A stretch of 64,000 nucleotides of DNA. Origin: Phormidesmis priestleyi BC1401 (GTDB lineage Bacteria > Cyanobacteriota > Cyanobacteriia > Leptolyngbyales > Leptolyngbyaceae). Shown piece after piece: positions 1-64,000 of the stretch; the first letter of the stretch is position 1, and every line of letters begins with the position of its first letter. The notes under the pieces are model-generated. The model did not search any database. It had not been told where the DNA came from and saw only the letters and a program-made list of their open reading frames with translations. The stretch is from positions 1 through 64,000 of the forward strand of contig NZ_LXYR01000020.1 in the NCBI RefSeq assembly GCF_001650195.1. Direction: 5' to 3'. Position numbers and translations under genes: made by a program.

Positions 1-57
1 CATCAACGGTTAATTCCTGTTCGATGGCATTGCAGAAGGATGAAATAGTCTGAATCC

Positions 58-89
58 AAAAAGCCCTTCACGTCTGTGGAGGGCTTTTT
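58..89 (+). terminator. Strong hairpin terminator of a gene left of the window
   Basis: A 14-bp stem (58-71 with 76-89, one G-T pair) closes on the four-base loop GTCT and ends in a run of five T. The left arm begins with five A, so the hairpin could work in both directions. It sits upstream of the first complete gene and most likely ends a plus-strand gene beyond the left edge. Reading frames entering from the left stop at 12, 48 and 53, so the last codons of that gene may be inside the window, but I cannot tell which frame is used. Confidence 0.8.
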
Positions 90-205
90 GTAGGTGTATC
101 TGCGGTTGTGAGACAGTCGAGCAATAAAGGTTCTAAGAGAAACTTAGACTTTTTGCGGAACACGATCGTAGACTGCAAGAAAGCCTCTATCTCATATCTA
201 CAGTC

Positions 206-3118
206 ATGACGCTAACGCAGGTTTGGGGGTCTCTCATAATCTTTATAGTCTGCCCGATCGTGGGAGGACTCCCTCTGATCGATTGGATGACTTATGGAAT
301 GACTAGGAAGCGGTTAAAGAATCTTGGCACTGGAAATGTGAGTGTCTCAGCTGCTTTCTATCACGGTGGGCGATTGGTCGGAATTCTAGCTGTTCTCTCG
401 GAGGCGCTGAAGGGAATTGCAGCCGTTTTGTTGGCTCGTGCCTTTTTTCCTGATAATGCTGAATGGGAGATTATTGCGCTGATTGCGCTCGTATTTGGTC
501 GTTATTGGATAAGTATAGGGGCGGGAACAACGAATGTTGTTTGGGGCTATGCAGTGCATGATCCGCTCTCTGCTCTGCTGGTTTTTTTGATTGGTGGCAT
601 TGGCTTTACGATTCTTCGAGAACGTACTCAAGGTCGAGTTGGCATTCTGATTTTGTTCCCTTTGGTGACAGCGCTGCGTCATTCTCAAGATTCGGCACTG
701 ATTGTCATGACGATCGCGCTAGGGTGCCTCTTAGGATGGGTTTACAAAAAGCTTCCAGATGACTTAGAGATGAGAGCTGAAACTGCACAAAAAAATTCAC
801 AATCTATGTTTAGGTTTTTTCGGGGCGATCGAGCGCTCATCTCTCTTGACCAACCACTGTCACCTCAGAAGGCAGGAGAAAAAGCGGCAACCCTGTCTGA
901 TTTGAAGCGATTGGGCTATCCTGTCCCGGAGGGTTGGGTTTTATTTCCGGGTGATGATCCTGCGCCGTTGATCGAATTCCTTCAGCCGTCTGAAGCAGAG
1001 CCTTTAGCTGTGAGATCGTCGGCGATCGGCGAAGATTCTGAGTCAGCTTCGGCAGCCGGACAATATCAAACCATTTTGGGGATCACGCGGCGGGAAGAAT
1101 TGTTGCCTGCGATTTCGAGATGTTTAGAGTCTTATCATCAAGCGTCGGCAGTTCAGTATCGGCGCGATCGCGGGCTGCCAGATACTTCAATGGTGGTGCT
1201 GATTCAAAAGCAGATTCGAGGCGCGTTTTCGGGAGTTGCGTTTAGTCGCGATCCGATTTCTAGACAGAGCAGCACGGTTGTGATTGAAGCACTCCCAGGT
1301 GATGCGGCATCTGTGGTATCGGGGCAGGTGACCCCAGAGGCTTATGAAGTCCAAGTATCTGATTCTTTAGCCTCTAATTGGGTTTTGTCAGACGATCAGG
1401 TTCTAGAGGTGAATGGATTGGGGGATACTCCACCTCGATTGGTGCAACAGATTGCGTTTCTGGCACGTCGTCTTGAAAATGAATATCACGGCGTTCCTCA
1501 AGATGTGGAGTGGACTTATGATGGTCAGACTTTATGGGTGTTGCAGTCTCGACCGATTACAACGCTAGTGCCGATCTGGACGCGCAAGATTGCGGCTGAA
1601 GTGATTCCTGGATTGATTCGTCCGCTTACGTGGTCAATTAACCGCCCGTTAGCGTGTGGCGTTTGGGGGAAGATTTTCACGATCGTGCTGGGCGATCGCG
1701 CTCAAGGACTCGATTTCAACCAAACCGCCACGCTGCATTATTCTCGCGCCTATTTTAATGCCTCACTGTTGGGTCAGCTTTTTCGACGGATGGGGTTGCC
1801 TGCTGAAAGTTTAGAGTTTCTCACAAGAGGGGCAGCGTTTAGTAAGCCTCCAATCGGGTCAACGCTTCGCAACCTGCCAGGATTACTGCGATTAGTGGGT
1901 CAAGAATTGCAGCTTGAGAAAAATTTTCGTCGAGACGATCGACGCAAGTTTGCTCCATTTCTAAAGCAAGCCTCGGTGCAGCCTGCTGTTGAGCTATCTG
2001 CTTCTCACCTCCTAGAACGAATTAATTTAATCCTCGAACTACTAGAAGTGGCGACCTTTTATAGTATTTTTGCTCCGTTGAGTGCGGCATTGCGAAAGGC
2101 AATTTTAAAAGTCGATGATGGACAAATCGATAACGGAGATACGCCAGAGGTAGCAGCATTGCGATCGCTGCAAGCATTAGCAGTTTTAGCCCGTGAGAAT
2201 TTACTGAGTAATAAATGGATCAATCCAGCAGAGACAGAATCTCTGAGCAGCTTGAACCTATTTAAAATGCTAGATAGAACGGTGGAGAGTCGAGATATTC
2301 TCGATCGGTTTAACCAAATCTTAAATCGTTACGGCTATCTAAGTGAAGTGGGGACGGACATTGCAGTGCCCACTTGGAGAGAAGACCCGCACCCGGTTCA
2401 AGAGTTGTTTGCCCAATTTTGTTTGAATCCGCCTCCCAAACCAAGCTCAGTTCGATCGAAGGCTGGATTAGTGCAGCGTCGGTTTAGCCTGAAAGGACGA
2501 GTGACAGAAGTTTATAGTCGGTTGTTGGCAGAGTTGCGATGGAGCTTTGTCGCATTAGAAGCTGACTGGCTCAAGTCGGCAATATTGACTGAACCGGGCG
2601 ATATCTTCTTTCTAGAGTTAGCAGAAGTCCGGCAAGCCGTGAATCTTGATCAAACCATCCTTGATCAGATTCCTCAAATTATTGCTCAACGTCGATCGAG
2701 CTTGCAAAAAGATGGTCAGCTTGAGTCGGTTTCCACGATCGTTTATGGCGATGATCCCCCTATTCCCGTTTTAGAAAACTGGCAGTCTTCGCAGCAACTG
2801 CAAGGAATTGGAGCCAGCATTGGACAGGTTGAAGGACGCATTAAAGTGCTGCGATCGCTTTCTAATGTGGGAGAGATCGATCGAGAAACCATTCTCGTTG
2901 TGCCTTATACAGATTCTGGATGGGCACCGTTGTTAGCCAGAGCAGGTGGATTGATCGCAGAAGTCGGAGGTCGGTTGTCGCATGGTGCGATCGTGGCTCG
3001 TGAATATCGCATTCCTGCGGTGATGGATGTCCAGAATGCGACCAATATTCTGCGAGATGGTCAGCTTGTCCGTATCGATGGTCAGAGGGGAACAGTGGAA
3101 ATTTTAGGTCAGGAATAA
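206..3118 (+). CDS. PlsY-like membrane domain fused to PEP-synthase/PPDK-like protein
   Basis: Two-part protein of 970 residues. Residues 1-185 are hydrophobic, with several membrane segments, and resemble the acyl-phosphate:glycerol-3-phosphate acyltransferase PlsY (GTGNVSVSAAF near residue 41, an LKGIAAVLLAR helix). The other PlsY motifs are degenerate. Residues about 205-455 form the ATP-binding domain of PEP synthase/pyruvate phosphate dikinase (AVRSSAIGEDSES, then EWTYDGQTLWVLQSRP). A helical middle follows, and then the swivelling phosphohistidine domain with GGRLSHGAIVAREY (His926). The C-terminal PEP/pyruvate barrel of true PEP synthase is absent, so the enzyme should phosphorylate or dephosphorylate something other than pyruvate through a phosphohistidine; that is inference. 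Acyltransferase activity is doubtful. ATG start; transcribed alone and convergent with the next gene. Confidence 0.8.
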   Translation: MTLTQVWGSLIIFIVCPIVGGLPLIDWMTYGMTRKRLKNLGTGNVSVSAAFYHGGRLVGILAVLSEALKGIAAVLLARAFFPDNAEWEIIALIALVFGRYWISIGAGTTNVVWGYAVHDPLSALLVFLIGGIGFTILRERTQGRVGILILFPLVTALRHSQDSALIVMTIALGCLLGWVYKKLPDDLEMRAETAQKNSQSMFRFFRGDRALISLDQPLSPQKAGEKAATLSDLKRLGYPVPEGWVLFPGDDPAPLIEFLQPSEAEPLAVRSSAIGEDSESASAAGQYQTILGITRREELLPAISRCLESYHQASAVQYRRDRGLPDTSMVVLIQKQIRGAFSGVAFSRDPISRQSSTVVIEALPGDAASVVSGQVTPEAYEVQVSDSLASNWVLSDDQVLEVNGLGDTPPRLVQQIAFLARRLENEYHGVPQDVEWTYDGQTLWVLQSRPITTLVPIWTRKIAAEVIPGLIRPLTWSINRPLACGVWGKIFTIVLGDRAQGLDFNQTATLHYSRAYFNASLLGQLFRRMGLPAESLEFLTRGAAFSKPPIGSTLRNLPGLLRLVGQELQLEKNFRRDDRRKFAPFLKQASVQPAVELSASHLLERINLILELLEVATFYSIFAPLSAALRKAILKVDDGQIDNGDTPEVAALRSLQALAVLARENLLSNKWINPAETESLSSLNLFKMLDRTVESRDILDRFNQILNRYGYLSEVGTDIAVPTWREDPHPVQELFAQFCLNPPPKPSSVRSKAGLVQRRFSLKGRVTEVYSRLLAELRWSFVALEADWLKSAILTEPGDIFFLELAEVRQAVNLDQTILDQIPQIIAQRRSSLQKDGQLESVSTIVYGDDPPIPVLENWQSSQQLQGIGASIGQVEGRIKVLRSLSNVGEIDRETILVVPYTDSGWAPLLARAGGLIAEVGGRLSHGAIVAREYRIPAVMDVQNATNILRDGQLVRIDGQRGTVEILGQE

Positions 3119-3126
3119 AGGCAAAA

Positions 3127-3648
3127 TTAATCGGTTGTATCCGTGACACTCTCGCGATCTAGTTTGCGGACGATCATCAAAAAATCACGCATCACAGTGT
3201 CTAAATTTCGCTCACTGAGCACCGGGACGTGAACAAACAGACAAACACGGGACTGCGTTTTTTGAAGGTGCGACAAGACGGAGTAGTAAAGGTGATTGCA
3301 CACAAAATTTCCGGCATCGTGGCTGATCTGAGTCGCGATCGTGCCTTCAATCAGAGCAGCCAAATCGATCGAAGTGTGCAACACACTGCGCTGAAATTTG
3401 CCGTTTGACTCCACGGTTAAGACTTGCCGACTCTCAGCCATTCCGCAGCAGATAGTCACATCTGGTTGAAGACGGTCGATCGTAGAAATCACTTCTTTGG
3501 GAGCCGTTTGAAAATCGACCCGGATTTTTCTTAAGAAATGACACGGTTGAGCGATTAGATCCCTTTGAGAAATCTCGGTTAATAAATCGTCTGAGGAATT
3601 AGAGCGTTGGTGAGGCTGCCAGGGGTCAAACGAAGTCAATAACAGCAT
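3127..3648 (-). CDS. Pyroglutamyl-peptidase I-like protein (peptidase C15 family)
   Basis: Peptidase family C15 enzymes remove N-terminal pyroglutamate from peptides in the cytoplasm. The protein starts with the typical first strand (LLLTSFDPW), has the mid-protein stretch PDVTICCGMAESR, the catalytic-cysteine region GNFVCNHLYY and the catalytic-histidine region LFVHVP. At 173 residues it is shorter than the usual 200-215 and its N-terminal third is divergent, so specificity is uncertain. I start it at the ATG at 3648; an in-frame TTG at 3666 would add six residues. It faces the preceding gene tail to tail with only 8 bases between them. Confidence 0.75.
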   Translation of the reverse strand: MLLLTSFDPWQPHQRSNSSDDLLTEISQRDLIAQPCHFLRKIRVDFQTAPKEVISTIDRLQPDVTICCGMAESRQVLTVESNGKFQRSVLHTSIDLAALIEGTIATQISHDAGNFVCNHLYYSVLSHLQKTQSRVCLFVHVPVLSERNLDTVMRDFLMIVRKLDRESVTDTTD

Positions 3649-3758
3649 TCTGCTATGGTCAAACAATTTATTAAAACTTCACAAGAGACATTCACGATCG
3701 TACCGGAGCTTTATCTGAATTGAGTGATGTTTGAAACATAGCATTTCCGAATTTACTC

Positions 3759-4285
3759 ATGTTCAAGATACTCATTGGCTCTGCTCTCTCGATCGCATCT
3801 ATTTCTCTGCTCACGTTGCCTGCTGCTGCTGCCACTAACCCAGATTATGGGTGCTATATACAGACTGGCTCAAGACAAATTGTTGATCTCACTCGATCGG
3901 TCTGTGGGTTTAACGCTGTCCAAGCTGCAAAAGACGCTAAAAAAGATCCGCCTATCTCTCGGCAGTTAGAACGCTCTTGAGGCAGGATTATGGCGGAAAC
4001 ACCTCACTCACAAATTTAGTCAAGACGAACCCAGAGTTACTAACAGCCGCCGCCAGAGACTATTGTCAAGCCCGACAAAATGGAAAGTCTGACGAAGAAA
4101 TCATGGAGACCACTTATCGAGAGACGATGGAATCTCCAAGAATGGCTGACTCAAACCCTACAACCCGGCAGGAAGCTGAACAACTTCAGAGACAAATGGA
4201 AGCTAAACTCGTTCCCACCCAACTTGCCTTGTCACTAGCTTCAAAACATTACTGCCCCAATTTGAATAACCAAGCGAGTCAATAA
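3759..4285 (+). pseudogene. Small secreted cyanobacterial protein split by a one-base frameshift
   Basis: The first frame (3759-3980) encodes a signal peptide (MFKILIGSALSIASISLLTL, cleaved after the Ala run) and a Cys-containing segment with YGCYIQTGSRQIVDLTRSVC. It stops in ERS-TGA. The second frame (3977-4285, TTG) continues with RQDYGGNTSLTNLV and the helical segment ARDYCQARQNGKSDEEIM, typical of the second half of such proteins. It has no signal peptide of its own. Adding one base near 3977 joins the halves into one secreted protein of about 175 residues. Alternatively the TTGA overlap of stop and start could be translational coupling, but the missing signal peptide argues against that. 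Function unknown; the exported location is inferred from the signal peptide. Confidence 0.6.
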
Positions 4286-4387
4286 TCGGCTGAATTTCCA
4301 GCCCTTTCCTCAACAAAGTGTTTTATGCCGAGTCCCGTTTCACCTTGCACTGTGTAGTAGGCTTAGAAACGGGAACTTCGGTATTGT

Positions 4388-5809
4388 ATGACTCCTTCGC
4401 CAGCGTTTAGTAAAGCGTCCCGTCGCAAAAATCTTTGGTTTGAGCGGCTGATGGCAACGATCGCCGCCGCCAATCTCGGTCTCGTCGCCTTCGACCTGAC
4501 CTACGTGCAGTGGCGAGACTTTTGGTTTCGTCGAGCGCCCATTGTCACCCAGTGGGTTGACCCCGTAAAAGGCATCGAACGCCATCGTGAAACAGATCAA
4601 TATTTGCAAACGGTTGATGACTTAAAGCGAGACCTTCAGCAAGGAGGATTGCAAAACCCGCAGGTGGAGCAACGGCTACAGGAGTTGCGAGATCGCAGCA
4701 CCGACATGATCCAAACCAACCCATTTGCAGGAGCGAACAAGAGCGGCGCACTAGAGAAAATCAAAAATCGAATGCGAGAGCAGATTTTTGGGCAACGTCG
4801 CAATGAATCGGCTCGTCAAGCATTCAGTCAGTTTTGGAGTGTTAACTACCTTCAGCAGAAGGGCGTTGACCGCGAACTGCAATTCTTCGATCGCGAGATT
4901 CGTCCCTTAATCGCCGTTAATTATTATCGCTCGATCGGAGAGAATGGCGAATTCACCGACTGGTTTTGGCTGGTCGATCTGCCGTTTGTTGCCCTCTTTG
5001 GGCTGGAGTTTTTAGCCCGAACCTTCTATCTCAGCCGCAAATATAAAAGTTTGAGCTGGTTCGATGCGATGCTCTGGCGCTGGTATGACGTATTTTTGCT
5101 ACTACCCTTTTGGCGGTTGCTGCGAGTCATTTCCGTTGCGCTGCGGTTAGAACAAGCGAGATTTATCAGTTGGGAACGGATTCGTGCCCAGGCGAGTCAA
5201 GGATTGATTTCCAACATTTCAGAAGAACTTGCAGAAGTTGTCGTCGTGCAGGTCATCGATCGAGTGCAGGCATCGATCGATCGAGGAGAACTCTCGCGAT
5301 GGTTGACTCAAACCGCGTCTCGTCCTTATGTTGACCTCAATCAGCGTGACGAAATTCAAGAACTCACGAGCCACCTGATGAAGTTAACCGTTTATAAAGT
5401 GCTTCCTAAAATCAAGCCTGATCTAGAAGCGCTGTTGCGGCACAATGTTGAGGCAATTCTCAATCAATCTCCCGCTTACCAGGGGCTAAAAGCAATGCCT
5501 CTAATCGGCGATTTACCCCGACAAATCAATGAGCGACTGGTAAGCGATGTGACCGAAGGAGCCTATAGCGCGATCGTGGCAGCATTAGAAGATAAAGCAG
5601 GGGCAGAATTGATCAACAAATTGGTCAAAAACTTCGGGCAGGCATTAACGAGTGAGATGGGAGATCAGCGATCGCTTCAGGAAGTGCAATCACTGATCAC
5701 TGATTTGTTAGAAGAAGTGAAGGTGAACTATGTGCGTCGCTGGTCAAGCGAAGACATTGAAGGAGTTTTAGAAGAAGCGCGGCAGATTCGACGAATTGAT
5801 AAGCGGTAA
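4388..5809 (+). CDS. Conserved cyanobacterial membrane protein, unknown function
   Basis: A 473-residue protein that I do not recognise beyond a general cyanobacterial look. One likely membrane helix lies near residues 20-40 (ATIAAANLGLVAFDLTYVQW). A charged, helical domain of about 150 residues follows, then two more hydrophobic helices near 196-218 and 230-252 (FLLLPFWRLLRVISVALRLE). The C-terminal half (about 255-473) is amphipathic and probably a soluble helical domain (ISEELAEVVVVQVIDRVQ). The arrangement of membrane helices is loosely reminiscent of voltage-gated channel sensor regions, but no pore signature is visible. ATG start. It stands alone between two frameshifted genes. Confidence 0.75.
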   Translation: MTPSPAFSKASRRKNLWFERLMATIAAANLGLVAFDLTYVQWRDFWFRRAPIVTQWVDPVKGIERHRETDQYLQTVDDLKRDLQQGGLQNPQVEQRLQELRDRSTDMIQTNPFAGANKSGALEKIKNRMREQIFGQRRNESARQAFSQFWSVNYLQQKGVDRELQFFDREIRPLIAVNYYRSIGENGEFTDWFWLVDLPFVALFGLEFLARTFYLSRKYKSLSWFDAMLWRWYDVFLLLPFWRLLRVISVALRLEQARFISWERIRAQASQGLISNISEELAEVVVVQVIDRVQASIDRGELSRWLTQTASRPYVDLNQRDEIQELTSHLMKLTVYKVLPKIKPDLEALLRHNVEAILNQSPAYQGLKAMPLIGDLPRQINERLVSDVTEGAYSAIVAALEDKAGAELINKLVKNFGQALTSEMGDQRSLQEVQSLITDLLEEVKVNYVRRWSSEDIEGVLEEARQIRRIDKR

Positions 5810-5914
5810 ATCGGTTTTAGAGGACACTTTACTCAAATTCTAAAGAAACTAATACTAGGGAAAATTCAAGGGTATTGTAAATGCACTGACTGATTACACT
5901 ATCTGGACAAAGGC

Positions 5915-7223
5915 ATGAGTGACGCTGAATCTGGCATTCGTCTGTTTGGGAAAACGGTTCCGCTTTATGTGCAAATTTTAGTTGCGCTGATTTTAGCGAT
6001 CGTCGTCGGCGTTCTCTTCGGGGGCTGGAAACCCTGACCCAAATAACAAAGCCATCATCAATAATCTGGCGGTTCCCTGTGACTTGATTCTCAAAGCGCT
6101 CCGTGCCTTGGCGACTCCGCTGATTTTGATGGCAGTGCTGCACACGTTTATGACAGCAAATATCCCTGGTCGATCGGGGCGCAAATTAACGGTTTTATTG
6201 TTGACGAATACAACGGTGGCGATCGTCATTGGCTTGCTCGTTGCTAACGTCATCCGACCCGGAACCTGGGGACAAATTAACAAACCTGCCGGAGAAATCG
6301 CGGGCGGTGTGACGGTTGATCCCTGGTCACTCGTGCAGACTAGCGTTCCAGATGCGGTGCTGAAGCCATTAGTTGATAACAATGTAATTCAGCTCATTGT
6401 GATTGCGCTGACCTTTGGCATTGCCCTTCGCGCCCTTAAATCAGAACAGACCAAACAAGGTAAATCTGACTACAAGCCGTTAGAGCAAGTGATCACGTTT
6501 TTATATGAGGCGATTATTCATGTGCTCACTTGGGTGATTGTTTTGATTCCGTTAGCGGTGTTTGGCATCGTGGCAAGAACGATCGCGCTCGAAGGGTTTG
6601 CACCATTTAAGTCTCTTGGAGCGTTTATTTTAGCAGTGTTGCTGGCTCTGTTTTTGCAAGCCTGCTATTATCTAACTCGCGTCAAACTTGGCTCGTGGGT
6701 CAGCCCTGCGAGATTTTTATCGGGCGGCTCTGATGCGTTCTTCACGGCTTTTTCGACTTCTTCCTCAACCGTGACAATGCCCATCACCTTCGAGGCGCTG
6801 CAAACCAAAGTAGGATTGCGAGAGTCGTCTGCATCGCTAGGCGCATTAGTGGGCAGTAACTTTAACAATGATGGCACCGCCCTTTATGAGGCGATGGCAG
6901 CTTTGTTTATTGCTCAGGTGATCGGACAAAATCTGCCCTTTCCTCAGCAAATTATCGTCATTTTGACCTCGATTTTTGCGTCCGTTGGCGCAGCCGGAAT
7001 TCCCAATGCGGGACTGGTTACGATGACGCTGGTGTTTTCGTCAGTAGGCTTGCCCACTCAGTATATTGCGATTTTGGTAACGGTCGATTGGTTTCTCGAT
7101 CGCTGTCGCACCGCCATTAACGTGATGGGCGACATGACCGTAAGCTGTCTGCTCGATGGCAAACAGCCCAAATCAGCGATCGAACCTGCTCTCGAAGAAG
7201 CTTTGGCGATCGAAGGGGACTGA
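5915..7223 (+). pseudogene. Dicarboxylate/amino-acid:cation symporter with a G-run frameshift
   Basis: DAACS-family (SLC1-like) transporters carry glutamate or C4-dicarboxylates with Na+ or H+ across the inner membrane. The gene starts at ATG 5915 with an AAAGG Shine-Dalgarno and reads MSDAESGIRLFGKTVPLYVQ into the first helix, then stops at 6035-6037. Removing one G from the five-G run at 6020-6024 restores LFGAGNPDPNN and joins the long frame that runs to 7223. The rest looks intact: the serine-rich hairpin FSTSSSTVTMPITFEA, the substrate-site region GSNFNNDGTALYEA and DWFLDRCRTAINVMGD. The repaired protein would have 435 residues. As written only a TTG-initiated fragment lacking the first helix could be made. 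Confidence 0.85.
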
Positions 7224-7236
7224 ATAGCCTCTAAAT

Positions 7237-8421
7237 TCACACTGGAGTAGCAAACCGGATTTTGAGATAGTCGTCCTCCATCTTTGCCCCGGCTGGATTT
7301 AAAGCCGCCAACGCTTGAGGCAACACCAAATTACGACGGTGATTTCCAATTCTGACGTTTAACTCGTCGCCCGTTTTGCTGAGTTCAACCTGACTTTTCT
7401 CAATGCCAGGTAGATAGATTTCGAGGCTGTATTGCCCCTGATCTTGCACGACTCGCAGCGTTGTTTCTTTGTAGTAAACCTGCGCCGGATCTTCATTGTT
7501 GGGGTAAAGCGTTTCTTTTAAGCGATCGAGCGCCTCTAACCCACACATCTCTTCCGAATAAAGCGGCACTTCCTTGACAGGTAAAGGCGCAAAGTTGTCG
7601 TGGATCTCTTGACGATATTGCGCCTGATTTTCTTTCCAGCGTTTGAAGAATGGATCGGTCACTGATTCAGGAATGATTCGATTCGCGATAATTAAATCTG
7701 TCGAAACGTTGTACAAACTCAAGTAAGCGTGAGCACGCAGCGATTCTTTAATCACCATCTTTTCAGGGTTTGTGACGAGCCGCACCGAGGTTTGCGTATT
7801 GTCAATCAAGACTTTTTGCAGCGCTTCAATTTGCTCATAAAACTCAAACGGCGCATCCATCACCTCTCTGTTGGGCAGAGAGAAGCCTGCGATCGGTCTA
7901 AAGATCGGCTCCACTAAGGGACGCAACACCACCGAAATGTTTTGAAACGGCTTGTAAAATTTTCGCATATACCAGCCGCCCACTTCGGGCAAACTCAGAA
8001 GCCTTAATGCCGTTCCAGTCGGGGCAGAATCGATAATCAATACGTCAAACGTGCCTTCGTCATAATGGCGCTTCATTCGCACCAATCCAAAAATCTCGTC
8101 CATGCCAGGGAGAATCGCCAACTCCTCTGCCTGAATGCCGTCTAGCCCTCGCGCTTGCAACACCTGGGTAATGTAGCGCTTCACCGCACCCCAATTACCC
8201 TCTAGCTCCATCAGGGCATCAAGCTCGGCACCCCACAGATTGGGGCGGACTAATTTCGGCTCGTGACCTAACTCTAGATCAAAGCTGTCTGCCAATGAGT
8301 GAGCAGGATCGGTACTCAGGACAAGGGTTCGATAACCAAGCTCGGCACAGCGAAGCCCAGTTGCGGCAGCTACAGAAGTTTTGCCAACGCCGCCTTTCCC
8401 GGTCATTAAAATTACACGCAT
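7237..8421 (-). CDS. ArsA/Get3-family ATPase with C-terminal HSP20-like domain
   Basis: Deviant Walker-A P-loop [15 protein letters not shown] at the N-terminus, switch region [14 protein letters not shown], and [14 protein letters not shown] identify an ArsA/Get3 anion-transporting or tail-anchor-targeting ATPase. Residues about 305-394 ([20 protein letters not shown] onward) match the HSP20-like beta domain appended to many bacterial ArsA homologues. The protein has 394 residues, usual for the cyanobacterial single-domain form, which probably works as a dimer. No arsenic-resistance genes lie nearby, so arsenite export is not supported by context. A role in membrane-protein or lipid handling is more likely, as inference. 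ATG start. It is convergent with the symporter, 13 bases apart. Confidence 0.9.
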
Positions 8422-8513
8422 GGTCGATCGGAGTCCTTGCCTGAGAATTGTTTACATTCTTTTACCTGACTTCATTCTCCCATAGGAATCGGGCTTTAGG
8501 GATAAAGCGATCT

Positions 8514-8897
8514 CTACCGAAAGTGTTGTTTCAACACATCTAATCGAGAACAGTTCCAGTAATCGATGTGTGACACGATTAAATTTTCTGCGTTGATGGT
8601 CAACTCACTCCAACCGCTAATCGAGATGCGAGGCTTCCAGGGTAAAGGCGTGTTCCAACTCAATGTCCAATCTGTCCGGATTAGATCACCGTTGCGTTGA
8701 ATGTCATGTAAATCCATCTTGACGTTGAGAAACCAAGTTTTGATGAAGCCGATCGTAGCTTGATAGCGATCGCGTCCTCGAAACTCATTCATCGGATCTT
8801 TGAAATAAACGTCTTCAGCGTAAAGGGTGTAGGTTTGGTTTTCTGGGAAGCATTCATAGTCTTTTTGAAGCGTTTGTAAAAGATTTAGAGAATTCAT
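8514..8897 (-). CDS. DUF2358 domain protein
   Basis: Conserved protein of cyanobacteria and plastids with an NTF2-like fold. The signature YTLYAEDVYFKDPMNEFRG and the following FIKTWFLNVKMDLHDI are characteristic of DUF2358. Length is 127 residues from the ATG at 8897; an in-frame TTG at 8912 would add MDLLK. No enzymatic function is known to me. It is divergent from the DUF3095 gene, with a short AT-rich intergenic region containing TATAAAAT that probably holds both promoters. Confidence 0.85.
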   Translation of the reverse strand: MNSLNLLQTLQKDYECFPENQTYTLYAEDVYFKDPMNEFRGRDRYQATIGFIKTWFLNVKMDLHDIQRNGDLIRTDWTLSWNTPLPWKPRISISGWSELTINAENLIVSHIDYWNCSRLDVLKQHFR

Positions 8898-8968
8898 CTT
8901 TAATAAATCCAAGTAAATGAAAGTTCGTAATAATAGTTAATATTATAAAATTTGTACCGAACGACGCT

Positions 8969-10147
8969 ATGCCCAATCGGTATTTCTATTTCGACTTACC
9001 CGTTTTGACTGATTTTGTCCAAATCACTGACCAGCATAATTTTGTCTCGGTTCCTGATGACTGGCTGATTGTGATTACTGATATTGTCGGCTCGACTCAC
9101 GCGATCGAGCAAGGTCGCTATAAAGATGTCAATTTGCTGGGTGCCTGCTCGATCGTATCCGTTCTCAATGTTGCAGGTGCGATTGATGTTCCGTTTGTGT
9201 TTGGGGGCGATGGGGCTGCGCTGCTGATTCCGCCCACGCTGCTAGAGGAGACTACCCGATCGCTGCGCTCCATTCAAACTCTTGCAAAAGACGAATTTGC
9301 TCTCAGCCTGCGAGTGGGCATCGTTCCGGTGGGAGTAGCAACTCAGGCGGGGCATCCTGTCGATATTGCCAAACTAAAGATTTCAGAAAACTATAGTCAG
9401 GCAGTCTTTATGGGAGGCGGATTGACCTACGCCACTAATTTAGTCAAAGATCCGGCGACGGCACCTTTCTATAGGCTGAATTTGATGGAAGCCAGTTCTC
9501 CAGCAAACTTTTTGGGCTTAGAGTGTCGCTGGCAAGATATTCCCAGTCGCTATGGAGAAACAGTCAGTTTGTTAGTGTTGGCAACCCAAAACGACCAGTA
9601 TCGAGACGTAATCGAACAGATTCAACTGATTTATGGAGCAGGCGATCGCCACAATCCCATCACGCGCGATCGGCTCTCTTTGTCCTTCAACCCCAACAAG
9701 CTGATCAAAGAAACCAAACTCCGTGCCCCAACCAGTCATTGGTTCAGCAAACTCACCTATCTGGTCAAAATCCAGCTTGAGAATCTACTCGGCTGGATGT
9801 TGATGACCTTTAAACTCAACCTCGGTGGCACCGATTGGGGTCAATATCAAGATGTGGTGGTCGCAGCGACCGACTATCGAAAATTTGATGACATGCTGCG
9901 AATGGTGATCGCCGGAGATGCCCTTCAGCGGGAAAAACTCACCGCCTATCTGGAGAAGAAATATCAATCGGGCAACCTCGTTTACGGACTGCACGTCAGC
10001 GATCGGGCACTGCTAACGTGTCTAGTGTTCGATCGCAATGGACGACAAGTGCATTTCGTCGATGGTGCCGATGGAGGCTATACGCTGGCAGCCAAAGAAA
10101 TGAAATCTCGAATGCAGAAGTCTTTAAATTCAAAGAATAGATTCTAG
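8969..10147 (+). CDS. DUF3095 domain protein (cyclase-like)
   Basis: The 392-residue protein matches DUF3095, a family distantly related to class III nucleotidyl cyclases. Visible features are VITDIVGSTHAIEQGRYKDV, which resembles the metal-binding start of a cyclase domain, and VPFVFGGDGAALLIP, which resembles the second aspartate region. The C-terminal half carries the typical TDYRKFDDMLRMVI and ALLTCLVFDRNG segments. Whether it makes a cyclic nucleotide is untested from sequence. ATG start, 71 bases from the divergent DUF2358 gene. Confidence 0.85.
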   Translation: MPNRYFYFDLPVLTDFVQITDQHNFVSVPDDWLIVITDIVGSTHAIEQGRYKDVNLLGACSIVSVLNVAGAIDVPFVFGGDGAALLIPPTLLEETTRSLRSIQTLAKDEFALSLRVGIVPVGVATQAGHPVDIAKLKISENYSQAVFMGGGLTYATNLVKDPATAPFYRLNLMEASSPANFLGLECRWQDIPSRYGETVSLLVLATQNDQYRDVIEQIQLIYGAGDRHNPITRDRLSLSFNPNKLIKETKLRAPTSHWFSKLTYLVKIQLENLLGWMLMTFKLNLGGTDWGQYQDVVVAATDYRKFDDMLRMVIAGDALQREKLTAYLEKKYQSGNLVYGLHVSDRALLTCLVFDRNGRQVHFVDGADGGYTLAAKEMKSRMQKSLNSKNRF

Positions 10148-10307
10148 AATCGTGTTCACACCTTCCGCTAAAACTCGCCCTCGCAGAAACGTGCCTTAAG
10201 CTAGAAGTAGTCACTATTCGAATTTATACCGCGATCAGTCGAACGCTTGACAGCAGGCGGTCTGCTGTAGCCAAAACCGTTTTTAGACAGACAACTTACA
10301 ACTCAAA

Positions 10308-11549
10308 ATGACATCCATTGCCCCGACGATTGCTCCTCTAAGCTGGTCAGAACTCGAAGCCCTCACAGATTTTCAAGTCGAACCTGTCAATGGACTCACC
10401 AATGCTCAAGCCCGCTTGCGTCTATTCGGTCAAACTGAAGCCGATGTGCGGGTGACGCTCTATCGTGACAACCACGCCTGGTGTCCCTACTGTCAAAAAA
10501 TCTGGCTGTGGCTAGAGGAAAAGCAAATTCCTTACCGCATCGAGAAAGTGACCATGTTCTGCTACGGGGAGAAAGAAAGCTGGTACAAGCGTAAAGTGCC
10601 ATCTGGGATGCTTCCGGCGATCGAGTTAGACGGTCATATCATCACCGAAAGCGATGATATTTTGCTCGCCCTGGAACGCGCTTTTGGTGTCTTGGGTGCA
10701 GGCATGGACGATCGCACGGTGCTTCCCTTGCGACGACTAGAGCGGCTGCTCTTTCGATCTTGGTGCGCTTGGCTGTGCCGTCAGGCAGGCTCGTCTCGGC
10801 AAGAGCAGCGTAACCGCGATCAGTTCACAAGCGTAGTAGCTCAGGTCGAGGAGGCTCTCGATCTCACTCCAGGTCCTTACTTCCTTGAGGAGTTTGGCAC
10901 CGCTGATGTTATCTTTACGCCCTACGTTGAGCGCATGAATGCCAGCCTTTACTACTACAAGGGCTACTCTTTGCGAGAAGAAAACCCGCGCTTGTCAGAC
11001 TGGTTTGCGGCGATGGAAAGCCGACCCACTTATCGGGGCACCCAGAGCGATTTCCACACCCACGTGCATGATTTGCCTCCGCAGATGGGAGGCTGCTGGG
11101 AAAACGGTGAACCTCAGGCACGACTTAACCAGGCACGAGTGGATCATGGTCCTTGGGATGGGTTGCCCGATGTGACGTACCTAGAACCTGAAACCTCTCG
11201 TGCTGAAGCGCTCTCCCGCGTGCTTAAGCACCGAGACAATATCATTCGAGTTAACCCTGCTGAAGACACATTAGTGGATGTGGCTTTGCGGTGTGCTTTA
11301 ACCAACTTGATGACGAGCCAAGTTTGTCCACCCCCGCCGGGGTCTGATGCGGCTCTACGATATTTGCGCGATCGCATTAATGTGCCCCGCGATATGTCTA
11401 TCTATGCTGCTAAACGGCTTCGAGAAGCTCTAGAGACAACGGCGGCATTGGCAGGCGATCGCCAAGGTCCGCCCATTCCCGTTCAGCATCGACGGGATCA
11501 AGACCCGGCTGATTTTGCCAGAATTAGTAGCTTTGGCTCTAAAGGTTAG
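10308..11549 (+). CDS. Glutathione S-transferase family protein with C-terminal extension
   Basis: Thioredoxin-fold domain at residues about 45-125 with the redox motif [12 protein letters not shown] and the cis-Pro/GSH-binding stretch [13 protein letters not shown] followed by ITESDDIL. An all-helical GST C-domain follows ([24 protein letters not shown]). Residues about 270-413 form an extra domain not found in standard GSTs (about 200-230 residues), with [17 protein letters not shown] and a proline-rich [10 protein letters not shown] stretch. The CPYC motif suggests glutaredoxin-like or omega-class thiol-transfer chemistry rather than classic conjugation. ATG start. The last 11 bases overlap the convergent neighbour. 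Confidence 0.88.
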
Positions 11550-12234
11550 TCGTAGGATTGTCTGGGCTAGAGGTCGGCAAGTCGGCAATGGGTTCTGAGA
11601 GTAGCTCTTTGACGACTAGGGGAGTGTGCATTGTGGCTTCATCAGGCAACAGGGAAGGCAAAATTTGGTTGACACGCAGACCCAAAACTGAGAAAGCTTG
11701 AGGAATTTGTTCTACAGCAAACGGCTCAGTCGCTGCAAATGCTTGTTCACTTGTCAGCAGCACTCGAATCACGCTGAGCGGCACTTGCAGAAATAAATTG
11801 CTGGCGAGAAACGCGATCGCTGCCACTACTAACCCTAATCCTCGCAGCCCCAGAGCGAACGGAGTCACTTCAGCCGCGATCGGAGCCACGTAATAGATCT
11901 GACGCAACATTACTAGCAGCAGCAAGGTACCTAGCCCAATCCAGATCGGACTGCGACGAGTCTTGAAGAGCGTCAAGATTCGCCGTTGGTCATCGGTTAA
12001 TTGGGCAGGTTTGAGAGCAATGGCAACCAAGCTGAAGATATAGAAAGGCTTTTGCCACTGCATCCAGACGATCGGAGCGATGCCAACTGCTGCAATCAGC
12101 CCCAACTCTAACCAGACAGGCAATAAAGGATCGCCGACTGCCAACCCCAATAGGCAAACTAGCAAACACAGAGGAAGGGCTGCCAAACCCGCTGCATGAA
12201 CCCAAAGGTAAGGATCAGACCAGAAAGCACGCAT
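11539..12234 (-). CDS. Low-complexity-tail membrane protein
   Basis: A 231-residue protein with four to five hydrophobic helices in the first 175 residues ([64 protein letters not shown]). A soluble Ser/Thr/Pro-rich tail follows, ending [15 protein letters not shown]. This layout matches a cyanobacterial family named for its low-complexity tail. Function unknown; it probably sits in the plasma or thylakoid membrane. ATG start. Overlaps the 3' end of the GST gene by 11 bases in convergent orientation. Confidence 0.75.
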
Positions 12235-12316
12235 AACTTACACTCACGTTAAACCAATGACTCATTTTAAGGGGTGCACGGTAGGGTGTGAGCTATGGAG
12301 AAGAGAGGTTGTCAGA

Positions 12317-12544
12317 CTATTTGCTGACTTCCTGGCGCTGTTGCTTAAGAGCTTGTAGCTGATGCAGCAAAGATGCTGTTTCGGCGTGGAGATTGAGAAA
12401 CTTTGTTTGCTGATCAGCTTGATAGAGTGCTTTCATCTTTTTGAGCGATCGCGCCCACTCACGATCGGAGACGCTAGAAGGGTCTTGGCGATGCTCACAC
12501 ACGGCGGTGTTACTAAATTGACTGTTTGAATTCGTCGTGGTCAT
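12317..12544 (-). CDS. Small hypothetical protein with helical C-terminus
   Basis: 75 residues, not recognised. A polar N-terminus (TTTNSNSQFSN) is followed by a charged helical region ending LLHQLQALKQQRQEV, which could form a short coiled coil. ATG start at 12544 without a clear Shine-Dalgarno. It lies on the same strand as the membrane protein, 82 bases upstream of it. Reading frame and composition look like coding sequence, but there is no family evidence. Confidence 0.5.
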   Translation of the reverse strand: MTTTNSNSQFSNTAVCEHRQDPSSVSDREWARSLKKMKALYQADQQTKFLNLHAETASLLHQLQALKQQRQEVSK

Positions 12545-12729
12545 AATGTGTTAGGAATTTGTACTTACTCACACCGAGGGCTATCTTAACCTAAACTTTA
12601 TACAAGTTTTTACGAAGTGCTTCATTTTGATCGACTGGCAGAGAGTTTTCTAAGTTCCTTTGAACACGACACTCTAACCCTCTGTAGTAGACTAAGATCT
12701 AAACCTGTCGCATTCAAAGATTCAACCCT

Positions 12730-13842
12730 GTGACCTTAAGTCTGCCCATTCAAGATGATCTCCTCTCTGAAACGATGCCCAAAGTTCAGAACTGGCGTGG
12801 CTTGATTGAGGGCTATCGGCGCTATCTGCCCGTGACCGATAAAACTCCTGTGATCACGCTGCATGAAGGCAATACGCCCTTAATTCCGGCACCTGCGATC
12901 GCGGCTCAAATGGGTCGGCAGGTGAAAGTGTTTGTGAAATATGACGGTCTCAACCCGACAGGCAGCTTTAAAGATCGCGGCATGACGATGGCGATTTCTA
13001 AAGCCAAAGAAGCGGGGGCAGAAGCGGTGATTTGCGCCAGCACGGGCAACACCTCGGCGGCGGCGGCTGCCTATGCTCGTCGCGGCGGAATGCGGGCGTT
13101 TGTACTGATCCCCGATGGCTATGTGGCGCTGGGCAAGCTGGCTCAGGCGCTGCTCTATGGGGCAGAAGTGTTGGCGATTCAAGGCAACTTCGACCAAGCT
13201 TTAGAAATTGTGCGCGAGATGTCGCAAAACTATCCTGTGACGTTAGTTAATTCGCTCAACCCCTATCGCCTTGAGGGTCAAAAAACGGCTGCGTTTGAAG
13301 TGGTTGATGTGTTGGGCGACGCACCCGATTGGCTGTGCATCCCGGTTGGCAACGCGGGGAACATCAGCGCCTATTGGATGGGATTCTGCCAATATCATCA
13401 AGAAGGACGCTCTACCAAACTCCCGAAGATGATGGGCTTTCAGGCAGCAGGGGCGGCTCCTCTAGTGAGTGGGCATATCTTCAGCCATCCTGAAACTCTG
13501 GCAACCGCTATTCGGATCGGCAACCCTGCCAACTGGCAAAAAGCGATCGCGGTTCAAGATTCGAGCAAGGGTGAATTTAATGCGGTCACCGACGAAGAGA
13601 TTCTGGATGCATATCGTCTCTTAGCGTCTGGAGAAGGAATCTTTTGCGAACCTGCCAGCGCTGCCTCTGTCGCCGGACTGCTCAAGGTGAAGGATCAAGT
13701 ACCGTTTGGGGCAACGGTGGTTTGCGTCCTGACAGGAAACGGGCTGAAAGACCCTGACACCGCCATCAAGCATAGCCAAAATCAATTTCAACAGGGCATT
13801 GCACCAAAGTTAGATGCAGTCGCGACAGCGATGGGATTTTAG
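12730..13842 (+). CDS. thrC: Threonine synthase
   Basis: Pyridoxal-phosphate enzyme of fold type II that converts O-phosphohomoserine to threonine, the last step of threonine synthesis. The PLP lysine is Lys81 in [26 protein letters not shown] is the phosphate-anchoring loop, and [12 protein letters not shown] is the C-terminal PLP-ring region. 370 residues from a GTG start is normal for the short bacterial type. The gene stands alone and overlaps the convergent coiled-coil gene by four bases. Confidence 0.95.
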
Positions 13843-14291
13843 TCGCCCTTTTGTTCTCGTACTTTTGTCAGCAAATCTACCGTATCGCCTAATGCGGTGG
13901 TAAGGTTTTTGCGAGTTTGGGCGTGGTCGGCTTGTTCATCTTTGAGATTTTGAGCCAGTCGATCGTGCTCGGTCCACAGGTCAAGCAATCTGGCTTTGAG
14001 TTCATCAACGGTGGTCAGGGTCTCGATCGAGCGATCGAGGGTGAATTGAGCGACCAATCCGTCTGATGAGCCTTTAGGAAGGCTTTGAAGTTGGGCAATT
14101 TCAGCTTTGAGAGCGTCGATCGTTTGTCGGGTCAACACGGCTTCGGTACGTCGCTGCTGCGCCTCTGTCTCATAGAGTTTCCGCCAATTGTCAGCGCTGG
14201 CGTTTGCGGCTTCCTGTGCCTCTTGGGCGACCTGTAGTTTTTGTTTGAGGTCTTTAATCTCGTTTAGCCACTGCACAACCTGGTCAGCCAT
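13839..14291 (-). CDS. Predicted coiled-coil protein, unknown function
   Basis: 150 residues, nearly all helical and charged. Residues 1-80 are heptad-rich ([20 protein letters not shown]), a short break around LPKGSSDG follows, and a second coiled coil runs to the end. ATG start at 14291. It is downstream of petJ on the same strand with 53 bases between, so the two may be cotranscribed, which gives little hint of function. No known domain recognised. Confidence 0.65.
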
Positions 14292-14344
14292 TTTTCTCGC
14301 CTCTGTTGAATTTAAATGCGGTTCAAAGATAGTCCTTTCAGACT

Positions 14345-14683
14345 TTATTTCCAGCCTTTTTTTGCCTGCTCTAGCACGTAAGCGGATACATCTTGAATTT
14401 GAGCTTGGCTGAGACGATCTTTGTAGGCAGACATATTATTTTTGCCATTGGTGACGAGTTGCGCGATCGCAGCCTCAGTTGCATAACCATTTTTCTGGAG
14501 TGCCTTTAGGGTCAGCGTTTTGTTGCGTCGGACAATATTGCCGCCCTGAGCGTGACACCCCGCACACTGAACCGTGAATACACTAACACCGTTGCCCAAG
14601 TCGGCGGCAAAGACAGGCTGGATCAGGGAGCTTGTCCAGAACACGATCGCGCTCAGTCCAATCATCAATAATCTTTGGATCAT
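14345..14683 (-). CDS. petJ: Cytochrome c6 (soluble thylakoid-lumen electron carrier)
   Basis: Carries electrons from cytochrome b6f to photosystem I, or to oxidase, in the thylakoid lumen. The signal peptide is MIQRLLMIGLSAIVFWTSSL with cleavage near VFAADLGNG. The haem site is QCAGCH and the axial Met lies in NGKNNMSAYKDRL, with a C-terminal helix VSAYVLEQAKKGW. The mature part is about 86 residues, normal for c6. Most c6 proteins read MPAF at the Met ligand; here it is MSAY. The start is the ATG at 14683, because a longer frame upstream would put a hydrophilic stretch before the signal peptide. Confidence 0.9.
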   Translation of the reverse strand: MIQRLLMIGLSAIVFWTSSLIQPVFAADLGNGVSVFTVQCAGCHAQGGNIVRRNKTLTLKALQKNGYATEAAIAQLVTNGKNNMSAYKDRLSQAQIQDVSAYVLEQAKKGWK

Positions 14684-14806
14684 ACTATTTGACTTAAAAG
14701 TAGTGGTGTTCTCGATCGTGACACATCTTTCAGCCCCTACCAATTCTCTTGTTGAAAGACGGTGGCACAATATTGAGAGTGATTAACCGTTGAAGGAGCA
14801 ATTGCG

Positions 14807-15304
14807 GTGCTAGTAAAAGTGGGTGTGGGGGTCGTTTGTTTTACGATCGCGTTCGTTTTGGCAAGCTTGGTCGAATATTGGCTGCATCGTTTGATGCATG
14901 TCTCGCCAAAAGTGGGGAAGCAACATCGTGATCACCATCGCCGCAATGAGGCGCAGGGCGTGCTGTGGGAGTTTCGTGACTATGTGAGAGGGACGCTCAT
15001 CGTCTTATGTCTAATGTTTTTCCACTCATTCCCGGCGGGCATCGGCTGGTTTTTAGGCGGGTTTGTCTATGCGGCGTTTTCTTCTTATGCTCATCAGCTA
15101 CAGCACGAAAACCCGACTAAGTGCTTTTGGATGAAGATGCCCGTTCACTATGTGCATCACAAATATGGGATGTGGAATCATAACTTTGGACTCGCCGTAG
15201 ACTGGTGGGATCATGTGTTTGGCACCTATAAACTCGTGGATTGGTTAACCGATGAAGAACTCGGTCAACCTGAAAAAAACTATTGGCAACTGCGCTGGTT
15301 TTGA
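14807..15304 (+). CDS. Sterol desaturase/fatty-acid hydroxylase family membrane protein
   Basis: Di-iron membrane hydroxylase of 165 residues. The His clusters are all present: HRLMH, HRDHH, HQLQH and HYVHH followed by WNHNFG. The membrane helices are FTIAFVLASLVEYW and LIVLCLMFFHSFPAGIGWFLGG. The family hydroxylates fatty acids, sterols or carotenoids; the substrate here cannot be read from sequence. Start is GTG at 14807 with a good GAAGGAG Shine-Dalgarno eight bases upstream. Divergent from petJ with about 120 bases between. Confidence 0.85.
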   Translation: MLVKVGVGVVCFTIAFVLASLVEYWLHRLMHVSPKVGKQHRDHHRRNEAQGVLWEFRDYVRGTLIVLCLMFFHSFPAGIGWFLGGFVYAAFSSYAHQLQHENPTKCFWMKMPVHYVHHKYGMWNHNFGLAVDWWDHVFGTYKLVDWLTDEELGQPEKNYWQLRWF

Positions 15305-15376
15305 GCTGAGGATCGTGGATTAAATAACCTGTAAGACTTGTGAGCGTCTTCTGCCCTCCTCACAAAGTGGGGCAAG

Positions 15377-15458
15377 CCCTCGCCAACCCTTCTCCCCAAG
15401 GAGAAGAGAGTCAGAGTCTTGTTCCCTCTCCCCAAGGAGAGGGCTAGGGTGAGGGTGA
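15377..15458. repeat. REP-like repeat with two internal hairpins
   Basis: The element starts CCCTCGCCAACCCT and ends AGGGCTAGGGTGAGGG, imperfect inverted repeats of each other. Inside are two hairpins centred on CCAAGG: CTTCTCCCCAAGGAGAAG and CCCTCTCCCCAAGGAGAGGG. It belongs to the same class as the core of the element at 23423-23552. Such CCCTCACCCTAACCC-type elements are dispersed in many bacterial genomes. It lies in the 305-base gap between the hydroxylase and the Mpo1-like gene; nothing else is visible there. Confidence 0.75.
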
Positions 15459-15609
15459 GAAGTTGCACCTTGATAAGTCCACGTTCATCAGCATCCTATG
15501 AGCGCAAATTTGCTGCCAATTCCAAAAACTTTCGATCGCTCCCTTCACTCCTAAATTTCTCTGTGCTATCGTTCCAAAATCCCATTAGAGAAGGACAGGG
15601 AGAAGCGAT

Positions 15610-15927
15610 ATGAGCTACTTCCAGGAAGCAAAGGCGCACTTTGTCGCCTCGCATCAAAACCCGATCAATCAAGCGTTACATCACTTAACAAACGCGTTGG
15701 CGATCGCAGCGATCGTCTATTTGTTTTACGACTGGCGAATAACGCTCGTTTGTCTAGTGCTCACCCAGATATTTGCTTTGGGTGGACACGCCTTTTTCGA
15801 GAAAAACGAACCTGCCTTTGTCAAATACCCCGGCATTACGATTCTGGCTTCTCTCTCTTGGTCATTTGAGCATTGGTTTGGGTTACGTCAGCTTTGGCAC
15901 TATTTTAGGCACAAGGCAAGCGCATAG
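15610..15927 (+). CDS. Mpo1-like/DUF962 membrane protein
   Basis: 105 residues with the DUF962/Mpo1 hallmarks: SHQNPINQALHHLTN at the N-terminus, the conserved GGHAFFEKNEPAFVKYP, and hydrophobic helices between and after. The yeast relative Mpo1 is an iron-dependent 2-hydroxy-fatty-acid dioxygenase, so a role in lipid alpha-oxidation is possible but unproven for this short bacterial form. ATG start, with weak GAGAAG upstream. Its neighbour is a lipid-hydroxylase-type gene, which fits loosely with lipid modification. Confidence 0.8.
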   Translation: MSYFQEAKAHFVASHQNPINQALHHLTNALAIAAIVYLFYDWRITLVCLVLTQIFALGGHAFFEKNEPAFVKYPGITILASLSWSFEHWFGLRQLWHYFRHKASA

Positions 15928-15982
15928 TTAAGGTTCAACTCTCAGCCCGAACTCATAGTCCTTTTATACTACGGAGAATTTC

Positions 15983-17386
15983 ATGTATCAAGACTTGCTA
16001 GTCATCGACGCAGACGCTCACAAAATTGAGAATCCCCTCGTGATTCGTGACTATATTGAGCCACAGTATCGCGATCGCGTTGGTCTGATCGTCGATAACT
16101 TGGGCGATCAGCGGATGCGAGTCATCGACTTTAACCCCGCAACGGGCAAGAACGACTTAGAACGGCTCTATCCTCAACCGCAAGGTTTAGGAAAAGGAGG
16201 CTTTCGGAATCTTCACCCAGAAACCACGCTAGGAGCCATGTTTAACCAGGTTCGGTTAGAACACATGGATCGAGAAGGCGTGGACATTCAAGTGGTTTAC
16301 GGCACCTGGAATTTGAGCTACTCCTCGATTCTGGACAAAGATATGGCGATCGCCCTCTGTCGTGCTTACAACAACTACATGGCGGAAGACTGTCGCGGCT
16401 ATGGCAATCGCATTAAGCCGATCGGAGTTTTGCCGATGCAAGATGTCAACGAAGCTGTCAAGGAGATGCACCGTTGCGTCAACGAGCTTGGCATGATCGG
16501 CGTGGCGATCGCACCCAATATCGCGATTCCGCACCCGAAAGCGCCCGATGCGTTTCCAGAAATTCGCACCTGCAAAACCCTCAGCCATCCTGATTTTGAG
16601 CCAATTTTGCAAGCAGCAGTCGATTTGAATGTCTCGATCGGCATTCACGGTGGACCGGGTTCTTATATGGTCGGCGGCATCGCAGATCACATGGAAACAT
16701 TTGTGCTCAGTCACATTTTTGTGCAGCGCAATCAACAGCAAATGGCACTGGCTCGCATGGTCTTTGATGGCGTATTTGAGCGGTTCCCCACTCTGCGAGT
16801 CGGCTTCCTTGAAGGAGGCTGTGGCTGGCTGCCTGACCTTGCCCACGCCTTCCATGAGCACTGGGAGAAGCGCATTCGTGACTTTGATCCCAAAACTCCC
16901 TATCGCCCCGCGTTGATGGAATTTACCAAGCTGATGATTCAGGAACGGGGCGTTCACAACAACAGCAACATCATCAGTCAGGCAAAAAATCTGTTTGATT
17001 TGATGTGGAATAAGCAGCACGACCCAGCGCAAATCGATGACTCTAGCCTATACGAGCACTACGATCTGCGTCACCGCGACCCGATGGAATATTTTGGACG
17101 CGGACAGATCTTCACCTCCTTTGAATCGGATGATCCCGCCCCGGCTTATCTGCCCCTGGCGATGGGCGAAATGGGCAAACATCTCACCTGTTTCTCTGGC
17201 GATTATGGTCACTGGGACGGCGTTCTCAAAGATTGCGTCAAGTCTGCCGCCGACGTAGCAGACTACGATCGCGATCATCTCAGCCTGCTCCTCAATGGAA
17301 ATGCGCTGGCGTTATATGGCGATCGTTTACGTCAATCAATGCCAGAACATCTATCAACCGCAGCGCTGGTCGGTACTAGAGGCTAG
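15983..17386 (+). CDS. Amidohydrolase-2 family metal-dependent hydrolase
   Basis: 467-residue TIM-barrel hydrolase or decarboxylase of the ACMSD/amidohydrolase-2 group. Metal-site elements: VIDADAHKIENP at the N-terminus (the usual DxDxH is varied), SIGIHGGPGS near residue 220, and CFSGDYGHWDG near residue 412, the family's terminal Asp motif. The insert with LYPQPQGLGKGG and MFNQVRLEHMDREGVDIQV is typical of large amidohydrolase-2 members. The substrate is unknown. Start ATG with GGAG nine bases upstream. The gene is followed by an inverted repeat and a long non-coding gap. Confidence 0.85.
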   Translation: MYQDLLVIDADAHKIENPLVIRDYIEPQYRDRVGLIVDNLGDQRMRVIDFNPATGKNDLERLYPQPQGLGKGGFRNLHPETTLGAMFNQVRLEHMDREGVDIQVVYGTWNLSYSSILDKDMAIALCRAYNNYMAEDCRGYGNRIKPIGVLPMQDVNEAVKEMHRCVNELGMIGVAIAPNIAIPHPKAPDAFPEIRTCKTLSHPDFEPILQAAVDLNVSIGIHGGPGSYMVGGIADHMETFVLSHIFVQRNQQQMALARMVFDGVFERFPTLRVGFLEGGCGWLPDLAHAFHEHWEKRIRDFDPKTPYRPALMEFTKLMIQERGVHNNSNIISQAKNLFDLMWNKQHDPAQIDDSSLYEHYDLRHRDPMEYFGRGQIFTSFESDDPAPAYLPLAMGEMGKHLTCFSGDYGHWDGVLKDCVKSAADVADYDRDHLSLLLNGNALALYGDRLRQSMPEHLSTAALVGTRG

Positions 17387-17410
17387 ACGCATTGATTTGC
17401 ATCGCCTTTA

Positions 17411-17434
17411 TTGAGGGCACAGCAGTGCCCTCAA
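17411..17434. repeat. Perfect inverted repeat after the amidohydrolase gene
   Basis: A 10-bp perfect stem, TTGAGGGCAC with GTGCCCTCAA, around loop AGCA. There is no T run on either side, so it is a stable RNA hairpin or a dispersed repeat rather than a classic terminator. The remaining sequence up to the ABC permease at 17609 shows no further feature. Confidence 0.65.
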
Positions 17435-17608
17435 CCCACTACGCCGACGAGGGCTAAACGGAGCCGAAGCCCAATCCAACGCACAGACACTCCATAAACT
17501 GTCCTTAGTCAGGAACGGGTGGCACGCAAGGGCGGTCATGTTACATAGACTAGAGAAATGTAACCTGTAGATGTGTCCAGAATTACCCTTCCGTCTCCCC
17601 TCTTGCCA

Positions 17609-18859
17609 ATGGCATCGATCGCCCGCAAAAATCTCTTTGAAGACATTCCTCGGTTTATCGTCGCTCAGGCAGGCATCGTGTTTGCTGTGAGTTTGGTGAC
17701 GATTCAAGTCGGCATTCTGAAAGGATTCACTCGATCAACGGCGCTTTTAATTGATCAATCCAGTGCCGATCTGTGGGTTGCCTCCAAAGAAATGGTGCAT
17801 CTGGAGTTGACCTCTCCGATCGCGGCTGAGAAAGTCGTTCAGGCTCAAAAAGTTCCTGGGGTTGAACGAGCCGAAGCATTGATGATCCGATCGAGCGTTT
17901 GGCGCAGCGATTCGGGACTCATTACTCCAGTCAGAATTTTTGGCTTTGATCCCGACAGTCGCCTGTTTGCTGGGTGGGCTGTCTCCCAGGGCAAACTGAG
18001 TGCAGCAAAACAGCCATTTAGCGTTTTGGTCGATCGCTCCAGTCTAAAAAATTTGGGGCAAACGCAACTGGGCGAGCAAGGTAAAATCGGGACGCTTCCC
18101 GCTCGGATTGTAGGGCTATCTCAAGATACGCAGTCGATCGTGTCTAGCATCTTTATCTTCACCTCGCTAGAAAATGCCAATGCCTACGCCACCGCAGGCT
18201 TAAACACGTCAGTGAGCTGCACTCGGCAAACCAAAGGCGATCTCACCTGCACTAATAATTTCGAGAATGCTCCTCTAGATGGGGTGGCTGCACCCCTTAC
18301 AACTCCTCGCAGTCTCAGCATTTCTGATCCCATCTCCTATGTGTTGGTTCGCGCTAAAGCGGGGCAAGATTTGCAGCAGCTAAAACAACGCTTAGAAGCT
18401 GCCCTCCCCAACACGCGGGTCTACACTCAAGCAGAAATCGCCGACCAAACCCGCGTCTATTGGTCAGACCGAACGGGAGTCGGATTTATTCTCAGCTTGG
18501 GGGCAACCGTAGGATTTGTAGTAGGCATGGTGATTGTCGGTCAAATTCTCTACTCATCCGTGACTGACCACGTACGCGAGTTTGGAACTCTTAAAGCGAT
18601 GGGCGCGTCAAATTGGGTTATATACAGCGTGATTTTAGAGCAAGCAATGTGGATGGCACTTTTAGGATACATCCCTAGTATGGCGTTCTGTCTGGGGCTT
18701 GGAGCTTGGACCCAAACCGCTAAGGGCATCATGATCCTAATTACTCCCGCTACAGCAGGGGGGGTTTTTATGTTGACGGTCGTTATGTGCGTAGGATCTG
18801 CTCTTTTTGCGGTGCAGAAAGTTACACGCGTCGATCCGGCTATCGTTTTCAAAGCTTAA
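17609..18859 (+). CDS. DevC-like ABC exporter permease (FtsX-type)
   Basis: Permease of a MacB/DevBCA-type exporter: N-terminal membrane helix (IVAQAGIVFAVSLVTIQVGI), a periplasmic domain of about 250 residues, and three C-terminal helices of the FtsX fold (ILSLGATVGFVVGMVIVGQ; FGTLKAMGASNWVIY; MLTVVMCVGSALFAVQKV). DevC exports glycolipids or other envelope material in heterocyst formers. I begin at ATG 17609 (MASIARKNLFEDIPRF), which matches how DevC proteins usually start; an in-frame GTG at 17573 would add 12 residues. The ATPase partner lies 236 bases downstream. No DevB-type membrane-fusion gene is adjacent. Confidence 0.88.
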   Translation: MASIARKNLFEDIPRFIVAQAGIVFAVSLVTIQVGILKGFTRSTALLIDQSSADLWVASKEMVHLELTSPIAAEKVVQAQKVPGVERAEALMIRSSVWRSDSGLITPVRIFGFDPDSRLFAGWAVSQGKLSAAKQPFSVLVDRSSLKNLGQTQLGEQGKIGTLPARIVGLSQDTQSIVSSIFIFTSLENANAYATAGLNTSVSCTRQTKGDLTCTNNFENAPLDGVAAPLTTPRSLSISDPISYVLVRAKAGQDLQQLKQRLEAALPNTRVYTQAEIADQTRVYWSDRTGVGFILSLGATVGFVVGMVIVGQILYSSVTDHVREFGTLKAMGASNWVIYSVILEQAMWMALLGYIPSMAFCLGLGAWTQTAKGIMILITPATAGGVFMLTVVMCVGSALFAVQKVTRVDPAIVFKA

Positions 18860-19095
18860 TGAACGCTGTAATATTTCTTAACAACTACGAGATGAGCCGT
18901 CTACGATCGTTAAAGTTCCATTCTTTCCCTAACAGAAACTCAAGCAGTCTAGGTAGACTAGATATATAAGCGAGAATTCTGACAAACTTCTGGATCTCAT
19001 CTCTTCAGTGCTGTATCTATCTCTCAGAAGTCAAGCTTGTGAACTGCTCCCCACACGCTGCTGTCTAAAAATCCTTTAATTCAATAGATTAACGA

Positions 19096-19863
19096 ATGAC
19101 TGCTACCCAAATCGATTTATTGCAAAGTGCCGGGAGTGCTTCTCAAGCCAATCTCTCTATCAGTGCTGAGAGAACAGAGGTCAACGCGATCGTGGCTCGT
19201 GGCATAGAAATGATCTATCAATCTGGAGCCGAGCGGTTTCGGGCATTAAAAAACATCGACTTAGATGTCAAGCGTGGAGACATTCAGCTTTTAATGGGTC
19301 CGTCTGGCTCTGGCAAAACGACGTTACTCTCCATTTTGGCAGGCATTCTCACCCCCACCGCAGGGAGTGTAAGCTTGTTAGGAGAAGAAATCTTTAAGCT
19401 ATCTGGCTCAAAATTGGCGCATTTTCGGCTCCAAAATATTGGCTTTATCTTTCAGGGATTTAATCTATTTCCGGCGTTGACCGCCATAGAAAATGTTGAA
19501 GTCGCCCTCAATCTCAAAGGCATTCGCAAAGGGGCAGCTCGCCAACAGGCGCTAGGCTTGTTAGACCAAGTAGGTCTGTCACAGCAAGCAAAACGGCACC
19601 CTCAAGATCTTTCAGGAGGGCAAAAGCAGCGAGTTGCGATCGCTCGTGCCCTAGCTGGAAATCCGCGTTTAATTATGGCAGACGAACCCACTGCCGCCCT
19701 TGACTCTCATAATGGTCACGCGGTCATTGAGCTACTGCGAAATTTAGCTAAAGAAAAAGGGCGCACGGTTTTAATCGTCACGCATGATCCTCGAATTATT
19801 GATGTGGCTGATAGTGTGGCTTATCTAGAAGATGGAGTCTTGAAGGCGGGCGCGCACCGCTAG
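19096..19863 (+). CDS. DevA/LolD-like ABC transporter ATPase
   Basis: 255-residue ATP-binding subunit of the MacB/DevA class. Walker A is GPSGSGKTT, the Q-loop is in IGFIFQGFNLFPALT, the signature is LSGGQKQRVAIARAL, Walker B is LIMADEPTAALDS and the switch His is in LIVTHDPRIID. A 30-residue polar N-terminal extension precedes the core. It pairs with the permease upstream. The 236-base gap between them contains no gene, so the two may have separate promoters. Confidence 0.92.
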   Translation: MTATQIDLLQSAGSASQANLSISAERTEVNAIVARGIEMIYQSGAERFRALKNIDLDVKRGDIQLLMGPSGSGKTTLLSILAGILTPTAGSVSLLGEEIFKLSGSKLAHFRLQNIGFIFQGFNLFPALTAIENVEVALNLKGIRKGAARQQALGLLDQVGLSQQAKRHPQDLSGGQKQRVAIARALAGNPRLIMADEPTAALDSHNGHAVIELLRNLAKEKGRTVLIVTHDPRIIDVADSVAYLEDGVLKAGAHR

Positions 19864-19932
19864 CGAAGAGACTTACAAAAGCTTTCTTTTAGTAGGATAG
19901 ATCGCAAGCAGAAGCCGATCGACACAGAATAT

Positions 19933-22524
19933 CTATTGACTGGAATAAATCGGAATTTCAATCCAAAATTCTGTGCCGTGCCCGGGCTGAGAGTGGCACT
20001 TGAAAACGCCTCTGTGTTTCTCAACGACGATCTCGTAGCTGATTGAAAGTCCTATTCCGGTGCCTTTGCCGATCGGCTTGGTCGTAAAAAACGTCTCAAA
20101 TATTTTGTCCTTTACGTCTTCAGGTATTCCCCGTCCGTTATCGCTGATGCGGATTACGACTCGATCGCTTCCTAATCGCTCAGTGCGAATCGAAATCATG
20201 GGCACGCTCACGGGGTCCAAGTGTTCTTCGAGAGCGTCGATCGCGTTGTTGATCACATTCATAAACACTTGATTAAGCTGTCCGGCATAGCACTCTACGA
20301 CTGGGAGATCGCCATAGTCTCTGACTAGCTTAATGTCTACAAAGTCTGACTTTGCTTTGAGGCGATGCTGCAAAATCAGCAGTGTGCTGTCGAGTCCTTC
20401 ATGAATGTTGACGGGTATCATCTCTGACTGATCGAGCCGAGAAAAATTTCTGAGAGATAAGACAATTTGGCGGATGCGATCGGCTCCCACTTTCATCGAG
20501 GTCAGCGTCTTGGGAAGGTCTTCGGTGAGAAAATCTAGGTCTATTGCATCGATCTGTTGCGCCACTTTCTCAGTTGGGTTGGGATAACAAGCTTGGTAAG
20601 TATCCACCAAGGTGAGCAGGTCACGGGCATAGTCATTGACGGGGTTAAGATTGCCATAGATAAAGTTAACCGGATTGTTGATTTCGTGAGCCACGCCTGC
20701 CACCAACTCACCCAAGTTCGACATTTTCTCGGTTTGAATTAGCTGACTCTGAGTTTTACGCAGATTGTCAAATGCCTGCGAGAGTTGTTCAGCTTGCTGT
20801 TGAGTGTGCGCTAGCAGGTCGGCTTGCTCTAGTCCAACCCCTAATTGAGCCGCTACTTGAGTCACAAACTGAATCTCTGAGGGCTGCCACTCACGAGCTT
20901 GGCTACACTGATGAACGCAGAGCAACCCCCAAAGTTCATCTCCTTTAATCAGAGGTGCTGTGAGAAGCGCTTTGATCTGAAATTGGTCAAGCGTTTCTAG
21001 AAAGCAGTCTTGTATTCCAGCCTTGTGAATATCGGTGACGGTGTGAACGCGCCCCTGCCGATATCTTGTTGCATAAGTATCGCCAAAGCAGTGGTCATAA
21101 ATTTTGACCGTGAGGGCAGATAGAAATCCTGGCAAAACCTCTTCTGCAACAAATTCGCCTGTGTTGAAATTTGAGTTGGGGTCTAAGCGATAAACGCCGA
21201 CGCGATCGGCACTCAGCAATCGCCTCAGTTCGCTTGTGACGGTTCTAAAAATTGTGCTGAAATCTAACGACTGCCGCATTTTGGTGACGACTTCAAACAA
21301 AATGCGCTGCTGTTCGGTTGCTTGTTGCAGTTGAGTAGTGCGTTCAATCACTTGGGCTTCTAAACTGGCATTGAGAACGTGTAGCTGGTGGTGCATCTCA
21401 TGCTGCTGAAAGGCAGTCGCAAACTGGTTTCCCAGCGCCTGAGCTAGCTCAATATCTTCGGGCATCCACTGATGCACCTGTTTAGAGACGACTTGAGTAC
21501 GAAAAATGCTCAAATATCCCAGCAGGCGGTGGCGATACCAGAGTGGCATCATCAGCACGCCTCGCACTGATGTTGCACTAAAAGCAGATTTCACCTCCTT
21601 AAAGTCTGGCTCGTAGTGGAGGTCATCGATCGCCCAAACTTGAGCCTCTCTCAGCTTGAAATGGGTTTGCCAAACGCTGCACTGCTCAATCAAATGATAG
21701 GGCGGCTCGTCAGGAAAATTGGGTTGAACGCCATAGGTGTAGAGTCGAATATTGTTACTAGGCGCGATCGAGCTTTTGGGCGATGGCGGCTTGTGCACGT
21801 CTAAAGGTTCGGCTTGAATCCAAAGTCTGCCGCCTGACCCTTGAAGCGTGGCAACCGTTTCTTCTAGAGCGGCTTGTAGCTCGATCGTCGATAGCGAATG
21901 CAGCAAACTAGAGATGCGCTGAACAGCGGCTTCTCGATCGGTCATCTCGCAGACATGACGCATCAAACTAGACTGCGCGATCGCCATTGACAACTGATCG
22001 ACTACCCACTGCACGGTTTGAACGTCACTCTCTAAAACGTCGTGAGACTCAAGGTAATGGGAGACGACTAAGCCCCAAAGCCCGTTTTGGGAGACGATCG
22101 GCACAACCAGCGAAGACTGTACGCCCATCTCATTCAGGGGATTGAGATGATCGAGTTCTGCGGGGCGATATTGAATCGGTTCAAACCCGGTTTCGTCATT
22201 TTGCCAGCGACTTTGCCCGATTTGCCCAGAGGTGACATTGACGATCGATCGAACCTGCGACTCGATCAGCAATTCTTGCGCGTCGGCAGAGATATCGTCG
22301 GCTGGAAGCCTTAGACCTAGCAGCGATGGCAAGCGATCACCTCGAATCGATTCGGCAATCACCTGACCGCTTTCATCTGCGTGGAATTGGTAAACGGCAA
22401 CCCGATCGCTGTCTAAAAACGCCCGAACGTCTGTCACGGTTGCAGTGAGAAGGTCTTTTAACGGGAGCGATCGCTGAATGCGATGGGTGAGGCGGCGCAA
22501 TAACTTTTCTTGCTCAAGGCTCAT
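19933..22524 (-). CDS. Double-GAF sensor histidine kinase
   Basis: 863-residue cytoplasmic kinase. GAF1 spans residues about 15-195 and looks like a phytochrome-family GAF but lacks the chromophore Cys (DHLNPLNEMGVQSSL). A central GAF-like segment lies at about 205-375, a short coiled coil at about 375-410, and a further GAF at about 410-575 with QDCFLETLDQFQIKALL. There Cys507 occupies the place where cyanobacteriochromes bind a bilin, with Phe instead of the usual His after it. The kinase core has VAGVAHEINNPVNF (His613), NVINNAIDAL and DNGRGIPEDV, ending FFTTKPIGKGTGIGLS. No response regulator gene is adjacent, so the partner is unknown. ATG start. Confidence 0.88.
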   Translation of the reverse strand: MSLEQEKLLRRLTHRIQRSLPLKDLLTATVTDVRAFLDSDRVAVYQFHADESGQVIAESIRGDRLPSLLGLRLPADDISADAQELLIESQVRSIVNVTSGQIGQSRWQNDETGFEPIQYRPAELDHLNPLNEMGVQSSLVVPIVSQNGLWGLVVSHYLESHDVLESDVQTVQWVVDQLSMAIAQSSLMRHVCEMTDREAAVQRISSLLHSLSTIELQAALEETVATLQGSGGRLWIQAEPLDVHKPPSPKSSIAPSNNIRLYTYGVQPNFPDEPPYHLIEQCSVWQTHFKLREAQVWAIDDLHYEPDFKEVKSAFSATSVRGVLMMPLWYRHRLLGYLSIFRTQVVSKQVHQWMPEDIELAQALGNQFATAFQQHEMHHQLHVLNASLEAQVIERTTQLQQATEQQRILFEVVTKMRQSLDFSTIFRTVTSELRRLLSADRVGVYRLDPNSNFNTGEFVAEEVLPGFLSALTVKIYDHCFGDTYATRYRQGRVHTVTDIHKAGIQDCFLETLDQFQIKALLTAPLIKGDELWGLLCVHQCSQAREWQPSEIQFVTQVAAQLGVGLEQADLLAHTQQQAEQLSQAFDNLRKTQSQLIQTEKMSNLGELVAGVAHEINNPVNFIYGNLNPVNDYARDLLTLVDTYQACYPNPTEKVAQQIDAIDLDFLTEDLPKTLTSMKVGADRIRQIVLSLRNFSRLDQSEMIPVNIHEGLDSTLLILQHRLKAKSDFVDIKLVRDYGDLPVVECYAGQLNQVFMNVINNAIDALEEHLDPVSVPMISIRTERLGSDRVVIRISDNGRGIPEDVKDKIFETFFTTKPIGKGTGIGLSISYEIVVEKHRGVFKCHSQPGHGTEFWIEIPIYSSQ

Positions 22525-22758
22525 TGCAGGTCTTTACCCAAATTTGAGAAGGGTGTCAATACGAGTCAGACAGAGAGATGATTGTTCCATCTGCCATCTC
22601 TGGTAAAGAGTATGGGCAGTGCCGCTTCTAAAATTCACATTCCCTTAAGTGACAAAAGCCTGCCATTTTTTGAACTAATTGAGATCTTGCACCTGATTAA
22701 AACCCCTCGTTCGTGGCATTCAACAGCCCTGAACTGAAGTTCGAGCTAATGGTGGAAA

Positions 22759-22818
22759 GTCCGTCAAAACGGACTGAAGGTCAATTCTAGTCTGCTCTTG
22801 AGTCCGTTTCAACGGACT
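22759..22818. repeat. Pair of AGTCCGT hairpins upstream of psb27
   Basis: Two inverted repeats with the same arms: AGTCCGT/ACGGACT at 22759-22776, and AGTCCGTT/AACGGACT at 22801-22818, the second followed by TTTTAT. They occur in the 436-base gap between the kinase and psb27, where I see no gene. The AGTCCGTTTTAACGGACT type is a dispersed repeat in cyanobacteria as I recall it. The second copy could also act as a weak terminator for plus-strand transcripts. Confidence 0.7.
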
Positions 22819-22960
22819 TTTATACTTTCTGACGGGTAAGATTTATGAGGAAAGCGTGACTTATGGGTTCGATCGTCTATCTCAGTTTCTAGGAGGATGA
22901 TCCCCTCGTCCCTAATCGCGATAGGATTGTGAAACTGTCACGTCTCCTCACCCATTGCTT

Positions 22961-23362
22961 ATGAAGCGCTTTTTGTCTCGCATATTGGCTCTGGTGTTGG
23001 TCGTAGCGATCGGGCTAACGGGTTGCTCTTCTGACTCCACGACCGGACTCACTGGAAACTACCGTGAAGACACGTTAGGAGTGATTAGCAGCTTGCGGTC
23101 TGCTTTGACACTGCCAGCAGATTCTCCTGATAAGGTTACGGTTCGCACAGAAGCCCGTAAAAGCATTAATGACTTCGCTTCGCGCTACCAGCGTGATCCG
23201 GCAATTCTAAAACTAAGCTCATTTACGACCATGCGGACGGCGCTTAACTCGCTGGCAGGTCACTATAGTTCTTATCCTAATCGTCCGGTTCCCGACAAGC
23301 TGAAGACTCGCCTAGAACAAGAGTTTCAGCAAGTCGAAGTGGCTCTCAAACGGGGAATTTAG
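22961..23362 (+). CDS. psb27: Photosystem II assembly lipoprotein Psb27
   Basis: Lumenal lipoprotein that binds CP43 in immature photosystem II and keeps the manganese site accessible during assembly and repair. The type II signal peptide ends in the lipobox IGLTGCSS. The mature part is a four-helix bundle with the typical YREDTLGVISSLRSAL and INDFASRYQRD. Length is 133 residues from the ATG at 22961; a TTG two codons earlier is less likely. Single gene, preceded by a long non-coding region and followed by a MITE-like repeat. Confidence 0.93.
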   Translation: MKRFLSRILALVLVVAIGLTGCSSDSTTGLTGNYREDTLGVISSLRSALTLPADSPDKVTVRTEARKSINDFASRYQRDPAILKLSSFTTMRTALNSLAGHYSSYPNRPVPDKLKTRLEQEFQQVEVALKRGI

Positions 23363-23422
23363 AAATCGAATTTTGAGGATTGAGTTCTGAATTTATTCAC
23401 AAATCAGAACTCATCAAGCCTC

Positions 23423-23552
23423 TTGCAAAAGTCCGAAGATGCCCTCATCCCCCAACCCCTTCTCCCAAGCTTGGGAGAAGGGGAGCCAGATTTCAAAATC
23501 CCTCTCTCAAGCCTGGGAGAGGGATTTAGGGTGAGGGCAGGGACTTTTGCAA
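23423..23552. mobile_element. MITE-like element enclosing a REP-like core
   Basis: Outer perfect 12-bp inverted repeats TTGCAAAAGTCC (23423-23434) and GGACTTTTGCAA (23541-23552) enclose a CCCTCATCCCCCAACCCC ... GGGTGAGGG element. The core contains two hairpins, TTCTCCCAAGCTTGGGAGAA and CCTCTCTCAAGCCTGGGAGAGG. It has no coding capacity and sits between psb27 and the adenosine deaminase gene, where both genes end. The 130-base length and terminal repeats fit a miniature inverted-repeat element. I see no clear target-site duplication. Confidence 0.65.
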
Positions 23553-23584
23553 TAGACCTATTCTTTTGACTAAACTGCGCCCAC

Positions 23585-24598
23585 TTATGTCTTCATTAAG
23601 GTTGTCAGCATCGATGCAGGACGCTGAGCATAGTTCCAGGCAAAGGCATGTCGGAATGCGGCATCTTGACAGGCTTGTAGCTGCTCAAACCCGATGATGT
23701 CGTGAGTGAGTAGACTTTCATACTCAAACGGCAACCGGACATCGTGCAGTCCAGCGTTGTCGGTGCAGATAGCAATATCGACCCCGGCATCAAAGCAGCG
23801 ATCGAACACCAATTTCAGTTGGCGAATGTCGTCCAGCGTCCCGGTTTTTAAATACGTGGTCGGACACACTTCTAAACACTGTCCCCGGCGAGCCACCTCT
23901 TTCAGCAAGTGGGGCTGAAGGAGCGGAATCTGAATGCCGTGCCCGATTCTCATCAGGTAGGGCAGCAGTTCTGGATAGCAGCCTTCGCTAGTTTCATAGA
24001 CGTGCCCGGTTGTTTTAATGTTGAGCGATCGAGCATAGTCATACAATTCGACAAACTCATCGAGCCGTTCGGCATAGTGAGCATCACCGCCTGCCACATC
24101 GATCGCGCACACATAGTCAGGAGATTGAGCGGCTAAATCGACGATCGCTCGGTTCACCTCATAGGGCAATCGAGAGTGCATACAGAGAATTTGGCTGCTG
24201 ACGATCGGGTACTCTTTAACCTGACTCGCTTGACCGACGATTTGGACAATTTCCGCCATTTGGTCAATGCGCTGAGACTGGCTTAATTGAGAGTCCGTTC
24301 TCAGAAATGGCGTGTAGCGCAACTCTAGATATGCGAGATTCTCAAAAATGTATGCCCCCCGCATTAGACGATAGATGAAATAGGGCAACGCCTCAGCCGT
24401 CTGAACCCCCTCAACCAGAGTGTGGAGTTCTAAATACTCGTCTAACGTGCTGCGAGGTCGAGTATAAAAGTCTTCAAACTCAGAGTAGTCAGGAAAGCGC
24501 GCGGCTAACGCAGACTCACTCCGATGCAAATAACGCCAAAGCACCCTGGGAACCACCGATCCCCCCAGATGGCGATGTAACTCAGCATATAAAGCCAC
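23585..24598 (-). CDS. Adenosine deaminase family protein
   Basis: TIM-barrel purine deaminase family. Zinc and catalytic motifs: ELHRHLGGS at the N-terminus (HxHLxGS type), TTGHVYETSEG carrying the general-acid Glu (usually HAGE), RIGHGIQIP, and CTDNAGLHD, which replaces the usual S/NTDDP. The second Asp of that pair, which contacts the purine in true adenosine deaminases, is Asn here, so the substrate could differ. Length is 337 residues. Two GTG codons compete: the one at 24598 has AGAAGAGG with five-base spacing, while 24604 overlaps that ribosome site, so I prefer 24598. Confidence 0.8.
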   Translation of the reverse strand: MALYAELHRHLGGSVVPRVLWRYLHRSESALAARFPDYSEFEDFYTRPRSTLDEYLELHTLVEGVQTAEALPYFIYRLMRGAYIFENLAYLELRYTPFLRTDSQLSQSQRIDQMAEIVQIVGQASQVKEYPIVSSQILCMHSRLPYEVNRAIVDLAAQSPDYVCAIDVAGGDAHYAERLDEFVELYDYARSLNIKTTGHVYETSEGCYPELLPYLMRIGHGIQIPLLQPHLLKEVARRGQCLEVCPTTYLKTGTLDDIRQLKLVFDRCFDAGVDIAICTDNAGLHDVRLPFEYESLLTHDIIGFEQLQACQDAAFRHAFAWNYAQRPASMLTTLMKT

Positions 24599-24835
24599 GA
24601 GCACCTCTTCTGATCTGATGATGTAGTTCCTCCTATTCTGACGTTTGTAACAAAAGTTGTCTGGCTCCTATTGAACCTAAACGAGAAGAAACCCTAAAGA
24701 AGTGGGAATTTTTGCGGGTCAGACAGGGCTTCGTTTGTGCACTTCCTGGTCACTCCATCACCCCTTACAATGGATCTTGCAGATGTCATGCTGCAAAGAC
24801 TAGAGATGTAGCTCAGACAAGGGGAGAAACACCGC

Positions 24836-25828
24836 ATGGATTTGGTCGCGCTTCAAGGCATATTAGACAATCTCTCGTTTGCTGTCCTATTCGTCACGAT
24901 GCTGGTTTATTGGACGGGTGCGGCATTTCCTCAGATTCCCTATCTACCTGCACTAGGGATGGCAGGAATGGCGATCGCAAATCTCTGCATCGCAACTCTC
25001 TTAGGCGCACGTTGGCTAGAGGCAGGTTACTTCCCGTTGAGTAACCTCTATGAGTCGCTGTTTTTCCTCGTCTGGGGGATCACGACCATCCATTTGTTTG
25101 CTGAAAATATGAGCGGCAGTCGCTTAGTCGGGGTTGTAACCACACCTGTTGCGATGGCAATCACCGCCTTTGCAGCGTTGACCCTACCTGACGGAATGCA
25201 AGCGTCTGCGCCATTAGTGCCTGCGCTCAAATCTAATTGGTTAATGATGCACGTCAGCGTCATGATGTTGAGCTATGCCACGCTGATGGTCGGGGCGCTG
25301 TTGGCGATCGCCTTCTTAGTGGTGACTCGCGGTCAGAATGTTGAACTGCGCGGTAGCTCAGTCGGGACAGGTGCCTACCGCGATAAAGCATATCGATTAA
25401 CTCGATCGAGTGAATCAAAAGTGCCTTTGACGACGGTTGCGATTCAAAGCGGCGGGACTGCGGTGCTTTCCGCCCCGACCCAGGCGATTTCGCTATCTCC
25501 TCAACGCTTAAATTTGGCTGATACGCTCGACAACATCAGCTATCGGATCATCGGCTTGGGGTTTCCGCTCTTGACGATCGGAATTATCGCTGGGGCAGTT
25601 TGGGCAAATGAAGCCTGGGGTTCTTATTGGAGTTGGGACCCGAAGGAAACGTGGGCAATGATTACCTGGCTTGTGTTTGCGGCTTATCTCCACTCTCGGA
25701 TCACCAAAGGGTGGCAGGGTCGTCGTCCTGCAATTCTCGCGGCGACGGGCTTTGTCGTCGTTTGGGTCTGCTATCTTGGCGTTAACCTCTTGGGCAAAGG
25801 GCTTCACAGCTACGGCTGGTTCCTTTAG
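24836..25828 (+). CDS. ccsA: Cytochrome c biogenesis protein CcsA (system II haem handling)
   Basis: Polytopic membrane protein that, with Ccs1/ResB, carries haem across the thylakoid membrane and attaches it to c-type cytochromes. The tryptophan-rich haem motif is [13 protein letters not shown] near residue 260, and conserved His residues lie in the flanking helices ([31 protein letters not shown]). 330 residues with about eight helices is usual. A non-conserved loop lies between residues 155 and 225. ATG start with a strong AGGGGAG Shine-Dalgarno. Cytochrome c6 in the same window is a likely client. Bacterial databases often call the same family CcsB/ResC. Confidence 0.92.
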
Positions 25829-25858
25829 TCACTCTCAAACCTTTACGATAAAACCAAT

Positions 25859-26218
25859 ATGGATAACGGCTATAGCCCCTTAAGAGATGACGAAGTGCTG
25901 TTCGTCGATCGCGGTCGAGTTCTGATGTCAAATCCGACGTTTAAGGTCAGTGAGTTTCTGGAGGCTCTGGCTGAAACGATCAATGAGCAAGAAGATAACT
26001 GGTCAGAAGAGAATGAAGACTGGTTTGGCGATGGTTTGGCGTGTGAAGCGCTGCGATTTGGCACAGGCGGCTGGCAGCGCGGCAAAGTCAGAATTCGCCT
26101 AGAATTTGTGCCGGACAAAGAGCTTGGACGGTTGCCAGAGCGATCGACCGCACCGGGGCGACTTCGCACCAAGCCCATCGAAAACATCTACGAAGATTTA
26201 GACGAAGGCACCTATTAA
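25859..26218 (+). CDS. KGK domain protein
   Basis: 119 residues containing the cyanobacterial KGK domain (DDEVLFVDRGRVLMSNPTFK near the start, then WFGDGLACEALRFGTGGWQRGKVRIRLEF). Function unknown. ATG start 30 bases after ccsA; tilS follows 8 bases later, so ccsA, this gene and tilS probably form an operon. Confidence 0.85.
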   Translation: MDNGYSPLRDDEVLFVDRGRVLMSNPTFKVSEFLEALAETINEQEDNWSEENEDWFGDGLACEALRFGTGGWQRGKVRIRLEFVPDKELGRLPERSTAPGRLRTKPIENIYEDLDEGTY

Positions 26219-26226
26219 AGCCATCC

Positions 26227-27204
26227 ATGAGCCGTAATGCTTGGACACCGCTCCACGATCGACTGCATCGCACACTCAAAGAGCGCAGCTTATTAGCGCA
26301 GGGCGATCGTGTTCTGGTGGCGGTGTCTGGAGGGCAAGATTCTCTCTGTTTGATTAGACTCATACTCGATTTGCAACCCAAGTGGAATTGGCAGTTAGCG
26401 ATCGTGCATTGTGACCATCGCTGGCGATCGGACTCTTCCCAAAATGCGGATTTTGTATCGGCGCTAGCTAAGTCTTGGCAAGTCCCGTTTTATTTAGAGA
26501 CCGCAAGTCAAATCCCTATAAGCGAAGCTGAGGCGAGACAGTGGCGCTATGAGTGTTTTACAAAGATTGCTCAGACGGATAGATTCACCGCGATCGCAAC
26601 GGGTCACACGGCTAGCGATCGGGCTGAAACTCTTCTCTACAATCTGATGCGAGGCAGTGGAGCCGACGGACTTCAGGCACTTTCCTGGAATCGATTGCTC
26701 ACTCCAACCCTCAGTCTTGTCCGACCCCTTCTAGACGTAACTCGCGCTGAAACCGCTCAATTCTGTCAAGACTCAGATCTTCAGATCTGGGAAGATACCA
26801 CCAATCAAGATTTAACTTACGCTCGAAATCGTATCCGTCGAGAACTCATTCCTTATTTGCAAGCTCACTTCAATCCGCAAGTTGAACAGAACCTTGCTCA
26901 AACTGCCGAACTCCTCGTCGCAGAAGTTGAATATCTCGAAGCGATCGCCTCTGAACTGAGAGAAAAAGCAATGAGTGTTGATCGCTTAGCATTAAACCGA
27001 TCGCTGCTCCGCTCCGCTCCTCTAGCACTTCGGCGGCGCGTCGTTCGCCAATTCCTGCAAAAAGCTCTGACGTTCAGCCCCAACTTTGACCATATTGAGA
27101 AGATGACCGCTTTGATTACCGCCCCCAATCGATCGCGCACTGATCCATTTCCGGGCGGGGCGATCGCTGAAGTTCAAGGCGACTGGATTTGGCTCAAAAC
27201 CTAG
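26227..27204 (+). CDS. tilS: tRNA(Ile)-lysidine synthase
   Basis: Modifies the wobble cytidine of tRNA-Ile(CAU) to lysidine, so that it reads AUA and is charged with isoleucine; essential in most bacteria. The PP-loop SGGQDSLCL follows VLVAVSG, and IVHCDHRWR, TGHTASDRAETLLYNLMRGSG and YARNRIRRELIP are classic TilS motifs. At 325 residues it is the short form without the C-terminal tRNA-binding domain, common in cyanobacteria. ATG start 8 bases after the KGK gene. Confidence 0.93.
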   Translation: MSRNAWTPLHDRLHRTLKERSLLAQGDRVLVAVSGGQDSLCLIRLILDLQPKWNWQLAIVHCDHRWRSDSSQNADFVSALAKSWQVPFYLETASQIPISEAEARQWRYECFTKIAQTDRFTAIATGHTASDRAETLLYNLMRGSGADGLQALSWNRLLTPTLSLVRPLLDVTRAETAQFCQDSDLQIWEDTTNQDLTYARNRIRRELIPYLQAHFNPQVEQNLAQTAELLVAEVEYLEAIASELREKAMSVDRLALNRSLLRSAPLALRRRVVRQFLQKALTFSPNFDHIEKMTALITAPNRSRTDPFPGGAIAEVQGDWIWLKT

Positions 27205-27269
27205 CTGGTAGCAATTTCTGCTCTCTTTGAGCGTGTCGGCATTCTGATAAAGCACTAAGCCTCCGAGCC

Positions 27270-27500
27270 ATGACCATCACTCAACCTCAAGCCCCATCCC
27301 ATCAAAAAGTCTTGCTCTATCCCGGTGAAGATGGTTATTTTGTGGTCGAGGTGCCGAGTTTACCAGGTTGCATCAGTCAAGGAAAAACTCGCGACGAAGC
27401 CATAACGAATATTGAAGAAGCGATCGCTCTCTATATCGAGGTGTTATCCGATCGAGGCGAAACTGTCCTAGACGACAGAATTTTCGATTTCAGCTTGTGA
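27270..27500 (+). CDS. Orphan HicB-like antitoxin-fold protein
   Basis: 76 residues with the HicB/UPF0150 core: EDGYFVVEVPSLPGCISQGKT followed by EAITNIEEAIALYIE. In toxin-antitoxin loci the HicB protein binds the HicA RNase. No HicA-like frame lies within several hundred bases on either side, and there is no C-terminal DNA-binding domain, so this is a solitary member, common in cyanobacteria. ATG start, 65 bases after tilS. Confidence 0.85.
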   Translation: MTITQPQAPSHQKVLLYPGEDGYFVVEVPSLPGCISQGKTRDEAITNIEEAIALYIEVLSDRGETVLDDRIFDFSL

Positions 27501-27550
27501 TTGGGGAAGCGCGTAAGTTTCAAGAGACACGTTAGCTTTACACTGCCAAC

Positions 27551-27575
27551 ACAGTATTTTCACACTTAATACTGT
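27551..27575. promoter_or_regulatory. Inverted repeat ACAGTATT/AATACTGT
   Basis: A perfect 8-bp inverted repeat, ACAGTATT and AATACTGT, with a 9-base spacer lies 50 bases after the HicB-like gene. HicB-type proteins can bind inverted repeats, but this site is downstream of the gene and this HicB lacks an obvious DNA-binding domain. An operator or short hairpin are equally possible. Confidence 0.35.
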
Positions 27576-27610
27576 ATGTTCGCGTACCAGAATTCATGTG
27601 ATAGTTTTGA

Positions 27611-27705
27611 TATAGCCGTCGCCACTTTGCTTAGGACATTTTTGGCAGTGTGCTTCGCGTGCTGCCGAAGATGTCTCTGTCCTAACCTATGTGGCGACGG
27701 CTATA
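27611..27705. mobile_element. 95-bp MITE-like hairpin element
   Basis: Terminal perfect 15-bp inverted repeats TATAGCCGTCGCCAC (27611-27625) and GTGGCGACGGCTATA (27691-27705) flank an interior that continues the pairing (TTAGGACA with TGTCCTAA, GGCAG with CTGCC), so the whole element folds into one long hairpin. The outer TA dinucleotides fit the TA target preference of IS630/Tc1-type transposases. There is no coding capacity; it would need a transposase in trans. It ends 42 bases before the start of the next gene. Confidence 0.75.
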
Positions 27706-27747
27706 TATGGGGCAGGAAACCTTGCTAATTTTATACAGGAGAATCTC

Positions 27748-28041
27748 ATGAGAAACAATAAATCGTTGGCTGCTGGTGCTACTCCTGCTGCTGCCGGTAT
27801 TGCTACAGGCGCTGCTACGGGTGCTGCAGTTTATGGGAGTGCTGTAGCAGCAGCAAACGCGGCTGGTATATACGGTGCAGCAGCAACTAGCTCTGCTCTT
27901 GCTAGTCTTGGCGGCGGAGCACTTGCTGCTGGTGGTGCTGGCATGGTTGGCGGAGTTGCAGTCGTTGCTGCATCTGTTGCTTTGCCTGCGGTCGCAGTAA
28001 CTGCGCTAGGCTATGGTCTTTATAATCTGTTCAAATCTTAA
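27748..28041 (+). CDS. Small Gly/Ala-rich hydrophobic protein
   Basis: 97 residues, start ATG at 27748 chosen because CAGGAGAATCTC provides a clear Shine-Dalgarno; a longer frame would begin inside the MITE. After a short basic head (MRNNKSLAAG) the protein is almost entirely Gly, Ala and Val, with one or two hydrophobic segments (GGGALAAGGAGMVGGVAVVA; VALPAVAVTALGYGLYNLF). The GxxxG-like spacing resembles glycine-zipper membrane peptides, bacteriocin-like peptides or holins, but no family can be assigned. No processing or immunity genes are nearby. Confidence 0.6.
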   Translation: MRNNKSLAAGATPAAAGIATGAATGAAVYGSAVAAANAAGIYGAAATSSALASLGGGALAAGGAGMVGGVAVVAASVALPAVAVTALGYGLYNLFKS

Positions 28042-28149
28042 ATCTGAATTCTCGATTTGATTTGCTTTAAATGGTAAGCAGGGGAGGCGCTGTCTGCTCT
28101 GCTTTTGTAGGTAACTTTAAAACTGAACTCTTCATTAACAAATATCAAT

Positions 28150-29898
28150 TCAAGTGGGCGCGAACTCAGGCTTATTGGTTAGGTTGGTGACAATTTGCTG
28201 CATCTCAGCGATCGCCCCGCTCTGATTATTCTTCGCCTCGTTGACTTGTGCGATCGTGCCCTGCATGTCCTCAAGCTGATGTCTCAACCCGTCCACCGTG
28301 TCTTGAATCGGCTGCATTATCTCCTGATAAAGACTGACTTTGCCTGCGAGTTCGGCGGCAGTGACTCTTTGAGATTTCAGCGTTTCTTCTAGGTGTTTCA
28401 ATTCGCTGCGAGTGGCTTCTTGCTCGCCCGATCGCCCATTCACCATTCCCTGAGTTTCCTGAATGCGATTGCGAATTTGCTCAAGCTCATTCTCAATTTT
28501 TTGCAACTCATCTGCTTGCTGCTGCCGAAGCGAATCAATCTGGGTAAACACTTGGCTCAGATCGAGATTCCCCTCTTTTGCCTCTGGGTCACTTCTGCCC
28601 TGTCTTCGTGCCAACCCCGATCGGTGCTGACGCAAAACGCTTTCCTTCTCTTTGAGACTGCGACGTTGCCCCACCAATGTTTGATTGAGAAACTGAGAGG
28701 CATCTTGTTCATCTGCAAGCTCAGATTCTAGAGCGATGCGATCGTACTCCCCAGATTTCTCAATCTTGGCTTTCAGTTCCTCAAGCTCTCTCTGTTTAGA
28801 CTCCAGTTCTTCTTCTTGCCCGTTGACAAAGCTAGAAGACATCTCAAAGTCACGCTGAAAGTCTTGAATGACTGCCTGAAGATGATCTAAGGGCATTTTA
28901 TCCAACATCTCGACATCCACTGAACTGATGGTTGCATCCATTCCTTCGGCGAGACGAAAAAGCTGCTGGTGCAGATCGTCATGATGCTGGATCTGTATCC
29001 CCAACATCTGAGCATAGTCTTGCTTAGTCTGCAAAACAGCTCGCTGAAGCTTGACCTCGGTTTTTGCCTTTTCTAGCGCTTCTTGGGATTGGTGCCACTC
29101 TTGCCAGCGGCGATCGAGATCTTGAGACTGGCGATCGATCTCCTCCTGCATCTGAGGTGAAGCCTGTTGTTGTTGCTCTAAACTCTGCCAATGTTGGCTC
29201 AAAATTGCCTGATGCTGACTGGCTAACTCAGAAGCCTGATTAACCTGCTCCTGCATCAATTCGGGCGAGAAGTCTGAACTAGACAGCCGACCCAAAAGCT
29301 CCTGAATGGCTTGAGCTTGTTCGTCATCTAGAACAGACGCTTGTTGCAGCTCAGATTGCTGCTCATCGACTCGCTGCTTCTGCCCCTGTAGCTGATCCCA
29401 AGCGCCCTCTAGCTCTTGGCGGTTTCGATCGATCTCTGCCTGTTGACGCAAGATCTCGTCGCGGGTCGTCTCAAACTGTTGACGCTGTTGCTCTAACTGC
29501 TCAAAGTCTTCTTCTAACTGCTGAAGTTGCTCACGCCGAGTCTCCATCTCCATTTCACGCCGATTTAGCTCTTGGCTTTGGTAGGTGAGCGACTGCTTCC
29601 ACTGCTCAATCTCGTCTTCCTGATTTTTAAACTTTTCTTGCAGGCGAGAGAAGTTTTGCAAAATGCTGACCAAAGGTCGTCCAGCTTCTTGGACGCGCTG
29701 CACCTGCTTGTTGACGGTCAGGTCTACCAGCAGCAAAGTTCCGGGGCTAAACCGACTCGCTTCGTCTGACTGAATGGCTTCATCGCTGGCTGCGCTCCAA
29801 TTTTGCTCAGATCGTTGACAGGCAAGCAGTTTGAATTCAGACTTACCGCCGCCGATAATTCCGCCTTTCTTTTGTATAACTTCTGCTAGATACAGCAC
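28150..29898 (-). CDS. hmpF: Pilus motility taxis protein HmpF (coiled-coil)
   Basis: 582 residues. A globular start (MLYLAEVIQKKGGIIGGGKS ... FSPGTLLLVDLTVNKQVQRV) is followed by about 450 residues of nearly continuous coiled coil rich in Gln and Glu, ending in a short variable tail. This layout and its position, divergent from hmpA, match HmpF of filamentous cyanobacteria. There HmpF is needed for type IV pilus activity and phototaxis and is thought to sit at the pilus poles. The homology call rests on architecture and context together. ATG start. Confidence 0.85.
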   Translation of the reverse strand: MLYLAEVIQKKGGIIGGGKSEFKLLACQRSEQNWSAASDEAIQSDEASRFSPGTLLLVDLTVNKQVQRVQEAGRPLVSILQNFSRLQEKFKNQEDEIEQWKQSLTYQSQELNRREMEMETRREQLQQLEEDFEQLEQQRQQFETTRDEILRQQAEIDRNRQELEGAWDQLQGQKQRVDEQQSELQQASVLDDEQAQAIQELLGRLSSSDFSPELMQEQVNQASELASQHQAILSQHWQSLEQQQQASPQMQEEIDRQSQDLDRRWQEWHQSQEALEKAKTEVKLQRAVLQTKQDYAQMLGIQIQHHDDLHQQLFRLAEGMDATISSVDVEMLDKMPLDHLQAVIQDFQRDFEMSSSFVNGQEEELESKQRELEELKAKIEKSGEYDRIALESELADEQDASQFLNQTLVGQRRSLKEKESVLRQHRSGLARRQGRSDPEAKEGNLDLSQVFTQIDSLRQQQADELQKIENELEQIRNRIQETQGMVNGRSGEQEATRSELKHLEETLKSQRVTAAELAGKVSLYQEIMQPIQDTVDGLRHQLEDMQGTIAQVNEAKNNQSGAIAEMQQIVTNLTNKPEFAPT

Positions 29899-30545
29899 AC
29901 TGATAGCCCTCTTCTGTGTCTATGCCCAATCCTAGAGCAATTTGTCCGAATGGTCTAAAGTTCTCGTCAGCTTAGCTTAACGGAGCCAGAAACAGGCTAG
30001 CGGTTCCAAGTTTTCACCCCAGCCATTCAGTTTGTCAATTATCTTAGCCAAACCAACTGGGCTTCAGCGCTCTTAAACTCATTATGCCCACGACTTTTTA
30101 TCCCCATCGGCTAACTGAGCACCCATTCAAGAGATTTATCTTGCCTACCGAATGACGTATTTCAGTCCATACAAGTTGGCTCAAACGAAACTTAAGATTC
30201 TGCAATTTGAGCCACTGCCCTCTAATCTAGCACTGCCTTTGCTCGTTCGCATCAAGAAATCTCATCAAATTCTCAAGAGATGCAGGCATTAAATTAAGCC
30301 GTGGGATTTGCGGCAACCTTTTGATGCTTAATTGACTAAATGAATACAGTGCCTCCACTATTATCTTTCTGTGACGATTTTCAGGAAATTACCTTAGATT
30401 GAGTTTGAGATCGACCTAACACTGAAGATGCCAAGAGATAATAAATTGGCTTCTCAGATGAGCAAAAAAACTATTGCTCTCATTCAAATCGAGGGCAAAA
30501 TTGATACGGAGCGCCGGATTGCTTTGAGGAGACAAATTAACTTGA
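29899..30545. promoter_or_regulatory. Divergent hmpF-hmpA intergenic region
   Basis: 647 bases without a convincing gene. It must contain the promoters of hmpF (leftward) and of the hmpA-E genes (rightward), and probably a long 5' leader for one of them. A 45-codon frame (30428-30562) overlaps the hmpA start but shows no coding character. GAGGAG at about 30530 is the probable hmpA ribosome site. In hormogonium-forming cyanobacteria the locus is under a sigma-factor cascade; I cannot identify a specific sigma box here. Confidence 0.5.
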
Positions 30546-31805
30546 ATGCAAGGACAACTGAGTGAGATTGATATCCGTAGCATCCTGCAACTGATCGAGC
30601 TAGGTCAGCGCACAGGCGAACTTTTTGTTGAAGCCTATCCTTCTTCTTCGCTGCCGCCTACTCATGTTGCATCCCCGATCGAGACTCGTTCTACCAAGTC
30701 TTTGAGTGGTCATTCCTGGTTTGCTTTTTTCCTCAATGGTCAAATCGTTTACGCCGGGGAGACTGACGTTAGTTTGCTTCGACTGCGAGACTACCTGCGT
30801 CGCTATCAGGCAGAATCTGCGGTAGACGACATCGCGTCTTCGTCGATCGCTGCCTTCAATGCTCCAGAATATGGCTATTTGTGGGCGTTAATGGAGAATC
30901 ACAGCCTCACTCCTGCTCAAGCACGCAGTGTAATTAAAAGCATGATTCACGAAACGCTGTTTGACCTCCTGAGTTTGCATCAGGGGTCTTTTATTTTTGA
31001 GATGGGCACTCCCCTCGCACCGCAGCTAATGACGCTAGAGACTGCCCCTCTGGTGACGAAGATCATTAAGCAGGTGCAAGAGTGGAAGCAGTTCTATCCT
31101 CAGATTCATTCGCCCGATCAGTGTCCTGTAGTTGCGAACAGAGCTTCATTAAAAGAGGTCCTGCCTGAAACCACGTTCAGTACGCTCGATCGCTATGCAG
31201 ATGGCAAAACGTCTCTGCGGCAAATCGCGCGTTATCTAAATCGTGACATCTTAACCGTTGCCAGGGCAATCTATCCCTACGTAAAGCGGGGCTGGCTTCA
31301 CTTAGCTCATTCTTCCTCTGAAGAGTTAGGTGGCGGGTCAAAAGTTCGGGCTAGAGATCTCGATTTTTGGCAAATTAATAAGACCCCCAGAGTCGTTTGT
31401 ATTGATGATGGTGCCACGATCCGCAAAACCGTAGAATATATTCTCAATCAACATGGCTATGAAGTGACGGCGATCGACAACCCGCTCAAGGCGCTCAGTC
31501 TCGTGTTTCAACTCAAGCCAGACCTGATTCTTTGTGATATTGCCATGCCAGAATTAGATGGCTATGAAATCTGCGCTATGCTTCGCAAGTCAACGGCGTT
31601 TCGTCAAACCCCGATCGTCATGTTGACTGGTAAAGATGGCTTTATCGATCGGGTTAAAGCCCGAATGGTTGGTGCGACTGATTATTTAACCAAACCATTT
31701 GGAGAAAGTGAGCTATTAATGTTGCTAGAAAAGTACATAGGTGTGGGACATCCTGACCAGCCAAAAGCCGACCAACTTTTAACAGATGCTCTCGAAGAAG
31801 GGTAG
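30546..31805 (+). CDS. hmpA: PatA-like response regulator HmpA/PilG
   Basis: 419 residues. An N-terminal PATAN/DUF4388 domain (QGQLSEIDIRSILQLIELGQ RTGEL onward) spans about 1-235, a short linker follows, and a C-terminal receiver domain spans about 282-400 with phosphoacceptor Asp331 (LILCDIAMPELDG) and Lys in YLTKPFGESEL. Matches the PatA-family regulator that opens the pil/hmp chemotaxis-like operon controlling type IV pili. Probably phosphorylated by the CheA encoded downstream. ATG start. Confidence 0.9.
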   Translation: MQGQLSEIDIRSILQLIELGQRTGELFVEAYPSSSLPPTHVASPIETRSTKSLSGHSWFAFFLNGQIVYAGETDVSLLRLRDYLRRYQAESAVDDIASSSIAAFNAPEYGYLWALMENHSLTPAQARSVIKSMIHETLFDLLSLHQGSFIFEMGTPLAPQLMTLETAPLVTKIIKQVQEWKQFYPQIHSPDQCPVVANRASLKEVLPETTFSTLDRYADGKTSLRQIARYLNRDILTVARAIYPYVKRGWLHLAHSSSEELGGGSKVRARDLDFWQINKTPRVVCIDDGATIRKTVEYILNQHGYEVTAIDNPLKALSLVFQLKPDLILCDIAMPELDGYEICAMLRKSTAFRQTPIVMLTGKDGFIDRVKARMVGATDYLTKPFGESELLMLLEKYIGVGHPDQPKADQLLTDALEEG

Positions 31806-31949
31806 AAATCGATCTCACCTAAGGCGGCTTATTTTTGGCGAAGAGCTGATTCTTTCAGGGATTGGGGTACTTTAGTGATTACATAGTTTAAGGTAAACAA
31901 CGGTGGATTTCACCCGTCATCGGTCAATCCAGCAAATAGGTAAGGGGTT

Positions 31950-32315
31950 ATGAGTACAGTTCTGGTCGTGGAAGACAGCGTCACTCAACGGGAAATGATC
32001 ACAGATCTGCTAAAGGGAAGTGGGCTAACCGTCACCATTGCGACAGATGGGGTCGAAGCGTTAGAGCAGATCCAAGTGCATCGTCCTGACCTGGTTGTGC
32101 TGGATATTGTGATGCCTCGAATGAATGGTTATGAGGTGTGCCGTCGGCTCAAGGCAGACCCCAAAACGCAGAAGGTTCCCGTGGTGATGTGTTCTTCCAA
32201 GGGGGAAGAGTTCGATCGCTATTGGGGCATGAAGCAAGGGGCGGATGCCTATATAGCAAAGCCGTTTCAGCCCACTGAATTAGTGGGTACGGTTAAACAA
32301 CTATTGCGAGGTTAG
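31950..32315 (+). CDS. hmpB: CheY-like response regulator HmpB/PilH
   Basis: 121-residue single receiver domain: acidic pair in VVEDSVTQ, phosphoacceptor Asp52 (VVLDIVMPRMNG), switch Ser in VVMCSSKG and Lys in YIAKPFQP. It lacks an output domain, so it acts on a partner such as the pilus motor or as a phosphate sink. ATG start with AAGGGG upstream. The gap to hmpA is 144 bases and to hmpC 11 bases. Confidence 0.92.
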   Translation: MSTVLVVEDSVTQREMITDLLKGSGLTVTIATDGVEALEQIQVHRPDLVVLDIVMPRMNGYEVCRRLKADPKTQKVPVVMCSSKGEEFDRYWGMKQGADAYIAKPFQPTELVGTVKQLLRG

Positions 32316-32326
32316 GGATAGAGGTC

Positions 32327-32857
32327 ATGGTAGGGAATTCAGACTTTTTAACGGGTGGAGGCTACGATCAAGCTCCTGAGTTTCAGGAACTAGAAAGCCC
32401 TGAAGGGGAGTTGCACCTGCGGTTCTATATCCCATCAGGCAGCGAGTTTGCCCTACCTGCGGCTGGGATTCGAGAGGTGCTGTCTCCATCGCCCGATCGA
32501 ATTACTCCTGTCCCTAATGTTTCGCCTCTGCTATTGGGCACACTCAACGTGCGAGGACGAGTAGTTTGGGTCGCAGATTTAGGTCAATTTTTGGGCGATC
32601 CAGTCCCTTTAAATACAGACCGTCCTGAGATTTCTGTGATAGCAGTCGAAGATCAGGACATCATGTTAGGGTTGGCAGTCGATCGCATCGTCGGCATGGA
32701 TTGGCTAGACATTGATCATGTGCAGATGTCAACCGCTGCCCCTGATAGTGTTGCACCTTTTTTGCGAGGTGAGTGGGTGTTAAATGACCAAGACAGTCAG
32801 TTTTTGCGGTTGCTCGATCAGGTAGCGATTTTACGATCGGCGCGGTGGGCAGCATAA
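32327..32857 (+). CDS. hmpC: CheW-like adaptor HmpC/PilI
   Basis: 176-residue CheW domain protein linking receptor and kinase: FYIPSGSEFALPAAGIREVL, the conserved LLGTLNVRGRVVWVADLGQFLG, and ILGLAVDR-type strand LGLAVDRIVGM. ATG start 11 bases after hmpB, so translation is probably coupled. 217 bases separate it from the receptor gene. Confidence 0.93.
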   Translation: MVGNSDFLTGGGYDQAPEFQELESPEGELHLRFYIPSGSEFALPAAGIREVLSPSPDRITPVPNVSPLLLGTLNVRGRVVWVADLGQFLGDPVPLNTDRPEISVIAVEDQDIMLGLAVDRIVGMDWLDIDHVQMSTAAPDSVAPFLRGEWVLNDQDSQFLRLLDQVAILRSARWAA

Positions 32858-33074
32858 TCAATGAGCCAAAACCGATCCCTATCTGTACAATCAATGCAAC
32901 GGACTGATCGAAGACAACTTTTGGAGTCTCAGGCAGCATCGACCACTACTCAGATGCATTATTTTCACTCTACACCGACTGCTCACTTTTTTCTAAGTTT
33001 GCCACCTATCAAACTCAACTTTAAGAGCAGAACTTCGAGAACAACGGCATACAAGCACTTGCAGGAGAAGGCAC

Positions 33075-35765
33075 ATGGCACGCGGGACTGACTTTGCCCA
33101 AGACTATCAACAGGCTGAAAGAGCCTATATGCAGGGCAAGTATGAAGAAGCGGCGAAGATTGTCGATCGCTTAGTCGATGAATACCCCCAAGACCCTAGC
33201 GCTCGACTTCTGCGGGGACACATCTACTGCTATGGGCTTCAGCAATATGGTGTTGCTCAAGAGCAATATCAAACGGTTCTCAACCTCACGTCTGATACTG
33301 AGTTTGTCGATTATGCCAACAGCGGTCTGACTTATGCAAACCAGTTTGCAGGCGAGCCAGCGAATGGCGTTTCTGATAGTCACGAAGCAGAAATTGGGGC
33401 GTTTGATAAGTTTGATGCCGCAAACCGTGCATCGGTGACTCAGCAGCAGCCAGATGACTTTAATGACTTTGTGCTCGATGAGATGGATTTAGATATGCCC
33501 GAATCGCCGCCATCTCAAAGCGGTGAACCGTTTGGTAGCCCTTTTAATAGCCACAACGATAATGGAAGGGCACCTGCACAAAGCAATACATTTACGGACG
33601 ATCCATTCGCGCTGACTGACCTGGATGATTTTGGCGCAAATGCAAGTAGCGGGGCAAACGATTCATTCGCATTAGACAGCCAATCTAGTTTCTCCGCTGC
33701 TGATACCAGCTTAGACAGCAGCTTTCCGGCTGCGATGGACGAATTTGACAGTGTATTCTCTAGCCCAGATTTTTCAACCCAAACCGACGAATCTCCGTTC
33801 CCCTCGTTTTCTGAGCCAGCAGCGCCGATCAACTCCCCTAATCGCCCATCCAACAATCGTGCAATGGGCGAAGACACGCTCTTTATGGGCGACCCTGACC
33901 TGTATGAATCGGCTGAGTCAAATTTTGATGCACCAGTCGAACCCAATCAGTTCGATTCGCTTTATAACGGCACTCTTTCTGAACCAAGCCTGAATCCTGG
34001 CTCAAGCTCAACGGGAAGTCGGAGCAACGTTGATTTTTTGGACGACTTTGAAGACTTCGACGATTTGGGTAGCTTGTCTGATTTCGACCTCTCTGAAGAC
34101 TCAGCGGGATTCACCAGCCCTTCGATCGGGAGTGGTTTTGGGCTGTCTACAAACGGGATGGCGATCGGGTCAGACAGCGGCACGATGGATTTTGGAGATC
34201 ACGATCGCTCCACCATTCGCGATGACGAACTGTTTAGCATCTCCAATACGTCTGAGCAGGTTCCCAGCTTTACCCAGATCGACAGTTCGGCGGCAGATCC
34301 CAGTCCTACCGTCGAACAGGGTCCTTTAGCATTCATCGATAACCGCCCGCTGGCAACCAAGCAGTTAATCGTTGCAGGGGCGGCGGGAATTGTCTCAGCC
34401 GTGGCAGTGGCAGTGGTGAGCTTTCTCTCAGCGAATGGTGCCGCCCAGCAGAATAATCCAACCGTAGTATCTCAACTCCGCAATACAGGGCTGTTGATGG
34501 CTCTAGCAGGTGGCGTGTGTGGAGGAGGCGCAGCGTTTGTGGTGGGGCAAATTACCGCCAAGCAAATGAAGCGATCGACAGATGACTTAAAAGCCCAGTT
34601 TGATGCGGTGTGTCAGGGCAACCTCAACGCTCGCACCACGGTTTATTCAGAAGATGAGCTAGGTCAGTTGTCGAGTGGGTTTAACCAGATGGCGCGAGTC
34701 ATTCTGACTACCACCAGCGAAGCGCAGCGCAAAGCAGAAGAACAAGAGCAAGCAAAAGAAGACTTGCAGCGTCAGGTGATCCGCCTGCTTGACGATGTGG
34801 AGGGCGCGGCGAGAGGTGACTTGACGGTGCAGGCAGAGGTGACGGCAGACGTGTTAGGCGCGGTTGCTGACTCTTTTAACTTGACGATTCAAAACCTGCG
34901 AGAAATTGTGCAGCAGGTGAAGACAGCCGCCCGTCAGGTCAGCAAAGGCTCGACTGAGAATGAAATGTTTGCCCGCAGTTTGTCGTCAGACGCGCTGCGA
35001 CAAGCCGAGGAACTTGCCGTTACCCTCAACTCAGTCCAGGTGATGACCGACTCGATTCAACGGGTGGCAGAAAGCGCTCGTGAGGCTGAAGAAGTGGCAC
35101 GTTCTGCATCGGCAACGGCTCTCAAAGGCGGCGAGGCGGTAGAGCGCACCGTGGCAGGTATTTTAGAAATCCGAGAAACCGTGGCTGAAACCACTCGCAA
35201 GGTGAAACGTCTGGCGGAGTCTTCTCAAGAGATTTCTAAAATTGTGGCGTTGATTTCTCAGATTGCGTCTCGCACCAACTTGCTGGCTTTGAACGCCAGT
35301 ATCGAGGCAGCACGGGCAGGTGAAGCGGGACGAGGCTTTGCGATCGTCGCCGATGAGGTGCGTCAACTCGCAGACCGAGCCGCCAAAGCGTCAAAAGAAA
35401 TCGAGCAAATCGTGCTGCAAATTCAGAGCGAGACTGGCTCGGTCATGACCGCGATGGAAGAAGGCACCCAGCAGGTGATCGAGGGCACTCGACTGGCAGA
35501 ACAGGCAAAGCGATCGCTGGAAGACATTATTCAAGTGTCAACCCGCATCAACACGCTCGTGACTTCGATTACTGCCGATACGGTCGAACAGACCGAAACA
35601 TCTCGTGCGGTAGCTCAGGTGATGCAATCGGTCGAGCTGACAGCTCAAGAAACCTCGCAAGAGGCGCAGCGAGTCTCCGGTTCGCTGCAAAATCTGGTCG
35701 GCGTTGCAAGAGATCTACTGACCTCAGTGGAGCGGTTCCGCGTTGAGGCGATCGAGCGAAAGTAG
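33075..35765 (+). CDS. hmpD: Methyl-accepting chemotaxis protein HmpD/PilJ
   Basis: 896-residue receptor. Residues 5-90 look like TPR helices ([20 protein letters not shown]). Residues about 100-410 form a long acidic, Ser/Asp/Phe-rich low-complexity region. Two membrane helices lie near 425-447 and 468-492 ([39 protein letters not shown]), with only a short loop between, so there is almost no periplasmic sensor. HAMP units follow, and then the signalling domain with tip [20 protein letters not shown] and [17 protein letters not shown]. The sensory part is therefore cytoplasmic. ATG start with AGGAGAAGG upstream. Confidence 0.93.
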
Positions 35766-35990
35766 TGAAAATCACAGGCACTTATAGTAAGGAGCCTCTA
35801 TCCTAATTGAGTTACCCTAAAGCCATAGACTCAACGCCATCTCAGATGATCTCAGTTCAAAACCTTGGATGATCTCGACCCGCAATTTAGCTCTCATTCT
35901 CAGATCATCTATCTTCTCTAAGACTCCTCTAAATGACCCACTGAATGGGTTTGAACGGGGGTCAATCTAACCATAGAAAGGGACAATGCG

Positions 35991-38900
35991 ATGCAGCCAG
36001 AACAACAGCGGCGAATCATGGGCTACTTCATTGAGGAGGCAAAAGACCATCTCAATACCATTGAGCAGGGTTTGTTGAATCTGCAAGGCACGATCGCAGA
36101 CCCTGAAAGGGTGAATGAAGTCTTTCGGGCGGCTCACTCGGTTAAGGGTGGAGCTGCGATGTTAGGTCTGAGCAGCATTCAGCAGACCTCGCATCGCTTA
36201 GAAGATTTCTTCAAAATCCTCAAAGAAACTCCTGGAATCAAGCCGGATCAAAAAGTAGAAACGCTTCTGCTACGGGTGTTTGATACGCTCCAGGAACTGT
36301 TAGAGCAGTTGCAAGGTCCGTTTGGTTTGAGCGAAGAAGCGTCGAATGCGACGATGGCTAGCGTTGAGCCTGTTTTTGAGGAACTTCAGCAACATCTCAG
36401 TCTGCTAGAGCGTCAGAGTGAGGCAGCCACGCCTACTCCTGTGATGACGCGTCCGACGATCGCAGCGACTCCAGCCACGTCTCAAGACAGCTCATTGGTG
36501 CTGATTTTTCAAACCGATGTGCCTGTCCAACTGCGTGAAATGCTGCAACTGTTCCGACAGGCGGAGGCGCTGCCCGACGGACGCGATCGCCTTCAAGAAA
36601 TTTGCACTGGGTTAAGGGGGTTGGGCGAAGCCTTCGATCTCGATCAATGGTGCAGTTTGGTGAATCTGGCGAGTCAAGCGATCGCCGATCCCAATAATTC
36701 CTATCGAGCGCTGGCGCCGATCGTCATTAAAGACTTTAAGCAGGCACAGGAATCTGTTTTAGCAGGTCGGGTTTGGGAGGTTGCACCGAGCGAACAGCTA
36801 ATCGCCCTTGTGCCGATCGATGCGGCATTACCGTTAGCAGTCGATGACGATCTGGCAGATTTCTTTGCTATTACAGATCATCTCGATTCAGATGATGACC
36901 TAGACCTGTCGGAAATGGATTTTGCGGCTGAAGCCGATTCTCTAGACGCGTTGGAGTTAGACACTCTAAACCTGGATGCTCCTTTGTTTGAGTCTAGTCG
37001 TGACAGCAGTTTGGTAGAAGAGACTGAACTGTCTAGGGCAAGCGATCGCGACGGTCCTGAAGTCGGCATGGCAGAACTCAACAGTCTGGCAGACCTGTTT
37101 GAAGGAGAAATGCCCGATCTCGGTGCCACCTGGCAAGAAGAAGAGGTGATTGGAAGTTCTCGATCGGCGGCGCTTGACTTCAATAATCCACTGGGAGAGG
37201 AGAGCAGCGACTTTTCAGACTTGCTGTTTGACGATTCTGCTGCGACTCCTGCTAGCGTCAGCGAGGAGGATGACGACGACTTTACGAGTCTGTTTGGAGA
37301 CAACTCTTTAGAGGATCTGCTCGATTCTGAAGTGACTTCGGGTGCGATCGTAAACCCAACTATTCTTGAAACCGCCTCAGACACCGAAGATTTTGATCTG
37401 TTTGGTTTAGAGACCTCTGAAGAGAGTTTGACTCCTGCTGATAATCTGTTTGATGAACTGAATCTAGACGACTTTGACGACCTGAATTTGACCAGCGAGA
37501 TCGCACCCTCAGATGATCTCTTAGAGATACTTTCTTCACCTCAAGTAGACAATGAAGCGACTCCGATCGGATTGGGCGAGTTATTTGCAGGGCTAGACGA
37601 GGAGGAGTTGAACTTTGATCAGCCTTTAACCGACTCGATCGCGTCGCCTAGCCCCGTGGTGAATGAATCGACGTTTGACGACCTAGATTTTGACCTCGCG
37701 TTAGACGACGAAGCCCCTGCGCCTGCTGCCGCGATCTCCGACCCGTGGGAAAGCTTAGATCTAGAAGAATCTCCTCAAGCTTCAACGCTTGAATCAGACA
37801 ATCAGAATGAACTCGGTGCTTTGACAGACGACCTGTTTGGGGATTTGGATGATCTCGATTTCGGTTTAAATGAAGCCCCTTCAACCTCTGTAGAGAGCTT
37901 AGAAGCACTTTCTCTTCCTCCTGATGATCAAGAGACGAATGATCTCTCACCCTTTGACAATCTTTGGAGTCAATCTGATCTGTTGCCAGACGATGAATCT
38001 CTAGATGCTGGATTAGAAGAGTTAGACGTTGGCTCTGATACCTCGAATTTTTCAGTAGAAGATTCTAATGATTTGTTGACAGATGCTAGAAGCGATGACT
38101 CAGCAGAATTCGATTTAACGTCGGCAAACAGTGAGTTTCCATTTAGTTTAGAAATAGCTTCAGAGGAAAGCGATGACCTGCTGACAAGCCTTTTTGAGAG
38201 CGAAGAACCCCTGGACTCGCTAGAGATTAATCCCGTAGAGCCTGAAGCTTCCTTAAATGAACTAGCGTTTGATAGTGTCTTTGAGTTTGACTTGACGTTA
38301 GACGACCTGAATTTATTGACAGAAGGAAGTGAGTTAGAGCCAAATGCTTTACCTAACTTAGAGCTGACCAATTTAGACGATGACTTCTTAGGGTTAGAGG
38401 GTGAAGATGAGATTGATCTGGCTAATCTAGTAGACGAAAGCTTTGCTGCCGAGACTCCTTCGCTGAGTTTGGACGCTGATTCCGAGTCAGAAACCGCTGA
38501 TTTAGCAGGACTACTTGAGTCCGAAGACCTATTCAACTTTAACCAGTCTGAAGAGTCGCTAGACTTGAATCTTAACGCTTCGGAAACCAGCGATGATCTT
38601 GACAGTCTGTTCGATGAAAACTCTGAGGAGATGGGACTTTTATTTGCTGAGACTCCTATCTCAGAATTAGAGACAACAGACCTTTTTGGCTTTTTAACAG
38701 CAGATGACCCACAGGCTAGCGAGGAGTCGATCGCTGATTCACCGCTCTCACTCGATCGCTCTGAGTCTGAGCCGCTCTCAAACGATTTAGATGATTTGCT
38801 GAATCTAACTGCGATCGGAGAAGAGACTGCGCTAGACCTTGATCTGCTTTTAGATGATGACTCATTGAATAGTCTAGATGACCTGCTAAGTGACGATCTT

Positions 38901-41900
38901 GGGTCAGAACTGACGAAACAAACCTTTGACCTTTCTCTTAATCTAGAAAGCGAACTGTTTGAGACAGCTTACTATCAAGAGAATGAGCCGTTAGAAATTC
39001 CCGATGAGTTTGGCTCGATCGCGGCTCAAAGCGTTTTTGGACTCGACCCAGACGAACTATCTCTAGAATCTTCTACAGATGACTTAGATGAGTTGAACTT
39101 TGACCTCTTTTCTTCTTCAGAAGATATGACTTCTGAACCAGACACTTTAGATACTCTGCTGAATGATTTAGGACTCGACTCTCCGATCGAAGCCGTCTCT
39201 GTGCAAAACATTGGAGAAGCAGACGACCTGGATCTGCTGTTCGACTTAGAGGATTCAACCAGCAGTGCAGAGAATGATGACTTCGATTTGGAGTTTGACC
39301 CCTTCGATGATTCTGCACTCGCATTGAGTGACTTTGAGCCACTAGAAACCGAAGCCTCGTCTACTGAACCTGCTGACCCTTCAGACCTCGATTCTCTCTT
39401 TGGAGCGAGCATCGCAGCGGCATCTGTGATCTCCTTGGGGGCAGCAATGGCAGCCTCGCTCAATCTTGACGAATCTGACGAAAACGACTCTGAGCTAAAT
39501 GTTCTAGAAACAGAATCTAATCTGGCGACGGACGATGAGTTTGGCGACTTAGATGATTTATTAAACGCAACCCTTTCAAGTACCTCTGAACCCTCTGACC
39601 CAGAAGACTTTGATGACTTAGATTCTTTGTTTGGAGAAGAGACGGCTGACTCGGTGGCAGAAGCAGAGAGCCTAGACACTTTGCTAGATGAGACCCCCGC
39701 GAACTTTGATGACCTAGACGATTTGCTCGGCGACGACCTATCTCCGATCGCCCAAGATTTAACCTTTGAGAACTTTGATGACCTTGAATCTCTTTTAGCA
39801 GACGCACCTGAAACGTTTGCGACCACGGCTCAAACAGGCTTCTCTGCTACTGATGACTCTGATATGGAGTTTGACGATCTAGAGAAGATGCTGGAGGACG
39901 CTGACAAAACGATGGGAGGAACCCCAGCCGCCAAGAGTCTAACCAGCACTCAATCGGCACGGCGCACCAACCGACTTGGGAAAGGACTCAGCGAACAAAC
40001 CATGCGGGTTCCGGTAAAGCACCTGGATAACCTCAGCAACCTGGTCGGCGAACTGGTGGTCAACCGAAATAGCCTGGAGCAAGACCAAGAACGGCTGCGG
40101 CAGTCGCTCGATAACCTCCTCTATCAGGTTCAGCAACTGAGCGATGTCGGTCAGCGAATGCAGGACTTGTATGAGCGATCGCTGCTAGAAAGCTCCCTTC
40201 TTGCCAGCCGCAATCAGCGCACGCCTTCTATCTTTAGCGCGTCCATCCGAGACAGTAGCGCGATCGCCCCAAGCAACTCATCTGGAGTCGAGTATGACCC
40301 CTTAGAGATGGATCGTTTTACAGGCTTTCACTCACTCTCGCAGGAAATGATTGAGCTGATTGTGCGAGTCCGAGAGTCTGCGTCTGACATCGAGTTCATT
40401 GTCGATGAAACCGATCAGGTGACGCGGATGTTCCGGCAGGTGACGACCCAACTGCAAGAAGGGCTGACCCGTTCTCGAATGGTGCCGTTTGCCCAAACCG
40501 CCGATCGTCTTCCTCGTGCCGTGCGCGACATCGCGATGAAGTGTGGCAAACAGGCAGAACTGGTGATTGAAGGTCGCGACACGCTGATTGACAAGATGAT
40601 TCTAGAGCATCTCTACGATCCGATGACTCACCTGGTTAACAATGCGATCACTCACGGCATCGAAACGCCTGATGTGCGTCGAGCAGCCGGAAAATCGCCC
40701 GTCGGTAAAATTACAATCCGTGCCTTTCATCAGGGCAACCAGACGGTGATCTCGGTTTCTGATGATGGGGCGGGGGTCGATATTGAGCGAGTCAAAGTCA
40801 AAGCGATCGAGAAAGGATTGATTACGTCATCTGAGTCTAAAGCGATGGCTCGGTTAGATATCTACGATCTCCTCTTCCATCCCGGCTTCACTACCAAAGA
40901 TCAGGCAGATGACTTCTCTGGTCGAGGAGTGGGCATGGATGTGGTGCGTACTAGCTTGAGCGAGATTCGGGGAGTCATCAACACCGATTCAGCCCTGAGT
41001 AAGGGCACCACATTTACCGTGCGGTTGCCGCTCACCCTCAGCATCTCGAAGGCGCTGTGCTGCATCAGCGATCGTGCCCGCATTGCCTTCCCAATGGATG
41101 GGGTGGAAGATATGCTCGACATTCCAAAAGAGCGCATTCAAACCGACTCAGAAGGAAATCCGGTGATCGCGTGGCGAGATGCAATCTTGCCCTTGCGCCC
41201 CTTGACTGATTTGTTGGGCTATAGTCGCCATCTCAGCCGAGGCAATGTTTACGGCGGCAACCAGGAAGACGATATGGTGTCTGTGGTGGTTCTCCGCAGT
41301 GCAGGCAATTATTTGGCGCTGCAAGTCGATCAGGTGCTCGGTGAACAAGAGATTGTGATTAAGCAATTAGAAGGTCCGGTGCCGAAGCCGATCGGGGTTG
41401 CAGGTGCGACGGTGCTAGGCGACGGTCGAATTATGCCGATCGCAGACGTGCTAGAACTCATCGATCTCTCAATGGGTCGGATTCGTCGCGATGTTGGCAC
41501 GATGTGGGATCAGGGAGCATCGCAGTCAACCGACACGATCACGATGAAGACCGAGCCAACGGTGCTGATTGTAGACGACTCGATTACGGTGCGCGAACTG
41601 CTGTCAATGACTTTCAATAAGGTTGGCTATCGGGTGGAGCAAGCTCGCGATGGTCAAGAGGCGTGGGAGAAGCTGCGAGCAGGTCTGCCGTGTGATATCG
41701 TCTTCTGCGACATTGAGATGCCTAGAATGGATGGTTTAGAACTGCTGTCGCGGATTCAGAAAGATCCCAATTTAAGCAGTCTGCCGATCGCGATGCTGAC
41801 TTCTCGTGGTGCCGATCGTCACCGTCAAATGGCAGCGTCTCTAGGGGCAAGTGGCTATTTCACAAAGCCCTATTTAGAAGAAGCGCTTTTGGATGCGGCT

Positions 41901-41951
41901 CAACGAATGTTGAAGGGCGAGATTTTGATCGTCAACAATCGAGATTCGTGA
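35991..41951 (+). CDS. hmpE: Hybrid CheA kinase HmpE/PilL with giant acidic linker
   Basis: 1986 residues. An Hpt domain has phosphoacceptor His49 (FRAAHSVKGGAAMLGL). A second helical domain spans about 155-275. An acidic low-complexity linker of about 1,020 residues (roughly 283-1303) is built from Asp/Glu/Ser/Leu/Phe runs such as FDDLDDLLGDDL. Then come the dimerisation domain (SEQTMRVPVKHLDNL near 1332), the ATPase (MTHLVNNAITHGIE near 1545, FSGRGVGMDVV), a CheW-like domain (about 1690-1830) and a receiver with Asp1907 (VFCDIEMPRMDG). The kinase of the pilus-motility pathway; all catalytic parts look intact. ATG start with AAAGGGA upstream. Confidence 0.93.
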   Translation: MQPEQQRRIMGYFIEEAKDHLNTIEQGLLNLQGTIADPERVNEVFRAAHSVKGGAAMLGLSSIQQTSHRLEDFFKILKETPGIKPDQKVETLLLRVFDTLQELLEQLQGPFGLSEEASNATMASVEPVFEELQQHLSLLERQSEAATPTPVMTRPTIAATPATSQDSSLVLIFQTDVPVQLREMLQLFRQAEALPDGRDRLQEICTGLRGLGEAFDLDQWCSLVNLASQAIADPNNSYRALAPIVIKDFKQAQESVLAGRVWEVAPSEQLIALVPIDAALPLAVDDDLADFFAITDHLDSDDDLDLSEMDFAAEADSLDALELDTLNLDAPLFESSRDSSLVEETELSRASDRDGPEVGMAELNSLADLFEGEMPDLGATWQEEEVIGSSRSAALDFNNPLGEESSDFSDLLFDDSAATPASVSEEDDDDFTSLFGDNSLEDLLDSEVTSGAIVNPTILETASDTEDFDLFGLETSEESLTPADNLFDELNLDDFDDLNLTSEIAPSDDLLEILSSPQVDNEATPIGLGELFAGLDEEELNFDQPLTDSIASPSPVVNESTFDDLDFDLALDDEAPAPAAAISDPWESLDLEESPQASTLESDNQNELGALTDDLFGDLDDLDFGLNEAPSTSVESLEALSLPPDDQETNDLSPFDNLWSQSDLLPDDESLDAGLEELDVGSDTSNFSVEDSNDLLTDARSDDSAEFDLTSANSEFPFSLEIASEESDDLLTSLFESEEPLDSLEINPVEPEASLNELAFDSVFEFDLTLDDLNLLTEGSELEPNALPNLELTNLDDDFLGLEGEDEIDLANLVDESFAAETPSLSLDADSESETADLAGLLESEDLFNFNQSEESLDLNLNASETSDDLDSLFDENSEEMGLLFAETPISELETTDLFGFLTADDPQASEESIADSPLSLDRSESEPLSNDLDDLLNLTAIGEETALDLDLLLDDDSLNSLDDLLSDDLGSELTKQTFDLSLNLESELFETAYYQENEPLEIPDEFGSIAAQSVFGLDPDELSLESSTDDLDELNFDLFSSSEDMTSEPDTLDTLLNDLGLDSPIEAVSVQNIGEADDLDLLFDLEDSTSSAENDDFDLEFDPFDDSALALSDFEPLETEASSTEPADPSDLDSLFGASIAAASVISLGAAMAASLNLDESDENDSELNVLETESNLATDDEFGDLDDLLNATLSSTSEPSDPEDFDDLDSLFGEETADSVAEAESLDTLLDETPANFDDLDDLLGDDLSPIAQDLTFENFDDLESLLADAPETFATTAQTGFSATDDSDMEFDDLEKMLEDADKTMGGTPAAKSLTSTQSARRTNRLGKGLSEQTMRVPVKHLDNLSNLVGELVVNRNSLEQDQERLRQSLDNLLYQVQQLSDVGQRMQDLYERSLLESSLLASRNQRTPSIFSASIRDSSAIAPSNSSGVEYDPLEMDRFTGFHSLSQEMIELIVRVRESASDIEFIVDETDQVTRMFRQVTTQLQEGLTRSRMVPFAQTADRLPRAVRDIAMKCGKQAELVIEGRDTLIDKMILEHLYDPMTHLVNNAITHGIETPDVRRAAGKSPVGKITIRAFHQGNQTVISVSDDGAGVDIERVKVKAIEKGLITSSESKAMARLDIYDLLFHPGFTTKDQADDFSGRGVGMDVVRTSLSEIRGVINTDSALSKGTTFTVRLPLTLSISKALCCISDRARIAFPMDGVEDMLDIPKERIQTDSEGNPVIAWRDAILPLRPLTDLLGYSRHLSRGNVYGGNQEDDMVSVVVLRSAGNYLALQVDQVLGEQEIVIKQLEGPVPKPIGVAGATVLGDGRIMPIADVLELIDLSMGRIRRDVGTMWDQGASQSTDTITMKTEPTVLIVDDSITVRELLSMTFNKVGYRVEQARDGQEAWEKLRAGLPCDIVFCDIEMPRMDGLELLSRIQKDPNLSSLPIAMLTSRGADRHRQMAASLGASGYFTKPYLEEALLDAAQRMLKGEILIVNNRDS

Positions 41952-41975
41952 GTCTGATGTGAATTTAATATTTTG

Positions 41976-42008
41976 GAGGGATGGGTTTTTAGCCTGTCCC
42001 TCTTTATT
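41976..42008 (+). terminator. Terminator of the hmp operon
   Basis: GAGGGATGGG (41976-41985) pairs with CCTGTCCCTC (41993-42002), including two G-T pairs, around loop TTTTTAG, and is followed by TTTATT. It begins 25 bases after the hmpE stop. Confidence 0.6.
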
Positions 42009-42069
42009 GGTGTAATTAGGAATGGTTTGCTGTGCTCGAAAATTAAGCTTGGATTACACCAATTATTGT

Positions 42070-42093
42070 GAATGAATGAATGAATGAATGAAT
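42070..42093. repeat. Tetranucleotide repeat (GAAT)6
   Basis: Six perfect copies of GAAT in the non-coding gap between hmpE and the PLD-like gene, both of which end here. Such tracts change length by slippage; at this place it would not alter a protein. Confidence 0.9.
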
Positions 42094-42120
42094 GCGATCG
42101 ACCGTGCGTTTACCCGATGA

Positions 42121-42151
42121 CGTGGAGACGTTCCACCGAAACGTCTCCACG
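42121..42151. repeat. Perfect 12-bp inverted repeat CGTGGAGACGTT
   Basis: CGTGGAGACGTT (42121-42132) and AACGTCTCCACG (42140-42151) with a seven-base loop. No T run follows on either strand, so it is a stable hairpin and probably a member of a dispersed cyanobacterial repeat family. It lies 27 bases beyond the end of the PLD-like gene and may protect or end its transcript. Confidence 0.75.
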
Positions 42152-42177
42152 CGATGGTATTGAATTTGGGTTGATGC

Positions 42178-43875
42178 TTACCAGGTGACTCGATCGCGCA
42201 ATTTTTCCAGCAATTTGGGTCCGACTCCTGAGACTCGATCGAGATCTGCCAATGAAGCAAAAGGTTTCTGTTCACGGGCGGCAATAATCCGCTTTGCCAA
42301 ACTGGGACCGACTCCCGGTAGAGCTTCCAGTTCTGCTTGGGTCGCTCTATTCAGGTTCACTGGCTGATTGGTAGACTCAGCAGAAGGTTTTGGTGCAGAC
42401 GGCTGCGGTTTTGTGGGCGTGTCTCGTTTCTCAGGGGTGGGGACGATCGACGCGGATGGTGTGGGCTTTCCGCACTGTTGTTCGTAAGCGTCAGCTTTGC
42501 GACGAATGGCAGGAGGTACCCCTAAAATCGCATCTGCATAGAGGCGATCGAACTCTCGCTGATAGTGCGCCACCACTACAGGGCTGTGAATCACTAGCAG
42601 GGTTTCGTCGTTGCCCTGATTCGCTGCCTTTGTCCAGTTGTGTGACCCAGTGATTACGGTCTGCCCATCGACGATGCCAAACTTGTGGTGCAGCAAGTCA
42701 CCCGGCGGCAAGCGGGGCACTCCAACCGTCGTGATTGGGTTCTGCCAAGGACGGTTATTCGGGTCGGGTTTGCAGGTGTCTCCCAGCGAAACGCCCAGCA
42801 TATCTAACCCTTCGCTATAGGGGCGAAACATAAAGCTAGGCTCGATCAACGCTTGAATCTTTGCCCCTTTTTGACGTTGAGTGTCTAGTAGATTCACAAG
42901 TGGCTGATCAGAGAAGACAAATAGCGCCATCTCGATCGAGTCATTGGCTTGACTCAAAGTTTTGCCAATTAGACCGTTGGTGGTTTGCTCCCATGGCAGC
43001 GAGGGCGATGACGGGGAGAATTGCACCTCGATCGAGACCTCTCCTAACTGCACTTGTTGAGGAGCACGATGCGGCTTTTTGTCTCCGAATAGACTGTCTG
43101 GTTTGCCGCCAGGTCCGTCGCCCCACATGAGATTAAATTCTTGGGTAAACAGAGCCGCTAACTCTGAGCTATCAATTTTGAGAAGGTTATTGGCGTTGCC
43201 TCGACTGGTGAGGGTTTTGAAGTCGCCATGAACATCGGACGGGGTGAAATTCGCGGAGGTAACGACGATCGCGCGTCCATCTACAATCACAAATTTGTGG
43301 TGCATCAGATTACTGCCGCGAGTCCCGCCAGCCGTGTCGTCAATGCGAGGAATTTTGGCGTTATCAAGCATTACCAGCGCATCACCCTGATTGATTTCAG
43401 TGGGGCTGAGTTGTCCGTCTCCATTTTGATCGATCAGCTTGATGGACTCGCTGTAACGATCGCGATCGCGTTCTGGAAGTTTGGCGATTTCATCGGAGCG
43501 AATGCTACTAACCGGGCGCGAATAGCTATTTTCTAAAATCACCCGCACCTTCACCCCAGCTTGGGCGCGATCGCTCAAAGCCTTGGCAATTTTTGGCAGA
43601 CGAAATTCTTGAACGGCGACATCGACACCGGTTTGAGCCGACGAGATCGCATCCACGATAATTTGTTCTAGGTCATCGCCCGATCGAGTCTGTTTGCGAT
43701 AAGGCTCTGTGTACTGCGACGCAGGTTCATGATTCGTGTAAACCTGCACCCGCGCATCTTGAGCTAACGGAGTAGGACGAGAGGGCGGCTGCGGTTGAGC
43801 TTGCTGACAGGCGGTTAAGCCAAGTGCCAGGGCAGCAGCGTATAAACTTCGGGAGAGGGAGTTGATTGGACGCAC
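42178..43875 (-). CDS. Exported phospholipase-D-like protein with EF-hand and HhH
   Basis: 565 residues. A signal peptide with lipobox-like LALGLTACQQ makes it a probable lipoprotein. Two PLD catalytic motifs lie at NLMHHKFVIVDGRAIVVTSA and LLHHKFGIVDGQTVITGSHN, the usual pair forming one active site. Within the first PLD half is a textbook EF-hand loop, DQNGDGQLSPTE (residues 149-160). After a Pro/Ser/Thr-rich linker the C-terminus is a ComEA-type double helix-hairpin-helix, LNRATQAELEALPGVGPSLA and LDRVSGVGPKLLEKL, which binds DNA in relatives. Together these suggest a calcium-dependent nuclease or phospholipase outside the cytoplasm; the substrate is inference. ATG start, divergent from the desulfurase. 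Confidence 0.87.
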   Translation of the reverse strand: MRPINSLSRSLYAAALALGLTACQQAQPQPPSRPTPLAQDARVQVYTNHEPASQYTEPYRKQTRSGDDLEQIIVDAISSAQTGVDVAVQEFRLPKIAKALSDRAQAGVKVRVILENSYSRPVSSIRSDEIAKLPERDRDRYSESIKLIDQNGDGQLSPTEINQGDALVMLDNAKIPRIDDTAGGTRGSNLMHHKFVIVDGRAIVVTSANFTPSDVHGDFKTLTSRGNANNLLKIDSSELAALFTQEFNLMWGDGPGGKPDSLFGDKKPHRAPQQVQLGEVSIEVQFSPSSPSLPWEQTTNGLIGKTLSQANDSIEMALFVFSDQPLVNLLDTQRQKGAKIQALIEPSFMFRPYSEGLDMLGVSLGDTCKPDPNNRPWQNPITTVGVPRLPPGDLLHHKFGIVDGQTVITGSHNWTKAANQGNDETLLVIHSPVVVAHYQREFDRLYADAILGVPPAIRRKADAYEQQCGKPTPSASIVPTPEKRDTPTKPQPSAPKPSAESTNQPVNLNRATQAELEALPGVGPSLAKRIIAAREQKPFASLADLDRVSGVGPKLLEKLRDRVTW

Positions 43876-43972
43876 AATAAGCTAGATTGAGAATTCTGGG
43901 GAAAACCTATGTCTTTGTAGCGTACCCAAAAAGAATTGCGATTTTTTAATCTGTTCTGCTGCTGAGTGACTT

Positions 43973-45139
43973 ATGCAAATCTATTTAGATTACAGTGCGA
44001 CCACGCCCACTCGCCCAGAGGCGATCGCGCTGATGCAAAAAGTTTTAGCCGAACAGTGGGGAAACCCTTCAAGCCTCCATGCTTGGGGGCAACAGGCGGC
44101 TATCCTACTAGAACGTGCCAGAGTTCAGGTGGCGCGGCTACTCAACGCTCCGTCTGAAACGATCGTGTTCACCTCTGGCGGCACGGAGTCAAATAATCTG
44201 GCGATTATGGGCGTGGCGCGAAACTACACGACCCCGCAGCACATCATTATTTCTAGCGTCGAGCATTCAGCGATCGCCGAACCTGTGAGGCTTTTAGAGC
44301 AGTGGGGCTGGCAAGTCACACGGCTAAACGTCGATTCTTTAGGGCGAGTTAACCCAATCGAGCTTCAATCCGCGCTGCGTCCTAACACGGTGCTGGTGTC
44401 GATGATTTACGGTCAAAGTGAGGTGGGAACGATTCAGCCGATCGCACAGTTGTGTGAGATCACTCGCGCTCATGGGGCGTTATTTCACACCGACGCGGTG
44501 CAGGTAGCGGGACGGTTGGCGATCGACGTGCAGCAACTCCCCATTGATTTATTGTCTCTGTCGAGTCATAAGCTCTATGGACCGCAAGGAGCCGGAGCGC
44601 TCTATGTCTGTCCAGGTGTGGAATTAGTGCCGCTCTTCGGAGGAGGCGGACAAGAATCGAAGCTAAGATCGGGCACTCAGGCAATTCCAGCGATCGCGGG
44701 GTTTGGCATCGCGGCAGAGTTGGCAGCTCAAGAAATGGCGATCGAAACGCCTCGCTTAATCCACCTGCGCGAACAGCTCTTTGATCAACTGGCTGATGTA
44801 GCGGGATTAGTGCCAACAGGCGATCGCTGGAATCGTCTTCCTCATCATGTCAGCTTCTCTGTGCACTCTGCGGGTGGAGAAATTTTCAGTGGCAAAACTC
44901 TAGTGCGGCAGATGAATCTAGCAGGAATTGGCATCAGCGCTGGGTCTGCGTGCAATAGCGGCAAGCTGGTTCCGAGTCCGATTTTGGTGGCGATGGGCTA
45001 TTGCGATCGCCTCGCTAAATCAGGCATTCGCCTAACGCTGGGACGAGACACCACAGGTGCAGATATCGATTGGACGGTCATGGTGCTGAAGCAAGTCCTG
45101 GCTCGCCTTGCACCACAGCCCACCCTTTTAAAGGTTTGA
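43973..45139 (+). CDS. Cysteine desulfurase (NifS/IscS type)
   Basis: PLP enzyme that takes sulfur from cysteine for iron-sulfur clusters and thio-modified tRNA. YLDYSATTPTRPEA opens the protein. FTSGGTESNNLAIMG and SSVEHSAI are cofactor contacts, Lys200 in SLSSHKLYGPQG holds PLP, and Cys327 in SAGSACNSGK is the persulfide carrier. 388 residues, normal. No scaffold or regulator gene is adjacent, so which of the several cyanobacterial desulfurases this is cannot be said. ATG start at 43973. Confidence 0.93.
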   Translation: MQIYLDYSATTPTRPEAIALMQKVLAEQWGNPSSLHAWGQQAAILLERARVQVARLLNAPSETIVFTSGGTESNNLAIMGVARNYTTPQHIIISSVEHSAIAEPVRLLEQWGWQVTRLNVDSLGRVNPIELQSALRPNTVLVSMIYGQSEVGTIQPIAQLCEITRAHGALFHTDAVQVAGRLAIDVQQLPIDLLSLSSHKLYGPQGAGALYVCPGVELVPLFGGGGQESKLRSGTQAIPAIAGFGIAAELAAQEMAIETPRLIHLREQLFDQLADVAGLVPTGDRWNRLPHHVSFSVHSAGGEIFSGKTLVRQMNLAGIGISAGSACNSGKLVPSPILVAMGYCDRLAKSGIRLTLGRDTTGADIDWTVMVLKQVLARLAPQPTLLKV

Positions 45140-45190
45140 CGAGTGTTAAGAATCTGATCCTCTACTCAATCAATCGATACAAATCAGCCT

Positions 45191-45219
45191 TTGACTTAGA
45201 ACAGCATCAGCCGTAACAT
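45191..45219 (+). promoter_or_regulatory. Candidate sigma-70-type promoter upstream of apcA
   Basis: TTGACT (45191-45196) and TAACAT (45214-45219) with a 17-base spacer, about 390 bases before apcA. The 466-base region before apcA has no gene, and long apc leaders with several start sites are usual in cyanobacteria. A second possible -35, TTGACA at 45259, lacks a good -10. Only transcript mapping can confirm either. Confidence 0.35.
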
Positions 45220-45605
45220 ACGGAAACGGAGCTTTCTTAAAGTCAGTGTGATAGCCGCTTGACAGTCTGCGTTGTCGTTTCAAGACAGCACAGGTTGAGA
45301 CGAAATTGTCATGTCCTCAATAAAAAACAAACATGAGGATAATATTACAAGATGTTGCGGACTGACTAGGATGGTGAACACAATGCCGCAAAATTAATTG
45401 CGGAAGGCAACTAAGTCAAAAACGCTTGTGTCGCTAAGATTACCGATTCTGTGCCTCGAATCTACTCAACCAGGTTCAGCCCAGATATCAGCTTCAACGA
45501 TTTACCTCAATGAGCTGAGTAACTAGCCACAAGTAGACTTAACCCAACCATACGGAACTCCCGTTTAAACATACTCGGTTACACTACTTTTGGAGGAATC
45601 CATCA

Positions 45606-46091
45606 ATGAGTATTGTCACGAAATCAATCGTGAATGCTGACGCTGAAGCTCGTTACCTCAGCCCCGGCGAACTAGATCGAATCAAAGGCTTTGTCACCAC
45701 GGGTGAGCGTCGCCTCCGGATCGCTCAAACCCTGTCCGACTCCCGTGAGCGCATCGTCAAGCAAGCTGGCGATCAACTGTTCCAAAAGCGTCCTGATGTT
45801 GTTTCTCCGGGTGGAAACGCATACGGCGAAGAAATGACTGCAACCTGCCTGCGTGACCTTGACTACTACCTCCGCCTCGTGACCTACGGAGTGGTTGCGG
45901 GTGATGTGACTCCGATCGAAGAAATCGGAATCGTCGGCGTTCGTGAAATGTACAACTCTTTGGGCACCCCCATTCCTGCGGTTGCTGAAGGCATTCGTGC
46001 GATGAAGAACGTAGCTGCTTCCTTGCTGTCTTCTGAAGACGCGTCTGAAGCTGGCTCCTACTTCGACTATGTGATCGGTGCAATGCAGTAA
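45606..46091 (+). CDS. apcA: Allophycocyanin alpha subunit
   Basis: Core phycobilisome biliprotein of 161 residues, the normal length. Phycocyanobilin attaches to Cys81 in [13 protein letters not shown]. The globin-like helices and the ending [11 protein letters not shown] are typical. It pairs with ApcB in the core cylinders that pass excitation to the terminal emitters. ATG start with TTTTGGAGGAATCC upstream, a strong Shine-Dalgarno. First gene of the apcABC unit. Confidence 0.98.
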
Positions 46092-46153
46092 TCACTGCCT
46101 CCGATTGTTCACGCATTTACATATAAGACCACGCGACTTACGGGAATTAAATC

Positions 46154-46639
46154 ATGCAAGACGCAATTACCTCCGTTATCAACACGTCTGACGTTCAAGG
46201 CAAGTATCTCGATACTTCCTCCCTCGAAAAGCTTAAAGGCTACTTTGCAACAGGCGAACTTCGCGTTCGTGCAGCCACCGCGATCAGCGCTAACGCAGCG
46301 TCGATCGTCAAAGAAGCCGTTGCCAAGTCCTTGCTGTACTCGGACATCACCCGTCCCGGCGGCAACATGTACACGACTCGTCGTTACGCTGCTTGCATTC
46401 GTGACCTCGACTACTACCTCCGTTACTCCACCTACGCAATGTTGGCTGGCGACCCCTCCATTCTCGACGAGCGCGTGCTCAACGGCTTGAAGGAAACCTA
46501 CAACTCTTTGGGCGTACCCATTGGCGCAACCGTGCAGGCGATTCAAGCGATGAAAGAAGTCACCGCTGGTTTGGTCGGTTCTGATGCTGGTAAAGAGATG
46601 GGCGTTTACTTCGACTACATCTCTTCTGGCTTGAGCTAA
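46154..46639 (+). CDS. apcB: Allophycocyanin beta subunit
   Basis: 161-residue partner of ApcA. The bilin site is Cys81 ([13 protein letters not shown]), and Asn71 in [10 protein letters not shown] is the residue usually methylated in beta subunits. 62 bases separate it from apcA, so they share a transcript. ATG start. Confidence 0.98.
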
Positions 46640-47035
46640 TCAAAGGATGGAACGTGAAGCGTGAGAGATGAATTTAGGTTCATTGTTCAGCCTCTAGAGT
46701 TCATCATTCACTTTGAGGTGTTGAAAGTCTGGAATGAGTGTTAGCTCGTCAAAGGCTAGTCTGAGAAATGGTTTTAGCGATCTAGCATTGATTCTCGACT
46801 TTCAACCTTCTCCCCATCAATCTTTGTTTACACATCTAAAAGATTTGCACTCGCTCTCTAAGGTCTGCACCTGCGCCGATCGGCGTTGACATCATAGAGA
46901 AGCTGATTTGCTAACTTTTTGAGGATCTCTCTCTAACGATCCGATTTTTGACGTGCGGTACGAGTTGGTTTATTCAAAGCTCAACACTCACGACTCAACC
47001 CCTATCCTCAGCCTACTCAGGAGATTATAAGACCC
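46640..47035. promoter_or_regulatory. Long apcB-apcC intergenic region
   Basis: 396 bases with no gene. It contains the perfect palindrome CGCCGATCGGCG near 46876, and a strong AGGAG close to apcC. No clear rho-independent terminator is seen after apcB. The usual situation is a separate or processed abundant small apcC transcript, which would fit this long gap. Confidence 0.45.
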
Positions 47036-47239
47036 ATGAGAATGTTCAAGGTTACTGCCTGTGTTCCTAGCTTGACCCGCACCCGCACTCAACGGGAACT
47101 GCAAAATACCTATTTCACCAAGTTGGTTCCTTATGACAACTGGTTCCGTGAGCAGCAGCGGATTCAAAAGATGGGTGGAAAGATTGTCAAGGTTGAATTA
47201 GCGACGGGCAAAGCTGGCGCGAATACGGGCATTGCCTAA
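47036..47239 (+). CDS. apcC: Phycobilisome 7.8-kDa core linker
   Basis: 67-residue linker that sits in the cavity of allophycocyanin trimers at the ends of core cylinders. The start RMFKVTACVPSLTRTRTQRE and the middle FTKLVPYDNWFREQQRIQKM are diagnostic. ATG start with CAGGAG upstream. Ends the apc unit ahead of a strong terminator. Confidence 0.97.
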   Translation: MRMFKVTACVPSLTRTRTQRELQNTYFTKLVPYDNWFREQQRIQKMGGKIVKVELATGKAGANTGIA

Positions 47240-47294
47240 GAGCTAGGCTGAGCCTGATTAGGTTTTTCAAATGCTAACTCTGAGCATTAGCTGT

Positions 47295-47320
47295 GGAGGT
47301 CTGTTCGACCTCCTTTTTTT
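47295..47320 (+). terminator. Rho-independent terminator of apcC
   Basis: GGAGGTC (47295-47301) pairs with GACCTCC (47307-47313) around loop TGTTC, followed by seven T. It lies 55 bases after the apcC stop. Confidence 0.9.
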
Positions 47321-47393
47321 ATGCAGGTCATTAGTAGTTTGTTCGAGAAAGCTGAACGCTGAATTGTTATTTCAAATCCAGCGATCGGCTTGT

Positions 47394-49658
47394 TTACGCT
47401 TCGATCACTACCCGCAGATTTCCGCGTTTTTTGGAGACGCGGCAGGCAGTTGAGGAACCCGATCGCTCAAACTCCAGATCTAGCAAGGTCGAACCGACGC
47501 GCAAATTCTGCAATCCTAAGTAGTTAATTGACTCAGGCAAGGCAGGGTCAATAATTCGCAGATAGTTGCTCGGCGCATCGGGGACTAGATTCACAATCAT
47601 GTGAACAAGCTGAAAAATGCTGCCTGTTGCCCACGCTTGCGGCGAACACGCAACCGGATATTGAACAGGCTCATTGTCATCGGTGCGATCGTAGCCGCAA
47701 AATAACTCTGGCGGTCGTTGATAAGCCTGGTATCGCGTCATGTCGAGCAAGCCTTCACACAGTTCTAACGCTTGATCAACGAGACCGAGAGAACGCAGCC
47801 CGATCGCAACCATTGCATTGTCGTGAGGCCACACCGAGCCGATGTGATAGCCCATCGGATTGTAGGCGGGCGACGACTTGCTGAGGGTGCGAATGCCCCA
47901 ACCGTTAAACATATCAGGCGCGCGCAACCGTTCTGCCACGCTATAGGCTCTCTCTGGCGTGAAGATGCCCAAATTTAGACAGTGACCTGGATTGGAGGTA
48001 ATGCTGTCTACGTGCTTACCGTCTCCATCTAACGCCAGCGCACAGAAATCTTGATCATCCATCCAAAAATCTCGGTTAAAGCGGACTTTGAGATCTCTGG
48101 CTTCTTCTTCCCAACGATCGGCGAGGTCAATGCGCTTTTTCATGCGAGCGATCTGACTCAACCGGACTTTTGCAGCGTAGACATAGCCCTGCACTTCGCA
48201 GAGGGTGATCGCGCCGAGTGCCAGTTGCCCTTTGCGATTGACGATGCAGTTGCTCGAATCTTTCCAGCCCTGGTTATCGAGTCCGCGTTTTGATTTGCGG
48301 GCATAGCTGAGATACCCCGTTTCTTTGAGGTTGCGATCGCACCAATCCATCGCGGCGATCGCATTGTCCCATAAGAGATCGAGAGTTTCATAGTCAGCAG
48401 TCCAGGCAAAATATTCGGCGTAGAGCATCAGCCAGAGCGGGGTTGCATCCACCGTGCCATAGTAGGGCGTGTGGGGGATTTCTTGACAGCGTGCCATCTC
48501 CCCAAAGCGAATCTCGTGCAGGATTTTACCAGGCTGTTCTTCGCGCCACTCGTCTTCGACTTTGCCCTGGTAATGAGCCAAGATTGTGAGCGTTTCACGA
48601 GCAATTTGGGGGTCGAGTAGCAAAGTTTGGGAAGCCGCAATAATCGAGTCGCGACCAAATAGCGTTGAAAACCACGGAACTCCGGCTGAGAGGGCTTTTC
48701 CTTTGCCAAAAGTCTGTCGCAGTAGATAGACATCTTGCTCGGCGCGTTCAATAACTCGGTTGAAGGTGGTTTTGTCCGATCGGATCTGAGTCACCTGCTG
48801 CTGCCAGGTGTGTTCCTCCATCACCTCTGCTGCTTTTGCCTGACCCAGCGTTCGGGGGGCATCGACGTTTGAAACCGATCGCCCATTACTCAACATCTGT
48901 AAGCGATAGCTGAGAATTTTGGTTTCGTGAGACTCTAGCTGAAGCTGCCAGATCGCCGTATAGCCTTTAAAGCAGTCGGGCTGATGGTGGAGAAATTGAA
49001 TCCGCGATTCTAGCAGGGCGTTGTCTAAGCCTAAATAAGCCAGCACCAACTCGACGGGCATTCCTTCAGAGACTCGTAGCGCAAACCGGGGTTCTGACTC
49101 TGCTGAAGGCTCGATCGGATGATCGGGCAATTGCCGCAATAGCTGACCGCGCTGAGTCCGATCGAACCCTCTGACCTCAAACAAATCAATGAAGTCGGCA
49201 TCAAAGCTAACGCTGAGTTCAAAACTCACGGCTTCGGTGCTGTAGTTAGAGATTTCAATCTCTTCAAATAAGCCGCCGTTTAGGACGAGTTCGCGCTTGA
49301 TGCCGATATTTTCTGCTGAGACTTTTTCGTCTAACCGGGGATTGGTACACAGCACGGAGAGGGCAAATCCTTTTTCAGCCGTGCTGCTCAACAGAATGGG
49401 CGATCGTCCATCGATCTGCAATTCTAAACGGCTTAAAAATCGAGTGTCATTGCAAAATAGCCCCATGCTGCTGTTGCGCCCGTCGTCAGCAGAGCCACCG
49501 ATGTTGCCGAAGGTGTCAGTCAGCAGAAACATGTCGTCGTCTTTGAGCGTCAGCACGGGCTGCGGACGATCATTTAAAACGCACGCCCAGTCTGGCAGAG
49601 GCAATTGATCAGCAGGGGCAAACTTTCTGCCATCAAGTTCAATAATATCTAAAGTCAT
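47394..49658 (-). CDS. Amylo-alpha-1,6-glucosidase / glycogen-debranching-type protein
   Basis: 754 residues. The N-terminal domain (residues about 20-230) is a glycogen-debranching N-terminal beta domain (LTDTFGNIGGSADDGRNSSM, LFCNDTRFLSRLEL). The C-terminal half is an (alpha/alpha)6 toroid glycosidase (VPWFSTLFGRDSIIAASQTL, YYGTVDATPLWLMLYAEYFA, PMGYHIGSVWPHDNAM). These proteins act on glycogen or other alpha-glucans, or on glucosylated osmolytes. Start taken at ATG 49658 (MTLDIIELDGRKFAP); the frame is open for 31 more codons upstream, but that stretch looks non-coding. The gene is alone on the minus strand, convergent with the apc operon. Confidence 0.88.
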   Translation of the reverse strand: MTLDIIELDGRKFAPADQLPLPDWACVLNDRPQPVLTLKDDDMFLLTDTFGNIGGSADDGRNSSMGLFCNDTRFLSRLELQIDGRSPILLSSTAEKGFALSVLCTNPRLDEKVSAENIGIKRELVLNGGLFEEIEISNYSTEAVSFELSVSFDADFIDLFEVRGFDRTQRGQLLRQLPDHPIEPSAESEPRFALRVSEGMPVELVLAYLGLDNALLESRIQFLHHQPDCFKGYTAIWQLQLESHETKILSYRLQMLSNGRSVSNVDAPRTLGQAKAAEVMEEHTWQQQVTQIRSDKTTFNRVIERAEQDVYLLRQTFGKGKALSAGVPWFSTLFGRDSIIAASQTLLLDPQIARETLTILAHYQGKVEDEWREEQPGKILHEIRFGEMARCQEIPHTPYYGTVDATPLWLMLYAEYFAWTADYETLDLLWDNAIAAMDWCDRNLKETGYLSYARKSKRGLDNQGWKDSSNCIVNRKGQLALGAITLCEVQGYVYAAKVRLSQIARMKKRIDLADRWEEEARDLKVRFNRDFWMDDQDFCALALDGDGKHVDSITSNPGHCLNLGIFTPERAYSVAERLRAPDMFNGWGIRTLSKSSPAYNPMGYHIGSVWPHDNAMVAIGLRSLGLVDQALELCEGLLDMTRYQAYQRPPELFCGYDRTDDNEPVQYPVACSPQAWATGSIFQLVHMIVNLVPDAPSNYLRIIDPALPESINYLGLQNLRVGSTLLDLEFERSGSSTACRVSKKRGNLRVVIEA

Positions 49659-49808
49659 GAAATCAATCTTTTCCAGTGGAGCGTAGAGAGTTCTGGAATT
49701 AAATTTAGTCTGGTTTGGGCTGAAGATCTTGGGAGTTTTAGCGTAAATCAAGATCTCATGACTCTACGAGTTAACCGATGTCAAAATGATCACCCGTAAA
49801 TACTGTTG

Positions 49809-49997
49809 TCAAGTCAAAATTTGATAAACCTGAGTCAACAATTCCTCGCTTGAGAGCGAGTGCGGCAATACAGAAGCCGCCATCTCGTGCAGGAGGGCTA
49901 ACACTGAGAAAACGTCTTGCGGCTCAGAATTCTCTCTCATCCCAGAACGATGAGCGGGGATCAGAAAGTCACTGAGAGAGGCAGTCTGCACTACCAT
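49809..49997 (-). CDS. Possible small protein, unknown
   Basis: 62 codons from an ATG, no recognised domain. The sequence has a plausible helical end (VFSVLALLHEMAASVLPHSL) but no clear Shine-Dalgarno and no family evidence. It may be chance reading in the region before kaiA. Confidence 0.25.
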   Translation of the reverse strand: MVVQTASLSDFLIPAHRSGMRENSEPQDVFSVLALLHEMAASVLPHSLSSEELLTQVYQILT

Positions 49998-50364
49998 GAA
50001 AAACTCGTCAAACTGTGAGATAAACCAAAAACTAGCGCCAAGTGTTTATAGAGTGGTGATTCGACAGTTTTATACGGATACTGAAGCGGGAAACAAATTT
50101 AGATATTCCATTTTCTAGGCGGGCTTTGGGAAAAACCAAATTATTGCAGGGATGCCATGAACAGCAACGAACTTGGACACGGCTCAGAATGGGTGTAGAG
50201 CTTGAGTTCTAAGTCGATCGTGGTGACAGATTGAGCAGCCTGCGCCCATTTTTGTGTAACGATCGTTAATCAAACATCGTATTCTTAAATAAGTATTAAG
50301 CAGCGAGTTAAAAATCTTGCTGCGAAGACTTTTGAGACTTTAGCAGCCGATTTTCAACTCGATC
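49998..50364 (+). promoter_or_regulatory. Region upstream of kaiA with palindrome
   Basis: 367 bases without a gene, presumably holding the kaiA promoter. The perfect palindrome TAACGATCGTTA lies at 50257-50268, about 97 bases before the kaiA start. An AT-rich stretch (TTCTTAAATAAGTATTAAG) follows and could carry the -10 region. No experimentally known clock box can be recognised. Confidence 0.35.
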
Positions 50365-51336
50365 GTGCTTCACTTCGTCAGAAGTCCATTCCACTTTTTT
50401 CTTATTCCGTGGGTCTATTTAGCCTTGACAGCCTCACCGTTTAGCGTCCACCGTCCGCAGAGATTTGTTTGCGTCTTCCTAGATTCGAGTCAGTTGGCTC
50501 AGTCAGTTCAGCAGGTTCTGAGCCGTGACGCACTTCAAGAAGAACGCTACACCGTCACCCTACCCCAGTCTGATCAAGCGTTCTTCTCATTGATTGAGCA
50601 ACAGCGGCAGCATCTAGACTGTTTGATTTTGCAGAACGGCTCTAAACTGCCGCGCCTGATTGCTTGGCTGCACAACCACTCAACCCTGTTGCCAACCATT
50701 ATCTTAGAGGCAACGTCAGAAGTCTATTCGGGGATTGCGGCGTTAGAGGCGCAGTTAATCTTTTTCTATCATTCAGCAGAAATTAGGCTGGCTCTCAATA
50801 AAGTAGAGGAGACTGCCGAATTTATTGATCAGGCGATCGACGAATTTCTCAACCTCTCGCCATCGTGTCGTCTGTCTGACCCCTCGTCTAAACCAGATCT
50901 CACCACCGATCTCAGCCCTCAAAACTTTTTGCTGTTGCATCAGCGGCGGTTGACTGAGAAGCTAAAACGATCGGGCTATCTAGGAATTTATGACAAGCGC
51001 AACCCTAAGACGTTTTTGCGATGTCTACCGCTGGCTGAACGAGAACAGTTTTTAAGTCAGTTGCGGCTCGATTATCGGGCGATCGTTTTGAATTACTTCA
51101 TGAATGACAGTCGGCTAAATCAAAGAATTGATGACTTTGTAAATACGATTTTCTTTGCTGATATCCCCGTCGCTCAGATTGTTGAAATTCACATGGAACT
51201 AATGGATGACTTTGCCAAACAGCTAAAATTAGAGGGGCGCAGCGAAGATATTTTGCTCGATTATCGATTGACTTTGATTGATACGATCGCGCATGTATGT
51301 GAAATGTATCGGCGATCGATTCCCAGACAGTCTTAA
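50365..51336 (+). CDS. kaiA: Circadian clock protein KaiA
   Basis: Stimulates KaiC autophosphorylation by binding its C-terminal tail. The N-terminal pseudo-receiver starts around FVCVFLDSSQLAQSV. The C-terminal four-helix dimer and KaiC-binding domain carries YLGIYDKRNPKTFLRCLP, VEIHMELMDDFAKQLK and ILLDYRLTLIDTIAHVCEMY, all highly conserved. A full-length KaiA, unlike the short form of Nostoc. No ATG is available near the domain start. The GTG at 50365 gives 323 residues with about 30 extra hydrophobic N-terminal residues; TTG at 50425 would remove 20 of them. The start is therefore uncertain. Confidence 0.95.
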   Translation: MLHFVRSPFHFFLIPWVYLALTASPFSVHRPQRFVCVFLDSSQLAQSVQQVLSRDALQEERYTVTLPQSDQAFFSLIEQQRQHLDCLILQNGSKLPRLIAWLHNHSTLLPTIILEATSEVYSGIAALEAQLIFFYHSAEIRLALNKVEETAEFIDQAIDEFLNLSPSCRLSDPSSKPDLTTDLSPQNFLLLHQRRLTEKLKRSGYLGIYDKRNPKTFLRCLPLAEREQFLSQLRLDYRAIVLNYFMNDSRLNQRIDDFVNTIFFADIPVAQIVEIHMELMDDFAKQLKLEGRSEDILLDYRLTLIDTIAHVCEMYRRSIPRQS

Positions 51337-51393
51337 AATTTGCAAATGAAGTTTTATTGATCCGCGGCTGGCTTTTAAAGCTTCCTAGAAACC

Positions 51394-51708
51394 ATGAGTC
51401 CACTAAAGAAAATCTACGTTCTCAAGCTCTATGTCGCTGGAAACACGCCTAACTCGGTTCGAGCGCTCAAAACGTTAAACAATATTTTAGAGAAAGAATT
51501 TCAAGGAGTTTATGCGCTGAAAGTGATTGACGTACTCAAGAATCCGCAGTTAGCCGAGGAAGATAAGATTTTAGCAACGCCGACGTTAGCCAAGATTTTG
51601 CCGCCCCCTGTTCGTAAAATTATTGGCGACCTTTCAGATAGAGAAAAAGTCTTAATCGGACTCGATCTCCTCTACGAAGATCTTCGGGAAGAGGAAGCCG
51701 ATGGCTAG
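51394..51708 (+). CDS. kaiB: Circadian clock protein KaiB
   Basis: 104-residue fold-switching protein that binds phosphorylated KaiC at night and sequesters KaiA. The thioredoxin-like sequence [20 protein letters not shown] and [20 protein letters not shown] are diagnostic. Length matches the usual 102-108. ATG start 57 bases after kaiA; kaiC follows after 105 bases. Confidence 0.97.
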
Positions 51709-51813
51709 AAAAGCTGGCTAGAAAACTCTCGATAGACAATCTTTAGTAAACAAATTTAATGCAGTCGCCTTTAGTTTTAGACGCTTGCGGCTCTGGTTTG
51801 AACCACACCTCTT

Positions 51814-53367
51814 ATGAATCAAACGAATCAAAGCGAATCGCACAATCAAGTAGAAACGTCAGGCATTCAAAAAATTCGTACCCTGATTGAGGGCTTTGAT
51901 GACATTAGTCATGGAGGCTTGCCTATCGGTCGCACCACCCTAATTAGCGGCACATCTGGCACCGGGAAAACCCTCTTTTCGGCTCAGTTTCTCTACAACG
52001 GGATTACCCAATTTGACGAGCCAGGAATTTTTGTCACCTTTGAAGAATCCCCGGCAGATATCATCACAAATGCGTTGAGCTTTGGGTGGGATCTCCAGAA
52101 ATTTATCGACGAAGGGAAGCTGTTTATTCTTGATGCGTCCCCCGATCCCGAAGGGCAGGATGTGGTGGGAAACTTTGATTTATCGGCTCTAATCGAGCGA
52201 ATTCAGTACGCCATTCGCAAATATAAAGCGCGGCGGGTGTCGATCGACTCGGTGACAGCGGTGTTTCAACAATATGATGCGGCGGGTGTGGTGCGTCGAG
52301 AGATTTTTCGATTGGTGGCACGACTCAAGCAGGTGGGCGTGACCACGATTATGACCACTGAACGAATTGATGAATATGGTCAGGTGGCTCGATTTGGGGT
52401 CGAAGAGTTTGTCTCCGACAACGTAGTCATTGTGCGAAATGTTTTAGAGGGTGAGCGGCGCAGACGGACGGTTGAAGTGCTCAAACTGCGCGGCACCACC
52501 CACATGAAGGGTGAATATCCCTTCACAATCACCAATCAAGGGATCAATATTTTCCCACTCGGAGCGATGCGCCTGACTCAGCGATCGTCCAACATCCGCG
52601 TCTCGTCGGGGGTGACGATGCTCGATACGATGTGTGGCGGCGGCTTTTTTAAAGACTCGATTATTTTAACCACTGGGGCGACTGGCACCGGGAAAACGCT
52701 GCTGGTCAGCAAGTTCTTGCAGGAAGCGTGTCAGAGGGGCGATCGAGCCATCTTGTTTGCTTACGAAGAGTCTCGCGCTCAACTGTCTCGCAACGCCTAT
52801 TCGTGGGGCATCGACTTTGAAGATTTAGAGCAAAAAGGCTTGCTCAAAATCATTTGTGCCTATCCTGAGTCGGCAGGGTTAGAAGATCACTTGCAGATTA
52901 TTAAGTCAGAGATTGCCGAATTTAAGCCCTCGCGGATCGCGATCGATTCACTCTCTGCCCTTGCCCGTGGAGTCAGTAATAACGCCTTTCGTCAGTTTGT
53001 GATCGGTTTGGCAGGCTTCGCTAAGCAAGAAGAGATTACCGGATTCTTCACCAACACTACCGATCAGTTTATGGGTTCTCACTCGATCACTGACTCCCAC
53101 ATTTCGACGATCACCGACACGATCATCATGCTGCAATATGTGGAGATTCGCGGTGAGATGTCTCGTGCGCTCAACGTTTTTAAGATGCGCGGCTCCTGGC
53201 ACGACAAAGGCATCCGTGAATACACCATCAGCGCTCAAGGTCCAGACATCAAAGGCTCGTTCCGCAACTTTGAGGGCATCATCAGCGGTTCACCGACTCG
53301 AATTGCGGTCGATGAAAAGACGGATTTGTCTCGGATTATTAACAGCGTCAAAGACGGAGACTCATGA
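51814..53367 (+). CDS. kaiC: Circadian clock ATPase/kinase KaiC
   Basis: 517-residue double RecA-fold protein. CI has Walker [11 protein letters not shown] and catalytic Glu pair TFEESP; CII has [10 protein letters not shown] and FAYEESR. The phosphorylation sites Ser431 and Thr432 are in place in SHISTITDT, at exactly the reference numbering. The CII C-terminus ([18 protein letters not shown]) is the KaiA-binding tail. The hexamer counts time through its phosphorylation cycle. ATG start. Its last four bases overlap the purE start. Confidence 0.98.
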
Positions 53368-53879
53368 CTCAACCGCTAATCGGGATTATTATGGGCAGTG
53401 ACTCAGACTTGCTCACCATGCAAGGCGCGATCGCAGCCTGTGAAGAATTTAATGTACCTCATGAAGTGAGCATTGTCTCAGCTCATCGCACCCCCGATCG
53501 CATGGTGGACTATGCCAAGCAAGCCCATCTCCGCGGACTCAAAGTAATCATCGCAGGCGCAGGCGGCGCCGCCCATCTGCCCGGAATGGTCGCTGCCTTA
53601 ACGCCTCTGCCTGTGATTGGTGTGCCCGTGTCGAGTCGGCACCTCCAAGGCGTAGATTCTTTGTATTCGATCGTGCAAATGCCTGCCGGAATTCCAGTGG
53701 CGACGGTGGCGATTGGCAATGCTAAAAATGCGGGTTTGTTAGCGGTGCAGATACTTGCAAGTCACGATCCCGATCTGCTAGCACAGGTTCAGCGCTATCG
53801 TCAAAGTCTCGCTGATTCAGTGATGGAAAAACAAGCCAAGCTAGACGAGGTAGGCTACAAAAAATATCTGGAATCTTGA
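53364..53879 (+). CDS. purE: N5-carboxyaminoimidazole ribonucleotide mutase
   Basis: Class I PurE moves the carboxyl group of N5-CAIR to form CAIR in purine synthesis. [42 protein letters not shown] and [17 protein letters not shown] are the classic motifs. 171 residues, normal. Its ATGA start overlaps the kaiC stop by four bases, so it is probably translated from the kai transcript by coupling. That would place a purine step under clock-gene expression, as inference. Confidence 0.96.
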
Positions 53880-53899
53880 TACCAATCCACCTTTTTGCT

Positions 53900-54838
53900 T
53901 CACCCGAAAACGCTGAGGGTGAGTTGGGCAGCTAGCTTTTCTAGAAGAAAAAGTCCGGCAACCGAGTTTCCGGTGGGGTCGATCGCCGGACTGTACCCCG
54001 CGATCGCGCCCTGTTTAGGAACGATTGATAACAATGCTCCACTCACGCCTGACTTGGTAGGCAATCCGACCCGAACGGCAAATGCACCCGATGCTTCATA
54101 GAGTCCACAAGTCAGCATTAGGGCATTGACGATTTGCTGATGCTGTCGAGCAATCTTATAGGGCGACGCGAGGAGTAAGCCTAATCGTGCCAAATCTTCG
54201 ACCGTTCCTGATAGACAGCAGATGTGATTATAAGTATCTAGCGCTGTCTCGACGGACGTTAAATGCCCAGCTTGTGAGAGCATATTTGCAATCGCTCGGT
54301 TCGATTCATTCGCCATCGATCGCACCGAGGTCAGCATGGCTTGATCTAGCGTCAGATGGGCATCTGCGAGGCGGTTGAGCCATTCACACAACCCTTCACA
54401 TCGAGCCGCGCCCTCTTTTCCAGGCAGCAGAGACGCTAGGGCGATCGCTCCACTGTTAATCATCGGGTTGCGGGGATGCCCGCGATCGGCACTCAGTTGC
54501 GTGAGCGAGTGAAACGGCTGATCAGAGGGCTGCATCCCCACTTGCTTGAAAACTTCATCCGCGCCAAGTCGCTCTAATGCAAACAGCAGCAAAAATGGCT
54601 TAATCACGCTCATTAAGGCAAACGGTTGTTTGACTTCACCTGCCGAAATCGTGTTTCCGATCGTAGTTTGAATCTGAACCGCAACCGTATTGGGTCTTGT
54701 TTGAGCAAGAAGCGGAATATAGTCAGGCAGCCGTCCTAGTTGCGCTCTTGTTTTTGCAATCGCGACCCAGGCATCTAATTGATCCTGAGTTAAGGCATTC
54801 AGTCCTACCAAAGAATTGTTCAATGTCAATGCCTTCAA
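53900..54838 (-). CDS. glsA: Glutaminase A
   Basis: Serine-dependent beta-lactamase-like fold enzyme hydrolysing glutamine to glutamate and ammonia. The SxxK nucleophile is SVIKPFLL; DRGHPRNPMINSGAI and the VEDLARLGLLLAS region are conserved, as is the end VGLPTKSGVSGALLSIVP. 312 residues from TTG at 54838. There is no ATG at the N-terminus, and several TTG codons (54838, 54829, 54823) could start it. Convergent with purE, 20 bases apart. Confidence 0.9.
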   Translation of the reverse strand: MKALTLNNSLVGLNALTQDQLDAWVAIAKTRAQLGRLPDYIPLLAQTRPNTVAVQIQTTIGNTISAGEVKQPFALMSVIKPFLLLFALERLGADEVFKQVGMQPSDQPFHSLTQLSADRGHPRNPMINSGAIALASLLPGKEGAARCEGLCEWLNRLADAHLTLDQAMLTSVRSMANESNRAIANMLSQAGHLTSVETALDTYNHICCLSGTVEDLARLGLLLASPYKIARQHQQIVNALMLTCGLYEASGAFAVRVGLPTKSGVSGALLSIVPKQGAIAGYSPAIDPTGNSVAGLFLLEKLAAQLTLSVFG

Positions 54839-54884
54839 TCTCTAGCTTCTCGCGTCAGGGAGAATTAGACATGAGATTCACAGT

Positions 54885-55208
54885 CTAGACTCTAAATTCG
54901 TCGGTTTCTTCGGTGTATTCGATCGGCAGTATTACCATCAAATTATCGCTGGGGCGCGGGATGTAGTGAGAAGACAGGAAAAGCTTATCGCCTTCTTTGT
55001 TGGAGTGAATTTTTTTAGCGGCTTCGATGCCCGCCTCGACTGCCATCTTGACTTCGGACACATTTCCTCGAACAATAATCGTCACGTAGGCACCGCTGAC
55101 TTTCTCCATATTGACCAAGGTGACACGGGCAGCTTTTACCATCACATCCGCAACCGCCAGTGCTGGAGGTAAACCCCGCACTTCCACCATTCCAACGGCG
55201 TTACCCAT
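54885..55208 (-). CDS. CcmK-type BMC-domain carboxysome shell protein
   Basis: 107-residue single BMC domain that forms hexameric shell tiles: AVGMVEVRGLPPALAVADVM, MVKAARVTLVNMEKVSGAYV, IIVRGNVSEVKMAVEAGIEA and an extended C-terminus after LPIEYTEET. The pore loop reads KVSGAY where the main CcmK1/2 tiles have KIGSG. A six-residue insertion (HSNKEGDKLFLSS) precedes SHYIPRP. These differences and the lack of other ccm genes nearby mark a satellite CcmK (CcmK3-6 class). ATG start. Confidence 0.88.
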   Translation of the reverse strand: MGNAVGMVEVRGLPPALAVADVMVKAARVTLVNMEKVSGAYVTIIVRGNVSEVKMAVEAGIEAAKKIHSNKEGDKLFLSSHYIPRPSDNLMVILPIEYTEETDEFRV

Positions 55209-55300
55209 ACTAATTTCCCTTTCGATCTCGCGACGATACCATCACTCATTCTACGCAGGTTCTATGGCTTTTTTGCAATCAGCCAGATCTTTCGCGTCAA

Positions 55301-56098
55301 TCAAATTTCGTCTGGATTCACCCCCATGGCTCGTAGGCATTCAGCTAGATGATCTGCCCGTTGCCGTTCTGCGTCTGCCCGTTGCCGTTCTGCGTCTGCT
55401 CGTTCGGCTCCAGTGAGAATAATTTGCCCATCGCGATCGCACCACCGCAACCACAGCCGAGTGACTTCTTCTTCAAACTGCCCCGACCAAAGCGTGAGTC
55501 CTAATCCCACCTCCTCTAAACAAATCGACTGCCCAACTTCGCTCATTCCCTGATGGGGGGTCAACTCTGTATAGCGACCTGATACATTCGACCAGACCCG
55601 TAACAGCGCCCCGTTCATCTCGTTTTGACCCTGAATCTGTTGCAGTGGGTCAAACACAACGTAGTAGGGAATGCGGATTTGAGCGTACAAATCTTTCTTG
55701 ATCGTCGTCTTTCCCTTTTGCTGCGACTTTCGGCTCAGGGTGAGTTCGTCGCCTTCTTGATTGGAGACAATCTCAACGCAGACTTCTGGCGGCTTGCCAA
55801 ACTCCCAGACAAAATACGAGCGGTTTTGTTTTTTGGAAAAGTCGTCCGCGCACTGCACTCCTAGACTCAGCATCATATCGGGCACGACCGGATCGCCCTT
55901 GAGTTTGTAGAAAAGTCCTACATTAGCAGCCGCGAGGAACGGTGGAGATAATGCTTTGGAACTGTAGAGCGGTTCTACTAACAGTCGTTGCTGCTTTTCA
56001 GATTGAAGGTTGTCCACGGGCGTATCGTCCTCGATCGTCAGATGGCTGATGTCAAGCTCAGTGACGATTTCTTCATCGTTGACAAGCTGTTGAGTCAT
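55301..56098 (-). CDS. Uma2-family endonuclease-like protein (DUF820)
   Basis: 265 residues. The PD-(D/E)xK-type core: GDPVVPDMMLSLG with the catalytic Asp, PPEVCVEIVSNQEGDEL with Glu, and KKDLYAQIRIPYYVVFDPL with Lys. Amplified family in cyanobacteria, of unknown cellular role. The C-terminus carries an Ala-Asp-Ala-Glu-Arg-Gln-Arg tandem repeat coil. ATG start. Same strand as the BMC gene and the hydrolase, 23 bases after the hydrolase stop. Confidence 0.88.
   Translation of the reverse strand: MTQQLVNDEEIVTELDISHLTIEDDTPVDNLQSEKQQRLLVEPLYSSKALSPPFLAAANVGLFYKLKGDPVVPDMMLSLGVQCADDFSKKQNRSYFVWEFGKPPEVCVEIVSNQEGDELTLSRKSQQKGKTTIKKDLYAQIRIPYYVVFDPLQQIQGQNEMNGALLRVWSNVSGRYTELTPHQGMSEVGQSICLEEVGLGLTLWSGQFEEEVTRLWLRWCDRDGQIILTGAERADAERQRADAERQRADHLAECLRAMGVNPDEI
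55353..55411. repeat. 21-bp tandem repeat in the Uma2 gene
   Basis: Two perfect 21-bp units (55353-55373 and 55374-55394) and a third degenerate partial one. Each encodes one heptad, ADAERQR, in the coiled-coil tail. Such in-frame heptad repeats near the end of Uma2 proteins vary in copy number between relatives. Confidence 0.85.
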
Positions 56099-56121
56099 GG
56101 GCAGTAACCAAACCCGATGCT

Positions 56122-57006
56122 TTATTGTCGTCCGAATCGGATGGTCTCAGCCGTGATCATTGGTTGTTCAAGATGGGGCACATGTCCGCAGTGCTGAATC
56201 CAATGCAGTTGGCTCGTTGGAATTGCGTCTCGAAATCGCTCTGCGTCTTGGGTGCCTAGAATTTGATCTGAGTCACCCCAGAGAATTAGCGTGGGCTGCG
56301 AAATCTGCGAAATCCTACCATTGAGAAAGTTATAGCCGCCGCTTTTGGTGAACGCAATGATCGATCGACTCCATCCAGACATCTGCAAATGCAGCGCGGC
56401 ACAAAGCTCGGCATCGGCAGTCACCAAGCGACGATCGGCATACGCTTTTAAACTCACTTGGCGACGAACTTTGGGCTGGCGCAAAAATTCGGTGGCTAAA
56501 TAACCGAGAGGCGGCACCAAAAACTTAGAGACAGCCGGACCTGCGGCAAATCCGGCACTGTCGATGAGAACGAGCTTTGCGACCGCTTCGGGATAGGTGA
56601 GCGCAAAATCGATCGCCGCCGCTCCGCCCATTGATGCCCCCACCAAAATCACGGGCTGGTCAATCAGAGTCTTCCAGAACGAGTGCAAATGAGTTTTGAT
56701 AGCCATCGGATTAAACGGGGCTGAGATCGGGCGATCGGTAAACCCAAATCCCAGTAAATCAACTGCCCAGGTGTCTTGCTGATCAGCCAGGATTGGCAGG
56801 AGTCGTCGAAACTCAAACACAGAGCTATCAAACCCGTGTAATAGCAAAATCGGAGTTCCGCCTGCACCTTGGTGAATGTAAGCCGTCTCGATCGAGTCTT
56901 CGATCAAAGGAGTCGCGATCGCATGACGAGTGATCTGATGAGCAATCGCGATCGAGGTTGCTTCGCTCAGACGGGCAACGTCAGCAGGTAAAAAATTCGC
57001 AAACAT
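56122..57006 (-). CDS. Alpha/beta-fold hydrolase
   Basis: 294 residues. HGFDSSVFEFRRLL is the oxyanion region, the nucleophile is Ser in VGASMGGAAA, the acid Asp is in LILWGDSDQILG, and the His is in IQHCGHVPHLEQP, so the catalytic triad is complete. A cap domain lies between about residues 145 and 215. The substrate is unknown. The start is taken at ATG 57006 (MFANFLPADVARL) with GAAGAG upstream; an ATG 16 codons earlier is also in frame. First gene of the Uma2/BMC strand group. Confidence 0.88.
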   Translation of the reverse strand: MFANFLPADVARLSEATSIAIAHQITRHAIATPLIEDSIETAYIHQGAGGTPILLLHGFDSSVFEFRRLLPILADQQDTWAVDLLGFGFTDRPISAPFNPMAIKTHLHSFWKTLIDQPVILVGASMGGAAAIDFALTYPEAVAKLVLIDSAGFAAGPAVSKFLVPPLGYLATEFLRQPKVRRQVSLKAYADRRLVTADAELCAALHLQMSGWSRSIIAFTKSGGYNFLNGRISQISQPTLILWGDSDQILGTQDAERFRDAIPTSQLHWIQHCGHVPHLEQPMITAETIRFGRQ

Positions 57007-57411
57007 CTCTTCAGTGTATTCTGATTCGAGACTCGAACGGCACACAACACGCATCTAGACAGGGCAAACGCATCTAAATTGCTTAGAGAATAGTAGTAGC
57101 GTTCTGGGTAATAAACGGCGCTATCTTTAGCCAAAGTCATTCTCAATAAGCTCCAACTATTGCGGATCTTCTCAATAAGGTAAGCAAAATGGCTGCTTGT
57201 TGACATGATGCGTTTGCCCTGGCATCTAGAGCGATCGCCTCCTTAATCGCCAACAACTTCCGGTCACAGAAGTGTAAAGACTTTACGTTCGAGGGCGAAA
57301 GAACTGCGTGTTTGTTCTCAAGAATGTGTGTTCTACTGACATTCGGGGAAAGATAGCTGCGGCTATTCAGTCATCTCTAGCCCCTAGTCACCTTGCGAGA
57401 AGTTCAACATT
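57007..57411. promoter_or_regulatory. Intergenic region before the giant gene
   Basis: About 400 bases holding the divergent promoters of the hydrolase and of the giant gene. An 83-codon frame at 57308-57559 overlaps the giant gene in another phase and lacks protein-like composition, so I do not call it. No hairpin or repeat stands out. Confidence 0.4.
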
Positions 57412-60400
57412 ATGGAATTTACTGGGTCATCTGCTTGGAACCGGAACTCGCTGTCCCCCGATGCTGCGCCTGCTGCGGCTGCGGTTAGCAATTCTCTCGC
57501 AGCCCCGATTTCCACTCTCGCACTGCGGACTCGTGCAGCCACGTCTCTATTATTTATAGAGGCTAACGTCACCGATTATCAAAGCCTGGTGGCTGGGGTA
57601 AAGGCGGGAACTGAGGTTCATGTGCTCGACCCGATCGCAGATGCAGTCACCCAAATTACCCAAACTCTTGTAGGGCGCACCGGAATCTCTAGCCTCCATA
57701 TCGTCTCGCATGGAGAGGCAGGCGGTTTGCAGTTAGGCAGCACTGAGTTAGATGGGCAGAACCTCGATCGCTATGCGACGCAACTAGGATCTTGGTCACA
57801 GGCGCTGACTCCAGATGCCGATATTTTGCTCTATGGCTGCAATGTCGCTCAAGGGGCACAAGGTCTTGATTTTGTGCAGCGTCTGGGGCAGATGACCGGG
57901 GCAGATATTGCAGCCTCCAATGATTGGACGGGCGATCGCGCGGCAGGAGGCAACTGGACATTAGAGGTTCATACGGGCGAGATTGCGGCGGGTCTTGCTT
58001 TTCAGGCATCTACCTTGGCAAATTATCATCATCTGTTGCCCGTTGATCTGCTGTCTCCGATCGACCCCGCTTTGGTCAGTGGAAGTGACAGCACGGGCGG
58101 CAGCTTGGGCACTGGCTCAGTGAGCAATGACGGGCGCTATATCGTCTTCACGAGCAATTCGGGCAGTTTGGATGCCACCGATAAAAATGGTAAATCGGAT
58201 GTGTTTTGGCTCGATCGTCAAACTCAAACGCTAAAACTCGTCAGCCACAATCTCGGCAAAACAGGTAGCTCAAATGGGGCTTCGTCGAGCGCGGTGATCA
58301 GTGGCGATGGTTTGTCAGTGGCGTTTGTGAGCGATGGGACTGATCTCGCCCTTGGTGATCAAGACTCGCAAAAAGACGTGTTTTTGTGGAAATGGGACAG
58401 CGCTACTAGCACCGACACGCTGAGTCTCGTGAGCGGCACCAACAATAGCGCAATCTCAGATGGAGATTCTTATAACCCTATTATTAGCGACAACGGTCAG
58501 TATGTCTCGTTTTTAAGCGATGCAGCAAACCTGACTTCTCTTTCTGACAGCAATGGTCAGCCTGATGTCTTTCAGTGGGATGGATCAGCGAGTATGAATG
58601 CAGTCACGCTCGTCAGCCGAAATCGCAGTAAGAACGGGAGTGGCATCAAAGGAGTATCGACCAGTTTCTCAATGAGTCGAGATGGCAATTTTGTCGCCTT
58701 CAGCAGCAATGCCAATAACTTAGTCGCCTTTACGATCGACCTCAATGGCTCTACTGAAGACGTGTTTCGCTGGGGTCGTGTCGGTAACACGATGACCTTA
58801 ATCAGCAGAAGTCTTTCTCCCAGCACAACCGGAGCGGACGGGGAATCAATCAATCCAGTCATCAGCAATGATGGGAGCCGCATCGCATTTGTAAGTGCAG
58901 CGAAAAACCTAGATGCACTAGATAGCGACAACGCGAAAGACATCTTTTTATGGGATAATGCCAGCGCGACTGCTAACAAGATTCGCTTGATCAGCGTCAA
59001 TAGCGCCGGAACGAATAGCGGTAGTAAATCAGCCAATCCCTTTGCTGAGAGTGGGTCTCTCAACCCAGTGATTAGCGGCGATGGGAAGTATGTGGCGTTT
59101 ACCAGCTATTCCACAGATTTGATGGCGGCTGCTGACGCAAACAATAAGCAAGACGTGTTTGTCAGAGATGTTGATGCGTCCACAAATTTTCTAGTCAGCG
59201 GTAACAGTGCTGGGGTGTTTGGCAACGATGTCTCGTCTGACCCGTCGATTAGCGGAGATGGCAAGCGAATTAGTTTTGCCAGCAGTGCCAGCAATCTAGT
59301 CACGGGCGACACGAATGGCAAGCGCGATGTCTTTGTCCATGATTTAACTGGCAGCACGACTTCGTTAATCAGCCGCAGTGCAACCGCGATCGGAGATAAC
59401 GATTCTCCCGCAGATGACCCGACCAATCCCTCGGTCTACGCGTCTGCAATCAGCGCAGATGGAAAGTTTGTGGCGTTTACCAGTCTAGCCAGCAATCTGG
59501 TCGATCGAGATGGCAACAGCGCGGCTGATGTGTTTATCGCCCAGTTGCCGACCGTCGTAAATCTAGCTAGCTCAATTAGTTTGGTGTCTCGTCAAGGGTC
59601 TGACCCATCGCTTACGCCCAAGACGGGGAGTGAAGACTCGACGCTGACGGGCAACTCAGTGAGTGCCGATGGTCGCTATGTGGTTTACACAAGCAAAGCT
59701 CCTGAATTAGCGCCTAACGATGTCAATAGCGCTCAAGACGTGTTTGTCAGAGACAATCAAACCAACACGGTGACGCTGATCAGTCGCACCTCCGCAGGCT
59801 CGTCAGGAAATGGAAATTCTTATAGCCCAGTCATCAGTCGAGACGGTCAGTTTGTTGTCTTTGTCAGTGACGCATCTAATTTGGTGGCGGGTGACACGAA
59901 TGGAGCATCCGACCTCTTTTTATGGGAGCGATCGCAGCCTAACACTCTGACGCTGATCAGCAAAATCAATAGCGGAACAACGAGCGGAAATCAAGCTTCG
60001 CTGAATCCCATCATTAGCGGCAACGGTCAATATGTTGCCTTCACCAGTTTGGCAACTAATCTTGTGAGTGGCGATAGCAACGCAAAACAGGACGTGTTTG
60101 TGTGGGAGCGATCGACTAAAACAACCACGCTAGTTAGCCATGCGAATGGGAGCACAAACAGCAGCAATGGCACATCTGAGAATGCGTCGATTAGCGATGA
60201 TGGACAGATGATCACCTTCACAAGTGACGGCACAAACTTGATTGCAACGCCGACGGCTGCACAGAAACAAGTGTTTTTCTGGGATCGCAAAGCAACTCCG
60301 CTTTCACTGATTGGTCAAGATAGTGCAGGCGCGATCGCCAACGCAGAATCAGACAACGCAGTCATCAGTGGCGATGGACGCTATGTTGCCTTTACGAGCA

Positions 60401-63400
60401 GTGCATCGAATCTATTTGGCAACGATACTAACGCGGCTCAAGATGTGTTTATTCGAGATTTGGTCAAGAACACGACGACAGCAGTGAGTGTCGATTCTGC
60501 GGGAGCTTATGGCACCGTGACTGGAGGCGCACCTGGGAGTGGAGCGTTTGCATCAAGTCCGGTGATCAGCAGCTATGGAGGTAAGGTCTATGTCGCATTT
60601 ACCAGCACCTTTAATACGCTGGTCGCTACTGATACCAACAGCGCTCAAGATGTGTTTGTGCGCGAAATTGATATCAATGACTCCACCAAGAGCCGAACAA
60701 TCTTAGTGAGTGTTAACAACAATGGCACCGACAGCGGCACAGGAACGGGGACGGGCGGCTCGTTTGGTGGAACGGGTTCATTTAGCCCCTTACTCAGCCG
60801 AGACGGACGATTTTTGGCGTTTGTCAGCTACTCTAATAATCTTGTTGCCAGTGACACGAATGGCGCACAAGATATTTTTGTTCGAGATTTACTGCTCAAC
60901 AATACAACGCTAATTAGCAAGAACAGTGCCGGAACCGATAGTGGAAAAGGAACTTCTGACGTTCCGGTGATCAGTAGCAGTGGCAGCTATATTGCGTTTG
61001 TTAGCAATGCGGGTGATCTGGTTGGAGGCGATTTCAACGGCAAATTTGATGTGTTTGGCAGCAAGTTGTTGCCGTTGGTAAGTCTGACCACGATCGCCGC
61101 AACTGCCAGCGAAGCGACGCCCTCTAGCGATCCGGCAATCTATCAAATCAAGCGCAACACTAAAACAGGAGAACTGACCGTTAAACTCGCGATCGATCCA
61201 ACCAGCACGGCGGCGGCGACCGATTATGATCTGTCGGTCGATCCGGCATTTGCGACGATCGTCAGTTTCTCTGCGACTGAGATTGTTCTGAAATTCTTGA
61301 GTGGCACAGACACGATCGATCTCAAGATGACTCCAAGAGACGACATTCAAGCGGAAGCAGACGAAACTCTAAAGCTATTTATCACCGCAGACGCAGCCAA
61401 TTCGGGCTATGCGATTAACACGAGTGATAACACAGCGACGACGACGATTCTGGCAAACGATACCGCTGTCATCAACACGAACGATAGTGGTGAAGGATCA
61501 CTCCGTCAAGCCATTATTAACGCGAACGCATTCGCTGGCGCAAATACAATTAGCTTTGCGATTGTGGGGACTGGAGTGCAAACGATCGCGCTACAGTCTG
61601 CTCTGCCGATTCTCAGTGATGGAGTCACGATCGACGGCACGACTCAAACCGGATTCACCGACACTCCTTTAATTGTCTTAGACGGCACTGCTGCTGGGGC
61701 AACTGCGAATGGCTTACAAATCTCCGCCGGAAGCAGCACCATTAAAGGACTCGCGATCAAAAACTTCGCTCAAGACGGCATTTTGATCGACACCCAAGGC
61801 GGCAACACCATTCAGCAAAACGACCTTTCGACAAACAAAGGGTCGGGGGTCGCGATCGTGGGCACTGTCACCGGAAACCGCATTCAGGGCAACACCTTCA
61901 CGGGCAATACAGGTTTGGGGATTGACCTCGGCAACGATGGCGCAACTGCCAACGACGCAGGGGATTTAGATGTAGGTGCAAACAATCTGCAAAACTTCCC
62001 CGTGTTAAAGATCGCCGAACCGATCGGAACGGGAGCCGCGATCGGCGGAACACTCAACAGCGCACCAAGTGTTCAATTCCGAGTCGAATTTTTTAGCAGC
62101 GATGCGACGGGCACGGCTCAAGGCAAAACCTTCCTCGGCTTCACGAATGTCACCACTGATGCAAGCGGCACTGGAACCTTTAGCTTTACGGCTGCTGGAG
62201 TCGCTCTCGGAGAGTTGATTACCGCGACAGCAACCGACGCGAGTGGCAATACGTCAGAGTTATCGACGGCAAAAGCAGTGGTGGTTCCTACCGTCAGTCT
62301 AGATGCGACCCCGGTTAAGCTGCCAGAAGGCACCGCGACTTCTACCGCGATTCCCTTTGTCATCACCCTGTCTCAGCCCAGCACCCAAGATGTTGTTGTC
62401 ACTTACAGCACCGCAGACGGCACCGCGACGATCGCCGATAGCGATTACACGCCTGCTGCGGCTGCCAGCATTACCTTTGCTCCGGGTCAAACAACCCAGA
62501 CGATTAACATTGACACGATCGCTGATAATCAATACGAACCCGATGAAACCTTCACCGTTACGTTAAACGGAGCAACGAATGCGGCGTTAACTGCTGCCGT
62601 CAGCGCAACAGGCACGATTCAGAATGATGATCAAAAGCCGACAATCACGATCGCTAATGCGAGTCAGAATGAATTGGACAGCGGTTCTGCACCCATCATC
62701 TTTACAGCAAGTCTATCGAACCTTAGCACTGAAACTGTCACGGTAGACTACGCCACCGCAGACGGTAAAGCAACCGTGGCAGACAGTGACTACGCCAATG
62801 CATCGGGAAGTCTAACTTTCTTGCCGGGTCAACTCACTCAAACCTTTGAAGTTTTGGTCAATGGAGATACCAAATTTGAACCTGATGAACCCTTCCAGGT
62901 GATATTAGCAAATCCCATTAATGGCACGATCGTATCTGCTACGAACATCGCTACCGGAACGATTCTGAATGATGATCCGGGTCCCACGTTAAGCATTACA
63001 ACGCCCGCCGCACAGCTTGAAGGCACAAGCGGGACAAATACTCCTTATCTGTTCGTCGTCAATCTCAGTCAATCGAGTAGTCAAGAAGTCACGGTGAATT
63101 ATGCGACGATCGACGACACCGCGACGATCGCCGATAACGATTACACTGCCGCATCGGGGACGCTCACATTTGCGCCAAACACCACCAGTCAAACCGTCAC
63201 GGTTTTCTCTCAAGGTGACAAAAAGTTTGAAGTCGATGAGCAGTTTTTCGTCAAGTTGACGAGTTCAAATAACGCCAATCTTTCTGCCGCCGTTCAAGCG
63301 ACGGGCATCATTACGTCTGACGACACCACTCCTCCGACGCTGGAAATTGCAAACACAGAGGCACCAGAAGGCAATAATGGCACCACTGCTTACAACTTTG

Positions 63401-64000
63401 TCGTTTCCCTGTCGGATGCCAGTTATCAAACCATTACCGTCGATTACACCACACAGGATAAGGATGCGACGATCGCGGATCAAGATTATCAAACTGCTTC
63501 TGGAACCCTGACGTTTGCCCCCAATGAAACTCGTAAAACCATCACCGCTTTAGGAAATGGGGATAACAAATACGAGGGCACTGAGACATTTTTGATGAAT
63601 CTCAGAAATTCTTCAAATGCTACAATCTCAAGCGCAAGTTCAACGGGAACGATCACAAACGATGATTCTCTTCCTTTGATCAGCATCAACGACGTAAGCA
63701 ATCCTGAAGGAGATACGAGCACCACTAAAAATAACCTATTCACGGTTAGTTTAAGCAACCCTACAGATCAAACTGTTACTGTCGATTTTGCAACGGCAGA
63801 CGGTACAGTGGCTAACAGCAGTGCAACAACGGCTGATAATGACTACTTAAGCACTTCGGGAACGATCACGTTTAATCCGGGTGAAATCACTAAGACGATC
63901 GCTGTTGCTACAAATGGAGATGCCAACTTAGAGAAAGACGAAGAGTTCTCTGTGAATCTTAGCAATGCGAAAGAAGCTGGAATTCTCAAAGGTCAGGGCA
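57412..64000 (+). CDS. Giant DUF4347/beta-propeller/Calx-beta protein, 3' end beyond window
   Basis: Incomplete at the right edge; at least 2,196 codons without a stop. Start: the first ATG after the in-frame stop at 57385, with GAGAAG upstream. Residues about 45-205 are DUF4347 (SSLHIVSHGEAGGLQLG, ADILLYGCNVAQG). From 238 to about 1200 are sixteen TolB-like blades, each about 63 residues with a core such as ISGDGKYVAFTS ... DVFV. Next come a Calx-beta-like segment (about 1224), a beta-helix-like stretch (TNDSGEGSLRQAIINANAFA near 1360) and, from about 1626, five Calx-beta repeats (CalX core DYTPAA, DNDYTAASGTLTF). There is no N-terminal signal peptide. DUF4347 proteins are usually secreted by type I systems via C-terminal repeats and act as adhesins or surface proteins; that is inference here. 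Confidence 0.9.
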   Translation, partial: MEFTGSSAWNRNSLSPDAAPAAAAVSNSLAAPISTLALRTRAATSLLFIEANVTDYQSLVAGVKAGTEVHVLDPIADAVTQITQTLVGRTGISSLHIVSHGEAGGLQLGSTELDGQNLDRYATQLGSWSQALTPDADILLYGCNVAQGAQGLDFVQRLGQMTGADIAASNDWTGDRAAGGNWTLEVHTGEIAAGLAFQASTLANYHHLLPVDLLSPIDPALVSGSDSTGGSLGTGSVSNDGRYIVFTSNSGSLDATDKNGKSDVFWLDRQTQTLKLVSHNLGKTGSSNGASSSAVISGDGLSVAFVSDGTDLALGDQDSQKDVFLWKWDSATSTDTLSLVSGTNNSAISDGDSYNPIISDNGQYVSFLSDAANLTSLSDSNGQPDVFQWDGSASMNAVTLVSRNRSKNGSGIKGVSTSFSMSRDGNFVAFSSNANNLVAFTIDLNGSTEDVFRWGRVGNTMTLISRSLSPSTTGADGESINPVISNDGSRIAFVSAAKNLDALDSDNAKDIFLWDNASATANKIRLISVNSAGTNSGSKSANPFAESGSLNPVISGDGKYVAFTSYSTDLMAAADANNKQDVFVRDVDASTNFLVSGNSAGVFGNDVSSDPSISGDGKRISFASSASNLVTGDTNGKRDVFVHDLTGSTTSLISRSATAIGDNDSPADDPTNPSVYASAISADGKFVAFTSLASNLVDRDGNSAADVFIAQLPTVVNLASSISLVSRQGSDPSLTPKTGSEDSTLTGNSVSADGRYVVYTSKAPELAPNDVNSAQDVFVRDNQTNTVTLISRTSAGSSGNGNSYSPVISRDGQFVVFVSDASNLVAGDTNGASDLFLWERSQPNTLTLISKINSGTTSGNQASLNPIISGNGQYVAFTSLATNLVSGDSNAKQDVFVWERSTKTTTLVSHANGSTNSSNGTSENASISDDGQMITFTSDGTNLIATPTAAQKQVFFWDRKATPLSLIGQDSAGAIANAESDNAVISGDGRYVAFTSSASNLFGNDTNAAQDVFIRDLVKNTTTAVSVDSAGAYGTVTGGAPGSGAFASSPVISSYGGKVYVAFTSTFNTLVATDTNSAQDVFVREIDINDSTKSRTILVSVNNNGTDSGTGTGTGGSFGGTGSFSPLLSRDGRFLAFVSYSNNLVASDTNGAQDIFVRDLLLNNTTLISKNSAGTDSGKGTSDVPVISSSGSYIAFVSNAGDLVGGDFNGKFDVFGSKLLPLVSLTTIAATASEATPSSDPAIYQIKRNTKTGELTVKLAIDPTSTAAATDYDLSVDPAFATIVSFSATEIVLKFLSGTDTIDLKMTPRDDIQAEADETLKLFITADAANSGYAINTSDNTATTTILANDTAVINTNDSGEGSLRQAIINANAFAGANTISFAIVGTGVQTIALQSALPILSDGVTIDGTTQTGFTDTPLIVLDGTAAGATANGLQISAGSSTIKGLAIKNFAQDGILIDTQGGNTIQQNDLSTNKGSGVAIVGTVTGNRIQGNTFTGNTGLGIDLGNDGATANDAGDLDVGANNLQNFPVLKIAEPIGTGAAIGGTLNSAPSVQFRVEFFSSDATGTAQGKTFLGFTNVTTDASGTGTFSFTAAGVALGELITATATDASGNTSELSTAKAVVVPTVSLDATPVKLPEGTATSTAIPFVITLSQPSTQDVVVTYSTADGTATIADSDYTPAAAASITFAPGQTTQTINIDTIADNQYEPDETFTVTLNGATNAALTAAVSATGTIQNDDQKPTITIANASQNELDSGSAPIIFTASLSNLSTETVTVDYATADGKATVADSDYANASGSLTFLPGQLTQTFEVLVNGDTKFEPDEPFQVILANPINGTIVSATNIATGTILNDDPGPTLSITTPAAQLEGTSGTNTPYLFVVNLSQSSSQEVTVNYATIDDTATIADNDYTAASGTLTFAPNTTSQTVTVFSQGDKKFEVDEQFFVKLTSSNNANLSAAVQATGIITSDDTTPPTLEIANTEAPEGNNGTTAYNFVVSLSDASYQTITVDYTTQDKDATIADQDYQTASGTLTFAPNETRKTITALGNGDNKYEGTETFLMNLRNSSNATISSASSTGTITNDDSLPLISINDVSNPEGDTSTTKNNLFTVSLSNPTDQTVTVDFATADGTVANSSATTADNDYLSTSGTITFNPGEITKTIAVATNGDANLEKDEEFSVNLSNAKEAGILKGQG

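Follow-up and report, generated by a model that had tools for sequence, protein, structure and literature searches.

Blades of the PD40, or WD40-like, repeat family (PF07676) are known from TolB, a Pal-binding protein in which a smaller ring is joined to an N-terminal domain. The propeller of dipeptidyl peptidase IV has eight blades, and a fungal WD40 array of 15 nearly identical blades is predicted to form rings of 7+8, according to the available text of PMC9218822. In cyanobacteria, the Nostoc punctiforme protein Npun_R4253 contains tandem seven-bladed propellers of calcium blades with the motif Dx[DN]xDG (available part of PMC3123361), while BapP, a biofilm adhesin of Pseudoalteromonas tunicata, comprises an N-terminal propeller followed by Calx-beta repeats (available part of PMC12153261).

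The window analysed here, a 64,000-nucleotide stretch of a Phormidesmis priestleyi BC1401 contig, contains most of a single ORF (57412 to G000:C20 68631, plus strand) encoding a giant protein of 3739 aa. Results of structure prediction and sequence comparison make it quite likely that residues 212-1218 of this protein form two consecutive eight-bladed PD40 rings that arose by ring duplication. The protein shares the blade sequence of TolB, whose structures also turn up in the fold comparison (VIA Z 17-18, and Foldseek rows), but it appears to carry two rings, each of eight blades, and lacks a match to the TolB domain model. Its predicted rings resemble the propeller of dipeptidyl peptidase IV in blade number, and the latter matches propeller 2 at Z 17-19; unlike the S9 peptidases, the window protein has two rings and no hydrolase match in Pfam. 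With Npun_R4253 it shares a cyanobacterial origin, several tandem propellers and Asp-rich loops, the rings of the former being seven-bladed, with the calcium-blade motif. Like BapP, it has an N-terminal propeller region followed by Calx-beta repeats, although the ring of BapP is five-bladed and placed behind a signal peptide, and DUF4347 is not mentioned for BapP in the available part of PMC12153261. The fungal WD40 array is likewise long and predicted to split into separate rings, but its split is uneven and its blades are nearly identical.

All sixteen repeats named in the original prediction are present in frame. Searching the ORF with a regular expression for the core of the blade yields exactly 16 copies, starting at 58120, 58297, 58483, 58672, 58861, 59071, 59248, and 59449 for the first eight and at 59659, 59833, 60013, 60190, 60364, 60565, 60793, and 60970 for the second, while 1000 shuffles of the array region gave a mean of 0.38 copies (maximum 4). 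Independently of this expression, the Pfam PD40 model matches with 96.7 bits (cut-off 20.9). The positions given previously lie 0-12 bases from the computed starts, but three of them (59256, 59453, and 60570) are out of the reading frame. The designation of the repeats as TolB-like holds for the blade; the wider family is mostly seven-bladed. The motif D-x-[ND]-x3..4-[DQ]-[VIL]-F occurs in 15 of the 16 blades. No tandem repeats were detected in the array at the DNA level, the copies being too diverged. Coordinates of the blades and neighbouring domains are listed in the table.

Table. Features of the giant protein gene within the window (nucleotide positions of the window; residues of the 3739-aa protein)
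Feature	Position	Strand	Basis or remark
ORF part within window	57412..64000	+	3739-aa ORF continuing to G000:C20:68631
DUF4347 domain (PF14252), residues 46-209	57547..58038	+	
Propeller 1: header strand (D0, 'DLLS') and blades 1-8, residues 212-712	58045..59547	+	AF2, VIA; header in low-confidence stretch
Blade 1	58105..58281	+	profile start
Blade 2	58282..58467	+	profile start
Blade 3	58468..58656	+	profile start
Blade 4	58657..58845	+	profile start
Blade 5, long D-A loop	58846..59055	+	profile start
Blade 6	59056..59232	+	profile start
Blade 7	59233..59433	+	profile start
Blade 8, strands A-C only; putative closure by D0 strand	59434..59547	+	profile start, AF2
Propeller 2: header strand (D0', 'ISLVS') and blades 9-16, residues 722-1218	59575..61065	+	AF2; VIA (model range about 511-1012)
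Blade 9	59644..59817	+	profile start
Blade 10	59818..59997	+	profile start
Blade 11	59998..60174	+	profile start
Blade 12, without D-x-N-x3-D motif	60175..60348	+	motif search, profile start
Blade 13, long D-A loop as in blade 5	60349..60549	+	profile start
Blade 14	60550..60777	+	profile start
Blade 15	60778..60954	+	profile start
Blade 16, strands A-C only	60955..61065	+	profile start, AF2
Remainder within window: parallel beta-helix stretch and start of Calx-beta array	61066..64000	+	Pfam

The PD40 array follows the N-terminal DUF4347 domain and precedes a Calx-beta array. A parallel beta-helix stretch follows the blades (best Pfam match at residues 1433-1508), and the Calx-beta matches, scoring 229.7 bits over the first 2196 aa and 430.2 bits over the remainder, are consistent with a stalk; FG-GAP repeats are present at the C-terminus. 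DUF4347 occupies the position at which TolB would carry its N-terminal domain, for which Pfam gave no match (E up to 1 in the first 2196 aa and up to 0.01 in the rest). Similarly, no alpha/beta hydrolase domain was matched by Pfam in the 3739 aa, and PDB sequence searches matched neither the array nor DUF4347. A literature search combining DUF4347 and cyanobacteria retrieved no account of this architecture, which appears to be little described. One ABC transporter gene is located downstream (L144:1124-2848).

The AF2 model of the 1023-aa double array contains 32+32 strands that split near residues 712/722: the first half has 1+31 strands, and the second a lone strand at model residues 513-515 and 31 more, one of just 2 residues. 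The pTM of this model, built from a 9-row alignment composed mostly of arrays with 13-14 detected blades, is 0.53, and pLDDT falls below 50 at 1-18, 504-513, and 519-534, the header strands lying inside or beside such stretches. Propeller 1 modelled alone shows all eight blades (mean pLDDT 81.8, pTM 0.86), with 30 strands of at least 3 residues, one 2-residue strand and a bridge at residue 2; pLDDT is below 50 at 6-19, with the header strand again inside or beside. In VIA-align, the top rows for this model over 1..503 are ODA16 (Z 24.4), TBLR1 (23.0), and Sif2 (20.8), and those for propeller 2 over about 511..1012 are ODA16 (24.1) and TBLR1 (23.3). The best three or four rows for propeller 1, namely ODA16, human ODA16, TBLR1 (TBL1XR1), and Sif2, are proteins that we take to be eight-bladed, as opposed to RbBP5 and WDR5, presumably seven-bladed. 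Propeller 1 inside the double model has a sole top row, 3pe7 (Z 16.9), which we assume to be seven-bladed, as we do the S9 peptidase 6igq (Z 20.4, rmsd 5.7) and CylK 7fh7 (Z 19.2, 349 residues aligned), both matching propeller 1. The scores of the last two are similar to that of Tako8 (Z 20.2, 308 of 318 residues aligned, 4.1 A), which is eight-bladed according to its entry title and the available part of PMC6327176. Such fold matches distinguish eight from seven blades only modestly. Ring closure is suggested by the whole-ring matches and the pTM of propeller 1, with the closing strands being of low confidence.

Blade counts in relatives point in the same direction. Among 20 ORFs examined, including that of the window, 16 have a 16-blade array, three a single ring of exactly 8 in the same DUF4347 context (L047, L048, and L023) and one a ring of 7. 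With two further giants, all 18 complete giant proteins have 16 blades, so that, with the window protein counted, sequence and prediction together give 8 or 16 for 21 close relatives that are complete, and 7 for one other. Two loci without an array (L050 and L051) were dropped, L143 (G290), cut by a contig end after 14-15 blades, was not counted, and L052 (Myxacorys almedinensis) and L034 (G019), of the same spacing, were taken as one gene. Lone matches past residue 1300 (L037-L040, L044, L046, and L142) and one core-profile match at 707 in L142 were excluded. For L044 and L049, the core profile gives 4+11, missing one weak blade, and a longer profile gives 16. In the wider family, whose tblastn-confirmed members from Planctomycetota, Chloroflexota, Actinomycetota, Pseudomonadota, and others share the blade family and, in the aligned rows, the D-x-N-x3-D loop motif with the window protein, seven blades are found in 73 of 103 untruncated arrays of at least 4 blades (80 loci), and some members are tandems of 7+7, as opposed to 8+8. 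This census used a profile of the core (strands A-C), an earlier profile spanning more than one unit having counted the header strand as a blade (8 for 7). Two of the four census arrays of 8 (L086 and L110) represent fragments of longer arrays in which blades were missed, while two from Verrucomicrobiota (L074 and L102) look like true eights.

The prevalence of seven in the wider family favours a reading of the array as two seven-bladed propellers with unpacked extra blades, or as 7+9, and so do the high scores of 6igq and CylK. AlphaFold may, moreover, leave a spare blade unpacked, as noted in the available text of PMC9218822. We nevertheless consider this very unlikely, given the single-ring DUF4347 relatives with exactly 8 blades, the 18 giants with 16, the eight blades of propeller 1 modelled alone, the eight-bladed character assumed for its best matches, and offset 8 being the best mean offset between blades of the giants. 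The almost continuous spacing over the junction of blades 8 and 9 (70 aa between starts, compared with 58-76 in the rest of the window protein; 61-71, mean 65.7, in 16 giants, and 48-77, mean 61.3, inside their rings) might suggest one large open solenoid or a superring of 16 blades. This is hardly credible, as VIA rows match model residues 511-1012 or 1-508 as units, propeller 1 folds alone in the model, relatives with one eight-blade ring exist, and described toroids have four to twelve repeats (available part of PMC6805158). Closure of each of two eight-bladed rings in a 3+1 manner would itself explain the near-continuous look of the array: each ring begins with a lone outer strand and its last blade has strands A-C only, so the lone strand could act as the velcro.

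The origin of the two rings by duplication, as originally predicted, is indicated by the tree and by the pooled register, in addition to the counts, AF2 and the fold comparison. In the tree, 14 of 16 propeller 1 rows form one clade (98/93) and 14 of 16 propeller 2 rows another (95/92), which suggests that one old duplication made the pair. The three single eight-bladed rings fall outside both clades, and the fork uniting propellers 1 and 2 against them is supported at only 93/70. Seven-bladed rows, of which 30 of 74 were taken by random draw, are separated at 100/98 from the eight-blade group, apart from two misfits on long branches; truncated arrays and those with spacing of at least 75 were left out beforehand, and rows L110 and L063, on long branches, are parts of longer arrays in which some blades escaped detection. 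The halves of L046 (G005) are sisters at 100/100, with 79% identity (86.8% over 1163 bases of DNA in register) and a mean identity of 78.2% between blades n and n+8 compared with 34-54% at other offsets, a sequence pattern that shows an independent, recent whole-ring duplication.

Alternatively, two eight-bladed rings could have been built by independent amplification of single blades, a process documented in many propellers (available text of PMC9218822). The rings of L045 (G011) fall outside both tree clades; its blades are alike within each half (blades 9-14 at 69-78%) and the n to n+8 pattern is broken. The expected pairing of blade n with n+8 stands out in pooled relatives, ranking 1st of 40320 on within-protein scores and 17th of 40320 across proteins (inner six blades 17th of 720), but gives a weak signal when the window protein is taken by itself (rank 1772 of 40320, or 95 of 720 for the inner blades); the best partner of a blade lies at offset 1 in 57 of 256 cases and at offset 8 in 38. 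Against amplification speak this pooled signal, the fact that the two rings of the window protein align best without a shift of register (241 bits, with 39% over 517 columns, versus 155 and 105 bits when shifted), the fresh ring duplication in L046, and the similar headers of both rings ([LV][IL]S, with a [DN]PxL-like motif in many giants), and we regard it as rather improbable. For the five 14-blade arrays the outcome is mixed: offset 7 has the best mean (1.61), with its pairing at rank 210 of 5040, and leads individually in two of them (L053 and L055) but not in L056, L077, and L124. The linker of the type DVF...LP-V-x-L previously taken as a sign of duplication is literally present after both rings (DVFIAQLPTVVNL and DVFGSKLLPLVSL), but it lends no support to it, because LP follows both rings in just 2 of 16 giants, the window protein and its congener.

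We propose that residues 212-1218 form two separately closed eight-bladed PD40-type beta-propellers, each closed by its lone outer strand ('DLLS' or 'ISLVS'). Their ancestor may have been a DUF4347 protein with one eight-bladed ring, a variant of the mostly seven-bladed family. The 8+8 pair would then have come from duplication of that entire ring ahead of the divergence of most of these genera, and a second such event would have occurred recently in a different genome belonging to the same family. The giant protein is probably an adhesin-like surface protein. As an extracellular adhesin it could present two discs near its N-terminus as a rigid ligand-binding platform, possibly Ca2+-stabilised, with the Calx-beta repeats forming a stalk stiffened by Ca2+ and the FG-GAP repeats at the C-terminus an additional propeller module.

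It is conceivable, though doubtful, that the 8+8 number itself is selected in this cyanobacterial lineage and that the paired discs are a functional unit, since the ring departs from the usual seven, rings were apparently duplicated at least twice and independently (of old in 14 giants and recently in G005), and in G011 blades seem to have been re-amplified within each half with the total still being 16. If so, the discs could be, e.g., a two-site Ca2+-dependent ligand clamp. The arrays compared here offer a natural series of 7, 8, 7+7, and 8+8 inside one blade family, with an old and a recent duplication of whole rings and a single blade re-amplification; such a series would allow a direct test, on real sequences, of whether evolution copies the blade or the ring.

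The open reading frame (ORF) starting at 57412, of which the first 2196 codons lie inside the window, encodes in the organism's own genome (contig C20, 81230 bases) a giant protein of 3739 aa. Its sixteen predicted TolB-like (PD40) repeats were borne out by a motif scan, which found exactly 16 blade motifs, every one in frame, as compared with a mean of 0.38 and a maximum of 4 copies in 1000 shuffles of the array region. The motif D-x-[ND]-x3..4-[DQ]-[VIL]-F lies downstream of 15 of the 16 blade motifs, and the strict form of this D-x-[ND] loop motif is present in 215 of the 256 blades of the 16 proteins with sixteen-blade arrays (giants).

The array had been proposed to form two tandem eight-bladed propellers. 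The AF2 model of the double array (nine-row alignment; mean pLDDT 75.4, pTM 0.53), in which ring 2 is better than ring 1, contains 1 + 31 strands followed by another 1 + 31 (one of just two residues), with the second lone strand at model positions 513-515. Propeller 1 modelled alone (20-row alignment) reached a pLDDT of 81.8 and a pTM of 0.86. These predictions agree with the proposal, and the presence of two eight-bladed rings in the giant protein is, in our opinion, very likely. Since the lone header strands that open the rings are located in or beside stretches of pLDDT <50, the greatest uncertainty attaches to the closure of the rings.

Fold comparison of the models firmly indicates a propeller fold. 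In VIA-align searches over positions 1..503, propeller 1 matched ODA16 (Z 24.4, 329 aligned), TBLR1 (Z 23.0), human ODA16 (Z 22.5), Sif2 (Z 20.8), and Tako8 (Z 20.2, 308 of 318 aligned, rmsd 4.1); VIA-align also matched it to S9 peptidase 6igq (Z 20.4, rmsd 5.7), CylK 7fh7 (Z 19.2, 349 aligned), and RbBP5 (Z 17.6). Of the last three, which are seven-bladed, 6igq and CylK thus reach values similar to those of the other matches, and RbBP5 a lower one. According to the modelled fold, eight blades are therefore only the best of close choices; support for this number comes chiefly from counting blades in the sequences and from the fact that the models employ all eight. Propeller 2 in the double model (about 511..1012) matched ODA16 (Z 24.1), TBLR1 (Z 23.3), 6igq (Z 20.9), and WDR5 (Z 16.9), and among the matches listed for the double model, the sole one confined to propeller 1 is 3pe7 (Z 16.9). 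Tako8 is eight-bladed according to its PDB entry title and PMC6327176.

The original prediction regarded a common DVF...LP-V-x-L linker as a mark of duplication. The sequences at the ends of the window rings are DVFIAQLPTVVNL and DVFGSKLLPLVSL, yet LP follows both rings in only 2 of the 16 giants (the window protein and that of a congener), which speaks against such a mark. The linker between the two sets is itself slight, and the spacing between blades 8 and 9 is not above some within-ring spacings. A better mark common to the two rings is the header that precedes each of them, which consists of [LV][IL]S, a [DN]PxL-like motif that many of the giants have, and a G/S-rich stretch after it.

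The suggested correspondence of blade n to blade n+8 holds for the pooled giants but is weak in the window protein alone. In the former, the identity pairing (blades 1-8 with 9-16) ranks 1 of 40320, and the mean blade-to-blade score is highest at offset 8 (1.59 vs. 1.52, 1.33, and 1.48 at offsets 1, 7, and 9); in the latter, the pairing ranks 1772/40320 and, without the end blades, 95/720. Cross-protein scores place it at 17/40320, and at 17/720 without the end blades, with identical ranks for 12 thinned proteins. When only the A-C core is used, the ranks are 19/40320 and 19/720 for all 16 proteins, and 58/40320 and 51/720 for the 12 thinned ones. The single best partner of a blade is a neighbour in 57 of 256 cases vs. 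blade n+8 in 38. The two rings of the window protein align best in register (39% identity, 517 columns, 241 bits vs. 155 and 105 bits for shifted alignments). In five 14-blade arrays, offset 7 is best on average, yet individually in only two of the five, and the pairing test is weaker (rank 210/5040).

A profile built from the blades of the window protein was used to scan 20 ORFs, including that of the window (two further fetched regions were without an array); this revealed a single 16-blade array in 16, eight blades in three (loci L047, L048, and L023), and seven in one (L019); lone stray matches past residue 1300 in six ORFs are not part of the array. When 388 genomes of the class were searched (E up to 1e-60), 19 gave matches, and three new giants emerged, two with 16 blades and one cut by the contig. 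In a wider census with a core profile (80 loci in named genomes that span many phyla; 103 untruncated arrays of at least four blades), seven blades were counted in 73 arrays, eight in 4, 11-16 in 8 (including the giant L052), and 4-6 in 18, some irregular counts representing missed blades. Judging from these counts, the 8 and 8+8 arrays characterise a branch of a family whose usual ring is seven-bladed.

In the whole-ring tree (68 rows, 478 columns), the seven-bladed rings separate from the 8-blade group at 100/98, except for two long-branch rows (L110, L063). One clade holds 14 of the 16 first rings (98/93), another 14 of the 16 second rings (95/92), and the three eight-bladed rings that occur singly belong to neither (fork support 93/70), which makes one ring duplication before the split of those genera most likely. 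The two rings of the relative L046 are sisters (100/100; 79% protein identity, 86.8% DNA identity over 1163 bases), and its blades n and n+8 are 73-95% identical in six pairs, and 67% and 39% in the last two; this points to an independent, recent whole-ring duplication. In another relative, L045, the likeness of blades within each half (69-78% for blades 9-14, 50-69% for blades 1-6) suggests that blades were re-amplified there inside either half, the total still being 16. The separate clades, the in-register alignment, and L046 as a repeat case support the proposed origin of the tandem rings, and we consider whole-ring duplication a probable source of the pair.

The propeller array is present as a single copy: a second one, sought across the window's genome, was not found. 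The giant gene lies in an ordinary neighbourhood, with genes of kaiA, kaiC, AIR carboxylase, glutaminase, a Uma2 protein, and an alpha/beta hydrolase upstream, and of an ABC transporter and VTT proteins downstream. A motif count gave 11 D-F-N-x-D-G-type copies in the C-terminal part of the ORF, which also has a W_rich_C match (38.1 bits vs. a cut-off of 26.2). The DUF4347 copies of the window and of relatives (e.g., L046-L048) contain H-x-x-S-H-G and, ~50 residues further on, [AG][DN]IL[LIF]YGC, which we take to be reminiscent of the His-Cys dyad found in peptidases of the caspase-like type (clan CD). All 24 aligned copies (two representing one gene) were selected via the first motif and 8 via both, the independent observation being limited to YGC in the other 16; the first motif was unmatched in 4 of the 20 ORFs.

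Features of the giant protein, its gene surroundings, and related matches in the same genome (G000; C20 and C21, contigs)
Feature	Location	Source	Remark
kaiA and kaiC	50365-53879		AIR carboxylase gene immediately after; few kb upstream of giant gene
DUF4347	residues 46-209 (57547-58038)	Pfam	
PD40 blades	after DUF4347 in same ORF	Pfam	
Parallel beta-helix stretch	near residues 1433-1508	Pfam	
Calx-beta repeats	first 2196 aa, more in remainder of ORF	Pfam	
FG-GAP repeats	beyond Calx-beta, C-terminal remainder of ORF	Pfam	
FG-GAP-type repeats	about residues 3180-3739 (G000:C20)		11 x ~50 aa, D-F-N-x-D-G-x-x-D-[IL]-[LF]-W
Another DUF4347 match	G000:C21:55518-56021 (-)		open frame only 328 aa

The biofilm adhesin BapP, as described in PMC12153261, has a propeller at its N-terminus followed by Calx-beta repeats, and the giant protein likewise has N-terminal propellers and then Calx-beta repeats. 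It also resembles, in its tandem rings and Asp-rich loops, the tandem propellers with Asp-rich loops reported for Nostoc in PMC3123361. By analogy, the giant protein may possibly be an adhesin-like surface protein, an assignment that we make tentatively. Tandem propellers, blade-number changes, and blade amplification are already known, as stated in PMC9218822. To these the present analysis adds a branch of 8 and 8+8 arrays inside a PD40 family in which seven blades prevail, together with the finding that whole rings were duplicated repeatedly.
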